Positions 1 through 50,821 of a stretch of DNA of 50,821 nucleotides are shown one piece after another. The position numbers were made by a program, and so were the translations under genes. The first letter of the stretch is position 1. Every line of letters begins with the position of its first letter. This DNA is from an uncultured Bacilli bacterium (GTDB taxonomy: Bacteria; Bacillota_I; Bacilli_A; RF39; UBA660), in the NCBI GenBank assembly GCA_947589435.1, contig CANQBI010000006.1:1-50821 (forward strand), given 5' to 3'. A model generated the notes under the pieces. That model saw nothing but the letters and a program-made list of their open reading frames with translations. It made no database searches and was not told the DNA's origin.

Positions 1-1299
1 AAAACTGCTTTATTAATTGAAGGAGCAAGAAGAGTAGGTAAAAGTTATATAGTTGAAGAATTTGCTAAAGAAAATTATAAATCTTATATATTAATAGATT
101 TTTATAAAGCCCCAAATGAAATAAAAGAGTTATTTGATAATTATTTAGATAATCTTGATTATTTATTTACTTATATATCTCAATATTATGAAAAAAAATT
201 ATATGAAAGAGAATCTTTAATTATATTTGATGAAATTCAATTTTGTCCTAAAGCAAGAGGAGCCATTAAACATCTAGTTGCCGATGGAAGATATGATTTT
301 ATCGAAACGGGATCTTTAATATCTATTAAGGAAAATGTTCAAGGTATTTTAATTCCTTCGGAAGAAGTTAGTTTAAAGATGGTTCCTATGGATTTTGAAG
401 AATTTTTATGGGCAATGGGTAATGATACATTAATGGATTATATAAAAACTTGTTATAATGAAAAAAGACCAATGGGACAAACTCTACATAGAAAAGCTAT
501 GGACTATTTTAAAGAATATTTAATTGTGGGTGGTATGCCTCAAGCAGTACAGGAATACTCTATTTCAAGAGATTTTGAAAAAGTTGATTTTATTAAAAGA
601 ACTATTTTAAAATTATATAGAGCTGATATAAGAAAATATACTGGTGAATTAAATTTAAAAGTAGAAAAGATTTTTGATATGATACCTTCGCAATTACAAA
701 AACATGAGAAAAAGTTTAATATTTCTTTGTTATCAGAAAATTCCAGGTATCGAAATTATGAAGATGCTTTCTTTTGGTTAGAAGATGCGGACTTAGTAAA
801 TATTGCTTATAATACAACTGAACCAAATATTGGGTTAGGACAAATGATTAGTAATAATAGTTTAAAATGTTATATGTTTGACACTGGGTTGTTATTATCG
901 ATGACTTTTAATGAAAAAAATATAGTAAGTAATGCCATATATAAAAAAATATTATTTGATGATTTAGCATTTAATGAAGGTATGATTATGGAAAATATTG
1001 TATCTCAAATGTTAGTTAGTAATCAAAGGAAATTATATTTCTTTTCTAGAAATAATAGAGAAGATTCTAAAGAAACATTGGAAATTGATTTCTTAATATC
1101 AAGTAATGAAATAACTAATAAACATAATATTATTCCTATAGAAGTTAAATCTTCAAAAAGATTTACGCATTCTTCTTTAGATAAATTAATAAATAGATAT
1201 AAGAATTATTTAGATACTCCAATTGTAATTTATCAAAAGGATTTAAAAATAGAAAATAATATTTTATTTATTCCAATTTATATGAGTGAATTATTATAA
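1..1299 (+). CDS. AAA ATPase with C-terminal DUF4143 (5' end missing)
   Basis: The reading frame is open from the first base, so the N-terminus lies outside the window; 432 residues are visible. A Walker A motif GARRVGKS lies at residues 8-15 and a Walker B LIIFDEIQ at about 73-80. The rest matches the layout of the AAA_14/DUF4143 family: a helical middle part and a C-terminal nuclease-like fold with EIDFLI and IPIEVKSSK, the D...ExK pattern of PD-(D/E)XK enzymes. Such proteins are common in gut Firmicutes and Bacteroidetes; their cellular role is poorly known. A hairpin terminator follows at 1313-1350. An internal ATG at 379 could be mistaken for the start, but the upstream ATPase motifs are in frame. 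Confidence 0.88.
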   Translation, partial: KTALLIEGARRVGKSYIVEEFAKENYKSYILIDFYKAPNEIKELFDNYLDNLDYLFTYISQYYEKKLYERESLIIFDEIQFCPKARGAIKHLVADGRYDFIETGSLISIKENVQGILIPSEEVSLKMVPMDFEEFLWAMGNDTLMDYIKTCYNEKRPMGQTLHRKAMDYFKEYLIVGGMPQAVQEYSISRDFEKVDFIKRTILKLYRADIRKYTGELNLKVEKIFDMIPSQLQKHEKKFNISLLSENSRYRNYEDAFFWLEDADLVNIAYNTTEPNIGLGQMISNNSLKCYMFDTGLLLSMTFNEKNIVSNAIYKKILFDDLAFNEGMIMENIVSQMLVSNQRKLYFFSRNNREDSKETLEIDFLISSNEITNKHNIIPIEVKSSKRFTHSSLDKLINRYKNYLDTPIVIYQKDLKIENNILFIPIYMSELL

Positions 1300-1312
1300 A
1301 AGAAAAAATGTT

Positions 1313-1350
1313 AAGAACAGTAACAGAAGTGGAAGAACTGTTCTTTTTGT
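1313..1350 (+). terminator. Intrinsic terminator of the AAA ATPase gene
   Basis: A 9-bp inverted repeat, AAGAACAGT (1313-1321) and ACTGTTCTT (1337-1345), is followed by a T-rich run. It ends the ATPase gene. Confidence 0.75.
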
Positions 1351-1383
1351 TTTAAGTTAAGATAAATAATAGAGGCCCCCTTT

Positions 1384-1507
1384 GGTAGGGAAAGGTGACA
1401 AGAAAAGGGATAGGGAGAGAGGGAAGAAAAAAACTTTAGTTCGAGAAAGAGAGAGAGAGGGAATAAGAAAAAGAGTGGAGGGGTGGTGGAGGAGGAAGAA
1501 GAGAAAT
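1384..1507 (+). repeat. Polypurine (G/A) tract before the first SipW-type gene
   Basis: About 120 bases are almost wholly G and A on the plus strand, including a run of GA dinucleotides near 1445-1458 and GGT/GGA triplets near 1475-1495. No other stretch of the window looks like this. It covers the ribosome binding region and possible start codons of the following gene, whose paralogs at 2265 and 3175 have ordinary short leaders. It may be a slippage-prone tract. Confidence 0.7.
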
Positions 1508-2179
1508 ACAATGTTACTGACAGTAATCGCAGTAGCAACATTATTAGTAGCAGTAGTAGGAGCAACATTTGCATATTTTAGTTTAACAGCTACTGGAGAA
1601 AGCAAAACAACAGGTACAATAACAACTCCAAAGATAGGTACTGCAACAATAACGGGAGAAAATAATACTTTAACATTAAATCTTACTGCTGAGGATATGG
1701 TTAAGGGTGTAGGAGATAAAATTTATTATGCTTCTGCATCTGGTGATAGTAATAAAACTACTGGTAATGCAATTAATATTGCAAAAGTTGATTTAAAAGG
1801 TGCTCAAGAAAATGCCGAGTATTCTTGTAAAACAACGGTTACAGTTTCAGTTTCAGGCACAATGAAAGATAGCTTACAAGCGGGATGGGCTACATTAAAA
1901 TTAACAGGCTCAGGTGCGACAGAACCAGATGCTTCAAATATTGATATTAAAGATATTGTTACTTCTGGTGGTACATATACAGGTACTGCGGTGGTTAAAG
2001 CTACAACGGCTGGGCAATCACCAGATACTGATGGTTATAGTGGAACAGCTAATATTTTAAGCGCTGTATTATCATTTACAAATAAAGTAGATGCTCCACA
2101 AAATGACGTTGCAGGTAAAACATTAACTGTAACGATAAATGTAACTGGAGGAGAATGTACTTTACAAACAGGCGATTAA
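1475..2179 (+). CDS. SipW-dependent-type secreted protein (TasA/camelysin-like), copy 1
   Basis: This is a secreted protein of about 235 residues. The N-terminus carries a basic stretch (RRKKRN), a hydrophobic segment and the ending VVGATFAYFS, the signature of signal peptides cleaved by the SipW-type peptidase; known substrates include TasA fibre proteins and camelysin. The mature part is rich in Thr, Ser and Gly and beta-type. It is paralogous to the next two genes, with shared motifs LTAEDM, TATI and ECT near the end. The start is uncertain: GTG at 1475 keeps the basic region, ATG at 1511 has a better SD (GGAGGAGG) but loses it. No SipW peptidase gene is in the window. Confidence 0.75.
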   Translation: MEGWWRRKKRNTMLLTVIAVATLLVAVVGATFAYFSLTATGESKTTGTITTPKIGTATITGENNTLTLNLTAEDMVKGVGDKIYYASASGDSNKTTGNAINIAKVDLKGAQENAEYSCKTTVTVSVSGTMKDSLQAGWATLKLTGSGATEPDASNIDIKDIVTSGGTYTGTAVVKATTAGQSPDTDGYSGTANILSAVLSFTNKVDAPQNDVAGKTLTVTINVTGGECTLQTGD

Positions 2180-2264
2180 TAACTAATTTTAGATTTTCAA
2201 TAGTTTTATTTTGAAATAAACTTTGGAAATCTATATTTATAATTGGCAATGGAAGGAGTTTAAA

Positions 2265-2999
2265 ATGGAAAAGAAAAATACGTTGTTGTTAACAGTAATT
2301 GCTGTGGCTACTTTGCTTGTTGCTGTTGTAGGTGCTACTTTTGCCTATTTTAGTTTAACTACTAGTACGGAAGATGCAACGATTACAGGTACAGTTACTG
2401 CGGTTGATGCAGGTACAGCGACAATAATAAATGGTGAACAATACTTAACTTTAAGTTTAACTGCCGAAGATATGGCTAAACAAGGTGAAGATACTCCATA
2501 TTATGCTGTTGCAGGCCAAACAGATACTTTAGGAGAACATGGCACATCTGTACCTATAGATATTTCAAAAGCAAATTATTCAGGAGGTGCTAGTGGAACT
2601 ACTTACAAATGTCCTGTAAGAGTAACTGTAACTGCTGATGGAGATATGATAACAAAAAATACATTAAAAGAAGGTTGGGTTTCATTAGATTTATATGGTG
2701 AAGCTGTTAGTAATCATGGTGTTGGAGTTGTTGGAGCAACATGGGATGGAGACGGAAGTAAATTAACTGTTGATCTTCAAAAGGCTTTAATGGCAGGCTC
2801 AGATACTATGGTTGGTAAATCTGTTATATTAGGTGGAGATATTATGTTACCTGGACCTAGTGTAGATGGAAAAGCTATTTTGAAAGCATCTTTGTATTTA
2901 ACAAACAAAGATAGTGAAGATCAAAGTGCAATTGCAAATCAAAATTTAAGTGTTCAAGTAAAAGTAGAACCTAATGGTGAATGTTCAGTTTCTGAATAG
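2265..2999 (+). CDS. SipW-dependent-type secreted protein, copy 2
   Basis: This is a 244-residue paralog of the preceding gene. ATG 2265 follows GGAAGGAG at 2251-2258, and the N-terminus MEKKNTLLLTVIAV continues into VVGATFAYFS, the SipW-type cleavage region. The mature part has LSLTAEDMAKQGEDTPYYA, which matches copies 1 and 3, and ends near GECSVSE. It is probably an extracellular matrix or surface protein; a fibre-forming role like TasA is inference from the signal type only. It may be co-transcribed with copy 1 (gap about 85 bases); a terminator follows at 3017. Confidence 0.85.
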   Translation: MEKKNTLLLTVIAVATLLVAVVGATFAYFSLTTSTEDATITGTVTAVDAGTATIINGEQYLTLSLTAEDMAKQGEDTPYYAVAGQTDTLGEHGTSVPIDISKANYSGGASGTTYKCPVRVTVTADGDMITKNTLKEGWVSLDLYGEAVSNHGVGVVGATWDGDGSKLTVDLQKALMAGSDTMVGKSVILGGDIMLPGPSVDGKAILKASLYLTNKDSEDQSAIANQNLSVQVKVEPNGECSVSE

Positions 3000-3016
3000 T
3001 AAAATAATTTAAAACT

Positions 3017-3040
3017 AGAAGCATTAGGCTTCTTTTTTTT
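3017..3040 (+). terminator. Terminator after SipW-type copy 2
   Basis: AGAAGC and GCTTCT form a hairpin with a 4-5-base loop, followed by about eight T. Confidence 0.85.
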
Positions 3041-3094
3041 GAAGAATAAAATGTTGGAAATAGTAAAAATTTTACATTTTAATAATGATAAGTA

Positions 3095-3123
3095 TTGAGA
3101 TTTTTTTTGCTTTAGGCTATAAT
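3095..3123 (+). promoter_or_regulatory. Promoter of SipW-type copy 3
   Basis: TTGAGA (3095-3100) and TATAAT (3118-3123) are separated by 17 bases. Copy 3 therefore has its own promoter, separate from copies 1 and 2. Confidence 0.75.
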
Positions 3124-3174
3124 TTATAGTATAGAGAGTAAAATAATATATAGTTATTAAAAAAGGGTGATATT

Positions 3175-3861
3175 ATGTTTGATAAGAAAAACACGATGAT
3201 TCTTACTATTGTTGCAGTAGCGACTTTACTTGTGGCTGTTGTAGGTGCGACATTTGCTTACTTTTCAACAGGTATAAGTGGAGGCCCTACAACTACTAAA
3301 GCAACAGTAACAACTGCCACTCCAGGTTCAATTGTAATTGATGGAGGTGGAGAAACATTAACTTTAAAATTAAGTGCAGCCGATATGATGTCAAATAATA
3401 CTGGAACATATTATGCATTAAATGCAACTGATTCAAAAGACTTAACTGATGCTGAATCAATTCATGGTGGAAAGAACATTGAAAAATTATATACCATTGC
3501 TAATGCTAATATTAAAGATGGTGGAAGTGATGTAACATATAATTGTGGTTATGAAGTTACAGTAAAATCTACAAGCGGTGCTATAAGTGGATTTACTGGT
3601 TTAGCATTGAAACTTAAAGGTCCAGGCATAGAAGGTTCTGGTGATACTACAACTGTTGATCTTAGTAATTTAAGTACTACTGGTACAACTAAGACAGGAA
3701 CCTTTGCTTTAAAGGGTCCAAGTGGAAATTCTACAATTTCAGCAGGAGTATATTTAGAAAATAAAACCGATAATGGTGCTCAAAATTCTATTGCAGGTAA
3801 AACTGCTAATATTACCATTGAGGTAAAAGGCAAAGAATGTACAATAATGGCTAGTGAATAA
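3175..3861 (+). CDS. SipW-dependent-type secreted protein, copy 3
   Basis: This is a 228-residue secreted protein starting MFDKKNTMILTIVAV with the cleavage region VVGATFAYFS. The SD AAAAGGGTG lies about seven bases before ATG 3175. It shares LKLSAADMM, YNCGYEVTV and a final KECT with its two upstream paralogs, so the three arose by tandem duplication and then diverged strongly in the mature part. It is likely a surface or matrix protein. It has its own promoter and terminator. Confidence 0.85.
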   Translation: MFDKKNTMILTIVAVATLLVAVVGATFAYFSTGISGGPTTTKATVTTATPGSIVIDGGGETLTLKLSAADMMSNNTGTYYALNATDSKDLTDAESIHGGKNIEKLYTIANANIKDGGSDVTYNCGYEVTVKSTSGAISGFTGLALKLKGPGIEGSGDTTTVDLSNLSTTGTTKTGTFALKGPSGNSTISAGVYLENKTDNGAQNSIAGKTANITIEVKGKECTIMASE

Positions 3862-3875
3862 AATTGAACAATTTG

Positions 3876-3901
3876 ATTGAGGAAATACCTCAATTTTTTT
3901 G
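3876..3901 (+). terminator. Terminator after SipW-type copy 3
   Basis: ATTGAGG and CCTCAAT pair around a 5-base loop, followed by seven T. Confidence 0.85.
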
Positions 3902-3927
3902 GGCTATTAATTTTAAATATTTAATGC

Positions 3928-4204
3928 GATAATATAAGTGGGTAATCTTGATATAGTGTTAGGTATGGCAAGAACAGTAACGGCAATTACAATGCGTGGA
4001 ATGTGAATGATAACGGCAACTTGGACAACTGGAATTTGAACAATACGAATGCGGTTCGCCAAAGCCTTCTATAACTTGAATGAATATATGGTTAAGACTA
4101 TATACTAGGGAAGATAGAAGACAAAGATTATCTAGGATTTTATCCAAACTAAAAACGAGGATGATTGGTTTTACGAAACTAATCTATTACCTCGTTATTT
4201 TTTG
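3928..4204 (+). ncRNA. R1: structured RNA element with DGR-template-like core
   Basis: This is the first of four homologous elements (R1-R4). GATAATAT (3928-3935) resembles a -10 box, and the conserved transcript begins near GGTAATCTTG at 3941. The core, 3964-4060, has codon periodicity and reads RYG...AWNVN.NGNL...AVR with many Asn codons, but no open frame extends upstream. The 3' domain has a hairpin closed by TATATGG/CTATATA (loop TTAAGA), a small hairpin GGAT/ATCC at 4135-4145, an outer stem AACGAGG (4154-4160) / CCTCGTT (4190-4196) and an inner stem around TACG, then T residues. Changes in R2-R4 preserve the pairing. It resembles the template and spacer RNA of a DGR. Confidence 0.75.
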
Positions 4205-4305
4205 TGATTTTACAACAAATGTGTTCTTTTTCAAAAGAAATTTCACGAAAAAAAAGGAAATCAGAGATTTTTTTACAATAATATAAGTGAAGGGAGGAAA
4301 AATAT
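4205..4305 (+). promoter_or_regulatory. L module: shared leader with promoter and SD, copy 1
   Basis: About 100 bases directly after R1 recur after R2 and R3 with few changes: ACAACAAATGTGTTC, a T run, a GAAATTTC-type block, then TTTTTTTACAATAATATAAGTGAAGGGAGG written here only in part. The box AATAATATAAG resembles the -10 box of the R elements, and GAAGGGAGG is an SD. The cargo gene differs: an Rpn-like nuclease here, DUF3800 in the other two copies. After this SD a short basic reading frame (TTG 4310 to TAG 4366, 18 codons) precedes the nuclease gene. Confidence 0.55.
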
Positions 4306-4380
4306 TGACTTGAATTTTATAAGTAAAAAAAGAATAAAAAAGTTGATTAAAGATACTAAAAAATAGAAAAGGAGAATTGA

Positions 4381-5274
4381 ATGATTGAAGAAAAAGAAGA
4401 AGTGTTAAAAGAACAAAATGGGGAAAATGAAGAAAATAAATTTTATCATTTAAAATATGATAGAGTATTTAAAAAGGTAATAGATGTTAATCCAGAAGTT
4501 TTAGAAAAAGTATTAACAGATATTTTAGAAGAAGAAGTAAAGATAATTAGTTTTGTCCCTACAGAACTACCAATTAAGAATGTCAAAAGTAAAGTAAATA
4601 CATTAGATATTTTAGTTAAGACTAAAGATAACCAAATTTTAAATATTGAGCTTAATACAAACTTTGATAAAGTAACTAAAGAAAGAAATTTAGTATATTA
4701 TACAACTTTGTACTCTCAAAAGAAATTAAGGGGAGAATATATCGAAGATATAGATGAAAAATTAGAAGTATTACATATCGATATAAATTTTAATGAGAGT
4801 CAAAAAGAAGAAGAGAAGAAAGTATTTTATGTGCAAAATGAGAAAGGAATAAAATACAGCGAAAGCTTTAAAATTATCACCGTAAACATTGCTAAGTACA
4901 AGCATATGTGGTATGATAAAAACATAAAAGGTGATAAAACCCACATATATTTAGTAATGTTAGATGCTAATAAAGAGGAGTTAAGAAAGTTAGCAAAGGT
5001 AGATAAGCTAATAAAGGGAGTAGATGAAGAAGTGGAAAAGTTAAATGATGATTTTGTATTTAGAAGAGAGATAAGTAGAGAAGAAGAGGCTAAGATAAGA
5101 GAACAAATGCGAGTTAATGAAGCCAAAAAAGAAGGTAAATTAGAAGGCATTGAAGAAGGAGAAACAAACAAAACTAATGCCATTGCCAAGAATATGCTTG
5201 AACTAGGATTAGAAGAAGAAGTAATAATTAAATCAACTGGAATATCAAAAGAAGAATTAGACAAATTAAAATAA
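4381..5274 (+). CDS. Rpn/PD-(D/E)XK nuclease family protein (putative transposase-like)
   Basis: This 297-residue protein belongs to the Rpn/PDDEXK_2 family, often labelled transposase but in characterised Rpn proteins a DNA endonuclease promoting recombination. The N-terminal FYHLKYDRVFKKV and the core LDIL (D76) ... NIELN (E90) fit the PD-(D/E)XK fold; the usual lysine or glutamine after E is N92 here. The C-terminus has the family's Lys/Glu-rich EGKLEGIEEGE stretch and a final helical repeat. ATG 4381 follows AAAAGGAG. It sits right after R1 and its leader, the place taken by DUF3800 genes after R2 and R3. Confidence 0.82.
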   Translation: MIEEKEEVLKEQNGENEENKFYHLKYDRVFKKVIDVNPEVLEKVLTDILEEEVKIISFVPTELPIKNVKSKVNTLDILVKTKDNQILNIELNTNFDKVTKERNLVYYTTLYSQKKLRGEYIEDIDEKLEVLHIDINFNESQKEEEKKVFYVQNEKGIKYSESFKIITVNIAKYKHMWYDKNIKGDKTHIYLVMLDANKEELRKLAKVDKLIKGVDEEVEKLNDDFVFRREISREEEAKIREQMRVNEAKKEGKLEGIEEGETNKTNAIAKNMLELGLEEEVIIKSTGISKEELDKLK

Positions 5275-5284
5275 TATTTTAGAT

Positions 5285-5314
5285 AATGATATGAAAAACA
5301 TATCATTATTTTTT
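5285..5314 (+). terminator. Terminator of the Rpn-like gene
   Basis: A 9-bp stem, AATGATATG / CATATCATT, has a 5-base loop and a T run. Confidence 0.85.
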
Positions 5315-5363
5315 GCCCTCAATTTATTTATGTTTTTTTATATATTATAATAGGGTGTTTATT

Positions 5364-6164
5364 TTGATAAATTTTTATATTAATGCAAATGTTTATATTC
5401 AAGTGTTATTAGCTACACTAATGACATTCGGTATAACAGCTTTAGGAGCAGCTTTAGTTTTTTTCTTTAAAAAAGTTAATGGAACTATCTTAGATGCCAT
5501 GATGGGATTATCGGCGGGTATTATGATTTCGGCCTCTTTTTGGTCACTTTTAAATCCCGCGATTGATACAGCCAATAATAATGGCATGAATGCTTGGTTA
5601 ATTGTTTCTTTAGGCTTTTTTGTTGGTAGTGTTATTTTAATATTATGTGATATATTATTTGATAAATTTTTAACTAAAAAAATAGTTGGAAATATTAAAG
5701 GTATTAAAAGAAGTTTAATGTTAATTTTTTCCATCACCTTACATAATATTCCGGAAGGACTTGCTATAGGGGTTGCCTTTGGATCTTTATTAAGTGGGGC
5801 TAAAGATGCCACTCTGGCCTCAGCCTTTATGTTAGCAGTTGGTGTTGGTATTCAAAATTTTCCCGAAGGAACGGCGGTTAGTCTTCCTTTAAGAAGAGAA
5901 GGAATGAGTCGTTTTAAATCTTTTATTTATGGGGCTTTAAGTGGTATAGTTGAACCAATTGCGGGTTTAATCGGCTGCTTCTTAGTTATCTATGTAAAAA
6001 ATATTTTACCTTTCTTTTTATCTTTTGCGGCAGGTGCCATGATTTATGTAGCCGTATCGGAACTAATTCCCGAAAGTCAAAAATCAAAGCATCAAAATAT
6101 TATTAGTTTCTTTACGATATTAGGATTTGTCATAATGATGATGTTAGATGTTTCTTTAGGCTAG
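5364..6164 (+). CDS. ZIP family divalent metal transporter
   Basis: This is a polytopic membrane protein of about 266 residues that should import zinc or related divalent metals (ZIP/ZupT-GufA group). Two metal-site helices are visible: LHNIPEGLAIG and QNFPEGTAVS, the paired H/N-x-P-E-G motifs of the family. At least seven hydrophobic segments are seen. TTG 5364 is chosen because AGGGTG lies six bases upstream and a TATAAT box lies at about 5346; an ATG at 5313 overlaps the preceding terminator region and has no SD. It stands alone between the R1 cassette and the pilus-like cluster. Confidence 0.88.
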   Translation: MINFYINANVYIQVLLATLMTFGITALGAALVFFFKKVNGTILDAMMGLSAGIMISASFWSLLNPAIDTANNNGMNAWLIVSLGFFVGSVILILCDILFDKFLTKKIVGNIKGIKRSLMLIFSITLHNIPEGLAIGVAFGSLLSGAKDATLASAFMLAVGVGIQNFPEGTAVSLPLRREGMSRFKSFIYGALSGIVEPIAGLIGCFLVIYVKNILPFFLSFAAGAMIYVAVSELIPESQKSKHQNIISFFTILGFVIMMMLDVSLG

Positions 6165-6195
6165 TTTTTGTGTTAAAATTATAATGGTGAATAGG

Positions 6196-7152
6196 ATGAA
6201 AAAAGGGTTTACAATATTAGAGTTACTAGCGGCGATTACTGTTTTATCTTTAATTATTTTAATCGCGGTACCAACAGTCAATAATATTTCATCCTCAATT
6301 AAGAAAAGCCATTATCAAAATATGCTTAAAAACATTGAAATTGCAGCCTCTAAGTATGCTAGTGATACAAAGGAAGAATACGTCTATGTCGATACTTTAA
6401 TTAAAGAGGGTTACTTAAAAGGTGATGAAAGTGACCATTTAGTAAGTCCACTTGATTCCGATGTATTAAATTGTTATTTAGTGGAAATGCAAAAAGAAAG
6501 TGATTATTATGAAGCCAAATTTACCCAAGAAAAATATTTAGATGAAAATAATAATTGTGATTTAAATGTCTTAAAAGAAAAAAGTTCTTTAATAAAGATA
6601 AATGTCTTAAATAATGGCGAAGTAGTGGAAGATTTAGATAACTTTTTAAAAGGAAGTATTACTTTAGAGGCTATAAGTGATGATATAGATATTGATTGTA
6701 ATTTAAATAAATGTATTTGGTCGAGTACGAGTGGTTTAGAAGAAAGTAGCAATAAAATAAATTTAGATACTGAAAATCGTGTTATAAATGGTACTTATAT
6801 CTTTCAAATGACTATATATTCCGAAGATACCGTGAAAAGATTAAAATCTAGTATTGATTTAAAAGTAGATAATGAAAATCCCGAAATTGATATAGAAGAA
6901 ATGAAAAAAAGTATAAATGAAGGAAAAATAAAGATAATAGCAAATGATGGAATAGGTTCGGGAATTAAAGAATATTATTTAGGTACTTCCTTAGATTGCA
7001 GTAATGTTTTATGGGAAGAAAGTAATATTTTTCCATATGAAGATGGAAAAAACTATTCTATTTGTGTTAAAGATAATGTGGGAAATATAACAAGGGAAAC
7101 TTTAGAGTTTGAAATGTCTAATAATAACGAAAATGAAGTGCTTTATAATTGA
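6196..7152 (+). CDS. Prepilin-type protein with large extracellular domain
   Basis: The N-terminus MKKGFTILELLAAITVLSLI is a type IV prepilin leader: cleavage after G4, Phe at +1, Glu at +5, then a hydrophobic helix. The 318-residue length is large for a major pilin and suggests a minor or tip pilin; the C-terminal half has beta-type sequence ending in an Ig-like DGIGSGIKEYYLGTS...VKDNVGNIT region. ATG 6196 is preferred over 6184 because GGTG lies about seven bases upstream, as in the next gene. It is first of a run of pilin-like genes to 9956. Confidence 0.82.
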   Translation: MKKGFTILELLAAITVLSLIILIAVPTVNNISSSIKKSHYQNMLKNIEIAASKYASDTKEEYVYVDTLIKEGYLKGDESDHLVSPLDSDVLNCYLVEMQKESDYYEAKFTQEKYLDENNNCDLNVLKEKSSLIKINVLNNGEVVEDLDNFLKGSITLEAISDDIDIDCNLNKCIWSSTSGLEESSNKINLDTENRVINGTYIFQMTIYSEDTVKRLKSSIDLKVDNENPEIDIEEMKKSINEGKIKIIANDGIGSGIKEYYLGTSLDCSNVLWEESNIFPYEDGKNYSICVKDNVGNITRETLEFEMSNNNENEVLYN

Positions 7153-7207
7153 CATTAATAACTAATTATTGTAATATTAAATTAGGAAAAATAATAGAGG
7201 TGAATAT

Positions 7208-7732
7208 ATGAACACTATTAAAAATAAGAAAGGTTTTACTTTAATTGAATTATTAGCAGTTATTGTCGTACTTGCTATTGTTATGGTTTTAGCCACAACG
7301 ACAGTTTTACCATATATGGAAAATGCCAGAACTAAAACATTTGCTGTTGAAGCTAATGAGGCTATAAATGCGGCTAGTGAAGCAATGACTTTAAAACTTT
7401 TAGGATCTATTACTTCTGATGACTTAGGAGCTGAAGGTAATGATTACAGACCTTATCCCAATGGTAATTATTGTTTTTCACTTGCCAAATTAGTTGATTT
7501 AGGTATTTGGCAAAAAGATAAACAAGATTTAGGGGAAGGTAAATATGAAGGCTATGTAGAAGTTATAACTTCTAATCCTAGTAAAGCCTATGTTTATAAA
7601 ATTAAAATGCATAATGAAACATTATATGTGGACAATGGTGCTGGTGGCGAAGTTAAAGATACTATGGTTAAAGATTATAATAAAGAATCTCATACGGGAT
7701 TTACTTGTCCAGCCTCATCTAGCGTAGATTAA
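7208..7732 (+). CDS. Type IV prepilin-like protein 1
   Basis: This is a 174-residue pilin-like protein. The leader MNTIKNKK-G-FTLIELLAVIVVLAIVMVLA shows the prepilin peptidase site (after Gly9, Glu at +5). The hydrophobic helix is almost identical to that of the next gene, whereas the C-terminal domain differs. It would be processed by a PilD/TadV-type peptidase, which is not in the window. SD GAGGTG precedes the ATG. Two Cys in the mature part (NYCFSL and FTCPAS) could form a disulfide. Confidence 0.87.
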   Translation: MNTIKNKKGFTLIELLAVIVVLAIVMVLATTTVLPYMENARTKTFAVEANEAINAASEAMTLKLLGSITSDDLGAEGNDYRPYPNGNYCFSLAKLVDLGIWQKDKQDLGEGKYEGYVEVITSNPSKAYVYKIKMHNETLYVDNGAGGEVKDTMVKDYNKESHTGFTCPASSSVD

Positions 7733-7743
7733 TAGGATAAATT

Positions 7744-8256
7744 ATGAAGAATAATAAAGGTTTTACTTTAATTGAATTACTAGCAGTTATTGTTGTACTT
7801 GCCATTGTTATGGTATTAGCTACCACAACAGTATTACCTTATATGTCTACGGCTAGAGAAGATGCATTTAGGATTGAGGCCTCTAATGCTGTTGATGCTG
7901 CTGATATGGTTATGAATTTATACACTTTAGGAGAGTATACATTTTCTAATGATGGAACTGATAAATTAACCAATAGTGAAGATGGCACTAAAACAGCTTG
8001 TTTTACTATTCAAAAGTTGATTGATGTGTCAGCTTATAGTGGTGGTAATAGTTCTTCCGAAGATGAAGATACTGAACCTACTTTTTCTGGTAAAGTAATT
8101 GTTGAAACTAAAGACAAGAAAAAAAGTTATACTTTATATTTTAAAAAGAATGATGAGTTTAAAATAATTGAAGGAAAAACAAAAGATTATACTGATAAAG
8201 ATATTGCATTACAAAATGCCGACAATTGGACAGAAGAATATTCTAAATGTAGTTAA
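7744..8256 (+). CDS. Type IV prepilin-like protein 2
   Basis: This is a 170-residue paralog lying 11 bases after the previous pilin gene. MKNNKGFTLIELLAVIVVLA is a class III-short leader with Glu at +5. The globular part again has two Cys (TACFTI and YSKCS at the end). The strong identity of the first 45 residues to the previous gene, and divergence after that, suggests duplication with selection on the surface domain. A terminator follows at 8277. Confidence 0.87.
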   Translation: MKNNKGFTLIELLAVIVVLAIVMVLATTTVLPYMSTAREDAFRIEASNAVDAADMVMNLYTLGEYTFSNDGTDKLTNSEDGTKTACFTIQKLIDVSAYSGGNSSSEDEDTEPTFSGKVIVETKDKKKSYTLYFKKNDEFKIIEGKTKDYTDKDIALQNADNWTEEYSKCS

Positions 8257-8276
8257 AATTAAATAATAACTTAAAA

Positions 8277-8298
8277 GTGAGAGCAATCTCATTTTTTT
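8277..8298 (+). terminator. Terminator after the prepilin genes
   Basis: A 6-bp hairpin, GTGAGA / TCTCAT, has a GCAA tetraloop and a T run. Confidence 0.8.
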
Positions 8299-8368
8299 AA
8301 TATTTATACTTTTATTTGACAATTACTTGTTAAGAAATAATAATTTTATTTTAAATTTAAAAATATAA

Positions 8369-8397
8369 TTGCTATTTTTTTAATATTTAGGTATAAT
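8369..8397 (+). promoter_or_regulatory. Promoter of the small pilus-like operon
   Basis: TTGCTA (8369-8374) and TATAAT (8392-8397) are 17 bases apart, just before the SD AAAGGAGGAG of the TTG start at 8427. A second possible promoter, TTGACA near 8317, lies upstream. Confidence 0.65.
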
Positions 8398-8426
8398 AAA
8401 GTTAGATAATAAAGGAGGAGATAAAT

Positions 8427-8729
8427 TTGAAAGAAGCGACTGGTGAATTAAATATGACTGTTGTTACTGTTGTAGCAATTGCGGCTTTGATGGCTTTCTT
8501 TTATTTAATTATTTGGCCTACTATTAAAACAGGTTTAACTTTAACAAGTGCTTGTAGTGCTTCTAATGGTGATACTTATAGTATGACTGATAGTGATGGT
8601 AACTCAATTAGTTGTGGTGGAGGTTCTTGTACTTTTACTGACAAAGATAGTGGATCAACAAATACTAAACAATGTACTCAAGCAACAACAAGTAATAAAG
8701 GCGGCGGCGCTGGCGGCAACGGCGGTTAA
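8427..8729 (+). CDS. Small membrane protein with MKEATG N-terminus
   Basis: This 100-residue protein starts at TTG with a strong SD AAAGGAGGAG. MKEATGELNMT is followed by a hydrophobic helix (about residues 10-32) and a Cys-rich, Gly/Ser/Thr-rich exterior ending in a Gly-rich tail. The N-terminal pattern M-[KR]-E-[AS]-x-G recurs in the next three genes. No known family was recognised; a pseudopilin processed after G6 is possible but unproven. The four genes are tightly packed and probably form one operon with the TadZ-like gene. Confidence 0.75.
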   Translation: MKEATGELNMTVVTVVAIAALMAFFYLIIWPTIKTGLTLTSACSASNGDTYSMTDSDGNSISCGGGSCTFTDKDSGSTNTKQCTQATTSNKGGGAGGNGG

Positions 8730-8735
8730 TAGTTT

Positions 8736-8987
8736 ATGAAAGAATCAACTGGTATGCTTAATGCTACAGTTGTGGTAGTAATTGCCGTTGGGGTCTTTAT
8801 GGCCTTTTTTTACTATACGCTGTGGCCAATGATTAAAAGAAACTACAGTATGAATGCTGACTGTAGTCGGGCAATATGTGATGAATGTACTAAGAAAGAT
8901 TCCAAAGGGAACAAAAATTGTGAAATGGTAACATGTCATTTAAGAGATGATCCTAATACGGAATTTGAATGTGTTTGGAAAGGCTAA
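8736..8987 (+). CDS. Small membrane protein with MKESTG N-terminus
   Basis: This 83-residue protein lies six bases after the previous one and is similar in the first 35 residues: MKESTGMLNATVVVVIAVGVFMAFFYY... against MKEATGELNMTVVTVV. The exterior has six Cys in about 35 residues. It has no recognisable enzyme motif. It is probably a minor subunit or assembly factor of the same surface structure as its neighbours, judged from context alone. Confidence 0.72.
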   Translation: MKESTGMLNATVVVVIAVGVFMAFFYYTLWPMIKRNYSMNADCSRAICDECTKKDSKGNKNCEMVTCHLRDDPNTEFECVWKG

Positions 8988-8999
8988 GGAAGTGAGATA

Positions 9000-9515
9000 G
9001 TGCGGGAAGCAATGGGTGGTATTCCTATATTCGAAATTGTTATAGTTTTTATTTTACTTTTTACAGGTATTATGTGTTTAACAATTAATAGAGCTAAAGC
9101 CTATGGAGTTAAAGATGAAATTATAACAATTATAGAAACAGAAGGTACTAATGAAAGTGCTTCTTCTTTGGCGTTAAGTGAAGAAACTAATAAGCTCATT
9201 GCGGAACAACTAAACAAAGTAGGATACCGAATTACTGGTAATTGTCCAGAAGGATATCAAGGTTACAATCGTAATGGTGTCTTAGATAGCAATGGTCAAA
9301 ATGCGGCCTACTGTATTGGTGTAAATAAAGTATCTGATGTTTTTCAAGCTGATTTAAAAGAAAAATGTAAGGGGTCAAAATGTACTCCAACAAAAGAAGA
9401 TTTACCTAATATGGTTTATTATGATGTTATTTTATTTTATCAATTAGATATTCCTATAATGCGAAGCATATTTAACTTTAAAGTTAGTGGTTCAACAAGA
9501 GTATTGTTTTGGTAG
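9000..9515 (+). CDS. TadE/TadF-like small membrane protein (MREAMG N-terminus)
   Basis: This is a 171-residue protein starting at GTG 9000. MREAMGGIPIF leads into a single N-terminal hydrophobic helix (about residues 8-30) and a larger exterior domain with four Cys. The layout recalls TadE/TadF pseudopilins, but sequence identity to them is not evident. It shares the six-residue N-terminal signature with the two preceding genes and the next one. The next gene begins right after its stop. Confidence 0.68.
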   Translation: MREAMGGIPIFEIVIVFILLFTGIMCLTINRAKAYGVKDEIITIIETEGTNESASSLALSEETNKLIAEQLNKVGYRITGNCPEGYQGYNRNGVLDSNGQNAAYCIGVNKVSDVFQADLKEKCKGSKCTPTKEDLPNMVYYDVILFYQLDIPIMRSIFNFKVSGSTRVLFW

Positions 9516-9521
9516 GTGTTT

Positions 9522-9956
9522 ATGAGAGAAGCGATAGGTTCAGAAACAATTTTTAAGGCGGTTATTTTATTTACTCTTATTTTTGCGGCTTTTATAACAG
9601 TGGCTATTACGTATAATAAAGCTTATAAGATGAAAAATGAAGCAATGTTTATATTGGAAAAGTATGAAGGTGTAAATGACCAATCAGTAAGTATTATAAA
9701 TAACTTCCTAAGTCATAATGGTTATAATACAATGGGGGTATGTGAAAGTTATGAAGTAGGAGTACCTTCCCTAGATGATAGTGCAACTAAAAGTGGAAAT
9801 GGCAAAGATAAATATTATTATTGTATGAAAACAACTTCCAAAGGTGGTAAGAGTTTTATAACAATTAAAGTTTTCTTTAAATTTGGTTTACCAATATTTG
9901 GAGATTTAATGACTTTCCAAGTAACTGGGGAAACTAAGGGACTTAGAGAAAGTTAA
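9522..9956 (+). CDS. TadE/TadF-like small membrane protein (MREAIG N-terminus)
   Basis: This is a 144-residue paralog-like neighbour. MREAIGSETIFKAVILF is followed by a hydrophobic helix and an exterior with Cys in MGVCESY and YYYCMK. ATG 9522 is chosen because TAGGTG lies just upstream and because it aligns the N-terminal signature with the three other members; GTG 9516 is the alternative. Both this and the previous protein end in a similar region (LPIFGDLMTFQVTG against IPIMRSIFNFKVSG), so they share a common ancestor. Confidence 0.7.
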   Translation: MREAIGSETIFKAVILFTLIFAAFITVAITYNKAYKMKNEAMFILEKYEGVNDQSVSIINNFLSHNGYNTMGVCESYEVGVPSLDDSATKSGNGKDKYYYCMKTTSKGGKSFITIKVFFKFGLPIFGDLMTFQVTGETKGLRES

Positions 9957-9968
9957 GGAGGAATTAAA

Positions 9969-10946
9969 ATGAATGTAATTGTATCAAATAAATATCAGAC
10001 TTTACTTGGAACTTTAAATATTGATGTTATTAAATCAATAAGTGGGGAATTTACAGTTCAAGATTTAGTTAGTCAATTTACTAATTTTTTCTTTAATAAA
10101 ATGATTATTGATATAACCGCGATTAAAAATTATGAAAATGTAAATATTATGCGGGAATTATCTTTAAATTTTGATATGGAAAAAGTTATTTTGCTACTTG
10201 ATGATTCACCAAAAGTTAATTCTGGTAATTATTTGTCGCAATTAGTATCTTTTGGTATTTATAATTTTACGAGAAGTATAGAAGCCATTCCTTTTCTAAT
10301 TGATAATCCTAATTCTTATAAAGATGTAGCGGGTTATCAAAATTTAAATCCTGGGGCTCCAATGATGGGGATGAAAGGAAAAAAACGTGAAGAAGAAAAT
10401 CAAGTTAAAATAGAACAAAGAGTTATTGGTTTTAAAAATGTTACGGAACATGCTGGGGCCACAACTTTAATCTATATGTTAAAAAAACATTTAGAGGAAG
10501 CTTATAAAGTTAAAGCTTTAGAAATCAATAGTACCGATTTTGAATATTTTAACGATAAAACTTTAGAAAGTGCCGATTTTATGAATGCGACATTTAAACT
10601 TGCAAACTATAGTGAAGCCGAAGTGGTTTTGGTAGATTTAAATGATGGACCAGAAACTATGTGTACGGAAATAATTTATCTAATTGAACCAGGTATTATT
10701 AAATTAAATAAGTTAATTAGAAATGATCGGAAAGTCTTTGAAAAATTAAAAAATAAAAAAATAGTTTTAAATAAGAGTGTTTTAGATAGTAATGATGTTA
10801 AAGATTTTGAATATGAAAGTGGTAGTAAAGTATTTTTTAATATTCCTTGTTTAGATGAAAAAGTGGATAATAATAAAAAAGTTAAAGAATTTTTGATTGC
10901 TTTAGGTTTTTCAAGACTGGAAGTTGATAAAGATAAAATGTGGTAA
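9969..10946 (+). CDS. TadZ/CpaE-like degenerate ATPase
   Basis: This is a 325-residue cytoplasmic protein. The first 120 residues look like a receiver-like domain (FTVQDLVSQF, MIIDITAIKNYENVNIMREL), followed by a MinD/ParA-type domain opening at IGFKNVTEHAGATTLIYMLKKHL. The P-loop is degenerate (EHAGATT in place of GKGGVGKT), as in many TadZ/CpaE pilus-localising proteins. AAGGAGG precedes the ATG. Its place behind the TadE/F-like genes supports a pilus assembly role. TadA, TadB and TadC are not in the window. Confidence 0.62.
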   Translation: MNVIVSNKYQTLLGTLNIDVIKSISGEFTVQDLVSQFTNFFFNKMIIDITAIKNYENVNIMRELSLNFDMEKVILLLDDSPKVNSGNYLSQLVSFGIYNFTRSIEAIPFLIDNPNSYKDVAGYQNLNPGAPMMGMKGKKREEENQVKIEQRVIGFKNVTEHAGATTLIYMLKKHLEEAYKVKALEINSTDFEYFNDKTLESADFMNATFKLANYSEAEVVLVDLNDGPETMCTEIIYLIEPGIIKLNKLIRNDRKVFEKLKNKKIVLNKSVLDSNDVKDFEYESGSKVFFNIPCLDEKVDNNKKVKEFLIALGFSRLEVDKDKMW

Positions 10947-10972
10947 ATATTAGTAAAAATAGAGTAATTTTC

Positions 10973-11007
10973 TTGACATATTTAGATTATTTAGATAAAA
11001 TTTAGAT
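10973..11007 (+). promoter_or_regulatory. Promoter with three TTTAGAT repeats
   Basis: TTGACA (10973-10978) and TAAAAT (10996-11001) are 17 bases apart. TTTAGAT occurs at 10981, 10990 and 11001, overlapping the spacer and the -10 box; this may be a regulator site. It drives the small membrane protein at 11038. Confidence 0.6.
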
Positions 11008-11037
11008 AAGAAGAAAAAAGAGAAAGAAGGTTTTTTT

Positions 11038-11415
11038 ATGTTATTAGGAGATTTTTGTGTAGAAACTTCAAATTTATGGCAAATTTTAGGTTATGTTGTT
11101 TTAATTCTTAAAATAGTTATTCCATTATTATTAATTGTTTTAGGAATGGTAGATTTAGGAAAAGCTGTTGTATCTAGTGATGAAAAGGCTATTAATAAAT
11201 CAGTATCAACATTAATTAAAAGATTTATTGCAGCAGTTGTTGTGTTCTTTATTCCAACAATTGTTAGTGCTCTATTTAGTGCCGTAAAATTAATTACTGT
11301 TGATAAAAATTCTAATACTGGTTACAATGTATGTCTTCAATGTGTAGTAGATGTAAATGGTACTACTTGTCAAAACGCACTAAATGGTGCGATAGGAATT
11401 ACAACAGGAGTTTAA
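11038..11415 (+). CDS. Small two-helix membrane protein, VirB2/TrbC-like layout
   Basis: This is a 125-residue protein with two hydrophobic segments, about residues 15-40 and 65-88, separated by a short polar loop containing SSDEKAINKSVSTLIKR. The C-terminal tail has three Cys. The size and topology resemble VirB2/TrbC pilins of type IV secretion, but I saw no clear sequence signature, so the name is tentative. It is monocistronic, with its own promoter and a strong terminator. Confidence 0.6.
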   Translation: MLLGDFCVETSNLWQILGYVVLILKIVIPLLLIVLGMVDLGKAVVSSDEKAINKSVSTLIKRFIAAVVVFFIPTIVSALFSAVKLITVDKNSNTGYNVCLQCVVDVNGTTCQNALNGAIGITTGV

Positions 11416-11428
11416 GCAAAAAATGATT

Positions 11429-11449
11429 AAACCACTTCGGTGGTTTTTT
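11429..11449 (+). terminator. Terminator after the VirB2-like gene
   Basis: AAACCAC / GTGGTTT with a TTCG tetraloop is followed by T. Confidence 0.9.
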
Positions 11450-11489
11450 AATTGCCTAAAAATTTTTAAAAAATCAGTATGAAAATTGC

Positions 11490-11527
11490 TTGACATTCAT
11501 ATGTTCGTATGATATAATTATATCATA
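11490..11527 (+). promoter_or_regulatory. Promoter with perfect palindrome over the -10 box (BRO gene)
   Basis: TTGACA (11490-11495) and TATAAT (11513-11518) are 17 bases apart. A perfect 20-bp palindrome, TATGATATAATTATATCATA, spans 11508-11527 and covers the -10 box and start site. A related CATATG/CGTATG lies just upstream. This is the layout of an operator for a dimeric repressor, possibly the BRO protein itself. Confidence 0.8.
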
Positions 11528-11542
11528 TGGAGGGTGATGGAA

Positions 11543-12403
11543 ATGAATAAAGAAAAATTAGAAACAATAACCAATTTGTTTGAAGGCAAAGAAATAAGAA
11601 GTGTATGGAATAGTGAAAAAAATGATTACTATTATAGTGTAGTAGATGTTATAAGTGCATTAACTGATAATAATTATGATAAATCAAGAAATTATTGGAA
11701 ATGGTTAAAAGGTAAGTTAAACGATGAAGGAAGTCAGTTGGTTAGTATTACTAACCAACTGAAAATGAAAGCTAAAGATGGTAAAAACTATTTAACAGAT
11801 ACACTTGATACTAAAGGAATATTTAGACTTATAGAGTCTATTCCTTCGAAAAAGGCAGAACCTTTTAAATTATGGCTTGCCAATTTAGGAAGTGAGAGAA
11901 TAGATGAAGTATTTGATCCTGAAATTGCAATTAAAAGGGCAATTAACTATTATCGTAAAAGAGGATATTCCGAATCATGGATTGAAGCTAGGTTAAAAGG
12001 AATACTAAATAGAAATAAACTTACCGATATATGGCAAGAAGGTGGTATTTCTAAAGATTATGAATATGGAATACTTACTAATGAAATATATAAAGAATGG
12101 TCAGGTATGAAAGCAAGTGAATATAAAGAATTCAAAGGCCTTCATAAAGAATCTTTAAGAGATAACATGAGTGATATTGAAGTTGTCCTTACTGACTTAG
12201 GAGAAATTGCGACAAGAGAACTTGCTAAAGAACATAAGCCTTTTGGGTTAGAACAAAATAAAGAAATAGCCAAAAGGGGAAGAAAAATTGCTAAAATTAC
12301 TAAAGATTCTTTAGAAAAAGAATTAGGAAGAAATGTTGTTACAAAGAATAATAACTTAAATTATAAATATATTGAAGATAATAAAAAAATAGAAAACAAA
12401 TAA
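11543..12403 (+). CDS. BRO-N domain protein / phage-type antirepressor
   Basis: This is a 286-residue protein. The N-terminal part (EGKEIRSVWNSEKNDYYYSVVDVISALTD...) is a BRO-N/antirepressor-type DNA-binding domain; the C-terminal part is helical with YSESWIEARLKGI and ends in a basic region. BRO proteins are found in phages and other mobile DNA. ATG 11543 is preferred: the SD GGAGGG lies eight bases before it, while GTG 11534 and ATG 11537 are too close. A 20-bp palindrome over its promoter suggests autoregulation. No other phage gene is nearby. Confidence 0.82.
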   Translation: MNKEKLETITNLFEGKEIRSVWNSEKNDYYYSVVDVISALTDNNYDKSRNYWKWLKGKLNDEGSQLVSITNQLKMKAKDGKNYLTDTLDTKGIFRLIESIPSKKAEPFKLWLANLGSERIDEVFDPEIAIKRAINYYRKRGYSESWIEARLKGILNRNKLTDIWQEGGISKDYEYGILTNEIYKEWSGMKASEYKEFKGLHKESLRDNMSDIEVVLTDLGEIATRELAKEHKPFGLEQNKEIAKRGRKIAKITKDSLEKELGRNVVTKNNNLNYKYIEDNKKIENK

Positions 12404-12404
12404 A

Positions 12405-12424
12405 AAACTCGGCATACCGAGTTA
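12405..12424 (-). terminator. Terminator between convergent genes
   Basis: AACTCGG / CCGAGTT with a CATA loop. The minus direction has a T run (AAAAAA on plus), so it mainly serves the 12422-12724 gene; its stop codon is inside the stem. Confidence 0.7.
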
Positions 12425-12724
12425 TAGCATATACATATTTGTGGTATTAGTTTCAATATCATCTGCTGTTATGACATTACCATTGTTTTCCAACTTACTA
12501 AGACGATAATCCATTCTATTTAATTGTCTTTCAATTTTAGCAAGTCTACTTTCTATATCGTTATTCATATTATCTGTGGTATAATTATTAGGTACGGGAT
12601 TTGGCCCTTGATAAAAGTAATTGCTGGCCATTTGGTATGGTCCAGGAGCGGGAGCACCATTAACGTTTGGGTTGTAGGATTGAAAGTTACTTTCGCCAAA
12701 GAAAGAGTTTCTTGTTTTTCGCAT
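12422..12724 (-). CDS. Unknown protein with Asn/Pro-rich N-terminus and coiled coil
   Basis: This 100-residue protein is not recognised. The first 55 residues are low complexity and rich in Asn, Pro, Tyr and Gly; residues about 58-82 (IESRLAKIERQLNRMDYRLSKLE) form a short coiled coil with heptad spacing. A clear SD TAGGAGG precedes the ATG on the minus strand, which supports translation. The composition recalls small spore-coat or surface proteins, but nothing proves it. It is divergent from trmB. Confidence 0.7.
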   Translation of the reverse strand: MRKTRNSFFGESNFQSYNPNVNGAPAPGPYQMASNYFYQGPNPVPNNYTTDNMNNDIESRLAKIERQLNRMDYRLSKLENNGNVITADDIETNTTNMYML

Positions 12725-12771
12725 AAAATACCTCCTACAACATTATATGTTTTAGATTGGGAAGTGATAAA

Positions 12772-13380
12772 ATGCGCATGCGTAATCCTAAATATATGAA
12801 TGAAGTTATTGAAAGTTGTCCTTTTTTAATTAAAGATGAGATAAATTTTGAGAATGATTATCCTATTCATATTGAAATAGGGATGGGTAAGGGTAACTTT
12901 ATTATTAATATGGCTCGGAAATACCATCATATTAATTTTATTGGAATTGAAAAGTATTCTTCGGTAGCCAGTATTGCCATAAAGAAAATAATGGAGTTAG
13001 AAGAAGGGTTACCTAATTTAAAAATAATTATTAGTGATATTAAAAATTTAGAAGAATTATTAAAAGAAAAAGTGGAAGTCATTTATCTTAATTTTTCAGA
13101 TCCTTGGCCAAAGAAAAAACATGCTAAAAGAAGACTTACATCACCGGAATTTTTAGCATTATATGATAAATTATTTAAAGGTGAAAATAAAATATTTATG
13201 AAAACGGATAATGATGATTTATTTGCATATAGCCTGGATTCCCTAAAAGAATATGGATATGAATTTAAGAAAATAAGTTATGATTTAGAAAGTGAAGATA
13301 CCCAAAATGTCTTAACTGAGTATGAAGAAAAGTTTCGAAATCAAGGAATTAAGATAAAATATTTTGAAGCAATCAAGTAA
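12772..13380 (+). CDS. trmB: tRNA (guanine-N7-)-methyltransferase
   Basis: TrmB uses S-adenosylmethionine to methylate G46 in the variable loop of tRNA. The 202-residue protein has the SAM-binding IEIGMGKGNFI (about residues 39-49), an acidic loop FIGIEKYSSVA, and the family's hallmark DPWPKKKHAKRRL. The end, TEYEEKFRNQGIKIKYFEA, also matches the family. ATG 12772 gives the usual N-terminus MRMRNP; the TTG at 12757 is less likely. It is followed by a lipoprotein gene with a 30-base gap. Confidence 0.95.
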   Translation: MRMRNPKYMNEVIESCPFLIKDEINFENDYPIHIEIGMGKGNFIINMARKYHHINFIGIEKYSSVASIAIKKIMELEEGLPNLKIIISDIKNLEELLKEKVEVIYLNFSDPWPKKKHAKRRLTSPEFLALYDKLFKGENKIFMKTDNDDLFAYSLDSLKEYGYEFKKISYDLESEDTQNVLTEYEEKFRNQGIKIKYFEAIK

Positions 13381-13410
13381 ACGTGATATAATGGTTATGG
13401 AGATATAATT

Positions 13411-14064
13411 ATGAAAGTCATGAAAATATTAATTTGTTTAATAGCTATTATATTTTTAAGTGGTTGCACCAATGTTAAAGAACTATCTTATGATGATATA
13501 ATTAATACCTTGAGTATAGAGAATAATAATTATAATACTTTTAATAAAGGTTATAAATTCTATACACCCAAAGGTCTTAGAGTTGAGGAATTATGGTCAA
13601 ATTCCGCCGTTATCGATAGTGAGAATGCTACTTATTACTTATATATAGATTTAATTAGTTATTATAATAAAAAAGATTTAAATTATACCAAGAAAGATGA
13701 TGCTATTTATAGTACAACGATAAATTATCAGAATAAAAAAGGTTATGTGGAGATTAAATTATGGGAAAATAACAAATATCTGATTGAAATTATGTATAAT
13801 TATGCTAAAATAGAAGTGATGGTAGATGAAGAATTAATTAATGAAGCCTTGATTAATTCGGTAAATATATTAAAGAGTGTAGCGTATAACGATACCATAA
13901 TTGAAAATCTTCTTAAAGAAGATAGATTAAATTATACAGAAGAAGTATTTGATATGTTTGAGGATGCGGAAGATAATTCCAATATCTTAGACTATGAAGA
14001 TGGTAATTATTATCCTAATGAAGATACCGAAGATAATAAAGATACAGATTATGTAGGAAGGTGA
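13411..14064 (+). CDS. Lipoprotein of unknown function
   Basis: This 217-residue protein has a lipoprotein signal peptide: MKVMKILICLIAIIFLSGCTN with lipobox LSGC, so Cys19 should be lipidated and the protein anchored outside the membrane. The mature domain (about 130 residues) is Tyr/Asn-rich and not recognised; the C-terminal 40 residues are acidic (EDAEDNSNILDYEDGN). It lies upstream of the acidic protein at 14070, six bases away, and is probably co-transcribed with it. Confidence 0.82.
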   Translation: MKVMKILICLIAIIFLSGCTNVKELSYDDIINTLSIENNNYNTFNKGYKFYTPKGLRVEELWSNSAVIDSENATYYLYIDLISYYNKKDLNYTKKDDAIYSTTINYQNKKGYVEIKLWENNKYLIEIMYNYAKIEVMVDEELINEALINSVNILKSVAYNDTIIENLLKEDRLNYTEEVFDMFEDAEDNSNILDYEDGNYYPNEDTEDNKDTDYVGR

Positions 14065-14069
14065 CCTAA

Positions 14070-14966
14070 ATGAGTTTATTTAAAAAATTAAAAGATGTTT
14101 TATTTGAAGAAGAGGAATACACAGAACCAATAAAAATAAGAGAAGAGAAAAAAGAGGAACCAATGGTTAGAACTCCTAAAGTGGAAGAAGAAGCAAGACA
14201 ACCAGAAAGTTTTCATTTTAGTGAAACAAATACATTAAAAGAAAATGAAATAAAAGTTCCTGAAGTTAAGAAAGAAAGAGTGGAAAGTGAAAGAGAATTA
14301 TTCAGGAAAGAAAATTCTTTTGAATTTCCTTCCTTTGATGAAGAAGAATTTCAAAGTAATGTAGAAAAACCAAAAAGTACCAATGTATTAGAGTATGAAC
14401 GCAAAAGAATTGTCGAAACTAAAAATGAGAGAAGCCGTTATGAGAGAGTGGAAAAAGAAGTAACGGAAAAGAAGAAATTTAAACCTTCCCCAATTATAAG
14501 TCCCGTTTATGGTATCTTAAATCAAGATTATAAAGCAGAAGATATTACATTTAAAAATGGTAAAAACAAAATTAGTTTTGAAGAAGTAAGAAAAAAGGCT
14601 TTTGAACCTGTTCCAGATGTTAAAGAAGAAAAATTAGAAGAAGCACCAAAGATTAGTGATATAATTTCCGAACCAGTTGTAACCTTTTTTGACGAAAAGG
14701 ATAATATAACAGTAGAGGAAGAAAAGAGTGAAAAAGAATATAAAACCATTAATGATTTATTAGAGAGTGCTAGTGATGAGATACCTTTAGAAGATACTTT
14801 AGAAATTCCCAAGACAAATAACTTAGATGTTATTGAAGAGGAATTAGAAAAGATTGAAGAAGAAAAGGTAAATGATAAAAGTTTAGAAGACACAATGGAT
14901 ACAACAAAAGATAATGAATTATTTGAACTAATAGATTCAATGTATGATGAAAGAGAGGAGGGGTAA
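14070..14966 (+). CDS. Acidic, mostly disordered cytoplasmic protein
   Basis: This 298-residue protein is dominated by Glu and Lys and has no signal peptide or membrane helix. One ordered-looking island, FKPSPIISPVYGILNQDY (about residues 133-151), interrupts the charged sequence, and a conserved MSLFKKLKDVLF amphipathic start may bind membrane. Such layout suggests a scaffold, for example in cell division or the envelope, but no family was recognised. SD GGAAGGTG precedes the start. It is followed at once by a DUF948-like gene. Confidence 0.72.
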   Translation: MSLFKKLKDVLFEEEEYTEPIKIREEKKEEPMVRTPKVEEEARQPESFHFSETNTLKENEIKVPEVKKERVESERELFRKENSFEFPSFDEEEFQSNVEKPKSTNVLEYERKRIVETKNERSRYERVEKEVTEKKKFKPSPIISPVYGILNQDYKAEDITFKNGKNKISFEEVRKKAFEPVPDVKEEKLEEAPKISDIISEPVVTFFDEKDNITVEEEKSEKEYKTINDLLESASDEIPLEDTLEIPKTNNLDVIEEELEKIEEEKVNDKSLEDTMDTTKDNELFELIDSMYDEREEG

Positions 14967-14971
14967 TTTAA

Positions 14972-15268
14972 ATGGAATTTTTAGGTAGTTTCTTACCAAT
15001 CGTGATTTATATTTTACTCATAATGTTAATAATAGTAGGAATAGTTTTAGGAATAAAAATTATAATTACAATAGATAAAGTAGAAAAAGCAGTAGATGTT
15101 GTTAATGATAAAATTAATAAAGTATCACCAGTATTTGATACTTTAGGAACTATTTCCCATAAGATGAGTGATATAATTTCTGTTGTAATTAATTCCATCG
15201 AAAATTTAATGATGAGACTGTTTATGAAAAATAAAGATAGAGAAATGGAGAGTGAAGAAGATGAGTAA
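14972..15268 (+). CDS. DUF948/YtxG-like small membrane protein
   Basis: This 98-residue protein has one N-terminal transmembrane helix (about residues 5-30), then a helical stretch DKVEKAVDVVNDKINKVSPVFDTLGTISHKMSDIISVV typical of DUF948 proteins. In Bacilli these general-stress-type proteins are encoded next to YtxH, as here. Its 3' end overlaps the YtxH-like start by eight bases. Confidence 0.72.
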   Translation: MEFLGSFLPIVIYILLIMLIIVGIVLGIKIIITIDKVEKAVDVVNDKINKVSPVFDTLGTISHKMSDIISVVINSIENLMMRLFMKNKDREMESEEDE

Positions 15269-15698
15269 GAAGGGAAAATTTTTATTAGGAGCAGGTGTTG
15301 GATTAGGACTAGGATTTTTACTAGCCCCTAAAAGTGGAAAGGAAACAAGAGAAGAATTATCTAAATCAATTAATAATTTAATTGAAAAAGCAAAAGGTAT
15401 TGATGTTGAAGAAGTAAAAAATGCTATTATTGTTAAAACTAAAGAATTAGAAAATACCATTAAAGATTTAGATAAAGAAACTGCTAAACAAATGATAGTG
15501 GATAAATCTCAAGAAGTTAAAATTAAAGCGCAAGAACTTGTTGATTTAGCTATTGAAAAAGGAACACCAGTTGTGGAAAAAACTGCCAAAGAAGTTAAGA
15601 AAAATACGGCTAAAATGTTAAAGAAAGCCGCAGAAAAGTTAGAAGAAAAAGAAGAAACTCCCAAAAAGAAAACGACAACTTCTAAAAAAGAAAAATAA
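15261..15698 (+). CDS. YtxH domain-containing protein
   Basis: This 145-residue protein starts MSKKGKFLLGAGVGLGLGFLLAPKSGKETREEL, the Gly-rich membrane helix and LLAPKSGxxTR motif of the YtxH family. The rest is a Lys/Glu-rich helical rod ending in KKKTTTSKKEK. YtxH proteins are envelope-associated stress proteins of unclear function. ATG 15261 has GGAGAGTGAAG upstream; GTG 15252 is an alternative. A terminator follows. Confidence 0.85.
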   Translation: MSKKGKFLLGAGVGLGLGFLLAPKSGKETREELSKSINNLIEKAKGIDVEEVKNAIIVKTKELENTIKDLDKETAKQMIVDKSQEVKIKAQELVDLAIEKGTPVVEKTAKEVKKNTAKMLKKAAEKLEEKEETPKKKTTTSKKEK

Positions 15699-15706
15699 AT
15701 CTAAAG

Positions 15707-15737
15707 TGTTGAAGGTATAAACTTCAACATTTTTTTA
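15707..15737 (+). terminator. Terminator after the YtxH gene
   Basis: TGTTGAAG and CTTCAACA form an 8-bp stem with a 7-base loop and seven T. Confidence 0.88.
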
Positions 15738-15772
15738 TGGAATAAACATATAATTTTTTATAGGTGGGCTTA

Positions 15773-16840
15773 ATGAAAAAAATTATATTCATATTGTTTT
15801 TATTATTTCCTTTGAAAGTATTTGCCATTAGTGCTGCCTCTTCTATTGCCATGGATTTAGATACGGGAAGAGTATTATATGGATATAATATTGATGATAA
15901 AAAATTAATAGCTAGTACGACGAAAATAATGACCGCAATTATTGCGATTGAAAAAGGTAATTTAGATGAAGAGATAATTGTATCCGACATTGTTTATAAA
16001 GCCTTTGGAAGTGCTATTTATATTGAAAAAGGAGAAAAAATAACTTTAAGAGATTTATTATATGGCTTAATGCTTCGAAGTGGTAATGATGCGGCTTTAG
16101 TAATTGCCGAATATATTTCGGGCAGTGTGGAGGAATTTGCTTATTTAATGAATGATTATGCCGCAAATTTAGAAATGACTAATAGTAAGTTTTATAATCC
16201 GCATGGCTTAGAAGAAGCAAATGGGGATGCAAATACATCAACGGCTTTAGATATGGCTAAGCTTACCAAATATGCAATGCAAAATCCAACCTTTAGAGAA
16301 ATATTTAAAACTAAAGAAAAGACGGTTAAAACTAATTATAAGACTTATGTGTGGCATAATAAAAATAAATTATTAAAGTATGATTATATAACCGGAGGTA
16401 AAACAGGTTTTACGAAACTAGCAAGAAGAACTTTAGTATCAACAGGTAGTAAAAATAATATGAACATTGTTGTGGTAACTTTAAATGATCCGAATGATTT
16501 TCAAGATCATGAAGAATTATATAATAGTATTTTTAAAACTTATAAAAGTTATCAGTTAATTAATAAAAAGAAATTTAAAATAAAAGGGGAGTCTTATTAT
16601 AATAAAGATAGATTGTATGTTAAAAATGATTTCTCTATGACTTTAAAGAAAGATGAATTAAAGAATGTTACTTTAGATATTAATCTAATGAAATTAAAAG
16701 ATTATCAAAGTGATGATATAGTAGGATATGTTTTAGTTAAATTAGATGGTAATATTTATCATAAAGAACCAATTTATGTGGAAGTATTAAAGGAAGAAAA
16801 GTTAACTTTATGGCAAAAATTTAAAAGGTGGTTGTTCTAA
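15773..16840 (+). CDS. D-alanyl-D-alanine carboxypeptidase (DacA/DacF type)
   Basis: This serine-type carboxypeptidase trims the terminal D-Ala of peptidoglycan stem peptides. The 355-residue protein has a signal peptide (residues 1-18), and the three penicillin-binding motifs: STTK (S48-K51), SGN (S103-N105) and KTG (K210-G212). The C-terminal part is the beta-rich domain and a final amphipathic helix (LTLWQKFKRWLF) that anchors the enzyme to the membrane. ATG 15773 follows TAGGTGG. Its stop overlaps the spmA start (TAATG), as in the dacF/dacB-spmA-spmB clusters of Bacilli. Confidence 0.93.
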   Translation: MKKIIFILFLLFPLKVFAISAASSIAMDLDTGRVLYGYNIDDKKLIASTTKIMTAIIAIEKGNLDEEIIVSDIVYKAFGSAIYIEKGEKITLRDLLYGLMLRSGNDAALVIAEYISGSVEEFAYLMNDYAANLEMTNSKFYNPHGLEEANGDANTSTALDMAKLTKYAMQNPTFREIFKTKEKTVKTNYKTYVWHNKNKLLKYDYITGGKTGFTKLARRTLVSTGSKNNMNIVVVTLNDPNDFQDHEELYNSIFKTYKSYQLINKKKFKIKGESYYNKDRLYVKNDFSMTLKKDELKNVTLDINLMKLKDYQSDDIVGYVLVKLDGNIYHKEPIYVEVLKEEKLTLWQKFKRWLF

Positions 16841-17427
16841 TGGTGGGGTATATTTGGGCCTTTTTAATTGGTATAGGGATTATTTATTCTTTTTTTAGTG
16901 GAAATATTGGGGTAGTTAATGAAAGTATTTTAGCCGGAGTTAATGAGGCTTTAGATTTAATTTTAAACTTATTACCGGTTATTGTTCTTTGGACAGGTAT
17001 TTTAAAAATAGCCGAAGTTAGTGGTCTTTTAGATAAATTTGCTCATCTTTTAAGACCTTTATTAAAAAGATTATTTCCAAGTGTTCCCGAAGATAATAAA
17101 GCTTTAGGTTATATATCTTCCAATATTGCGGCGAATATGTTAGGACTGGGAAGTGCCGCAACCCCAGCGGGATTAAAAGCAATGAATGAACTCCAAAAGA
17201 TAAATCCGAAGAAAGATACCGCAACCCCAGCGATGATTACCTTTCTCATATTAAATACCGCCGGAGTTACTTTAATTCCGACAACTATTTTGGCTTTAAG
17301 AGTGGCTTATAATTCGCAAAATCCTGGCGAAATTATAATGCCGGCGATTATTGCCACGACTATTTCTTCCATTGCTGGTTTAACCTTAGATTATTTTATT
17401 AGAAAGAGGCAAGATAAATGGCATTAA
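16840..17427 (+). CDS. spmA: Spore maturation protein A family
   Basis: This membrane protein of about 195 residues belongs to the nucleoside-recognition (Gate) domain group. The conserved IVLWTGILKIAEVSGLLDKFA, NKALGYISSNIAANMLGLGSAATPAGLKAM and NTAGVTLIPTT blocks match SpmA. In Bacillus it acts with SpmB in spore core dehydration; homologs also persist in non-sporulating lineages. ATG 16840 overlaps the preceding stop, and the downstream spmB start overlaps its end by ten bases, so translation is coupled. Confidence 0.92.
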   Translation: MVGYIWAFLIGIGIIYSFFSGNIGVVNESILAGVNEALDLILNLLPVIVLWTGILKIAEVSGLLDKFAHLLRPLLKRLFPSVPEDNKALGYISSNIAANMLGLGSAATPAGLKAMNELQKINPKKDTATPAMITFLILNTAGVTLIPTTILALRVAYNSQNPGEIIMPAIIATTISSIAGLTLDYFIRKRQDKWH

Positions 17428-17936
17428 TATCGAAAATTATTTTACCTATCTTTGTGGTGGTAATTATCTTTTACGGAGTTAAGAAAAAAATTAATGTTTA
17501 TGATACTTTTTTAGAAGGGGCTAAAGAAGGTTTAGTTACCACATTTAATATTTTTCCCGCCGTTATTGCCATGATTTTTGCTATTAATATTTTTTTAGAT
17601 AGTAATGTATTAGGTTTTGTTTTAAAAATAATTGAACCCATTCTAGGGGGTGTTACTGTTCCTTTAGAAATAGTCCCAATGGCTCTTCTTCGTCCTGTTT
17701 CCGGAACGGCATCTTTAGCCATTATGAATGATATTTTTAAAAATTTTGGTCCGGATTCTTTTATCGGAAGACTAGCCTCCGTTTTGCAAGGATGTACGGA
17801 TACGACCATTTATGTCATTGCTCTTTATTTTGGGACAGTTAAAATTACTAAAATTAAACATGCTTTATGGGGTGGTTTATTTGCGGATTTAATGGGGATA
17901 ATCGCGGCGATTATTTTAACTAATCTTTTCTTTTAG
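17418..17936 (+). CDS. spmB: Spore maturation protein B family
   Basis: This 172-residue membrane protein has the same Gate-type fold as SpmA. The signature blocks GAKEGLVTTFNIFPAVIAMIFA, LRPVSGTASLAIMND and SVLQGCTDTTIYVIALYFG are typical of SpmB. It partners with SpmA in the membrane. Its start lies inside the end of spmA, confirming an operon dac-spmA-spmB. Confidence 0.92.
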   Translation: MALISKIILPIFVVVIIFYGVKKKINVYDTFLEGAKEGLVTTFNIFPAVIAMIFAINIFLDSNVLGFVLKIIEPILGGVTVPLEIVPMALLRPVSGTASLAIMNDIFKNFGPDSFIGRLASVLQGCTDTTIYVIALYFGTVKITKIKHALWGGLFADLMGIIAAIILTNLFF

Positions 17937-17969
17937 AAAGTATTTTGGTATAATTTTGGTGGTGGTTTT

Positions 17970-18683
17970 ATGGAAAGATTACAAAAGGCCATTGCGGATG
18001 CTGGTTATACTTCGAGAAGAAAAGCCGAAGAACTTATAAAACAAGGTAAAGTAATAGTTAATGGTGAAGTTATTGATACTTTAGGTTATAAAGTAGATAG
18101 TAATGATGTTATTGAAGTTGAAGGACATACTTTAAATAAAAGAGTAATTAAAGAATATTATATGTTAAATAAACCAAGAGAAGTTATTTGTAGTGTCCAT
18201 GATGAAGCGGAAAGATTATGTGTTACTGATTTAATTGATACTAGTGCAAGAATTTATCCCGTCGGAAGACTTGATTATGACACCACGGGTTTAATTATTT
18301 TAACTAATGATGGCACTCTCGCTAATATTTTAATGCATCCTCGGCATCAAATAAAAAAAACTTATATTGCTAAAATAAATGGTATTTTAAAAGAAGAAGA
18401 TTTTAAAAATTTAAGAAAAGGTATTCTTGTGGATAATAGAAGAGTTTCTATTGATAATTTTAAAGTTAAAAAACAAGACAAAGAAAAAACTACTTCTTTA
18501 GTAGAAGTAACAATTCATGAAGGTAGAAACCATATTGTAAGAAGACTATTTGAAAATATGGGTTATGATGTTTTAAAATTAAATAGGTCTAAATATGGTT
18601 GTCTAGAACTAGGAGATTTAAAAAGTGGAGAATATCGTTCATTATCCGAAAGTGAAGTAAAAAAGTTATATGACTATAGATGA
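17970..18683 (+). CDS. rluB: 23S rRNA pseudouridine synthase, RsuA/RluB family
   Basis: This 237-residue enzyme isomerises a uridine in rRNA, most likely in 23S helix 89. It has an N-terminal S4 RNA-binding domain (MERLQKAIADAGYTSRRKAEELI, VIVNGE) and a catalytic domain with GRLDYDTTGLII, where the Asp is the catalytic residue. The end, GRNHIVRRLFENMG, is also typical. In Bacilli rluB often follows spmB, as here. It may start from its own promoter (TATAAT near 17949). The DUF4186 start lies inside its last codons. Confidence 0.92.
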   Translation: MERLQKAIADAGYTSRRKAEELIKQGKVIVNGEVIDTLGYKVDSNDVIEVEGHTLNKRVIKEYYMLNKPREVICSVHDEAERLCVTDLIDTSARIYPVGRLDYDTTGLIILTNDGTLANILMHPRHQIKKTYIAKINGILKEEDFKNLRKGILVDNRRVSIDNFKVKKQDKEKTTSLVEVTIHEGRNHIVRRLFENMGYDVLKLNRSKYGCLELGDLKSGEYRSLSESEVKKLYDYR

Positions 18684-19026
18684 TTATTTAACTAAATTAT
18701 CAAAATCTAAATTTCGGTCTTCTTTTCATTTAAAAGAAAAAGATAAATTATATATAGAAGAAAAAGGAATAGACACGATAAAAAGTCATGCTTATGATTT
18801 TATTAATAAAAGACTAGCTCCCAAAGATATTTTAAATGATGGGAAACAAACTCCCATGAGAGGGCATCCCGTTTTTATAGCGGAGCACGCGACCGCTACT
18901 TGTTGCCGGAAATGTTTAGAAAAATGGTATCATATACCCTCTAATAGAAGACTTACTAATAAAGAAATAGACTTTATTGTAAATATAATTATGACTTGGA
19001 TAAATAAGGAAATAAAAAACAAATAA
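18670..19026 (+). CDS. DUF4186 family protein
   Basis: This is a 118-residue protein of a family without known function. The motif GHPVFIAEHATATCCRKCLEKWYHIP is diagnostic: two adjacent Cys and a CxxC with a nearby His suggest a metal site. The C-terminal helix EIDFIVNIIMTWI is also conserved. The start overlaps the rluB end by 14 bases, so expression is likely coupled. Its stop lies inside the stem of the terminator at 19018. Confidence 0.88.
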   Translation: MTIDDYLTKLSKSKFRSSFHLKEKDKLYIEEKGIDTIKSHAYDFINKRLAPKDILNDGKQTPMRGHPVFIAEHATATCCRKCLEKWYHIPSNRRLTNKEIDFIVNIIMTWINKEIKNK

Positions 19027-19052
19027 GCAATCAACCAACTTATTTGTTTTTT
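19018..19052 (+). terminator. Terminator overlapping the DUF4186 stop
   Basis: AACAAATAAG and CTTATTTGTT form a 10-bp stem with a long loop and a T run. Confidence 0.75.
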
Positions 19053-19076
19053 CATTTCTTATGAATTTTAGAAATA

Positions 19077-19247
19077 TTAGTCATTTTCTTTTAATAAGTC
19101 TTCAAAGTCAAAAGGAATACCTTGCACCATTATAGCTTTTTTCAAAAACATATTAATTGCGGTATTCATATCAAGGCCTAAATCGTTAAATAATTTTTCT
19201 GCTTCTTTTTTAATATCACTGGGAACTTCAATAGTAATACTTGTCAT
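19077..19247 (-). CDS. RelB/DinJ family antitoxin
   Basis: This short gene encodes 56 residues starting MTSITIEVPSDIKKEAEKL and continuing LGLDMNTAINMFLKKAIMVQGIPFDF, the ribbon-helix-helix pattern and end of RelB/DinJ antitoxins. An SD GGAGATGA stands seven bases before the ATG. RelB/DinJ normally pairs with a YafQ/RelE ribonuclease directly downstream; here the downstream side is the DUF4186 terminator, so no partner toxin is visible. It is divergent from the MqsA-like gene. Confidence 0.85.
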   Translation of the reverse strand: MTSITIEVPSDIKKEAEKLFNDLGLDMNTAINMFLKKAIMVQGIPFDFEDLLKEND

Positions 19248-19398
19248 TTTAAATCATCTCCATATATTTTTATTTTATCACCCATCAGAATTAATATCAA
19301 TATTTATACAACACAAATCGATATTTTTGTATCAATGTTGTTGACAAAAAAGATTAGTTATGATAATGTTTAATTAGTTAAATTAGAAGGGATTTATT

Positions 19399-19764
19399 AT
19401 GAAATGTGATATTTGTAATTGTGAAGAAACTTATGTAAAAGAGCATAATCATAAATATAAAATAAGAGGAAAAGATATAAAATTTATTATGCCAAGAAGA
19501 TTTTGTAACAATTGTAATAATTTAGTTTATAATTCAAATTTAGATAATGCGTCATCATTAAAAGCCATTGAATTATATAATAAAAATTATGGCATTTCAA
19601 AAGAAGACATAATTAAACTACGTAATAAATTGGGATTATCTCAAAAAACATTTGCTAAAAAAATTGGCTGTGCTAAAAGAACGTTAATAAGTTATGAAAA
19701 AGGCACTTCTATTCCTAATGATGATTGTCTTAATAAAATAAAAAGTTTAATGATTTACAAGTAA
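19399..19764 (+). CDS. MqsA/YgiT-type antitoxin (zinc finger plus XRE HTH)
   Basis: This 121-residue protein has an N-terminal zinc-finger pattern, CDIC (C3, C6) and CNNC (C36, C39), and a C-terminal helix-turn-helix (LRNKLGLSQKTFAKKIGCAKRTLISYEKG). That domain order is that of MqsA antitoxins, which bind DNA and neutralise an MqsR-type toxin. No toxin gene is adjacent. A promoter with TTGACA near 19342 precedes it, within an intergenic region carrying ACAACA and TGTTGT inverted half-sites that could be an operator. Confidence 0.8.
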   Translation: MKCDICNCEETYVKEHNHKYKIRGKDIKFIMPRRFCNNCNNLVYNSNLDNASSLKAIELYNKNYGISKEDIIKLRNKLGLSQKTFAKKIGCAKRTLISYEKGTSIPNDDCLNKIKSLMIYK

Positions 19765-19768
19765 TAAA

Positions 19769-19789
19769 AAAACTCCCATAGGAGTTTTT
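19769..19789. terminator. Bidirectional terminator
   Basis: AAAACTCC and GGAGTTTT pair around CATA, with T runs in both directions; it serves the MqsA-like gene and the ferredoxin gene. Confidence 0.85.
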
Positions 19790-20093
19790 AAGCAGCGCTT
19801 TCAGATGGATTGAAATCACTATCAATTTCTAAATCATCTTCCTCATTGTGATGACAACATTCTTTTTTGTCACATCCCGCACAAGCATCTTCTTTGTCTT
19901 CCGCACCCTCGGCATAATTAATAGCATTAGTAGGGCAAGAAGACATGGCAATTTTTACATTTTCGGTATCAATGTTATCTTGGCTGATTACTTCAGAAAA
20001 TCCATCATCGCCAAAATCGAAATGTTCTGGGTCAGTTGCAACACAAACACCACAGCCAATACAGGCTTCTTTATTAACATATAACTTTTTCAT
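19788..20093 (-). CDS. Ferredoxin with Cys-rich C-terminal extension
   Basis: This small electron carrier of 101 residues has one [4Fe-4S] site: C11, C14, C17 in CIGCGVC and C53 in SSCPTNAI. It is of the Bacillus Fer type. Unusually, after residue 65 there is an extension with C71, C74, C79, C80 and HH (CAGCDKKECCHH), then a highly acidic tail. The extra Cys/His cluster could bind a metal; this is inference. A clear SD (GGAGGAAA) precedes the ATG. Confidence 0.9.
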   Translation of the reverse strand: MKKLYVNKEACIGCGVCVATDPEHFDFGDDGFSEVISQDNIDTENVKIAMSSCPTNAINYAEGAEDKEDACAGCDKKECCHHNEEDDLEIDSDFNPSESAA

Positions 20094-20150
20094 TTGTTTC
20101 CTCCTTTTTTAATTATATTAGAAAAAGAGGGTAAAAGCAATAAACAAATA

Positions 20151-20174
20151 CTTATTTTGTCAACTTAAAATAAG
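20151..20174. promoter_or_regulatory. Inverted repeat in the divergent intergenic region
   Basis: CTTATTTT (20151-20158) and AAAATAAG (20167-20174) are perfect inverted repeats with an 8-base spacer, between the ferredoxin and the 20230 gene. It overlaps a TTGTCA -35-like box, so it could be an operator. Confidence 0.4.
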
Positions 20175-20229
20175 AAAATATTTAAAAATAAAAATATCTG
20201 TGTTATGATTATGCTATGAGGTGTTTACT

Positions 20230-21108
20230 ATGAGTTCAAGAATGAACAAATATTATGATTCTTCTTTAGAAGAAGTGCCAACCCGTTATCATCGTAATGA
20301 AGAATTATATAAAGAAATTAGTAAAAATGAAATTGATAATTTTGAAATAAAGAGTAATTCGACTTTACTTGGGGAAAACAATAACGAGATTGATGTCGAA
20401 AAGATAAAAAAGATACTTGATACTAAGTATAATGAAACTGCGCAAAGAAGAAGTATTCGGATAGAAGAAGAAACAGAACCCGAAAAGATAATTGAAGATA
20501 CCAAAGAGTATGATATTAATGTTGTTTTAGAAAAAGCGAGAGAAGGAAAACAAGAAAATTACGAAGAAGAAAGATTAAAGAAATTAAGGAATACCCAATT
20601 TGATATTTTAAAGAATTTAAATGTGGAAGATGAAGTGGAAGAAAAAGAGGAAGAAGAGTATCTAGATGATGAAGATACGACAACGGAAGAAGTTATCAAA
20701 CCAAGTAATGATTCTTTTGAAGAAGAAAATTTAAAGACTTTAATAAATACCATTGCCTTTAATGAAAGTAAAAATAATTCTAAAGAAAAGGATATCAGTA
20801 ATTCATTAGATATATTAAGTGATTTAAAGGGTGATGATAATACGGAAGTCTTAGATGGCTTAAAAGAAGAAATAACGGAAATAGAAGATGTTATGGATAC
20901 CGAAGATGAAGAAGAAAATAAAAGTGATATGACTAATTCTTTCTATACCTCATCAAACGCTTTAAAACAAAAAGACTTTGAAGATTTAGAAGACTTTAAA
21001 GGTGATTTAGAACCTAGTGGTATTTTCTTAAAAGTTGTAATTGTAATAATTGTTTTAGTCTTCTTAGTAGGAGTAGGCTTATTAATTAAATCATTATATT
21101 TTTCATAA
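20230..21108 (+). CDS. Acidic tail-anchored membrane protein, unknown
   Basis: This 292-residue protein has a long Glu/Asp/Lys-rich, probably disordered cytoplasmic part and one C-terminal transmembrane helix (IFLKVVIVIIVLVFLVGVGLLI, about residues 266-288). The N-terminus MSSRMNKYYDSSLEEVPTRYHRNEELYKEI looks ordered and may be a binding module. No family was recognised. ATG 20230 has GAGGTG seven bases upstream. It precedes the yunB-like gene by eight bases and may be co-transcribed. Confidence 0.75.
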   Translation: MSSRMNKYYDSSLEEVPTRYHRNEELYKEISKNEIDNFEIKSNSTLLGENNNEIDVEKIKKILDTKYNETAQRRSIRIEEETEPEKIIEDTKEYDINVVLEKAREGKQENYEEERLKKLRNTQFDILKNLNVEDEVEEKEEEEYLDDEDTTTEEVIKPSNDSFEEENLKTLINTIAFNESKNNSKEKDISNSLDILSDLKGDDNTEVLDGLKEEITEIEDVMDTEDEEENKSDMTNSFYTSSNALKQKDFEDLEDFKGDLEPSGIFLKVVIVIIVLVFLVGVGLLIKSLYFS

Positions 21109-21116
21109 GATATAAT

Positions 21117-21857
21117 ATGAAGAGATTAAAAACTAAAAAACATCAAAAATATACAATATTAAAAATAATTAGTATTGTATTTTTTTTAGCTTTTTTAATA
21201 AGTCTTATAATGTATTTATGGTGGGGTAAAATGGTTAGTCAAAATATCTCTTTATTTATTGAAGAAAAAACCAATAAAGTTGTCTATCAATTCTTTACCG
21301 ATTTAATAACCGATGAAGTAATTAATAAAAAAAATATTAATAATATTTTAAATGTCGTTAAAGATAAAGAAGATAACATTCTCGCAGTTAATTACGATTT
21401 AGAAAAAACTTATGCACTTTTAACGGAAATATCCGTATTACTAAAGGATAGTTTAATTGATTTAGAAAAGGGGAGTATTGATGTTCAAACTTATGATGAA
21501 TATTTAAAAAGTAGTCCCTATGGTTTAATTTTAAATGTTCCTATTTTTTTAAATAGTCAAAATATCTTTTTAAATAATTTAGGACCTAAAATACCGGTTA
21601 AAATAAATATTAGTGAAAATTTACTTACCAATGTGAAAACGAAAGTAACCGATTATGGTTTTAATAATGCTTTACTCGAAGTTTATATTACTGTTGAGAT
21701 GGATAAATTAAATATTACACCTTTAGTAAAAGAGACCAAAAAATTTCATTATGATATTTTAATATCCTCTTTAGTAGTAAATGGGCGTGTTCCCGAGTTT
21801 TATGGTGATACCTTTGAAGCAGCCTCCAACATTTTGTATCTTCCAATGGCGATTTAA
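21117..21857 (+). CDS. yunB: YunB-family (sporulation-associated) protein
   Basis: This 246-residue protein has an N-terminal transmembrane helix (about residues 14-36) and an extracytoplasmic domain. The C-terminal half, LGPKIPVKINISENLLTNVKTKVTDYGFNNALLEVYITVEM, matches the conserved region of YunB, a protein made in the Bacillus mother cell during sporulation. The precise function is unknown. Together with spmA/spmB and a YutH-like gene it hints that the lineage sporulates or descends from sporulators. Confidence 0.75.
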   Translation: MKRLKTKKHQKYTILKIISIVFFLAFLISLIMYLWWGKMVSQNISLFIEEKTNKVVYQFFTDLITDEVINKKNINNILNVVKDKEDNILAVNYDLEKTYALLTEISVLLKDSLIDLEKGSIDVQTYDEYLKSSPYGLILNVPIFLNSQNIFLNNLGPKIPVKINISENLLTNVKTKVTDYGFNNALLEVYITVEMDKLNITPLVKETKKFHYDILISSLVVNGRVPEFYGDTFEAASNILYLPMAI

Positions 21858-21886
21858 GTGTGTTATAATTAAAATAGGGTGAGAGT

Positions 21887-22711
21887 GTGAAACCATTTGT
21901 TAATACAGCATTTTCGAAAGCAATTGAGGATTATTTGGCCAGTAAAGATAAACCAAATAGTCTTCTTTATAATACCTTTTTAGTGGTGGTAGTCAGGATG
22001 CTTATTAATATTTATGGGGAAGCCGATATAATAAATCCTTATAAAACGAGTAACGAAGAAGCCTTAGATACTAATTTAAAACGTTTTGGGGCTAAAGATG
22101 AAGAGATTATCAATTTAAAAAGATTAATGGATGGCTACTATCAAATTGAAAAGAAAAATGATGCTTCCATTAAAAGAGAAATAAATCCTTACTTTGTCGA
22201 AGTTCAAAAATGTATTATTGATTTATTTAATCTAAAAAGAATAAATTTTGAATATAGTGATGAAGATATTAAAGAATTTTTTGATTTATTATATACCCCT
22301 GGAACTAGTGATTATTTAAGAATATCCGAAAATTTTCGAAATACCGAAGATCCTTATGAAATTGCCGAGTATTATAAAATGGCCATGCAAATTAAGAAGA
22401 AAGAAAAAGAACACGAAGAAAAAGATTTACTAGGATTTGATGTTTATAAGCTATTTAATGTAAGTATTGCCGATTTAAGTAAAATGGAATCCGGGGATGT
22501 TGATAAATTAAATAAAGAAATATATGAATCATTAGATATCAAAGAAAATGCGATTAATAAAGATTATTTATTAGAAGAAAAAATAAAGGAAATTAAAAGA
22601 GAGAAAAGTTTAATAACAACTGGTAATGGATATGTTGATATTTTACTCGTAATGGGTATAATAGTAACTACCATTATGGTTATATCCATATTTGGAATTA
22701 TTGTTTTCTAG
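21887..22711 (+). CDS. Unknown protein with C-terminal membrane helix
   Basis: This 274-residue protein starts at GTG 21887 after AGGGTGAGA. It is largely helical and charged, with two ordered stretches, and has one transmembrane helix at about residues 248-272 (GYVDILLVMGIIVTTIMVISIFGIIVF). No motif identifies it. The orientation is probably tail-anchored with the bulk in the cytoplasm. The next gene begins 10 bases after its stop. Confidence 0.75.
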   Translation: MKPFVNTAFSKAIEDYLASKDKPNSLLYNTFLVVVVRMLINIYGEADIINPYKTSNEEALDTNLKRFGAKDEEIINLKRLMDGYYQIEKKNDASIKREINPYFVEVQKCIIDLFNLKRINFEYSDEDIKEFFDLLYTPGTSDYLRISENFRNTEDPYEIAEYYKMAMQIKKKEKEHEEKDLLGFDVYKLFNVSIADLSKMESGDVDKLNKEIYESLDIKENAINKDYLLEEKIKEIKREKSLITTGNGYVDILLVMGIIVTTIMVISIFGIIVF

Positions 22712-22720
22712 GGGGATAAG

Positions 22721-23023
22721 ATGAAAATAAAAATTAAAGATAATGATTATGAAGTAGTTAAAGATTATGGCGATACCTTAAGTGAATTAGATTTAGATGT
22801 AATTGTTACGGATTACTATGATAATTTTGATTATATTGTAGGGGATTGGGCTTATGGTAAAGTTAGATTAAAAGGTTTTTATGAAGAAGGAAATAAAAAT
22901 CTTAAAAGCCATAATAATATTAAAAATTTAGATGATTATTTAAAGAATAATTGTGCTTATGGCTGCAAGCATTTTGTTTTAAAAAAGATAAGTAACAATG
23001 AGGGTGTTGAAAAACAAAGTTAG
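22721..23023 (+). CDS. Small YutD-like protein
   Basis: This 100-residue soluble protein has the features of the YutD family: a start like IKIKDNDYEVVKDYGD, a central DYIVGDWAYGKVRLKGFY and a final CAYGCKHFVLKKI. YutD is conserved in Bacilli and of unknown function, and its gene lies near yunB and yutH/yutI in Bacillus, which fits this neighbourhood. SD AGGGGGAT precedes the ATG. Confidence 0.65.
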   Translation: MKIKIKDNDYEVVKDYGDTLSELDLDVIVTDYYDNFDYIVGDWAYGKVRLKGFYEEGNKNLKSHNNIKNLDDYLKNNCAYGCKHFVLKKISNNEGVEKQS

Positions 23024-23064
23024 TTTTGTTATAATGTTATAGTAGAAAAGGGTTGACGAAGAAG

Positions 23065-23940
23065 ATGGCAAAGATAAAATTAAATTTAGTTTCGGGGGCA
23101 GTGGTAGAAAAACCATTAATATGTGCCTTTAAAGCTAATAATTTAGAATATGTAGTATTAGATAATGAAATGAATGGTTCCATGGGTTTACCAATTATTT
23201 TAGTTTGTAAATTAGAAAATGGTAAACTTGTTAAAATATTAGACCAAAATGAATGGCAAATAGTTAAAGAGTATTTAAAAAATATTATTGCGGGTAGTCA
23301 AGTAGAACTTATTAAAGTTGCTCCTGAAATGATGGCAGATGATATTTATTATACCCAACTTACTTTACCACTTCCGTCATTTGATGCGTTAAAGAATGCT
23401 TATCAAATAGAAGAGACTAAAGTAGAATCTCCAGTTGAGCCAACAGTTCAAGCAGAGCCTGTTAGTCCAGTTATGGAACAAAGTGCTCCGGTAACTCCTG
23501 AAGTTCCACCGGTAGAAAATCCTACAGTTAGTGTAATGCCAGAAGTTAATAATGCTGTTGTAGAAAATCAAGCACCAGTTGCGGAACCAACAATGCCAAA
23601 TCCAACGGCTCCGGCAATTGATTTAGGAATAAATATGCCAAGTAGTGAGCCTACTCCTGAGGTTGCTCCAGTAAGTAGTGTTGAACCTGTTGTTCCAGAG
23701 ACTCCAGTAGCACCAGAAACACCTGTGACTCCTGTAATGCCAACACCAGATCAAGTTGCCCCAACTCAAGAAGTAGTTACTCCAGTTGCACCAACAATGC
23801 CTGAATCACCAGTAACTCCAACGGTTGAACCTATCGAAAGTGCTTTCAAAGAACAAAAAGAAGCTTTCATGCAAGCTTGTGAGAATATGTTCGATGCTTT
23901 AGTTCAAAAATTTGAAAGAGAATTAGAAAAGAAACAATAA
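23065..23940 (+). CDS. Protein with Pro/Val/Glu/Thr-rich low-complexity middle
   Basis: This 291-residue protein has an ordered N-terminal domain of about 110 residues (KIKLNLVSGAVVEKPLICAFKANNLEYVVLD...), then about 140 residues rich in PV, PT, PE and APT motifs, then a helical C-terminus (FKEQKEAFMQACENMFDALVQKFERELEKK). There is no signal peptide or membrane helix, so the linker is likely cytoplasmic. The function is unknown. ATG 23065 is used; a TTG at 23053 abuts AAAAGGG and is an alternative. Confidence 0.75.
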   Translation: MAKIKLNLVSGAVVEKPLICAFKANNLEYVVLDNEMNGSMGLPIILVCKLENGKLVKILDQNEWQIVKEYLKNIIAGSQVELIKVAPEMMADDIYYTQLTLPLPSFDALKNAYQIEETKVESPVEPTVQAEPVSPVMEQSAPVTPEVPPVENPTVSVMPEVNNAVVENQAPVAEPTMPNPTAPAIDLGINMPSSEPTPEVAPVSSVEPVVPETPVAPETPVTPVMPTPDQVAPTQEVVTPVAPTMPESPVTPTVEPIESAFKEQKEAFMQACENMFDALVQKFERELEKKQ

Positions 23941-23965
23941 AACTGAAAGAAATTTCAGTTTTTTT
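23941..23965 (+). terminator. Terminator after the Pro-rich protein gene
   Basis: AACTGAAA and TTTCAGTT form an 8-bp stem with loop GAAA and a T run. Confidence 0.88.
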
Positions 23966-23979
23966 CATATTATGATAGT

Positions 23980-24909
23980 ATGAAAGATATAATTAACTAT
24001 TATTATAATTTTGATGTAAGAGAAGTAGTCGAAAAAAGTAGTAATACTAGTTTTGTTTATAATGGGGATGAATTTTATTTTGTCTTTTTTAATAGAACTT
24101 TAGAAGAGTTAAATGATTTAATAGAGGTTAATAAAGAATTAAAATTAAAAGGAATAAGAGTTCATGAAATTATTTTAAATAGATTTAATAGTCCTTTAAC
24201 TAAAGTAGCCGATAATAATTATATTTTACTTAAACTTAATATGAATAAAGATGAAGAAATTAATTTTATTGGTATGTTAGAATATTTAGATAAATTAAAA
24301 TTAAATAGTTTAAATAGTAAATTATATCGGAATAATTGGGGAGAATTATGGAGTAAAAAAGTAGACTACTTTGAATATCAAATTAAAGAGTTAGGTAAAG
24401 ATAAAAAAATAGTTTTAGATTCATTTAGTTATTATATAGGTTTAGCCGAAAATGCCATTAGTTATGTGAATAAAATAAATAAAGTTATGAGTTTAAGTGA
24501 AAATGATAAAATAACTTTATCTCATAGAAGGATATTCTATCCTAATACTTCTCTAAATTATTTAAATCCTTTAAGTTTTATCTTTGATTTAGAAATAAGA
24601 GATGTGGCAAGTTTTCTAAAATGTGAGTTTTTTAAAGGGGAGGATAGTTTACTTGATTTACAAATGTATCTAAAAATAAAAAAATTAACTCCTTACAGTT
24701 ACCATATGTTATATGCAAGACTATTATATCCATCTTATTATTTTGATATTTATGAAGTCATTATGAACAACAATGGTAATGAAGAGGATTTAATTCCGAT
24801 AATTAATAAAGTAGAGGATTATGAATATTTCTTAAAAGAAGCCTACTATGAAATAAGTAAATATACCAATTTAGAAAGAATTGATTGGCTTCTTAAAGAG
24901 GAACATTAA
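23980..24909 (+). CDS. YutH/CotS-like spore-coat kinase-fold protein (tentative)
   Basis: This 309-residue protein has no clear catalytic motif. Its size, its position beside a yunB-like gene and a nifU-like (yutI) gene, and a loop ITLSHRRIFY where kinases have HGD point to the CotS/YutH group of aminoglycoside-phosphotransferase-fold spore proteins. This is mostly inference from context. ATG 23980 has no SD, and a TATTAT box ends only seven bases before it, so a leaderless transcript or read-through is possible. The last 17 bases overlap the convergent nifU-like gene. Confidence 0.6.
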   Translation: MKDIINYYYNFDVREVVEKSSNTSFVYNGDEFYFVFFNRTLEELNDLIEVNKELKLKGIRVHEIILNRFNSPLTKVADNNYILLKLNMNKDEEINFIGMLEYLDKLKLNSLNSKLYRNNWGELWSKKVDYFEYQIKELGKDKKIVLDSFSYYIGLAENAISYVNKINKVMSLSENDKITLSHRRIFYPNTSLNYLNPLSFIFDLEIRDVASFLKCEFFKGEDSLLDLQMYLKIKKLTPYSYHMLYARLLYPSYYFDIYEVIMNNNGNEEDLIPIINKVEDYEYFLKEAYYEISKYTNLERIDWLLKEEH

Positions 24910-25117
24910 TAATTCTTTCTATTTCGGGTATTTCTTCCTGAAACATTTTAAGTAAATTATCATTAATAGTTATGTCTTGTCCTAAACAATTAGAACAAGC
25001 CCCATATAATTTAATATAAACAACTTTATCTTCATATTTGATAAATTCAATGTCGCCCCCATCCATATTTAAATAAGGTCTTATATTTTCAATCATTTCT
25101 TTAATTTTTTCTTCCAT
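24893..25117 (-). CDS. NifU-like C-terminal domain protein (iron-sulfur scaffold)
   Basis: This 74-residue protein consists of one NifU C-terminal domain: IRPYLNMDGGDIEFIKYEDKVVYIKLYGACSNCLGQD, with the C41-x-x-C44 pair that binds or delivers an Fe-S cluster. It corresponds to YutI of Bacillus. It may take clusters from the SUF system encoded at 31330-34430. Its 3' end overlaps the convergent gene by 17 bases. Confidence 0.93.
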   Translation of the reverse strand: MEEKIKEMIENIRPYLNMDGGDIEFIKYEDKVVYIKLYGACSNCLGQDITINDNLLKMFQEEIPEIERIINVPL

Positions 25118-25236
25118 ACATCATCACTTCTTTAATTATAAGAAATATTTAATGTTTTGTAAAGCATGTCAAGTAATTTACATTTATTTAAAAATGTCTT
25201 TCTTTTTATGGTATAATGAAAGAGAGATGGTTTTTT

Positions 25237-25593
25237 ATGAGTGAGGAGTATAAAGTTGGCGATATAATTAAAGGCCAAGTAACGGGTATTGAAAAATATG
25301 GGATATTTGTTAATATAGACCCTTGGTATGATGGTTTAATCCATATATCTGAGGTATCTGATGATTATGTTAAAGATATTCATGATTATGTTAAAATAGG
25401 AGAAACTATTTATTGTCAAATATTAGATGTTAATGAAGATAATTTACAATTAAAACTATCTATTAAGAATATTAATTATAAAGCTAGTAATTCCAATAAT
25501 CCCATAAAGGAAACCAGAAAAGGCTTCTTACCTTTAAAAGAACAATTACCAATTTGGTTAGAAGAAAAAATAAAAGAGTACGACAAAAATTAA
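25237..25593 (+). CDS. S1 RNA-binding domain protein (YugI/general stress protein 13 type)
   Basis: This 118-residue protein has one S1 domain (residues 5-75): VGDIIKGQVTGIEKYGIFVNIDPWYDGLIHISEVSDDYV. Relatives of this kind bind RNA or ribosomes and affect translation. A TATAAT box at 25211-25216 and GAGAGATGG before ATG 25237 support this start; ATG 25216 overlaps the promoter and is rejected. A short hairpin CGGT/ACCG with T run follows. Confidence 0.88.
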   Translation: MSEEYKVGDIIKGQVTGIEKYGIFVNIDPWYDGLIHISEVSDDYVKDIHDYVKIGETIYCQILDVNEDNLQLKLSIKNINYKASNSNNPIKETRKGFLPLKEQLPIWLEEKIKEYDKN

Positions 25594-25599
25594 GCGGTG

Positions 25600-25818
25600 T
25601 TACCGTTTTTTATTTTGGATAATGATTTCTAAATCATATTCTTTGGCTATTTTAACAAGAGTTTCAAAGGTGTAATTATCTAGACCTTTTTCATATTTTT
25701 CTACAGAACTTTTACTAATTTTAATATCCTCAGCAAGTTGTTTTTGAGTTAACCCTAAGCCTTGTCTTATGAATTTAAAAATCTCGTTAGTTTTGTAATC
25801 ACTAGTTTTTATCTTCAT
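25600..25818 (-). CDS. XRE-type helix-turn-helix regulator
   Basis: This 72-residue DNA-binding protein has an XRE helix-turn-helix (FIRQGLGLTQKQLAEDIKISKSSVEKYEKG) and a short C-terminal helix. Its small size resembles antitoxin-like or orphan regulators such as HigA relatives. It stands divergent from the accessory region that starts at 25943, so it could regulate that region, but no operator was identified. A possible inverted repeat lies at AGTACGAAAGTACT, 25874-25887, between them. Confidence 0.82.
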   Translation of the reverse strand: MKIKTSDYKTNEIFKFIRQGLGLTQKQLAEDIKISKSSVEKYEKGLDNYTFETLVKIAKEYDLEIIIQNKKR

Positions 25819-25873
25819 AATTTTTGCTCTAACAAGGGCATTATATTATAATTAAATGTTTTATATACCGAAA

Positions 25874-25887
25874 GTAGTACGAAAGTA
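25874..25887. promoter_or_regulatory. Short inverted repeat before the secreted-protein operon
   Basis: AGTAC and GTACT flank GAAA in the divergent region between the XRE gene and the operon at 25943. It is a candidate operator or a tetraloop hairpin. Confidence 0.4.
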
Positions 25888-25942
25888 CTATTTTTGAAGT
25901 TATTTTCTTTTTATTGTGCTATTTTATTACTAGAGGTTAGAT

Positions 25943-26659
25943 ATGATAAAAGAAAGACTAGATAATAAAACAATAAAGAGAATATTATTAGGATTATTTG
26001 TAATAACAGTAATTACATTTGCTTTTTTAATGATAAAGGATACTCATGCTTATTATAATAACGAAATTGGACCAGTTCCAATATTTACGGGAAAAGTAGG
26101 AAACTTTACTGGTAAAGGAGATACTTCCCCTTTAAACCAACCATCAGATGTAAATGTTTTATATTATATTCAAAGTGGAACTAATTTAAAACAATATGAT
26201 ATATATGATACTCCACCTTTAGATGTTAAAAGTAATTATGTATTAGATGAAAAAAGAAGTAATTGTATACCAACAGATGCCACATATGAAATGGATGGAG
26301 ACAAAACTTATTCAATAAAAGAAGATGGAACAGTAACTATAAAAGTAAGTGAAAATACACCAAAACAAGTAGTATGTCGAATATATTATAGTTTTAACTT
26401 TACACCATATGAAGAAAAAGATGGAGATGTAAAAGTAATAATTTATTTACAATCCGACACAGGTGACATTGTAACAGTAAGAAATAATAAATATTATGTT
26501 TTAGGAGATACAGTACTAGAAGGTTATGAAATGACTGATTATGAATGTAATAATCAAAACAATATCCAAACAGAAGTGAATTATGATGCAAGTAAAGGAT
26601 TTACATTTTCAACCACAGGAAAGAATATATGTCATACATATTTTGATAAAACAAGTTAA
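25943..26659 (+). CDS. Secreted/surface protein of unknown function, first gene of VR operon
   Basis: This 238-residue protein has a basic N-terminus, one hydrophobic helix (about residues 13-30) and the ending DTHAYYNNEIG, similar in kind to SipW-type signal regions. Two small beta-rich domains follow, each with paired Cys (RSNCIP and VVCRIYY; YECNN and KNICHTY). It lies 13 bases before the variable-region gene and should be co-transcribed with it, so it may be a partner or anchor of that protein. Confidence 0.75.
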   Translation: MIKERLDNKTIKRILLGLFVITVITFAFLMIKDTHAYYNNEIGPVPIFTGKVGNFTGKGDTSPLNQPSDVNVLYYIQSGTNLKQYDIYDTPPLDVKSNYVLDEKRSNCIPTDATYEMDGDKTYSIKEDGTVTIKVSENTPKQVVCRIYYSFNFTPYEEKDGDVKVIIYLQSDTGDIVTVRNNKYYVLGDTVLEGYEMTDYECNNQNNIQTEVNYDASKGFTFSTTGKNICHTYFDKTS

Positions 26660-26672
26660 GGAGGAATATTAA

Positions 26673-27851
26673 GTGAAAAGAAAAATAATGATTATTGGAA
26701 TAGTATTTATACTTATAATAGAAAGTATATTTGTTTATAATTTATTTAAACCAAATAAATCACAAATACTTCAAGATATTAAGACAATAAATATATTTGA
26801 AAATAAAGATAAGACACTTTCTATAATGATTCAACAACCGGATTATACTTATAAAGAAGATACAAGTAGAACAGCATGGCCAAGTACAAGTGAGTATTTA
26901 TATTCAGGAGCTAAATGTACAGATAAAGATGGAAACACAATAGTTGATGCGGGACAATATATAAGTTTTGAAGAGACAAATCATACAGCAACAATAACCA
27001 CTAAAAAGACAATATATTGCACATTATACTTTGCCAATGGAAGACCAGCTTTAGAAGTATTAGATTCCCAAGGTGGGACATACTATGCTGGAGGTACACA
27101 AGGGAATAGGACCGCAGTTCAAGGTTTATATAGGTTCAAGGGAACCGCGAGCCAAGTAACAAATAATTATATATGTTTAGGTGCAGATGAGAATCCAGAT
27201 AAATGCAAAACAAATCCAGATAATATGTATCGAATAATCGGAGTAACAGATGGAACAGAAGAAAAAGACTTAGGCTTAAAAGCAGGAATGTTAAAGGTAA
27301 TAAAAGCCACACCACCAAGTGACGGAACAAGTATAAAATGGGCAAGTAGTTATAGTTCAAATTACGATTGGGATAATACAAATGCAACCGCAAGAAAGTA
27401 CTTAAATGAAACATTTTATACAGGAAGTACAATAGATGTAAGAATAAAACCATATATAGTAGAAGTAAATTGGTGGAAAGGAGATTATCATTCTGATTAT
27501 CCTAGTTCATTAGAAACAAAGATAAAAACAACAGGACAATATCAAATAGGATTAATGTATCAAAGTGATTACGTAAATGCATATCAAGATAAATCAACAG
27601 ATAATTGGTTATTCATAAAAAATGGATTAACAGGAAATACTGTAGTAGCGGAATGGACCATGAGTAGATATGGCTTACTCAGTAGCAACAACTATTATGC
27701 TGCGTGGCGTGTTCGTGAGGAGGGATGGCTGCATAACCCGGCTTTGACCGCTGAGCAGGCGGTTCGTCCAGTATTCTATCTAGCAACCACAACAGGACTA
27801 ATAGGATTTGGAACTGAACAACAACCATACACAATTACAACTATTAAATAA
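26673..27851 (+). CDS. Secreted protein with DGR-like C-terminal variable region
   Basis: This 392-residue protein starts at GTG 26673 after AAGGAGG. It has an N-terminal membrane/signal helix, a beta-domain, and from about residue 165 a region common in gut Firmicutes surface proteins (NYICLGADENP, MYRIIGV, WASSYSSNYDWDN, QIGLMYQSDYV). The C-terminus has RYG at 332-334, then AW.V...G.L...AVRPVFYL, the scaffold of C-type-lectin-like DGR targets. Residues 333-365 (27669-27768) form the candidate variable region. This stretch is GC-rich, about 63% over 27701-27770, against the AT-rich background. Its stop is 16 bases before the promoter box of element R2. Confidence 0.8.
   Translation: MKRKIMIIGIVFILIIESIFVYNLFKPNKSQILQDIKTINIFENKDKTLSIMIQQPDYTYKEDTSRTAWPSTSEYLYSGAKCTDKDGNTIVDAGQYISFEETNHTATITTKKTIYCTLYFANGRPALEVLDSQGGTYYAGGTQGNRTAVQGLYRFKGTASQVTNNYICLGADENPDKCKTNPDNMYRIIGVTDGTEEKDLGLKAGMLKVIKATPPSDGTSIKWASSYSSNYDWDNTNATARKYLNETFYTGSTIDVRIKPYIVEVNWWKGDYHSDYPSSLETKIKTTGQYQIGLMYQSDYVNAYQDKSTDNWLFIKNGLTGNTVVAEWTMSRYGLLSSNNYYAAWRVREEGWLHNPALTAEQAVRPVFYLATTTGLIGFGTEQQPYTITTIK
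27669..27768 (+). other. Candidate DGR variable region (VR)
   Basis: These 100 bases encode RYG...AWRVREEGWLHNPALTAEQAVR in part. Over 22 codons it aligns without gaps to the core of R4 (AWNVNTDGNLNRNNVDNTNAVR in part): A, W, V, G, L, A, V, R are fixed and the Asn positions of R4 become R, R, W, H, P, A, A, Q. Most substitutions hit A bases of Asn codons, but several third positions also differ, so none of R1-R4 is its exact template. Confidence 0.6.
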
Positions 27852-27867
27852 AAGTATTAAAATATAG

Positions 27868-28149
27868 TATAATATAAGTAGGTAATCTTGATATAAGTGT
27901 TATTAGGTATGGCAACAACAACGGCAATTACAATGCGTGGATTGTGAATGATAACGGCAACTTGAACAACGGTTACAATGTGAACAATACGTTTGCGGTT
28001 CGCCTTAAGCCTTCTATAACTTGAATGAATATATGGCTATGGCTATATACTAGGGAAGATAGAAGACAAAGATTATCTAGGAATATAATTCCAAACTAAA
28101 AACGGAGATGATATATTTTACGAAATATATCTATTACTCCGTTATTTTT
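27868..28149 (+). ncRNA. R2: structured RNA element with DGR-template-like core
   Basis: TATAAT (27868-27873) lies 16 bases after the stop of the VR gene. The conserved transcript begins at GGTAATCTTG (27881). The core reads YGNNNGNYNAWIVNDNG and ends in FAVR. Hairpins: GGAAT/ATTCC at 28080-28092; outer stem AACGGAG (28101-28107) / CTCCGTT (28137-28143); inner stem GATATATTT/AAATATATC with loop TACG. The outer stem differs from R1 at two paired positions on both strands, keeping the pairs. The order target-VR then template-like RNA is the order of DGR loci. Confidence 0.78.
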
Positions 28150-28250
28150 ATGTGTTTTTACAACAAATGTGTTCTTTTTTTAAACAAATTTCGCGAAAAA
28201 AAAGGAAATCAGAGATTTTTTTACAATAATATAAGTGAAGGGAGAAATAT
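28150..28250 (+). promoter_or_regulatory. L module, copy 2
   Basis: This is the shared leader between R2 and the DUF3800 gene, with ACAATAATATAAG promoter-like box and SD GAAGGGAG. The SD points to a four-codon frame ATG ATA TTA TAA at 28251-28262. ATGAT and ATCAT around it can pair. Confidence 0.55.
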
Positions 28251-28285
28251 ATGATATTATAAAAATCATATAAATATTTTACAAC

Positions 28286-28981
28286 ATGACAGCATTAAAA
28301 GTAGCAAATTTATTAGAAATTCATATTGATGAATTTGGAGATTTAGGAAATAGTAAAGGTTCTTCTAATTTGTATGGAGTATCATTTGTTTTATATAATC
28401 CAAAATATGATATAAGTAAAGAAGTAGATAGTTTAAATAAAAGATTAGAAAGAATAGGATATAAAGGAATGATTCATACAGCTAATTTAATTAGTAAAAG
28501 GGGAGAATATAGTAAGTTACCCTTAAATGTAAGAAAAAGAATTTTTAATTCTTTATATTTGTTTGCTAAAAAAATTGATGCTAAATATTTTACTATTATT
28601 GTAGATAAGAAATATTCCTCTAATTTAAGAATATTAAAAAGAAAAATATATAATGAAATAAATAATATGATTAAAAGAAATGAAAAATATTTTAAAAAGT
28701 TCGATAAAATAAAAGTTTATTATGACAATGGTCAAAAAGATTTAGGAAAGGTAATTGATAAAGTATTTAAAGAAAACTTCGAAAATTATGAACATATAAA
28801 AGAATTTGATCATGTTGAAAATAGATTATTTCAAGTAGCGGATATGTTAACATTTATAGATAGATTAGATTATAAATTTAAAAATAAAATATCATTTACT
28901 AGTGATGAAAAATATTTCTTTTCTAATATGAAAATAAAAAAAGTAATTAATGAATTGTTATTAATGAAATTAAAAAAATAG
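28286..28981 (+). CDS. DUF3800 family protein, copy a
   Basis: This 231-residue protein is of the DUF3800 family, thought to have an RNase-H-like fold. The N-terminal family motif IDESGD reads IDEFGDLG here. The later acidic residues (DNGQKDLGKV, EFDHVENRLFQVADML with conserved D) are kept. It is closely similar to copy b. ATG 28286 lacks an SD; the strong SD of the leader serves a four-codon frame 24 bases upstream, so translation may be by reinitiation. The family is often on mobile DNA, with no established function. The TAG stop lies in a hairpin shared with U1. Confidence 0.82.
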   Translation: MTALKVANLLEIHIDEFGDLGNSKGSSNLYGVSFVLYNPKYDISKEVDSLNKRLERIGYKGMIHTANLISKRGEYSKLPLNVRKRIFNSLYLFAKKIDAKYFTIIVDKKYSSNLRILKRKIYNEINNMIKRNEKYFKKFDKIKVYYDNGQKDLGKVIDKVFKENFENYEHIKEFDHVENRLFQVADMLTFIDRLDYKFKNKISFTSDEKYFFSNMKIKKVINELLLMKLKK

Positions 28982-29128
28982 CCAAAGGCTATTCTTTTAA
29001 GCAATGCAATGCACCTGCGTTGGCCGAGCCACTTAACTGGCTCGCAAATAGAAATATAATACAAGTTCAATAATAGTATTATATTTTCTTAACAACTTAA
29101 TTATACTATAATTGATACACAAAGTAAA
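28972..29128 (-). ncRNA. U1: small RNA gene, minus strand
   Basis: Promoter TTTACT (29128-29123) - 17 - TATAAT (29105-29100). The predicted RNA of about 120 nt has an AU hairpin near its 5' end, the hairpin CGAGCCAGUUAAGUGGCUCG in 29044-29025, a second hairpin with GGUGC, and a terminator AATAGCC/GGCTATT (28993-28977) plus T run. The terminator differs in sequence from U2-U5 but keeps the fold, and it overlaps the stop codon of the DUF3800 gene. Confidence 0.75.
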
Positions 29129-29151
29129 GCAAAAAAATTTATTATGACATT

Positions 29152-29309
29152 ATAAAAGCAACCAATACGGCTGCGATTATAAAGCGGTGCATTGCACTTG
29201 CTTGAGGGCGAGCCACTTAACTGGCTCGGATAGAATAAATATAAATAGTTCTATTTATATTATATTCCTTTAATGAATTAATTATACAATAAATGATACA
29301 TAATGTAAA
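29152..29309 (-). ncRNA. U2: small RNA gene, minus strand
   Basis: Promoter TTTACA (29309-29304) - 17 - TATAAT (29286-29281). Hairpins in the RNA: ATAAATA/TATTTAT near the 5' end, CGAGCCA/UGGCUCG with loop GUUAAG (29228-29209), GUGC/GCAC inside AAGC/GCUU, and terminator GCAGCC/GGTTGC followed by TTTTAT. The 5' region is close to that of U4. Confidence 0.8.
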
Positions 29310-29351
29310 GTAGTAAATTTAAAAAATTGAAATTTTAATAATTGAATCATT

Positions 29352-29485
29352 ATAAAAGCAACCAATAAAGGTTGCAATTATAAGCGGCGCCTAGCACCTA
29401 CGCGGGGCGAGCCACTTAACTGGCTCGGAAGAGACATTGTATCTCTTAATAAAAACATTATATCAAATAAGATACTCAATGTAAA
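29352..29485 (-). ncRNA. U3: small RNA gene, minus strand
   Basis: Promoter TTTACA (29485-29480) - 17 - TATAAT (29462-29457). The RNA of about 98 nt has AAGAGA/TCTCTT, then CGAGCCA/UGGCUCG with loop GUUAAG, then GGUGC-UAG-GCGCC, then terminator GCAACC/GGTTGC. It is followed on the plus strand by element R3. The 5' region is close to that of U5. Confidence 0.8.
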
Positions 29486-29526
29486 TAGTTAATTGTCTTT
29501 TTATATTAAATAAATAAAATTAATGC

Positions 29527-29802
29527 GATAATATAAGTAGGTAATCTTGATATAGATGTTAGGTATGGCTATAACGGCAATTATTACAATGCGTGGAATG
29601 TGAATTCGGACGGCAACTTGAACACTGACAATGTGAACGATACGATTGCGGTTCGCCTTAAGCCTTCTATAACTTGAATGAATATATGGTTAAGACTATA
29701 TACTAGGGAAGATAGAAGACAAAGATTATCTGGGATTTTATCCAAACTAAAAACGAGGATGATAAATTTTACGAAATTTATCTATTACCTCGTTATTTTT
29801 TT
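29527..29802 (+). ncRNA. R3: structured RNA element with DGR-template-like core
   Basis: GATAATAT (29527-29534) then GGTAATCTTG (29540). The core at 29564-29657 reads YGYNGNYYNAW...VNSDGNLN...AVR, then LKPSIT and a stop. Hairpins: GGAT/ATCC (29733-29743); outer stem AACGAGG (29752-29758) / CCTCGTT (29788-29794); inner stem GATAAATTT/AAATTTATC with loop TACG; T run. The inner stem differs from R1 and R2 at several positions, each with a matching change on the other strand. Confidence 0.78.
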
Positions 29803-29899
29803 ATTTTTACAACAAATGTGTTCTTTTTTTAAAGAAATTTCGTGAAAAAAAAGGAAATTCGAGATTTTTTTACAATAATATAAGTGAAGGGAGAAAAAT
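29803..29899 (+). promoter_or_regulatory. L module, copy 3
   Basis: The same leader as after R1 and R2, including AATAATATAAG and SD GAAGGGAG. The SD serves ATG ATG TTA TAA (29900-29911). The DUF3800 ATG 24 bases later has no SD. Confidence 0.55.
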
Positions 29900-29935
29900 A
29901 TGATGTTATAAAAATCATATAGATAGTTTTACAAC

Positions 29936-30625
29936 ATGACAGTATTAAAAGTAGCAAATTTATTAAAAATTTATATTGATGAGTCTGGTGATTTTGGTAA
30001 CGGAAAAGGATCATCTAAATATTATTTAGTATCATTTGTTTTATATAATCCCAAATATGATATAGCAAAAGAAATAAATGATTTAAATAAAAGATTAAAA
30101 AGGATTGGTTATGAAGGAATGGTTCATACAGCCAATCTAATTAACAATAGAGGTGAGTATAGTAAATTACCTTTAAATGTAAGAAAAAGTATTTTTAATG
30201 CTTTGTATTTGTTTGCCAAAAAAATAGATGCAAGATATTTTACAATTATAATTGATAAAAAATATGCCAGTAATTTAAGAACTTTAAAAAGAAAGATATA
30301 TAATGAGATAAATAATATGATAAAAAGAAATGAAAATTATTTTAGTAAGTTTGATAAAGTAGAAGTGTATTATGACAATGGTCAAAATGATTTAGGAAAA
30401 GTAATAGATAAAGTGTTTAAAGAAAACTTTGAAAATTATGAACATATAAAAGAATTTGACCATGTTGAAAATAGATTATTTCAAATAGCAGATATGTTAA
30501 CGTATATAGATAAATTATTTTATAAACATAAAAATAAGCTAAATAATACATATCATGAAAAATATTTCTTTCAAAAAGATATTATAAGAAAAATAATTAG
30601 AGATTTAAGTAAGAAAAAATTATAG
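29936..30625 (+). CDS. DUF3800 family protein, copy b
   Basis: This 229-residue paralog of copy a keeps the consensus motif IDESGDFG at residues 13-20, as well as HTANLI, YYDNGQNDLGKV and FDHVENRLFQIADML. The two copies are near-identical in their middle but differ at the C-terminus. Copy b probably has the intact active-site motif, copy a a changed one (Ser to Phe). The tandem arrangement R-L-DUF3800-U-U indicates a segmental duplication. The start has the same SD-less context as copy a. Confidence 0.83.
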   Translation: MTVLKVANLLKIYIDESGDFGNGKGSSKYYLVSFVLYNPKYDIAKEINDLNKRLKRIGYEGMVHTANLINNRGEYSKLPLNVRKSIFNALYLFAKKIDARYFTIIIDKKYASNLRTLKRKIYNEINNMIKRNENYFSKFDKVEVYYDNGQNDLGKVIDKVFKENFENYEHIKEFDHVENRLFQIADMLTYIDKLFYKHKNKLNNTYHEKYFFQKDIIRKIIRDLSKKKL

Positions 30626-30628
30626 AAT

Positions 30629-30786
30629 TATAAAAGCAACCATAGAAGGTTGCAGTTATAAGCGGCGCCTAGCACCTACGCGGATCGAGCCACTTAACTG
30701 GCTCGGGGAGATATAAAATAAATATTTCTATTTATATTATATTCCTTTGACAATTTAATTATACAATAAATGATACATAAAGTAAA
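30629..30786 (-). ncRNA. U4: small RNA gene, minus strand
   Basis: Promoter TTTACT (30786-30781) - 17 - TATAAT (30763-30758). Hairpins: ATAAATA/TATTTAT, CGAGCCA/UGGCUCG (30705-30686), GGUGC-UAG-GCGCC, terminator GCAACC/GGTTGC (30653-30636) with TTTTAT. It lies just behind the DUF3800 copy b gene, convergent to it. Confidence 0.8.
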
Positions 30787-30828
30787 GGGGTAAATTTTAA
30801 AAAGTGAATATTTATTAAAAATAACATT

Positions 30829-30965
30829 ATAAAAGCAACCATAGAAGGTTGCAGTTATAAGCGGCGCCTAGCACCTACGCGGGTCAAGCCACTTAACTGG
30901 CTTGCAAATAGAGATATAATATCTCTTAATAAAATTATTATATCAAATTAGATACTTAATGTAAA
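30829..30965 (-). ncRNA. U5: small RNA gene, minus strand
   Basis: Promoter TTTACA (30965-30960) - 17 - TATAAT (30942-30937). The GC hairpin is CAAGCCA/UGGCUUG: one base pair changed on both sides relative to U1-U4, a compensatory change. The 5' hairpin AGAGATA/TATCTCT and terminator GCAACC/GGTTGC are present. It is followed on the plus strand by element R4. Confidence 0.8.
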
Positions 30966-31005
30966 TAATTATTTTTCTTTTTATATAAAATAGATGAAAT
31001 TATGC

Positions 31006-31278
31006 GATAATATAGATAGGTAATCTTGATAATTATGATAGGTATGGCCTCAACAGCAGCAATTATCGGGCGTGGAATGTGAATACAGACGGCAACTTGA
31101 ACAGGAATAATGTGGACAATACGAATGCGGTTCGCCAGAAGCCTTCTATAACTTGAATGATTATATGATTAAGGTTATATACTAGGGAAGATAGAAGACA
31201 AAGATTATCTAAGACTTTTAGTCTAAATTGAAAACGGAGATAATAAGTTTTACGAAACTTGTTTAGAACTCCGTTATT
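31006..31278 (+). ncRNA. R4: structured RNA element with DGR-template-like core
   Basis: GATAATAT (31006-31013), GGTAATCTTG (31019). The core at 31043-31136 reads YGLNSSNYRAW...DGNL...AVR. Hairpin closed by TATATGA/TTATATA; small hairpin AGACT/AGTCT (31212-31224), a full replacement of the GGAT/ATCC pairs in R1; outer stem AACGGAG (31233-31239) / CTCCGTT (31269-31275); loop TACG kept. The T run is weak, and the L module is missing: sufC follows directly. Confidence 0.75.
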
Positions 31279-31329
31279 TGTTTAAAAAAAGATGAAATTA
31301 TGGTATAATCTAACTCGTAGGTGACAAGT

Positions 31330-32091
31330 ATGTTAGAAATTAAAAATGTTACGTTAAAAGTTTTAGATAAAGAATTAGTTAGTAATTTGAATTTAACTTT
31401 AAATGATGGAGAAATTCATGTTTTAATGGGTCCAAATGGCGTTGGTAAAAGTAGTATAGCCTCATCTATTATGGGGAATCCTAATTATGAAGTTGAGGGT
31501 TCAATTAAGTATAATGGCAAAGAAATAACTAATTTAAATGTTTTTGAAAGAGCGAAATTAGGTATATATTTAATTAATCAAAGTCCGATTGCTATTGAAG
31601 GTGTAACTAATGCCGAAATGTTAAGACTAGCCTTAAGTGAAAAAACTGGGGAGGCCGTTAATATTTTTGATTTTAGTAAAGAGTTAGAAAGTATTTGTGA
31701 ATCATTAGAACTAGATAAAAGTTTTATTCATAAAGAAATAAATGTGGGAGCCTCTGGTGGGGAAAGAAAGAAAATTGAATTATTACATTTATGGGTTTTA
31801 AAACCAACATTTGTGATGTTAGATGAAATTGATTCGGGTCTTGATGTTGATGCTTTAAAAATAGTAGGTAAAAGTTTAGCTAAATATTATGAAGAATATA
31901 AACCTACGATGTTTATTATTACGCATTCTAATACTTTAATCGATTATTTTAAAGATTTTAAGGTGCATGTTTTAGAAAATAAAAAGATAGTCAAATCAGG
32001 AAGTAGTGACCTAGCTAAAGAAATTCTTTCTAAAGGATTTAAAGATGTATCTGATACATTTGTTATAAGAGAGAATGAAAATTATGAATAA
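31330..32091 (+). CDS. sufC: Fe-S cluster assembly ATPase SufC
   Basis: SufC is the ABC-type ATPase of the SUF machinery. The 253-residue protein has Walker A GPNGVGKSS (residues 34-42), signature ASGGERKK, Walker B FVMLDEIDSGLD and the H-loop ITHSN. ATG 31330 follows AGGTG; a TATAAT box lies at about 31303. The gene is first in a SUF operon and its end overlaps the sufD-type gene by eight bases. Confidence 0.96.
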   Translation: MLEIKNVTLKVLDKELVSNLNLTLNDGEIHVLMGPNGVGKSSIASSIMGNPNYEVEGSIKYNGKEITNLNVFERAKLGIYLINQSPIAIEGVTNAEMLRLALSEKTGEAVNIFDFSKELESICESLELDKSFIHKEINVGASGGERKKIELLHLWVLKPTFVMLDEIDSGLDVDALKIVGKSLAKYYEEYKPTMFIITHSNTLIDYFKDFKVHVLENKKIVKSGSSDLAKEILSKGFKDVSDTFVIRENENYE

Positions 32092-32740
32092 ATTATTAGT
32101 GAGTGATATTAGAGATTTAAATGATGGTATATATAAAATAAGTTCTAAAAATAATTGTTTAGATTTAAACATTTTAGGTAATGTAACTATTTATTTAATA
32201 AATGAAAATATTGATAAGATTAATTTAAATTTAAAAGATGGTAGTAATTTGTTTTTCTATGACTTTAGAGAAAATAATCAAAATAATGTTTATGTAAATA
32301 TTAATCAAGTTAATAATTCGAAAGTTCATTATAATTATAGTTTTAAAAATAGTGAAGATTGTGAATGTATAATAAATAATGATATTAAAGGAAATAATAA
32401 TGAGTCTTATTTAAGTATTAGAAATATCAGTAATAAGGGATTAAGTAAGATAATAATTAATGTTAAAGTATTTGAGGATACCACTGATAATATCGCCTTA
32501 GAAGATTTAAAAGGAATAAATAATAGGGGAAATGTCTTAGTGGAGCCTAATATTGTAGCTTTAAGTAATGAGGTAGTAGCTAATCACCTAACAACTATTG
32601 GAGGTGTTGATAAAGCATCTTTATTCTATTTAATGAGTAAAGGAATAAATGAAAGTAATGCGAAAGAAATATTACTTAAAGGCTTTATATATAGTAATAT
32701 GGATGATTTTATAAAAACTGGAGGTGAAGATTATGCATAG
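32084..32740 (+). CDS. sufD: SufB/SufD family Fe-S assembly protein (short)
   Basis: This 218-residue protein is about half the usual SufD length. The C-terminal core is conserved: LVEPNIVALSNEVVANHLTTIGGVDKASLFYLMSKGINESNAKEILLKGFI, the right-handed helix end and helical tail of SufB/SufD. The N-terminal helical domain of full-length proteins is lacking. It is the only SufB/D-type gene in the operon, so it may act as a homodimer or with a SufB encoded elsewhere. It overlaps sufC and sufS on both ends. Confidence 0.88.
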   Translation: MNKLLVSDIRDLNDGIYKISSKNNCLDLNILGNVTIYLINENIDKINLNLKDGSNLFFYDFRENNQNNVYVNINQVNNSKVHYNYSFKNSEDCECIINNDIKGNNNESYLSIRNISNKGLSKIIINVKVFEDTTDNIALEDLKGINNRGNVLVEPNIVALSNEVVANHLTTIGGVDKASLFYLMSKGINESNAKEILLKGFIYSNMDDFIKTGGEDYA

Positions 32741-33929
32741 AGATGACTTTCCAATGTTAAGACAAGATATAATTTATTTAGATAATGGGGCAACTAGTTT
32801 AAAACCTCAATGTGTTATTGATAAAATGACGGATTATTATGAAAATTATAGTGCTAATGCCCATAGAGGAGATTATGATATTTCTTATAAAGTTGATTTA
32901 GAGTATGAAAATACAAGAGATCTTGTAAAAGATTTTATTGGAGCAAAAAGAAAAGAAGAGATAGTTTTTACTAGTGGCACAACAGATAGTTTAAATTTAA
33001 TTGTGAATGGTTTTTTTAGTGGCCTTCTTGAAGCGGGAGACGAAATTATTTTAACGAAAACGGAACATGCCTCTAATGTGATGCCTTGGTTTAGGGTAGC
33101 TGGAGAGACTGGGGCTATCATTAAATATATTCCTTTAGATGATAATAATTTTGTTACTTTAGATAATTTGAAAAAAGTCGTAACTCCGAAAACTAAAGTA
33201 ATTAGTTTAGCGGAAATTACGAATGTGGTGGGAGATATAAGACCTATTAAAGAAATAACCAAGTTTGCTCATGAAAGAGATATTTTTGTGGTTGTGGATG
33301 GAGCCCAAAGTGTTCCGCATATTAAGACTAATGTTAGTGATACAGATGTGGACTTTTTAGCTTTTTCAGCCCATAAAATGTGTGGTCCAACCGGAGTGGG
33401 TGTTTTATATGCGAAATATGAACTAATGCAAAATATTGAACCGATGAATTTAGGGGGCGGCATGAATGAGTCTTTTGATGCTCCCGATAAAATGGTTTTA
33501 AAAGAGGTTCCGACGAGATTTGAAGCAGGTACGCCAAATATTTCGGGGGTTATTGGTTTAGGAGAGGCCATTAAATATTTAAATAAAGTTGGTATGGATA
33601 AAATAAGTGCTTATGAAAAGAATTTAAGAAGTTATTTAATCGAAAAATTAGTAAGTATTCCCCATATTGATATTTTAAATATTGAAGCTGATAGTGGTAT
33701 TGTCGCTTTTAATGTCGATGGTTTATTTTCGGAAGATGTCGCTTATTATTTAAACAAATATGGTATTTGTGTAAGAGCGGGTAGTCACTGTGCAAAGCTT
33801 ACTAAAGATGTTTTAGGAGTGGCTAATTCCATTAGAGTAAGTTTGTATTTCTATAACACAGAATCCGAAATTGATAGTCTAGTGGAACTCTTAAAAGATA
33901 AAGATAAAATTATGAAAGAAATGTTTTAA
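32733..33929 (+). CDS. sufS: Cysteine desulfurase SufS
   Basis: This PLP enzyme takes sulfur from cysteine for cluster assembly. The 398-residue protein has the PLP lysine in SAHK (H214, K215), the fold-type I Asp in VVVDGAQSVPH, and the catalytic loop RAGSHCAKL with Cys353. It is a group II desulfurase and pairs with SufU. ATG 32733 follows GGAGG and lies within the end of the sufD-type gene. A terminator follows at 33929. Confidence 0.96.
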   Translation: MHRDDFPMLRQDIIYLDNGATSLKPQCVIDKMTDYYENYSANAHRGDYDISYKVDLEYENTRDLVKDFIGAKRKEEIVFTSGTTDSLNLIVNGFFSGLLEAGDEIILTKTEHASNVMPWFRVAGETGAIIKYIPLDDNNFVTLDNLKKVVTPKTKVISLAEITNVVGDIRPIKEITKFAHERDIFVVVDGAQSVPHIKTNVSDTDVDFLAFSAHKMCGPTGVGVLYAKYELMQNIEPMNLGGGMNESFDAPDKMVLKEVPTRFEAGTPNISGVIGLGEAIKYLNKVGMDKISAYEKNLRSYLIEKLVSIPHIDILNIEADSGIVAFNVDGLFSEDVAYYLNKYGICVRAGSHCAKLTKDVLGVANSIRVSLYFYNTESEIDSLVELLKDKDKIMKEMF

Positions 33930-33953
33930 GAAAGTTTTAGGACTTTCTTTTTT
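33929..33953 (+). terminator. Terminator after sufS
   Basis: AGAAAGT and ACTTTCT pair, with a T run. It separates sufCDS from sufU. Confidence 0.75.
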
Positions 33954-33954
33954 C

Positions 33955-33983
33955 TTGACAGAATAGTAAATATGCGCTAAATT
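33955..33983 (+). promoter_or_regulatory. Promoter of sufU
   Basis: TTGACA (33955-33960), 17 bases, then TAAATT. It lies right after the sufS terminator, so sufU can be transcribed on its own. Confidence 0.65.
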
Positions 33984-34001
33984 AAGTCTGGGTGAAAAGT
34001 T

Positions 34002-34430
34002 ATGGATAAAGAATTAGCCAGAGAAGTAATATTAGAAAATTTCCAACATCCTGTAAATAAAAGTGAAGTTATGGGTAGTGATTATCAAAAAGTTAATACT
34101 CGTAATCCTAATTGTATTGATAATATCGATTTATATATTAAGTTTAATAATGATAAAATTGAAGATATTCATTTCTTGGGAGAAGCTTGTGCTATATCAA
34201 CAGCTTCCACATCGGTTATGATTAAAAATTTAATTGGTAAAACCATAAAAGAAGCCAAAGAATACATAAATAATTTTTATGCCATGTGTGATGAAGAAGA
34301 ATATGATGATACTTTATTAAAAGAAGGTTTAGCCTTTCAAGATATATATAAACAAAGCAATAGGAAGCATTGTGCAACCCTTCCTTATAAAGGAATATTA
34401 AAAGCATTGGAGGAGTATGAAAACAAATAA
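34002..34430 (+). CDS. sufU: SUF sulfurtransferase/scaffold SufU
   Basis: SufU binds zinc and accepts sulfur from SufS. The 142-residue protein carries the three conserved Cys, C38 (NPNC), C63 (EACAIS) and C124 (KHCATLP), plus the nearby Asp40. The GDxY-type start is slightly changed to NPNCID. It overlaps the following gene by 14 bases. sufB, which usually follows sufU in Bacilli, is absent here. Confidence 0.94.
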   Translation: MDKELAREVILENFQHPVNKSEVMGSDYQKVNTRNPNCIDNIDLYIKFNNDKIEDIHFLGEACAISTASTSVMIKNLIGKTIKEAKEYINNFYAMCDEEEYDDTLLKEGLAFQDIYKQSNRKHCATLPYKGILKALEEYENK

Positions 34431-34968
34431 ATTAACTATTATTTTATTAATTATTATTTTTATTCTATTAAGTTTTATTGTTTATGATAAAGTGATAAAA
34501 AAGGAATTAAATAGTAAAAAGGAAGAAGAAATTACTTTAAAAGATACGATTAACCTTGATTATGCTACCATGTATTTATTAAGTGATGGCACCGCTTATT
34601 TAACTCCTTTAAATAAAGAAGAAGTAAAAGATTTAAATTTAGATAAAAATCTAACTGACCGTCTTAATACTTTATATGATCGTTCATTTTATTATGATAT
34701 ATATTTAAATAATCAAAAATTAAGAGCTTTTAGAATTAAGTTAGATAGTAAGATAAAAGAAATGAAACAATTAGAGGTCGATAATTTAACATATATTATT
34801 TTCTTAAAAGAAAATAATACGGTTGGTTTATTTAATTATGAAGATTATATCGATTTATTATATACCGATGCCGTTGATAACTATAATGATTTTAAAAATG
34901 TATCCGATATTAAAGATAATAAAGTCATCTATTTAGATGGTAGTAAAGAAGAATTTATTAAGAAATAG
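34417..34968 (+). CDS. Membrane-anchored protein of unknown function
   Basis: This 183-residue protein has one N-terminal helix (about residues 6-24) and an exterior domain with regular Leu/Asp/Tyr content. It is not recognised. The overlap with sufU (14 bases, SD GGAGGAG inside sufU) shows coupled expression. Whether it has a role in Fe-S assembly is not known; it takes the place of sufB in the gene order but shares no sequence with it. Confidence 0.72.
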   Translation: MKTNKLTIILLIIIFILLSFIVYDKVIKKELNSKKEEEITLKDTINLDYATMYLLSDGTAYLTPLNKEEVKDLNLDKNLTDRLNTLYDRSFYYDIYLNNQKLRAFRIKLDSKIKEMKQLEVDNLTYIIFLKENNTVGLFNYEDYIDLLYTDAVDNYNDFKNVSDIKDNKVIYLDGSKEEFIKK

Positions 34969-34969
34969 T

Positions 34970-35137
34970 TTGACAAGAAGGATGTATATATGTTATTCTT
35001 ATGCTATCTTTATTTTAAAGAAAGGCATAGTATGAGAAAAGATTATATTTATTTTAAAAATTTAAATATTAATCACAATTATATAATTTTATGTGGGCAT
35101 AAAATGGCTTAAAGGGAAAACCTTGAGTCATTTTTTT
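34970..35137 (+). promoter_or_regulatory. Leader with short reading frame and terminator before rel (candidate attenuator)
   Basis: TTGACA (34970-34975) could start a short transcript. A 26-codon frame, ATG 35032 to TAA 35112 with SD AAGAAAGG, reaches into two adjacent hairpins: TTTTATG/CATAAAA (35087-35104) and an 11-pair stem from 35104-35115 with 35121-35131 (loop GAAAA), then seven T. The rel gene starts 20 bases later. The layout is that of a transcription attenuator, or of a separate small RNA with its own terminator. Confidence 0.5.
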
Positions 35138-35156
35138 GTGATAAAGGATGGGTAGT

Positions 35157-36596
35157 ATGGAAGTAACGAAGGAAAAATTTTTAGAACTAGTAAAAACTTA
35201 TCAACTTGATAGTTTAGAAAAAGTTAAAAAGGCTTATGCTTTAGCGGAGTATTTGCATAAAGGACAGTTTCGAGAAAGTGGGGAAGAATACATTAATCAT
35301 CCTTTGAATGTGGCTTATATTTTAGCGGAAATGCACGCCGATAGTGATACTTTATGTGCTGCCCTTTTACATGATACTTTAGAGGATACTAAAATAACGA
35401 AAGAAGAAATTGAAGAGAATTTTAATAGGGATGTGGCGAATTTAGTTGATGGTGTTACAAAGCTCGCTAAAATGAATTTTGCGACAAAAGAAGAACAAAA
35501 TTTAGCTAATACTAGAAAGATAATTACCGGTCTTTCTAACGATGTAAGAATAATTATTATTAAACTTGCTGATCGTCTTCATAATATGCGTACTCTTCAA
35601 TATAAAAGAGCTTTTAAACAAAAAGAAAATGCCTTAGAAACTTTAGAATTGTTTGTGCCTTTAGCTTATTCTTTAGGGGCTTACCGAATTAAAAGTGAAC
35701 TTGAAGATTTATCTTTAAAATATTTAAAACCTAGTGTTTATAAACAAATTGCTCAAAAGCAAGAATTAATCGCGGAACATAGTATGCCTTTTTTACAAGA
35801 AATGCTTTTAAAAATTCAAGAAATACTTACTTGTAATGGCGTAAATAGTGAAATAAAAATAAGAACTAAAAATATCTATGGTATTTATAAAAAATTAGAA
35901 GAAGGCTATAAGTTATCCAATATCCATGACTTATTAGCGTTAAAAATAATGGTTGATGAATTATATGATTGTTATATTAGTTTAGGTTTAATTCATCATT
36001 TATATCATCCTATGAATAGTAAATTTAAAGATTATATTTGTAATCCGAAAACGAATATGTATCAAAGCCTTCATACCACGGTTTTTGGCCCGAATGGGGA
36101 ACTTGTTCAAACCCAAATTAGAACCTATGAAATGGATAAAATTGCTTCATTTGGTTTAACTTCTTATTTTGATATTGAAAGTGATGATGCGAGAGTCAAA
36201 ATGCAAAAAGCCTTAAAAGATAAATTTCAATTTTTTACATCTTTAGTGGATATTGATTCGACTTTTAAAAATAATAGGGATTTTGTAAGAGAAGTTAAAA
36301 AAGAAGTTTTTGCGGATAAAGTTTATGTTTATACTCCTAAAGGCGAAGTAATCGAATTACCTAAAGGCTCTACTGTCATTGATTTTGCTTATAAAATTCA
36401 TAGTGATATTGGTAATACCATGATTGGGGCTATTGTTAATGATGCTGAGGTACCTTTAAGTTATGTTTTACAAAATAAAGATAGAGTCAAAGTTATTACC
36501 GATAAACTTATATCAACTCCGAAAGAAGAATGGGAAAGTATAGCTCAAACAAGTTTAGCAAGAAGAAAAATAAGAGAAGTTTTAAAAAGTAACTAA
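35157..36596 (+). CDS. rel: RelA/SpoT (p)ppGpp synthetase-hydrolase, short form
   Basis: This enzyme makes and degrades the alarmone (p)ppGpp. The 479-residue protein has an HD hydrolase domain (INHPLNVAYIL...ALLHDTLEDT), a synthetase domain (IRTKNIYGIYKKLEEG, FKDYICNPKTNMYQSLHTTVFGP) and a TGS domain (VYVYTPKGEVIELPKGSTVIDFAY). It ends after TGS, so the ZFD/ACT regulatory part of typical 730-residue Rel proteins is absent. ATG 35157 has AAAGG nine bases upstream; ATG 35148 is too close to it. A terminator-bearing leader lies just before the gene. Confidence 0.92.
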   Translation: MEVTKEKFLELVKTYQLDSLEKVKKAYALAEYLHKGQFRESGEEYINHPLNVAYILAEMHADSDTLCAALLHDTLEDTKITKEEIEENFNRDVANLVDGVTKLAKMNFATKEEQNLANTRKIITGLSNDVRIIIIKLADRLHNMRTLQYKRAFKQKENALETLELFVPLAYSLGAYRIKSELEDLSLKYLKPSVYKQIAQKQELIAEHSMPFLQEMLLKIQEILTCNGVNSEIKIRTKNIYGIYKKLEEGYKLSNIHDLLALKIMVDELYDCYISLGLIHHLYHPMNSKFKDYICNPKTNMYQSLHTTVFGPNGELVQTQIRTYEMDKIASFGLTSYFDIESDDARVKMQKALKDKFQFFTSLVDIDSTFKNNRDFVREVKKEVFADKVYVYTPKGEVIELPKGSTVIDFAYKIHSDIGNTMIGAIVNDAEVPLSYVLQNKDRVKVITDKLISTPKEEWESIAQTSLARRKIREVLKSN

Positions 36597-36645
36597 AAGC
36601 ATCAACTTTAAGTCTAATTTGTGTAAAGTAATCTTGTTATATTTG

Positions 36646-36674
36646 CCTCTTTATCTTAATATAAAGATAAGAGG
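36646..36674 (+). promoter_or_regulatory. 5' hairpin touching the SD of the AMP-binding gene
   Basis: CCTCTTTATCTT and AAGATAAGAGG pair with one bulge; the 3' arm runs into the SD GAGGGTGGG at 36671-36679. It could limit translation. Confidence 0.45.
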
Positions 36675-36684
36675 GTGGGATAAG

Positions 36685-38541
36685 ATGAATATCGAAGAAT
36701 TATTGAAACTTAGAAGTAATGCGTTAAATCATGAGAATAAAACAGGTTATCCGCATTTGGATTTAAGCCATTTACAATATTATACAGAGGACGCTATTAA
36801 AAATTATGGTGTTCCTGATTTATCAATGTATGGCCTACTTTATAAAAGTATTATTGAAAATAAAATGCAAAATTTAGTAGCAATGGAATATTTTGGTCGC
36901 AAAATAACTTATGAAGAATTTTTAAGAAAAACAAATGATTATGCTTCTGCATTTACGGAAATGGGAGTAAAAAAAGGTGAAGTTGTAAGTATTGCGAGTC
37001 CTAATATACCAGAAGTTTTTTATGCAATTTATGCTTTAAATAAAATTGGAGCAATCGCCAATTTAATTGATCCGAGAAATAATTTAGATAGAATAAAACA
37101 ATATATAAATCAAGTTAATTCTGAGAAATTAATCATGTTAGATATTGTATATCCTAAAATTATGCGCATAATTGAGGATACTAATTTAAAAACCGTTTAT
37201 ACGATATCGGCATCAGATTCTTTACCTTTAGGATTAAATTATATTCAAAGTGCCAAAACAATTGTGGAAAATCACCGTAAAGGACTACCAAATTGTCCAA
37301 AGAATGATGTTTATATGCCTTTAACAAAACTAGTAAGTGAACATCGAAAAGAAATTAGTTTTGAACCAAGCGAATTAACAACTAGTGAATCAGTTAGAGA
37401 TAATGTAGCGGTTGTTATAAATACCTCTGGTACAACTGGTACTCCAAAAGGAGTAATGCTTACTAACAAAAATTTAAATGCTGTAGCCCTAGATTATAGG
37501 TATTCAGGAATGAATGAAGAAGTAGGAGATAAATTCTTAGGAATAATGCCTAATTTCTTAGCTTATGGTGTAGGTGTTGGTTTACATATGCCTTTAGTTT
37601 TAGGTTTAACAAATGTCATAATTCCATCATTTAAGCCAGAAGATTTCCCTAAACTTATTTTAAAACATAAGCCAAATCATTTTGCTGGAGTTCCATCATA
37701 TTATCAATATCTTATTGAAAATCCTAAAGCTCAAAAAGCTGATTTATCATTTATTAAAACGCCAGCTGCTGGTGGAGATGCTATGGACCAAAAACTAAAA
37801 AGAAAAACTAATGAATTTTTACAAAGACATAATTGTCAAAGTAAAATCGTTGTGGGTTATGGTTGTTCAGAAAATACAGGACTTGCAGCAACACAAATTT
37901 ATGTTGGAGAATCAACACTAGAAAATGAATTATCTACAGTGGGAATTCCAGCTTTAAATACAGGTATTAGAATTGTTTCTCTAGAAGATGGAAGAGATTT
38001 AAAATATAATGAAACCGGGGAAGTTTTACTTACTGGTGAAGGGGTAATGAAAGAGTATGTTAATAATCCAGAAGAAACTCAAAAAGTAATTGAAATTAAA
38101 GATGGTATAAGACATTTACATACTGGAGATGTTGGCAGAGTTGATGAAGAAGGTAGATTATATATTGTCGATAGATTAAAGAGAATGATAGTCCGTCAAG
38201 ACGGCCATAATGTTTTCCCACTTTATATTGAAAATGTGGCAACAAGCCATCCATATGTTAAAGCTTGTACTTGTGTTGGTTTAAAAAATGAAAAAGTTGT
38301 TAATGGTCATTTTCCAGTAGCTTTTATTCAATTAGAAGAAGGTCATGAAGCCGAAGTTGAAAAAATTATTGAAGAATTAAAAACTCTTGCTTTAGAAAAA
38401 TTACCTGAAAGAGATGTTGCTTTTGATTATGTAGTAGTAGATCATATACCAGAAACAGGAAATGGCAAAATTGATTATAAATATTTTGAAGAAAATTATA
38501 CATATGATGGAGGACTTTCTAGAAAAAGAATTCAAAATTAA
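36685..38541 (+). CDS. AMP-binding acyl-CoA synthetase-like enzyme
   Basis: This 618-residue adenylate-forming enzyme should activate a carboxylic acid, likely a fatty acid, with ATP. Motifs: NTSGTTGTPKGVMLTNKNL (P-loop), GYGCSENTG, the TGDVGRVDEEGRLYIVDRLKRMIV hinge region, and a C-terminal GNGKIDYK with the catalytic lysine. There is no signal peptide. ATG 36685 follows GAGGGTGGG. It is a single gene with a terminator at 38555. The substrate cannot be told from sequence. Confidence 0.88.
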   Translation: MNIEELLKLRSNALNHENKTGYPHLDLSHLQYYTEDAIKNYGVPDLSMYGLLYKSIIENKMQNLVAMEYFGRKITYEEFLRKTNDYASAFTEMGVKKGEVVSIASPNIPEVFYAIYALNKIGAIANLIDPRNNLDRIKQYINQVNSEKLIMLDIVYPKIMRIIEDTNLKTVYTISASDSLPLGLNYIQSAKTIVENHRKGLPNCPKNDVYMPLTKLVSEHRKEISFEPSELTTSESVRDNVAVVINTSGTTGTPKGVMLTNKNLNAVALDYRYSGMNEEVGDKFLGIMPNFLAYGVGVGLHMPLVLGLTNVIIPSFKPEDFPKLILKHKPNHFAGVPSYYQYLIENPKAQKADLSFIKTPAAGGDAMDQKLKRKTNEFLQRHNCQSKIVVGYGCSENTGLAATQIYVGESTLENELSTVGIPALNTGIRIVSLEDGRDLKYNETGEVLLTGEGVMKEYVNNPEETQKVIEIKDGIRHLHTGDVGRVDEEGRLYIVDRLKRMIVRQDGHNVFPLYIENVATSHPYVKACTCVGLKNEKVVNGHFPVAFIQLEEGHEAEVEKIIEELKTLALEKLPERDVAFDYVVVDHIPETGNGKIDYKYFEENYTYDGGLSRKRIQN

Positions 38542-38554
38542 AAAAATGTCGAAA

Positions 38555-38577
38555 AAAGATAGAAATATCTTTTTTTT
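38555..38577 (+). terminator. Terminator after the AMP-binding gene
   Basis: AAAGATA and TATCTTT with loop GAAA and a T run. Confidence 0.82.
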
Positions 38578-38608
38578 ATTGCTATAATTTTATAGTAGGT
38601 GATAATAG

Positions 38609-40438
38609 ATGAGAGGTAATTTCTTTACAATATGTAGTTTTTTCTATATTTTGTTATTAGTAGTAATCTTTTTCTCAAAAAAAAGATATGAATCTGTAGA
38701 AAATAAAATATATTCTTGGTTAATAATTACGAATTTTTTTGGGGTATTATTAGCAATATTTACTTACATTTGTATAATGCGGGCTGATGTTTTAGGAACA
38801 TTTGCCATGATTGTTTCCAAATCCTATATTTTATATTTATTAACTTGGATTACCTTATTCTCTATCTATATTTTTGTTATAATTGTTAAATCAAAAGATT
38901 ATTCCCTTACCGAAAAAGCCAAACAATATAAAAAAATATTTAAATTTTGTGGTGCTGTTTTTGCTGTAATAGCAATTGTTGTATGTGTTTTACCATTATA
39001 TTTAATGAATGATAATAGTAAAGTATATTCTTATGGTCCATCCGCAAATGTCATATATTTAGTATCGGCTATATATGCTATTATTTGGATATATGCTTTA
39101 ATAAGAAATTATAAAAATTTAAAAAAGACCAAATATATGCCCATATTAGTTTATTTAATTTTTAGTCTTGTTGTTGTAATTATTAATAGAATTTATCCAG
39201 AATTATTACTTATTACATCATTAGAAACTTTTGTAACATTTCTAATGTACTTTACTATTGAAAATCCAGACTTACAATTAATTAAAGAATTAAACATTGC
39301 TAAAGATCAAGCGGAAAAAGCTAATAAAGCCAAGACAGATTTCTTATCAAATATGTCTCATGAAATAAGAACACCACTTAATGCTATTGATGGCTTTAGT
39401 CAATTAATTTTAGAAGAAGATAACATTGAAGAAGTAAAAGATGAAGTAAGAGATATAATGGCGGCTTCCCAAAACTTACTTGAAATAGTAAATGGTATTT
39501 TGGATATATCCAAGATTGAAGCCAATAAACTAGAAATTGTTAATGTGGAATATGAACCCGCTAAAGTGTTTGATGAACTTGTTAAACTTACGAAAGGAAG
39601 ACTAGGTGATAAACCTTTAGAATTTAGAATTAATATTGCGAAAGATTTACCAGAATATTTAAATGGGGATTATGTCAGATTAAAACAAATAGTTTTAAAT
39701 TTACTTACTAATGCCGTAAAATATACTAAAGAAGGATTTATTGAATTTAATGTTGATACGGTCAGAAAAGATAAAGTATGTCGTTTAATAATTAGTGTCA
39801 AAGATAGTGGTATTGGCATTAAGAAAGAAAATATTGATAAGTTATTTACGAAGTTTGAAAGATTTGATGTTGATAAGAATATGACTATTGAAGGTACTGG
39901 TTTAGGTCTTGCGATTACGAAAAAATTACTTGATTTAATGCATGGGACTATTGTCGTTGATTCAACTTATGGAAAAGGTTCTAAGTTTACAGTAGCCATT
40001 GACCAAAAGATTGTAACTAATCCGAAAACTAAAAAGGAAGAAGTTAAAGTAAAACCAAAGAAAGTAAGTATTAAAGGAAAGAAAGTTTTAATTGTCGATG
40101 ACAACGCCATTAACTTAAAAGTAGCAGCAAGACTTCTTTCAACTTATAATTTACAAACGGAAGAAGTTGCCAGTGGATTTGAATGTTTAGATAAAATTAA
40201 AAAAGGCGAAAAATATGATTTAATTTTAATGGATGATATGATGCCTAAGTTAAGTGGGGTAGAAACATTTAAAAAATTAAAAGAAATGGAAAACTTTAAT
40301 ACTCCAGTTATTGCACTAACAGCTAATGCCATTGCGGGTATGAAAGAAAATTATTTAAAAGAAGGATTCAATGATTATATTTCCAAACCAATTGACAAAA
40401 AAGAACTAGAAAGAGTCTTAAATACTTATTTAAAATAA
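38609..40438 (+). CDS. Hybrid histidine kinase with 7TM-type sensor and receiver
   Basis: This 609-residue membrane kinase has about seven hydrophobic helices in residues 5-215, then HisKA ([17 protein letters not shown]251), HATPase ([22 protein letters not shown]-type [17 protein letters not shown]) and a C-terminal receiver ([14 protein letters not shown] with D542, KP near the end). It probably passes phosphate from its receiver to the Hpt protein at 41305 and on to the receiver at 41668, a phosphorelay whose parts lie within 3.5 kb. The signal sensed is unknown. Confidence 0.93.
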
Positions 40439-40440
40439 AA

Positions 40441-40470
40441 AATTAAAGATTTAAATTCTTTAATTTTTTT
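40441..40470. terminator. Bidirectional terminator between convergent genes
   Basis: AATTAAAGA and TCTTTAATT with T run (plus) and A run (for minus). Confidence 0.78.
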
Positions 40471-41195
40471 AAGCTATTAATTAGTTCTTGCTTTTCTTTA
40501 ACTTCAATTACAACATAACATTTATTAATTACATCTTGATAATTTTTAAAATCAATTAAACCTTTACCTATTTCTAAATGATCACTTTTGCCATCATAAT
40601 CATGCATATGAATATGTCTTATTTTATTAGTTTCTTTTAAAATAGGATATGCTAAATTTTTATTTTTTTCATTATGACCAATATCTAAAGTAAATCCTAA
40701 ATTAGAAAAATCATTAATTAGATTTATAGCTTTTTTGGTAAAATCATGGATTTTGGTATTTTCAAAATTGATTTCAATATTATAATATTCGGCTAGTTCA
40801 TTAAGTTTTTGACAACTTTTTTCTAAGTTTGTTAAGTAGATATCTATATATTTATCATTTAAATAATATTTTCCTGAAGGTAGAGTAAAATAAACTCCTG
40901 AATCAATATGAAGATTAAATTTTTTAATATTATTAGCGATACCTAATTTAATTTGTCTTATGGCTTCATTTAAATAACTTTCTCTTAAGTTATCATTAAG
41001 TTCAGCTACATTTAATTTTTCAGATAAATGCATGGTAAATTCTAAATTATATTTTATTAATTCTTGCTTTTTAATATTTTGACAATATGGTAAATCCATA
41101 TTTAGTTCAATAAAATCTAAATTATTAGATTTAGCTAAATTAACATTATCTAAAATATTTGTAAATTCTACTAAAGCAGGCATTCCGTATTTCAT
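40443..41195 (-). CDS. Sugar phosphate isomerase/epimerase-like TIM barrel protein
   Basis: This 250-residue protein is of the xylose-isomerase-like / AP endonuclease 2 family. Metal-ligand-type motifs are present: FIELNMD, HIDSG, INFENTKIHD, LGFTLDIGHN, and HIHMHDYDGKSDHLEIGKG. Members isomerise sugars or act on related substrates; the exact reaction is not clear. ATG 41195 follows AAAGGTGA; a GTG at 41204 is the alternative. It lies between the kinase and its likely partners but on the other strand. Confidence 0.85.
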   Translation of the reverse strand: MKYGMPALVEFTNILDNVNLAKSNNLDFIELNMDLPYCQNIKKQELIKYNLEFTMHLSEKLNVAELNDNLRESYLNEAIRQIKLGIANNIKKFNLHIDSGVYFTLPSGKYYLNDKYIDIYLTNLEKSCQKLNELAEYYNIEINFENTKIHDFTKKAINLINDFSNLGFTLDIGHNEKNKNLAYPILKETNKIRHIHMHDYDGKSDHLEIGKGLIDFKNYQDVINKCYVVIEVKEKQELINSLKKLKNLNL

Positions 41196-41304
41196 AGCTA
41201 TCACCTTTCTAGATTATATCATAAATCCTAGTTTACACAAAATTTTATTTCCGTACCCAATGTTGTGTTTTTGTGTTATAATTTAAATAGTAGAGGTGGT
41301 TTTA

Positions 41305-41667
41305 ATGAAAGATGTTAGTATTTTAACAGATAATGGAGTTGACTTAGATAGTGCATTAGAATTTTTAGGAGATTTATCATTTTATGATGAAACTCTTGAA
41401 GCTTTTTTAGAAGAAAATGAAACCCGAGTACCAAATATAATAAAATATAAAGATGAACAAAATATGGAAGATTATGCGATACTAGTTCATGCTTTAAAAA
41501 GTGATGCTAAATATTTAGGATTTAAAGATTTAGCCGATATTGCTTATGAACATGAAATGGCTAGCAAAGGAAACAATATCGATGAAGTAAATAAAAAGTT
41601 TGATAAGTTGGATAAAGAGATAAAGAGATTTACGGATTTAGCTCATAAATATTTAGGAGGAGAATAA
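41305..41667 (+). CDS. Hpt (histidine phosphotransfer) domain protein
   Basis: This 120-residue helical protein has the Hpt motif LVHALKSDAKYLG, with H62 as phosphate carrier. It is a stand-alone Hpt, probably linking the hybrid kinase at 38609 to the receiver protein encoded next to it. AGGTGG precedes ATG 41305, and a TTATAAT box lies at about 41276. It abuts the receiver gene with no gap. Confidence 0.88.
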   Translation: MKDVSILTDNGVDLDSALEFLGDLSFYDETLEAFLEENETRVPNIIKYKDEQNMEDYAILVHALKSDAKYLGFKDLADIAYEHEMASKGNNIDEVNKKFDKLDKEIKRFTDLAHKYLGGE

Positions 41668-42051
41668 ATGAAAAAAATTTTAGTAGCGGATGATTCCAAA
41701 ATTATTAGTAACATTGTGGAAAGAGCATTTAAAGATAATTATGAAGTAATAGTGGCTCAAAATGGTAGAGAAGCTATTGACATTATTAAAAATAATGTTG
41801 ATGGTGAAATATTAGCTTGCTTACTTGATTTAAGTATGCCCGAAGTTGATGGTTTTGCCGTTTTAGATTATTTTAAAGAAAATAATTTATTTAAAAGAAT
41901 ACCCGTTTGTATTATAACTGGTGATGTGGCTAAAGATAGAGTAGATAGAGCTTTCAATTATGATATAGTAGATGTCTTAGCTAAACCATTTACTTTTGAA
42001 AGTGTTAGAGAAGAAGTTGAAAAAATAATTAATTTAGGAACTCTTAGATGA
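41668..42051 (+). CDS. Single-domain response regulator
   Basis: This 127-residue receiver domain has ADDSKI (acidic pocket), D54 in [11 protein letters not shown] (phosphate acceptor), T in IITGD and K in LAKPFTF. There is no output domain, so it works as a CheY-like or relay protein. It follows the Hpt gene directly with SD AGGAGGAG, and its stop overlaps the start of the flavin reductase gene (ATGA). Confidence 0.93.
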
Positions 42052-42707
42052 TCGATAAAAATGTATTTAAAAAACTATCTTATGGTTTGTATATTATTAC
42101 TAGTAGTAATGAAAAAGAAAAAGCGGGATGTGTTGTTAATACGGTAACCCAAATAACAAGTCATAATCCTGTTATAGCTATTAGTATAAATAAAGATAAT
42201 TATACCAATAAAATTATTAAAGAAAGTAAGAAATTAATTATTAATGTTTTAAGTGAAAAAGTAAATAAAGATGTTATAACTACTTTTGGTTTTTATTCTT
42301 CAAAAGATACCGATAAATTTGCCAATGTTAACTATGAATTAGTGGAAAACATTCCTACTCTTAATGAAGGCATCAATGGTTATATTGTAGGTGAAGTTAT
42401 TTCCATTACATCTGTAGATACTCACGATATATTTTTAGTAAAAGTAACTAGTTCTAAAGTAATAAATGATGATAATTCTCTAACATATAAATATTATCAA
42501 GAAAATATGAAAGGTTCTTCGCCAAAGAAAGCTCCAACTTATATAGAAGAAGAAATAAAAGATGATTCTAAACCTATTTATCATTGCATGATATGTGGTC
42601 ATATATATGATGATAATAAAGAAGATGTACCTTTTGCATCTTTGCCCGATGATTGGAAATGTCCTGTCTGTGGGGTAGGAAAAGATAAATTTGAAAGAAT
42701 AAATTAA
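42048..42707 (+). CDS. Flavin reductase-rubredoxin fusion (high-molecular-weight rubredoxin type)
   Basis: This 219-residue redox protein has an FMN-binding flavin reductase domain ([42 protein letters not shown]) at residues 1-155 and a C-terminal rubredoxin ([10 protein letters not shown] ... [12 protein letters not shown]). Such fusions in anaerobes reduce flavodiiron proteins for O2 or NO removal. This fits an anaerobe. The start overlaps the receiver gene, which is an unusual partner, and no flavodiiron gene is in the window. Confidence 0.92.
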
Positions 42708-42714
42708 AAAAAAG

Positions 42715-42740
42715 AACTTGGAAATTAATCCAAGTTTTTA
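42715..42740. terminator. Terminator between convergent genes
   Basis: AACTTGG and CCAAGTT pair, followed by T; the reverse has an A run on the plus strand. Confidence 0.75.
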
Positions 42741-45266
42741 ATTTAAACCAGTATCATTATCTTCATCGTCATCATCAACCATATCACTAATATTACTATC
42801 AATGGTTTTCGTACTTATTACAAGACCACTAGACATATTACCTTTATAAATAGTATAAGATGATTTAACAACAAAGGTATAATTGCCTCCTGCAGAAACA
42901 GAATAAGTAAAGCTATTACCGGAAGTAGATCCTATTTCTGTTTCGGTTCCATCACTATTTCTTAAATAGATTCGATATGTTAAATTACCAATATTGGTAT
43001 TATTATAATTAAGTCTTTTATTATAATAATCTTGGGCATACTCCGCATAATACTCATTAAAATGCTCTTGTAAGTAAGTTGTATCAATAGCCTCAGGTGT
43101 CTTTATTGGATTCCATTTTAAGGTTATGGAATTGCCACTAAATTGGAATGTTCCATTAGTGGGGTTTTCTAAATTATCATAACGAGGTGAGACGTCAGTT
43201 GGTTCTGTTCCGGAAACAAAGTATTCAGTTAAACACATTGATTCTGGAGTATGGGAACTACATAATTGTGGTGGGAATGTTTCTTGTTCAACTTTTACAG
43301 CAGTTACTCCTTTTGGAACACTAAAGTCTTTTTTATCTTTATGAATATTTTTAGCTAAATAACTCATCATCGTACTTCTTGCAGTTCCACCAGTTGAACT
43401 TGTTAAATAATGTTTTGTTGTGGCGGCATCAGGCTCTAAAACATCATAACCATACCATAGGGATACAGAATATTCGGTAGAGTAGGTATTGTACCATACT
43501 TCTTTTACAGCCCCACTTTTTAAATTAAGTCTATCTTTAGTAGCTTTATCAAGGTTAGTGGTACCTGTTTTACCAGCAACATTATTACCACCAGCTCCAT
43601 AAGCATTTAAAATACTATTTATCATATAAGCTGTAGATTCTTCCATAACTTTTTCTTTAGTATAACTATAATTGATTTCTTTTTCGGTTTCGGTATTAAC
43701 TACTTTGGTATAAGAGTAAGGTTTAATGTAGTAGCCACCTCTGGCAAAAGAAGCATAAGCCGCCGCCATTTGTAAAGGACTAACGCCATCAAATCCTCCA
43801 ATTGAAGCCGCTTCAACTAAATAATCGCCATAATCAATACCAACACTATGAACAAAATCTTCAATTATGCTTTGGTCAAGTTTCGCAACTTCCTTAAATA
43901 TTCTTAAAGCGGGGATATTTCTAGAATCCCTTAGAGCATAACGCATTGTAATTAAATGTTTATAACTATTATCGTAGTTAGAAATAGGAGTACCATTAGT
44001 ATAAGTAGTTGGTTCATCTAAAACCATCGCATAACTACTATGAGAAATATGTTCAATATACATGGCATAATCAAATAATGGTTTTGCTGTTGATCCTGGT
44101 TGTTTTCTTATGTCTACGGCAAAGTTAATACCATTACCTTTATAATCTCTTCCTCCTGATAGTGCGACGATTGAGCCATCTTCAATAGATGTTACCGCAA
44201 TACCTTCATTAACAGTATCATCAGGGAATTTATAAACTTCACCATCTTCAACTTTTTCTAAGATAGCTTGAATTTTCGGATCAAAGGTTGTATATATCTT
44301 TAATGATGTTGTATAAGGATCAATATCTAAATTACTTTCAACTTCATCTAAAACATATTCCACAAAGGCTTGTTTACTTTCGGCTTGTAAGTCTTTATAA
44401 CTATATTCACTAAGTAAACTTTCAACCGGAATAGCTAAGGCATCATTCATTTGCTCTTCCGTAATATAACCATGTCTTACCATTAATTTTAAAACCGTTT
44501 TTTGTCTTCCTCTAGCATCTTCAGGATGTTGGTAAGGATTATACATCCGGCTATTTTGGAACATTCCGACAAGTAGGGAAGCTTCCGCTAAATTTAAGTC
44601 TTTACTAGATTTACCAAAGAAATATTGACTAGCTTTTTCAATACCATAAATACCTTTAGCAATATTAATATCTCCGGCATTAGCGAACCATTGACTATTA
44701 AAATAAAATTCGATTATTTCTTCTTTAGTATAATTAGCCTCTAGTTTAAAGACCGACATATAAATATCTTTAAATTTTCTAATTATTCCTTTAATACCTT
44801 CATCTTCGCCACCAGTATAAGTTCTTTTAATTACTTGCATCGATAGAGTAGAGGCTCCACCAGCATAACTTTTACCCACTAATTGTTGGACAGTAGCTTT
44901 TAAAAATCTAAATAAGTCTAAACCATTATGTTGGAAGAATCTCGAGTCTTCGGTGGCAATTAACGCATCAATGATAACATCAGGTATTTCATCATAAGTA
45001 ATAACTGTACTATCCATAGATCCGACTCTTGCTAGTTCATCTCCATATTTATCATAAAGAATAGTTGGTTCTTTTTGATATAATTTATCTTTATCAAAGT
45101 TTGGAGAAGTTAAAACAATGAATAAAACAAAGATAAGTCCTAAACTAACTATCACAATGCCAATTAATAAAACAATGTTTAAAATACTTTTCCATAGTAT
45201 CTTTTTTTCTTTTGGCTTTTTAACTCCTTCATTTGGTTTTTTAATTTTTAATTTAATTTTTTTCAT
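42738..45266 (-). CDS. Class A penicillin-binding protein (PBP1A type)
   Basis: This bifunctional cell-wall synthase of 842 residues has a basic cytoplasmic N-terminus, one membrane helix (about residues 28-52), a glycosyltransferase domain (IATEDSRFFQHNGLD with E106; GGASTLSMQVIKR) and a transpeptidase domain (QPGSTAKPL, and KTGTT). The C-terminus adds a fibronectin-III-like domain and an acidic tail (DDDDEDNDTG). GGAGG precedes the ATG. The start overlaps the recU end by 14 bases, the recU-pbp1A pair known from Bacilli. Confidence 0.95.
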   Translation of the reverse strand: MKKIKLKIKKPNEGVKKPKEKKILWKSILNIVLLIGIVIVSLGLIFVLFIVLTSPNFDKDKLYQKEPTILYDKYGDELARVGSMDSTVITYDEIPDVIIDALIATEDSRFFQHNGLDLFRFLKATVQQLVGKSYAGGASTLSMQVIKRTYTGGEDEGIKGIIRKFKDIYMSVFKLEANYTKEEIIEFYFNSQWFANAGDINIAKGIYGIEKASQYFFGKSSKDLNLAEASLLVGMFQNSRMYNPYQHPEDARGRQKTVLKLMVRHGYITEEQMNDALAIPVESLLSEYSYKDLQAESKQAFVEYVLDEVESNLDIDPYTTSLKIYTTFDPKIQAILEKVEDGEVYKFPDDTVNEGIAVTSIEDGSIVALSGGRDYKGNGINFAVDIRKQPGSTAKPLFDYAMYIEHISHSSYAMVLDEPTTYTNGTPISNYDNSYKHLITMRYALRDSRNIPALRIFKEVAKLDQSIIEDFVHSVGIDYGDYLVEAASIGGFDGVSPLQMAAAYASFARGGYYIKPYSYTKVVNTETEKEINYSYTKEKVMEESTAYMINSILNAYGAGGNNVAGKTGTTNLDKATKDRLNLKSGAVKEVWYNTYSTEYSVSLWYGYDVLEPDAATTKHYLTSSTGGTARSTMMSYLAKNIHKDKKDFSVPKGVTAVKVEQETFPPQLCSSHTPESMCLTEYFVSGTEPTDVSPRYDNLENPTNGTFQFSGNSITLKWNPIKTPEAIDTTYLQEHFNEYYAEYAQDYYNKRLNYNNTNIGNLTYRIYLRNSDGTETEIGSTSGNSFTYSVSAGGNYTFVVKSSYTIYKGNMSSGLVISTKTIDSNISDMVDDDDEDNDTGLN

Positions 45267-45825
45267 TATTTAAACCTCCAATTAAATCTACGTATTTTAA
45301 ATAATCAAGTCCTTTAATATAATTATATTCCAGTAAATATCCTTTTTCTTTAATATAATCAAAAGGAATACTTTTTCTATCTGTATTATCAATAAATGAA
45401 ATAAAATCCGGACCATTTAGTAAAAAGATTAAACCATTAATGCGAATAATTAAGAAAACTATTCCACCATGTTCAATAACTCTTCTGATATGTCTTATTT
45501 GATGAAGATGAACATTACTAATTGGAAATGATGTTTTAGATTCGGTATTCTTGGCATCAAACTCGACATATTTACCTTTATATAGTCCATTATAATCTAA
45601 TGTTGATTGGGTAGCAAAATATGCATCTTTTATCTTTTGTTTATTGTTATCATAACTAACTTTAACAATTCCAATCGGAGTTGGTTTTTTATAGATTAAA
45701 GCCATATTTTTTTCTAAGTAATATTCATTGGCTTCATTAATCATATTTTCTAAATCCATTCCGCGGTTGCCATAGTTAATATTTTTTTTATAATCTTTTT
45801 TTATTTTGTTCGGATAATTCAACAC
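45253..45825 (-). CDS. recU: Holliday junction resolvase RecU
   Basis: RecU cuts four-way DNA junctions in recombination and segregation. The 190-residue protein shows GNRGMDLENMINEANEYY, YKKPTPIGIVKV, the stretch DYNGLYKGKYVEFDAKNT with the catalytic acidic residues and Lys, and the end LDYL. GTG 45825 is adopted, four bases after GAGGTG; the next codon, TTG, is an alternative. It is the first gene of the recU-PBP operon on the minus strand. Confidence 0.93.
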   Translation of the reverse strand: MLNYPNKIKKDYKKNINYGNRGMDLENMINEANEYYLEKNMALIYKKPTPIGIVKVSYDNNKQKIKDAYFATQSTLDYNGLYKGKYVEFDAKNTESKTSFPISNVHLHQIRHIRRVIEHGGIVFLIIRINGLIFLLNGPDFISFIDNTDRKSIPFDYIKEKGYLLEYNYIKGLDYLKYVDLIGGLNNEKN

Positions 45826-45884
45826 ATTTCACCTCTTTAATTATATCAAATATTTTAAAAATTATAAACTCTTAACTAATAAAA

Positions 45885-45908
45885 ATGCTTACTTGACAAA
45901 GTAAGCAT
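45885..45908 (-). terminator. Terminator at the end of the VanY-type gene
   Basis: GTAAGCAT and ATGCTTAC form an 8-bp stem that includes the stop codon; TTTTT follows in the minus direction. Confidence 0.72.
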
Positions 45909-46848
45909 AATATTCATCAAAAGTTATTCCGTTTTCATAAATGAAAGTTGCCGCTTCCACACCCACATAACGATAATGCCAAGATTCAAAATCATAACCT
46001 GTGATATTAATTTTATCAGTAGGGTATCTTTGAATAAAACCATATTTATGAGCATTTTCCACAAGCCATTTATAAGATTCCGTATCAGGGAATGTTTTGG
46101 AACTTGTTCCTTTTTCAAAAATATCTAAAGTAAGTCCCGTTTGATGTTCGGAATATCCTGGTCTTGCGGCATATTTATCGGCATAATTGGTGCCACCCAT
46201 TTTTTTATAATCATCATAAACACTTTGTTGTTTATCAAAAGTCCGATAGGAAGAATTAACCATTAGATAGAATCCCGCTTCATGGGAAGCATTCCACATA
46301 TTTAAAAAAGCATTATAAGTTTCTTCTGTTGCTTTTTGACTTCCAATATCACCGTACGCATATGTTTGAGAAATATTTACTAAATTTTCCGGCGTAAAAT
46401 CACTTTCTAAATAGTGATATTTATTAACTAACATTAAATTACCTTTGGAAATGTCGGTAGGGACTGGATCGGTATAATATTCTTTATGAGTATTTGTGTT
46501 AACTTTTTCGACAATATCCCGAATACTTTCATCCTCATTTTCTTTTTGATAATCTAAATATTCATAAAATTTATCATAGATAAAAAATTTGTCATTGGCA
46601 AGATTTAAATAAATATCATTAATTTTTTCTTCTAGGATATAATCAATTTCTTTATCTTTAAATTTCTTACTTATTTTAATCGCCGTATCTTTATCATAAC
46701 CTTTATTAATGAGTTTAAATTCATAAGTCTTTTCATAATTAATTTTTTCGGTTACTTTTATATAAGAATAAATACCTATTCCTAAAAATAAAAGTACAAT
46801 AAGACTAATAATAACAATTTTTCCAGTATTCTTTTTATTTTTTTCCAT
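45889..46848 (-). CDS. M15 family D-Ala-D-Ala carboxypeptidase (VanY/DdcY type)
   Basis: This zinc peptidase of 319 residues trims peptidoglycan stem peptides outside the cell. It has an N-terminal membrane anchor (about residues 10-30), a helical linker, and the M15 core: SSYRTFDKQQSVYDDY, the zinc-binding SEHQTGLTLDIF (H, D) and ESWHYRYVG (H). Its first eight codons or so, SD and promoter region lie inside the 111-bp repeat also found at 48899, on the far side of the IS element. Confidence 0.93.
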   Translation of the reverse strand: MEKNKKNTGKIVIISLIVLLFLGIGIYSYIKVTEKINYEKTYEFKLINKGYDKDTAIKISKKFKDKEIDYILEEKINDIYLNLANDKFFIYDKFYEYLDYQKENEDESIRDIVEKVNTNTHKEYYTDPVPTDISKGNLMLVNKYHYLESDFTPENLVNISQTYAYGDIGSQKATEETYNAFLNMWNASHEAGFYLMVNSSYRTFDKQQSVYDDYKKMGGTNYADKYAARPGYSEHQTGLTLDIFEKGTSSKTFPDTESYKWLVENAHKYGFIQRYPTDKINITGYDFESWHYRYVGVEAATFIYENGITFDEYYAYFVK

Positions 46849-46935
46849 ATATCCTCCATATTCTTAAGTTAATTTTAACACAAAAAGAAACTGATTTCAT
46901 TAAATAATGCTTAATTTTTTATTTTGTGATATAAT
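46825..46935. repeat. 111-bp direct repeat, left copy
   Basis: AGTATTCTTTTT to TATAAT, identical to 48899-49009 except one base (A in GTGATATAAT, G in the other copy). It lies directly outside the left end of the IS element, so it is the probable target-site duplication. Confidence 0.88.
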
Positions 46936-48898
46936 CTTGAATTTATCAGTTTTGAAAGAGTAAAATCTCCCAAACCCTTTGTTTACAAGGAATTGAGAGA
47001 TTTTTTGATTTTTTAAAAGTGAGTACGCAATTTTAATTTTTTGTTTGTTTACAAATTTTTTTAATATTTTTTTCGTTTATTATTTGATAATCAGTTCTAA
47101 AGCCAAAAACTTTGTGTAAATCATCAGTTAAATTGGTTCTAGTATAACTTGGAATATAATCGTTTCCAATTAAATTTAAATTATAATTTTTTAAAGTATC
47201 AATAATTTCAGAAATAGTATATTTCTCGTCAAGTTTTTTTTCTAAATATCTAAATATAACTAAAGATAAGAAACAAGTAAGAAAGTGGGCTTTAATTCTA
47301 TCTTCTCTAGATAAGTAAACAGGTCTTGCTTTAAATTCGCTTTTCATAATTCGGAATGATTCTTCAATTTCCCATCTTCTTTTGTTTATCTTGATTATTT
47401 CAGATACATCATCTTCTAAATTAGTACAGACAGCATATAAACCATCATATAAAGATTCTTCATTAATTTTTTCTTGGTTTAAGATGTAGTTGTTGTTTTC
47501 AGCAACTTCGCCATCTTTGGTTGTAGGTATAATTTCAATAAATCTTTTGGGGTCATTTTCATTGTTACTTTTTATTTTCTTGGGATTTTTTTCTATAATA
47601 CTATTTGCTCTTTGAATTTGTTTTTCTCTAATATGTTTTTGATATTCTTGATATTTAGGAGAAAAGGTAATGATTAATCTTTGCTCAATACCATCTTCTT
47701 TAATCCATCTTTCTTTGTAGAATATCTTGTCATAATAAGTATTAATTAAATCTTCATCATCTCTTAATTTAGAAATATCAAAGGTTTTATCATAGCCTGA
47801 TAAATGCCAACCTTTTGATAAATCTAGTGACCAATCTTTTAAAAATTGTTTTAATTTTTTTAAAGATTGAGTAGTAACAAATTTCCGATTATCCTTGTTA
47901 TTAAACTTACGGTTAGCAGTACTAGATAAACCAGCATCAGTACAAACAACAAACATTGGATTATTAAAATCGTTTATGATTTTTTCTTCTAAAGGTTTTA
48001 AAGTTATTTGTTCATTTTTACTTCCATCAAAAGAATCAAAAGTTAAAGGAATACCATCACCATCAAGAAATAAACCCATACCTACAATCGGATTAGGTCT
48101 GTGTTCTTTACTTTTACCATATTTTCTAAAGTCATCTTCCTCTTCAATTTCAAAATAATAATTAGTACAATCATAAAATAATACTTTATCATTTCTTTTA
48201 GAATATTTTAAACTATTTTTATAAAGTTCTGATTGAATATAATCACTTTCTTTAGATAAAACTTCTAAACTTCTTAAAATATCATTATAAGTAAAGTTAG
48301 GTTGTTCGAGAAAGTTTTTAGAAGATTCCAAAGTTTTTAGTTTAGAAGAAGGATAAATAATTCTAGAGTATATAAGATTAGATAAAATATTATTTAAGTC
48401 ATAATGGAATTGATACTTATCTTTTATAGAATTACAAATATTGTTAATACCTAAACCATAATAAATCTTTTGTAAGAACAAATAACCTGCATTAAAAGAT
48501 TGTTTAGTGTCTTTATCAATTAATTTACTTTGAGAAAAGTATTTAATGATTTCTCTTTTATTTTCTTTATCTTGTTTAGTAAGTTTTTCAGCATATTTTT
48601 TTGCCCATATATACGGATCTTCATCTTTAGCTTTAATTTTAACTTCTTCAAGAGTACCAAGTTTTTCAACTGTTCTAGTTGAATGTTTTTTATCAATATA
48701 AGTAGATTCGATAATATAAAACAAAGTAGAAGACTTAGAATTAGTAACTTTTAATCTCATAAAAACATCACTACCTTATAAGAAAATTATATCACGTACC
48801 CTTTACGTACTCAATATTAAAATCAAAAATTTGACAAAAAAATAACCATTTTATAATGGTTTCCTCATTTTTTCTCTTTCAAAACTGATAAATTCCCG
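46936..48898 (-). mobile_element. IS1634-like insertion sequence (IS4 superfamily)
   Basis: The element is about 1.96 kb. A 22-bp perfect inverted repeat marks its ends, beginning GAATTTATCAGTTTTGAAAG at 46939 and mirrored at 48895. One transposase gene fills it. The flanks are 111-bp direct repeats, much longer than the usual 4-12 bp; IS1634 elements of Mycoplasma are known for long, variable duplications. A hairpin AAATCTC/GAGATTT lies inside the left end, and an almost perfect -10/-35 pair (TTGAGT-17-TATAAT) reads into the transposase from the right. Confidence 0.88.
47033..48760 (-). CDS. IS1634 family DDE transposase
   Basis: This 575-residue transposase has no frameshift. DDE-type motifs can be seen: FYDCTNYYFEIEEED (first D), FVVCTDAGLSS (second D) and the C-terminal RWEIEESFRIMKSEFKARPVYLSREDRIKAHF (E, with the Y/R..E..K-like pattern). 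GMGLFLDGDGIPLTFDSFDGSKNE is typical of IS1634/IS1549. It probably remains active, because the gene, ends and repeats look intact. AAGGTAGTGATG precedes the start. Confidence 0.93.
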   Translation of the reverse strand: MRLKVTNSKSSTLFYIIESTYIDKKHSTRTVEKLGTLEEVKIKAKDEDPYIWAKKYAEKLTKQDKENKREIIKYFSQSKLIDKDTKQSFNAGYLFLQKIYYGLGINNICNSIKDKYQFHYDLNNILSNLIYSRIIYPSSKLKTLESSKNFLEQPNFTYNDILRSLEVLSKESDYIQSELYKNSLKYSKRNDKVLFYDCTNYYFEIEEEDDFRKYGKSKEHRPNPIVGMGLFLDGDGIPLTFDSFDGSKNEQITLKPLEEKIINDFNNPMFVVCTDAGLSSTANRKFNNKDNRKFVTTQSLKKLKQFLKDWSLDLSKGWHLSGYDKTFDISKLRDDEDLINTYYDKIFYKERWIKEDGIEQRLIITFSPKYQEYQKHIREKQIQRANSIIEKNPKKIKSNNENDPKRFIEIIPTTKDGEVAENNNYILNQEKINEESLYDGLYAVCTNLEDDVSEIIKINKRRWEIEESFRIMKSEFKARPVYLSREDRIKAHFLTCFLSLVIFRYLEKKLDEKYTISEIIDTLKNYNLNLIGNDYIPSYTRTNLTDDLHKVFGFRTDYQIINEKNIKKICKQTKN

Positions 48899-49009
48899 AG
48901 TATTCTTTTTATTTTTTTCCATATATCCTCCATATTCTTAAGTTAATTTTAACACAAAAAGAAACTGATTTCATTAAATAATGCTTAATTTTTTATTTTG
49001 TGGTATAAT
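48899..49009. repeat. 111-bp direct repeat, right copy
   Basis: The second copy of the repeat at 46825, with one mismatch. It carries a copy of the start region of the VanY-type gene and the TATAAT promoter box of the gene at 49034. Confidence 0.88.
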
Positions 49010-49033
49010 TATTTTAGAAATGAGGTTTTGGTT

Positions 49034-49666
49034 ATGAATTATGTATCAAAAGAAGATGATTGTTTAGAATTATACTTCCTTTTAAAAAGTTATTTAAAGG
49101 ATAAAATTGAATATTATGGGACACCTTATAATGCTTTATTTAGTGGAAAATATTTTAGAACTTATGATGAGTCCCATAGTGATTTAGATTATTTATTTAA
49201 AGAAGGACTTCCTTTTAATTATAAATTTAATAAAGAGGCTTTCTTAAGAATTTCAGTAGGAAAATGTCTAGATAGAGAAACTACCATGGGTGAAAAACTC
49301 GCCGCTTTAAGTGATTTTTATGAGGCGATAAAAGTTGTTTATGGTGAACCTACAGTTTTTTATACAATAAAAGATGATGATGAAGAGGTCGTAACTTTCG
49401 AGTGGCTATTTAAAGAAAAAGAAGAAGAAATAAAAAAATTTAAAGAGGGTACTCGTTTTGATGATGGCAAGACAGATACATTAATTATTTTTGGGGAAGA
49501 AGAAAAAACTAAAGGTTACACATTAAACCCAGAAACCAAGAAATTAATTAGTAATCAAATTGGTTTACCTTTTGAAATGTTAAGCATTTTAGATGAAAAT
49601 GTTGAAGACTTTATTCAATATAAAAAAGGTATAAAAGTAAAAGTAAGAAAAAAAGAAAGAAAATAA
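49034..49666 (+). CDS. Unknown soluble protein
   Basis: This 210-residue protein has no signal peptide or membrane helix. It is rich in Glu, Lys, Phe and Tyr; the middle (TTMGEKLAALSDFYEAIKVVYGEPTVFYT) is helical and the end is basic (KVKVRKKERK). I do not recognise the family. ATG 49034 follows GAGGTTTT, and TATAAT at 49004-49009 is the probable promoter, inside the duplicated repeat. It was divergent from the VanY-type gene before the IS insertion. Confidence 0.72.
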   Translation: MNYVSKEDDCLELYFLLKSYLKDKIEYYGTPYNALFSGKYFRTYDESHSDLDYLFKEGLPFNYKFNKEAFLRISVGKCLDRETTMGEKLAALSDFYEAIKVVYGEPTVFYTIKDDDEEVVTFEWLFKEKEEEIKKFKEGTRFDDGKTDTLIIFGEEEKTKGYTLNPETKKLISNQIGLPFEMLSILDENVEDFIQYKKGIKVKVRKKERK

Positions 49667-49680
49667 TTAAATAATATAAA

Positions 49681-49772
49681 AACTGGCAGTGCTTATATGA
49701 CTGAGTTAAAACATAACTCTTATATTCAAAAATTGAATAAATCATATAAGGCTTATATGCCAGTTCTTTTTT
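49681..49772 (+). terminator. Branched terminator-like RNA structure
   Basis: AACTGGCA (49681-49688) pairs with TGCCAGTT (49758-49765), followed by CTTTTTT. Inside, CTTATATGA (49692-49700) pairs with TCATATAAG (49742-49750), enclosing two small hairpins, GAGTT/AACTC (49703-49719) and ATTCAA/TTGAAT (49724-49738). All four helices are perfect, which makes a three-way junction on top of a terminator stem. Confidence 0.7.
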
Positions 49773-49848
49773 AATATTTTCATAAAAAATTATATTGTTA
49801 TAATATCATATATTTAACAAATTGTTAAGAGTTTTATGAAGAAATAAT

Positions 49849-50652
49849 TTATATTTTATTACTTTGTTTTTCTTTTTTTCTTGTATTTTCTTTATTAACC
49901 AATATATTATTTAAAATATAATCATAATCTTCTTTGGTTCCTTGTCTTTTTTTCTTATCGAGTATTATTTCACATTTATCATAATCAATGCCAAAGTTTT
50001 CTCCTAAATTTATGAAGATATGGATAAGACAAAAACCATTACAAATGGAAATTCTTAATTTGTTTAAACCATTAAGGATATTTTCTTGTTGATTATCAAT
50101 ATCAACATAAAGATAATCTACACAATCACCAAAAACTTCCCAATTTCTTAAAAAATTAACCGCTTTTAAAAATGTTTCGTATTTTTCGAAAAAGTCGATA
50201 TATCTTTTGGCAAATTGTTCATCTATTGAAACACTTTCTTTATAGTAATTCTTATCAGCTGGATTAATGTTATTAGAAATAAATGGTTTAATTTTGCCAT
50301 CAGCCTCTCTTAAATAGAGAATAGTAGAGTTATGTTTCGTAAAAGTTGGTTTATTGATATATAAAATAACTTCGCGAATATCTTGATTTTCATAATTAAA
50401 GTGAAATTTTTTAAAAGAAATTACCTCAACATTTTCACCTAAGTTTATTTTTTCTAACTTATCATATTCCTTTTTAAAAGCGACATATAATTTGTTAAAA
50501 GATGTTATTATATCAATTAGTTTAATACTATCTTGAGTATTTACAGGAATGTTTTCAACTCCGGCAAAATCAACCCGACAAAAATCATTTGCATTTAAAG
50601 TTTTAGTAAAAACTAAATTACATTCTTTAATATATTTTCTTAACTCATTCAT
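49849..50652 (-). CDS. Unknown soluble protein
   Basis: This 267-residue protein has no signal peptide, membrane helix or recognised motif. It contains mixed alpha/beta sequence and a basic C-terminus (KENTRKKEKQSNK). A strong SD, TAGGAGG, precedes the ATG, so translation is likely. It lies behind the tRNA-Arg gene on the same strand, a usual landing site for integrated DNA, but nothing else suggests an island here. Confidence 0.72.
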   Translation of the reverse strand: MNELRKYIKECNLVFTKTLNANDFCRVDFAGVENIPVNTQDSIKLIDIITSFNKLYVAFKKEYDKLEKINLGENVEVISFKKFHFNYENQDIREVILYINKPTFTKHNSTILYLREADGKIKPFISNNINPADKNYYKESVSIDEQFAKRYIDFFEKYETFLKAVNFLRNWEVFGDCVDYLYVDIDNQQENILNGLNKLRISICNGFCLIHIFINLGENFGIDYDKCEIILDKKKRQGTKEDYDYILNNILVNKENTRKKEKQSNKI

Positions 50653-50713
50653 AGAAACCTCCTAAAAATTTAGTTAATATTATAACTTATTTAAAAATAT
50701 AAGTCTATAAAAA

Positions 50714-50735
50714 AACTACTTAATTAAAAGTAGTT
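50714..50735 (-). terminator. Terminator after tRNA-Arg
   Basis: AACTACTT and AAGTAGTT pair; in the minus direction a T run follows. Confidence 0.75.
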
Positions 50736-50746
50736 ATATTTTAAGA

Positions 50747-50821
50747 TGGTGTCCCCGAGGTGATTCGAACACCTGACCGATCGCTTAGAAGGCGATTGCT
50801 CTATCCAGCTGAGCTACGGAG
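50747..50821 (-). tRNA. tRNA-Arg (TCT), 5' end cut by the window edge
   Basis: Read on the minus strand, the D arm GCTCAGCTGGATAGAGC, an anticodon stem ATCGC/GCGAT with loop CTTCTAA (anticodon TCT), the T arm AGGTG-TTCGAAT-CACCT, the acceptor 3' strand CGGGGAC, discriminator A and an encoded CCA are all seen. Pairing of the acceptor stem implies that the first two bases of the tRNA lie outside the window. Confidence 0.95.

Follow-up and report, generated by a model that had tools for sequence, protein, structure and literature searches.

Template RNA genes dispersed over an uncultured Bacilli genome probably belong to a DGR that has come to use many templates

Results

Overview

The four RNA genes R1 to R4 in a 50,821-nucleotide stretch of an uncultured Bacilli genome (contig CANQBI010000006.1; the whole stretch is called the window here) are very likely template RNA genes of a DGR with 13 template units and one reverse transcriptase (RT)-Avd pair. 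The DGR has probably expanded into a multi-template system acting in trans; the mechanism is known and the architecture is unusual. One RT appears able to draw on scattered templates and so vary the binding tips in dozens of proteins of surface type. The initial annotation of the window had proposed that dispersed template RNAs rely on an RT whose gene lies elsewhere, and this proposal is supported by an RT-Avd locus on contig C13, the co-occurrence of RNA and RT among the genomes searched and, in part of the target family, adenine-specific differences between template repeats (TR) and variable repeats (VR). These features, together with the RNA family and its fold and an IMH/IMH* pair, are read from sequence.

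RNA units in the window

R1 to R4 were all found by sequence inspection where the initial annotation had placed them, on the forward strand. R1 (3941-4200), measured like the other three from its GGTAATC motif to the end of its terminator hairpin, is supported by DNA matches and a covariance-model match. It is preceded by a -10-like box, GATAAT (3929-3934), in a block conserved in the 13 copies of this genome. Its 98-nt TR core (3961-4058), AGGTATGGC...GCGGTTCG, leads into a 3' structured domain (4058-4200) that includes an IMH*-like start and the terminator hairpin and is supported by the covariance-model match and covariation. A gene for a PD-(D/E)XK nuclease family transposase (PDDEXK_2; 4381-5274, forward) lies 3' of R1. 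R2 (27881-28147; core 27905-28002, 3' domain 28003-28147) follows the -10-like box TATAAT (27868-27873), and a DUF3800 gene, its cassette partner, lies 3' of it (28286-28981, forward). The -10-like boxes of R3 and R4, recognized by sequence, are both GATAAT (29527-29532 and 31006-31011). R3 spans 29540-29798 (core 29561-29655, 3' domain 29656-29798), with a second DUF3800 gene on its 3' side (29936-30625, forward), and R4 spans 31019-31279 (core 31040-31134, 3' domain 31135-31279).

The stem variants described earlier are present in the sequence: AACGAGG/CCTCGTT and AACGGAG/CTCCGTT in the outer stem, further variants in the inner stem, and GGAT/ATCC, GGAAT/ATTCC and AGACT/AGTCT in the small hairpin. 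The outer and inner stems of R1 to R4 form a single terminator-type hairpin with a T run behind it, which is weak in R4; these hairpins were absent from the output of a terminator pattern scan. The TACG loop, said to be invariant, is so in the four copies of the window but reads TATG in the C45 copy among the 13 of this genome. An Rfam search of the window at gathering score assigned no family to R1-R4, and its single match was a tRNA.

RNA family and fold across the genome

A DNA search with R3 detected 13 full-length copies of the RNA gene in the 1.44-Mb genome, each at E < 1e-68, so the likeness among R1 to R4 is not due to chance. The assembly is fragmented and 93% complete, and repeats may have been collapsed or dropped from it. 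Common to the copies are an adenine-rich core, a 3' fold of about 145 nt and, on the 5' side, a motif and a -10-like box. All 13 retain the fold, with one pair broken in three of them, and the motif GGTAATCTTGA, and the cores, which range from 83 to 107 nt, differ in length between copies by multiples of three.

Two-sided changes occur in nine of the 37 predicted pairs among the 13 copies of this genome. In an alignment of 56 distinct sequences, fitted to the covariance model, 96.8% of cells were paired and 26 of the 37 pairs had two-sided changes (269 doubly changed cells); in controls with the partners slid by one to three columns, five to nine pairs and 11-39 doubly changed cells were found. 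The initial annotation had inferred selection on RNA structure and had named absent covariation as an outcome that would speak against it. The 13 copies support such selection, the 56 sequences do so more strongly, and the adverse outcome did not occur. A structured spacer RNA after the TR, one of the features of DGRs, is thus present as judged from the aligned sequences.

The RT-Avd locus

The initial annotation described the RNA genes as lacking a reverse transcriptase, which holds for the window but not for the genome: the genome search that it had suggested for a DGR-type RT and Avd located both on contig C13, with a third small gene. The RT carries the motifs IGNMTSQ and YMDD. DGR RTs are described as having (I/V/L)GxxxSQ in domain 4, the SQ motif being the hallmark, and YxDD in domain 5 (PMC3521204). 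The RT matches phrog_1423 ('Reverse transcriptase') at E 7.6e-74, and its best PDB match is 8ub7_A (E 3.8e-22); PADLOC gave general RT matches only. The Avd matches phrog_3206 ('Avd protein of DGR') at E 4e-15, NF033474 at E 2.1e-8 but with 34 bits against a cut-off of 80, and bAvd PF22296 at E 2.3e-6, below the cut-off. A search of IMG/VR with the RT gave no confirmed relative and no sign of a viral carrier. A retron, with a retron-type RT beside its msr-msd RNA, does not fit: the retron-like RT of this genome sits on contig C17, where no copy of the RNA was found.

Occurrence in other genomes

A covariance-model search, also suggested by the initial annotation, found the RNA in 18 of 60 genomes. 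A DGR-type RT missing from the genomes with the RNA had been named as a refuting outcome; instead, 16 of these 18, the genome studied here included, carry a strong homologue of the C13 RT. Conversely, each of the 16 genomes in which the RT is strongly matched has the RNA, and in all of them Avd and the third gene accompany the RT. IGNMTSQ and YMDD occur in the RT studied here and at an RT locus in every one of the 15 further genomes with a strong match, and in-frame stops interrupt four of the 16 strong matches (G012, G021, G024 and G027). The two remaining RNA-bearing genomes are G014 (94% complete), with 10 RNAs and no RT found, and G029 (62% complete), with a 51-nt partial RNA match and no strong RT. 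Four further genomes (G007, G009, G018 and G059) have a weaker RT match and no RNA. Under stricter filters, which recovered 10 of the 13 copies of the present genome, a class-wide search was positive in 4 of 296 genomes, all of one family, so the RNA has no wide distribution among the genomes sampled.

Target genes and variable repeats

A DGR-type target gene (26673-27851, forward) ends about 30 nt 5' of the R2 motif. It encodes 392 amino acids with a C-terminal domain that weakly matches DUF6273, and contains a VR (27666-27766, forward) with an IMH-like 3' block (27759-27781, forward). Judged by alignment, this VR fits the present templates of its own genome poorly and was probably not rewritten recently. 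Relatives of the protein are encoded at 48 places in the genome; one (C26:13-561) is truncated by a contig end and was left out, and the analyses below cover the other 47 VRs.

DUF6273 was matched in 15 of 22 family members at E <= 0.1. An AlphaFold2 model of the residues encoded by 27180-27848 had a pLDDT of 91.4, and Foldseek matched it to 9qa6 (E 9e-4), to the C-terminal domain of Lcl (E 0.06 at a probability of 0.97) and, at E > 0.5, to many C-type lectins. A C-type-lectin-like fold is frequent in DGR targets but not obligatory. A search of solved structures with the target alignment gave nothing useful. A surface-binding role of the targets is presumed. By eye, in the majority of the RNAs the VR 3' block GCGGTTCGCCCAGTCTTCTATCT faces GCGGTTCGCC(0-3 nt)AGCCTTCTATAACT. 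DGRs have an IMH at the 3' end of the VR and an almost identical IMH* in the TR, and the sequences place such a pair here. A subset of DGRs also has an inverted repeat immediately 3' of the IMH of the target.

Adenine-specific differences between templates and targets

The main count used the 19 of 47 VRs with a score-neutral alignment score of at least 30. Template adenines differed in 276 of 549 places and other template bases in 145 of 1238 (Fisher p 6e-66); an even spread of differences over the template bases was tested for in these VRs and not found. Of 194 AAY codons, 133 differed from the template at position 1, 97 at position 2 and 15 at position 3, and this pattern, with the third base kept, reads as the reverse of ordinary coding divergence. 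When one TR base was allowed to vary freely and residual differences were counted as mismatches plus a third of the gapped bases, 13 of 47 VRs were explained within 10 residual differences with A free and none with C, G or T free. By neutral alignment, at least 75% of mismatches fell at TR adenines in eight of the 47 VRs and not in the other 39; the survey in PMC8144416 applies a 75% rule instead of strict non-A identity. Under the strict DiGReF-type criterion, a gap-free VR equal to the TR at every non-A base, none of the 47 VRs qualified, the best having three non-A differences. We identify the R1-R4 cores as DGR template repeats on these sequence comparisons.

Several copies share a downstream block that runs into DUF3800 or PDDEXK_2 genes, as would be expected if R1-R4 were unrelated structured small RNAs or parts of mobile cassettes, their likeness to the targets being inherited and target diversity arising by ordinary selection or gene conversion. 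We consider this very improbable, given the adenine specificity of the differences with third codon positions kept, the IMH/IMH* pair and the co-occurrence of the RNA with an SQ-motif RT and Avd.

When the cores were compared with one another, AAY codons differed at positions 1 to 3 in 355, 254 and 216 of 1573 cases. We therefore make no claim that the adenine mechanism also acts on the templates.

Which template fits which target

On C13, one RNA copy precedes the operon of the third gene, Avd and RT, which is the usual DGR layout; the other 12 copies sit away from that operon. Only the RT-adjacent template might be active, the 12 others being decaying duplicates, and a single RNA match in six of the 18 RNA-bearing genomes (one of them partial) would agree with this. 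The ranking of templates depends on the scoring. Under neutral scoring the RT-adjacent template came first for 4 of the 19 well-scoring VRs (7 of 47 overall) and the other 15 fitted another template best; under an adenine-aware cost, the 24 best-fitting of the 47 VRs were assigned to eight templates and the RT-adjacent one was first for none. Further, all 13 copies keep GGTAATCTTGA and the fold, their core lengths differ by multiples of three, and the compensatory changes among them point to continued selection. A single active template is thus unlikely, and we retain the reading in which dispersed templates serve one RT.

Where targets adjoin a template (R2, C7b, C11, C28 and C18), the neighbouring template was not the best fit. 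We compared 13 cores of this genome with 12 cores from two close relatives, G026 and G032, as templates for its VRs. Against expectation, the relatives' templates were better in nine of 16 cases, equal in three and worse in four, an A-rich core from L159 being behind several of the wins. Since the relatives' templates were often equal or better, the present templates are not established as the actual donors, and firm donor assignments were dropped.

This result would follow if the donors of the VRs had mostly been templates that have since changed or disappeared, the set turning over and the present copies being descendants of those donors. Some orthologous cores do differ in codon blocks (C11 matches its counterparts in G026 and G032 at 91/100 and 92/100), but others hardly differ from those of G026 (C45, 89/91; C7b, 82/82; R1, 96/97), and some VRs clearly prefer a template of their own genome, as the C44 VR does that of C11 (three non-A differences, against six and two gapped codons for the next best). 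We judge turnover of this kind to be evenly balanced between right and wrong; it is compatible with dispersed templates serving one RT and differs from that reading in detail. Pooled over ten target pairs between this genome and G026, identity was 2923/3670 in the part upstream of the VR, 572/799 within the VR and 1460/1769 in the part downstream. This comparison was not relied on because at least one pair was mismatched (L175/L058) and other orthologies are uncertain; the L177/L051 pair was more alike in the VR than upstream.

Eight of the 47 VRs had both halves above the thresholds, and in six of these eight the halves pointed to different present templates; in simulations from single templates the halves differed in 0/195, 1/188 and 3/159 cases. 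A combinatorial repertoire is a tentative reading that we hold to be less likely than not: one RT-Avd would use many interchangeable templates, VRs would be mosaics, templates would exchange codon blocks, and the library would evolve along with its products. Within such a repertoire, mosaic VRs could arise by template switching or by successive partial homing.

Discussion

Proposed working of the system

Each unit has a -10-like box and a terminator-type hairpin to itself and would be transcribed into a short RNA. The AAY codons of its 83-107-nt core would mark the positions to vary, and a folded scaffold of about 145 nt would follow. The single DGR-type RT found, with Avd, is expected to bind the scaffold. 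The cDNA may be primed near IMH*, where the stem CTTCTAT/ATAGAAG closes; the RT would miscopy template adenines, and the cDNA would replace the VR in those members of the large DUF6273-like paralogous family that carry the IMH block. The templates differ in fixed codons, variable codons and length, and the set would thereby widen the sequence space. Present activity of each dispersed copy is something that we infer.

Significance

Descriptions of DGRs, and searches for them, usually assume a template adjoining an RT. Here, in a very small genome, one RT appears to serve many template genes and a large family of targets, and some gut bacteria may therefore have a greater capacity for diversification than is counted; one large DGR survey notes that remote targets would escape its approach (PMC8144416). 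The compact RNA units with their covarying scaffold form a natural set for finding the RNA features that RT-Avd needs, and also suit questions of template competition and of how a target comes by its template.

Comparison with known systems

The DGR of Bordetella phage BPP-1 (avd-TR-brt), as outlined in PMC12875486, shares with the present system an RT, Avd, a template RNA with a folded spacer, an IMH/IMH* pair and adenine-specific target rewriting. It has one template between avd and brt, whereas 12 of the 13 units here are outside the RT operon, and its target is mtd, whereas the target family here occupies 48 places. Targets distant from the RT and apparently rewritten in trans are also reported for the DiGReF set, Trichodesmium and Thiohalocapsa PB-PSB1, with up to four VRs per RT plus distal ORFs, 18 loci of TR/VR homology and nine DGR loci; many stand-alone template genes per RT, as seen here, are not described for them in the parts of those papers cited here (PMC3521204, PMC8867640, PMC10907252).

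More than one TR is known from the MetaCSST survey, as presented in PMC6642488, in which 216 of the 271 DGRs with more than one VR relied on a single TR and the rest had more; a case with six TRs was called atypical, with few A-to-N changes. Several TR variants are likewise reported for Treponema denticola, where they span isolates and metagenomes (PMC4891356), whereas the set of 13 copies here belongs to one genome. A DUF6273 domain and a C-terminal variable region are shared with DGR targets of gut phages (PMC11792537), and the DUF6273-like domain is described as resembling a C-type lectin (PMC10743442). The DUF6273 targets in those accounts are phage proteins (PMC11792537, PMC10743442), whereas those described here belong to a bacterial genome, as a large family distributed across its contigs.

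Putative template RNA genes and their fold

The genome comprises 1,440,375 bases in 62 contigs and is 93% complete; the window is its contig C6. A DNA search with R3 detected 13 full-length copies of the template-like RNA at E < 1e-68: four on C6 (R1, 3941-4200; R2, 27881-28147; R3, 29540-29798; R4, 31019-31279), two each on C13 and C7, and one each on C45, C11, C28, C18 and C4. Hits ranked after these contained the core only, several of them inside target genes. All 13 copies have a -10-like box followed by GGTAATCTTGA and a core running from AGGTATGGC to GCGGTTCG (83-107 nt, the lengths differing in steps of three nucleotides or multiples of this); their 3' domain finishes in a hairpin followed by a T-rich stretch.

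RNAalifold predicted 37 pairs in the 13 3' domains, nine of which changed on both sides. Two domains folded singly gave z = -3.1 and -1.7, and the second departed from the consensus fold, so the case for structure rests on covariation. The covariance model gave 66 matches, overlapping loci among them, in the 49 sources given. In the alignment fitted to that model (56 distinct rows, 96.8% of cells paired), both sides changed in 26 of the 37 pairs, compared with 5-9 for slid partners and an average of 14.8 for shuffles. The selection on RNA structure claimed in the initial annotation was thus supported.

Reverse transcriptase and co-occurrence with the RNA

Two RTs were detected by a PF00078 search. 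The C17 enzyme (L001, G000:C17:110-3685, 1261-2232, minus strand) is retron-like, matching PDLC03739 RT_Ec107-like at E 5e-126 and, under the cut-off, the NF038233 retron St85 family at E 9e-64. The C13 enzyme (about 36700-37824) contains IGNMTSQ and YMDD and matched phrog_1423 'Reverse transcriptase' (E 7.6e-74); its best PDB match was 8ub7_A 'Reverse transcriptase' (E 3.8e-22), which we take to be the BPP-1 DGR complex. An Avd gene and a gene for a 103-aa protein lie upstream of it. MSL (Pfam PF01624) is named as a DGR accessory in PMC10053308, and the link to the 103-aa gene, whose Pfam hits were all weak, including MutS_I (E 0.063, under the cut-off), is only a lead. One RNA copy (C13:38691-38966) is upstream of the RT operon and a second is 1.4 kb further. 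The RT of DGR type predicted to be encoded elsewhere was found, with Avd, on C13.

As the initial annotation proposed, related genomes were searched with the covariance model. Among 60 genomes, 37 of them genus members including our own, the RNA was matched (E <= 0.001) in 18, all of the same genus, with 1-13 matches each, some incomplete. Strong RT homologues (E < 1e-80) were detected in 16 genomes including our own, and all 16 contained the RNA, had Avd and the third gene in the RT locus and, judging from match coordinates, an RNA copy that precedes the RT by 0.7-1.1 kb; four of these RTs (G012, G021, G024, and G027) have in-frame stops. Four genomes (G007, G009, G018, and G059) had a weaker RT match and no RNA model match. 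Locus L133 of G009 holds fragments of an RT (62 residues) and of Avd (44 residues), which look like a remnant of the same RT/Avd/RNA system. G014 (L097, L113; 94% complete) has ten RNA copies, and neither a strong RT nor a PF00078/RVT_1 match was found; its RT was either lost or missed by the assembly. G029 gave a 51-nt partial RNA match, no strong RT, and a single PF00078 hit on a different contig. Templates occur in tandem on G034:C11 and G001:C21, four on each. When the search was extended to a sample of the class, the RNA was matched in 4 of 296 genomes, all of the same family; two belong to other genera, one at only E 2.5e-4.

Adenine-specific differences and a possible priming site

Forty-seven variable repeats (VRs) were each aligned to their best own template by neutral scoring, and 19 scored >= 30. 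In these 19, template A differed in 276 of 549 places, and C, G, and T in 36 of 313, 59 of 523, and 50 of 402, respectively. Ordinary coding divergence would fall mainly at the third codon position. Differences in AAY codons instead numbered 133, 97, and 15 of 194 at positions 1, 2, and 3, and this loading of the first two positions, with the third spared, points to VRs having been copied from template RNA with errors at A. When one template base was free to vary, 13 of 47 VRs were explained with <=10 residual differences for A and 0 of 47 for C, G, or T. Eight of 47 VRs had >=75% of mismatches at A, the 75% rule quoted in PMC8144416; the other 39, including the target beside R2, fit less well, perhaps because they are old or because rewriting of them has ceased.

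An IMH-like block near GCGGTTCGCCCAGTCTTCTATCT (DNA level) is kept 3' of the VR in most targets, and its counterpart in most RNA copies is GCGGTTCGCC, 0-3 nt, then AGCCTTCTATAACT. In the fold, the CTTCTAT of this counterpart pairs with ATAGAAG (alignment columns 57-63 after the core). For BPP-1, PMC12875486 describes priming from an adenine that lies inside the spacer and belongs to IMH*, the template-side block; by analogy, the present RNAs may have a similar priming site.

Possible service in trans and assignment of templates to targets

By adenine-aware cost, the RT-adjacent template was best for none of the 24 best-fitting VRs, the lower half of which are poor fits, and eight other templates were best. 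Neutral scoring put it first for 4 of the 19 well-scoring VRs and gave the remaining 15 to eight other templates. Target genes precede five of the 13 copies (R2, C7b, C11, C28, and C18), and none of these targets fits its adjoining template best. Firm donor assignment is weakened by a comparison of 16 cases, in which templates of G026 and G032 gave the better fit to VRs of our genome 9 times and the poorer fit 4 times, with 3 ties; one very A-rich G026/G032 template partly accounts for the better fits. The two halves pointed to different templates in six of eight well-fitting VRs, compared with 0/195, 1/188, and 3/159 in single-template simulations, a pattern that could arise from template switching, from successive rounds of partial homing, or from template turnover. 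The C11 core matches its orthologues at 91/100 and 92/100 positions, differing by codon blocks, and the cores of C45 (89/91), C7b (82/82), and R1 (96/97) are nearly unchanged from theirs.

Target family

The protein encoded at 26673-27851 matched 48 places in the genome, itself included; there were 49 rows, of which two refer to a single place. The matches fall in about 46 open frames, two of which have two domains each. Most members end in a motif resembling EWTM(T/S)RYG...AW.V...G.L...AVRPVFYL. An alignment search detected 7-101 family matches per genome in 10 other genus members; G004 has 101 in a 1.1-Mb genome, against one RNA match. DUF6273 was matched (E <= 0.1) by 15 of 22 members tried, the window's own target reaching only E 0.017, under the cut-off. 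In a Foldseek search, the AlphaFold2 model of the 223-residue target domain (pLDDT 91.4) matched an IgA peptidase (9qa6) at E 9e-4 and the Lcl C-terminal domain at E 0.06 with a probability of 0.97; many C-type lectin domains followed at lower ranks, their E-values poor. The predicted fold is consistent with, and not proof of, the usual DGR target fold. All 79 loci of family relatives with record titles belong to MAGs titled 'uncultured Bacilli bacterium' whose isolates are named 'Lapin-...', a name that we read as rabbit gut samples.

Neighboring genes and repeats

A shared downstream block joins R2, R3, and C7a to DUF3800-type genes and R1 and C13a to PDDEXK_2-type genes, those of C7a and C13a being named by likeness to window genes. 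The conserved block of about 134 nt follows the terminators of R1 (4199-4332), R2 (28147-28280), and R3 (29796-29929), and with its DUF3800 or PDDEXK_2 gene possibly forms a mobile cassette carrying the template; such neighbors may explain how templates spread.

On the minus strand, a second small-RNA-like repeat family surrounds the DUF3800 genes (about 28970-29128, 29141-29309, 29349-29485, 30626-30786, and 30825-30965). Its features are five TTTAC(A/T)-17-TATAAT boxes together with a hairpin of the GAGCCAGTTAAGTGGCTC type and a block rich in GGTGC; four copies also carry GCA(A/G)CC...GGTTGC-TTTTAT, which resembles a terminator. No Rfam family matched this repeat at gathering score. Three genes with a common hydrophobic N-terminal segment (family D9; 1499-1592, 2271-2364, and 3184-3277) likely encode secreted or anchored proteins.

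Comparison with known systems

By its RT motif, Avd, IMH/IMH*, spacer fold and adenine specificity, the R1-R4 system is a DGR, although VR and TR (the template repeat) lack the perfect non-A identity of the strict criterion. Remote-target DGRs and some multi-TR DGRs are already described. No DGR carrying as many as a dozen separate, free-standing template genes was found in the literature searched. Relative to that literature, the putative stand-alone templates described here are an unusual architecture built on a known mechanism.
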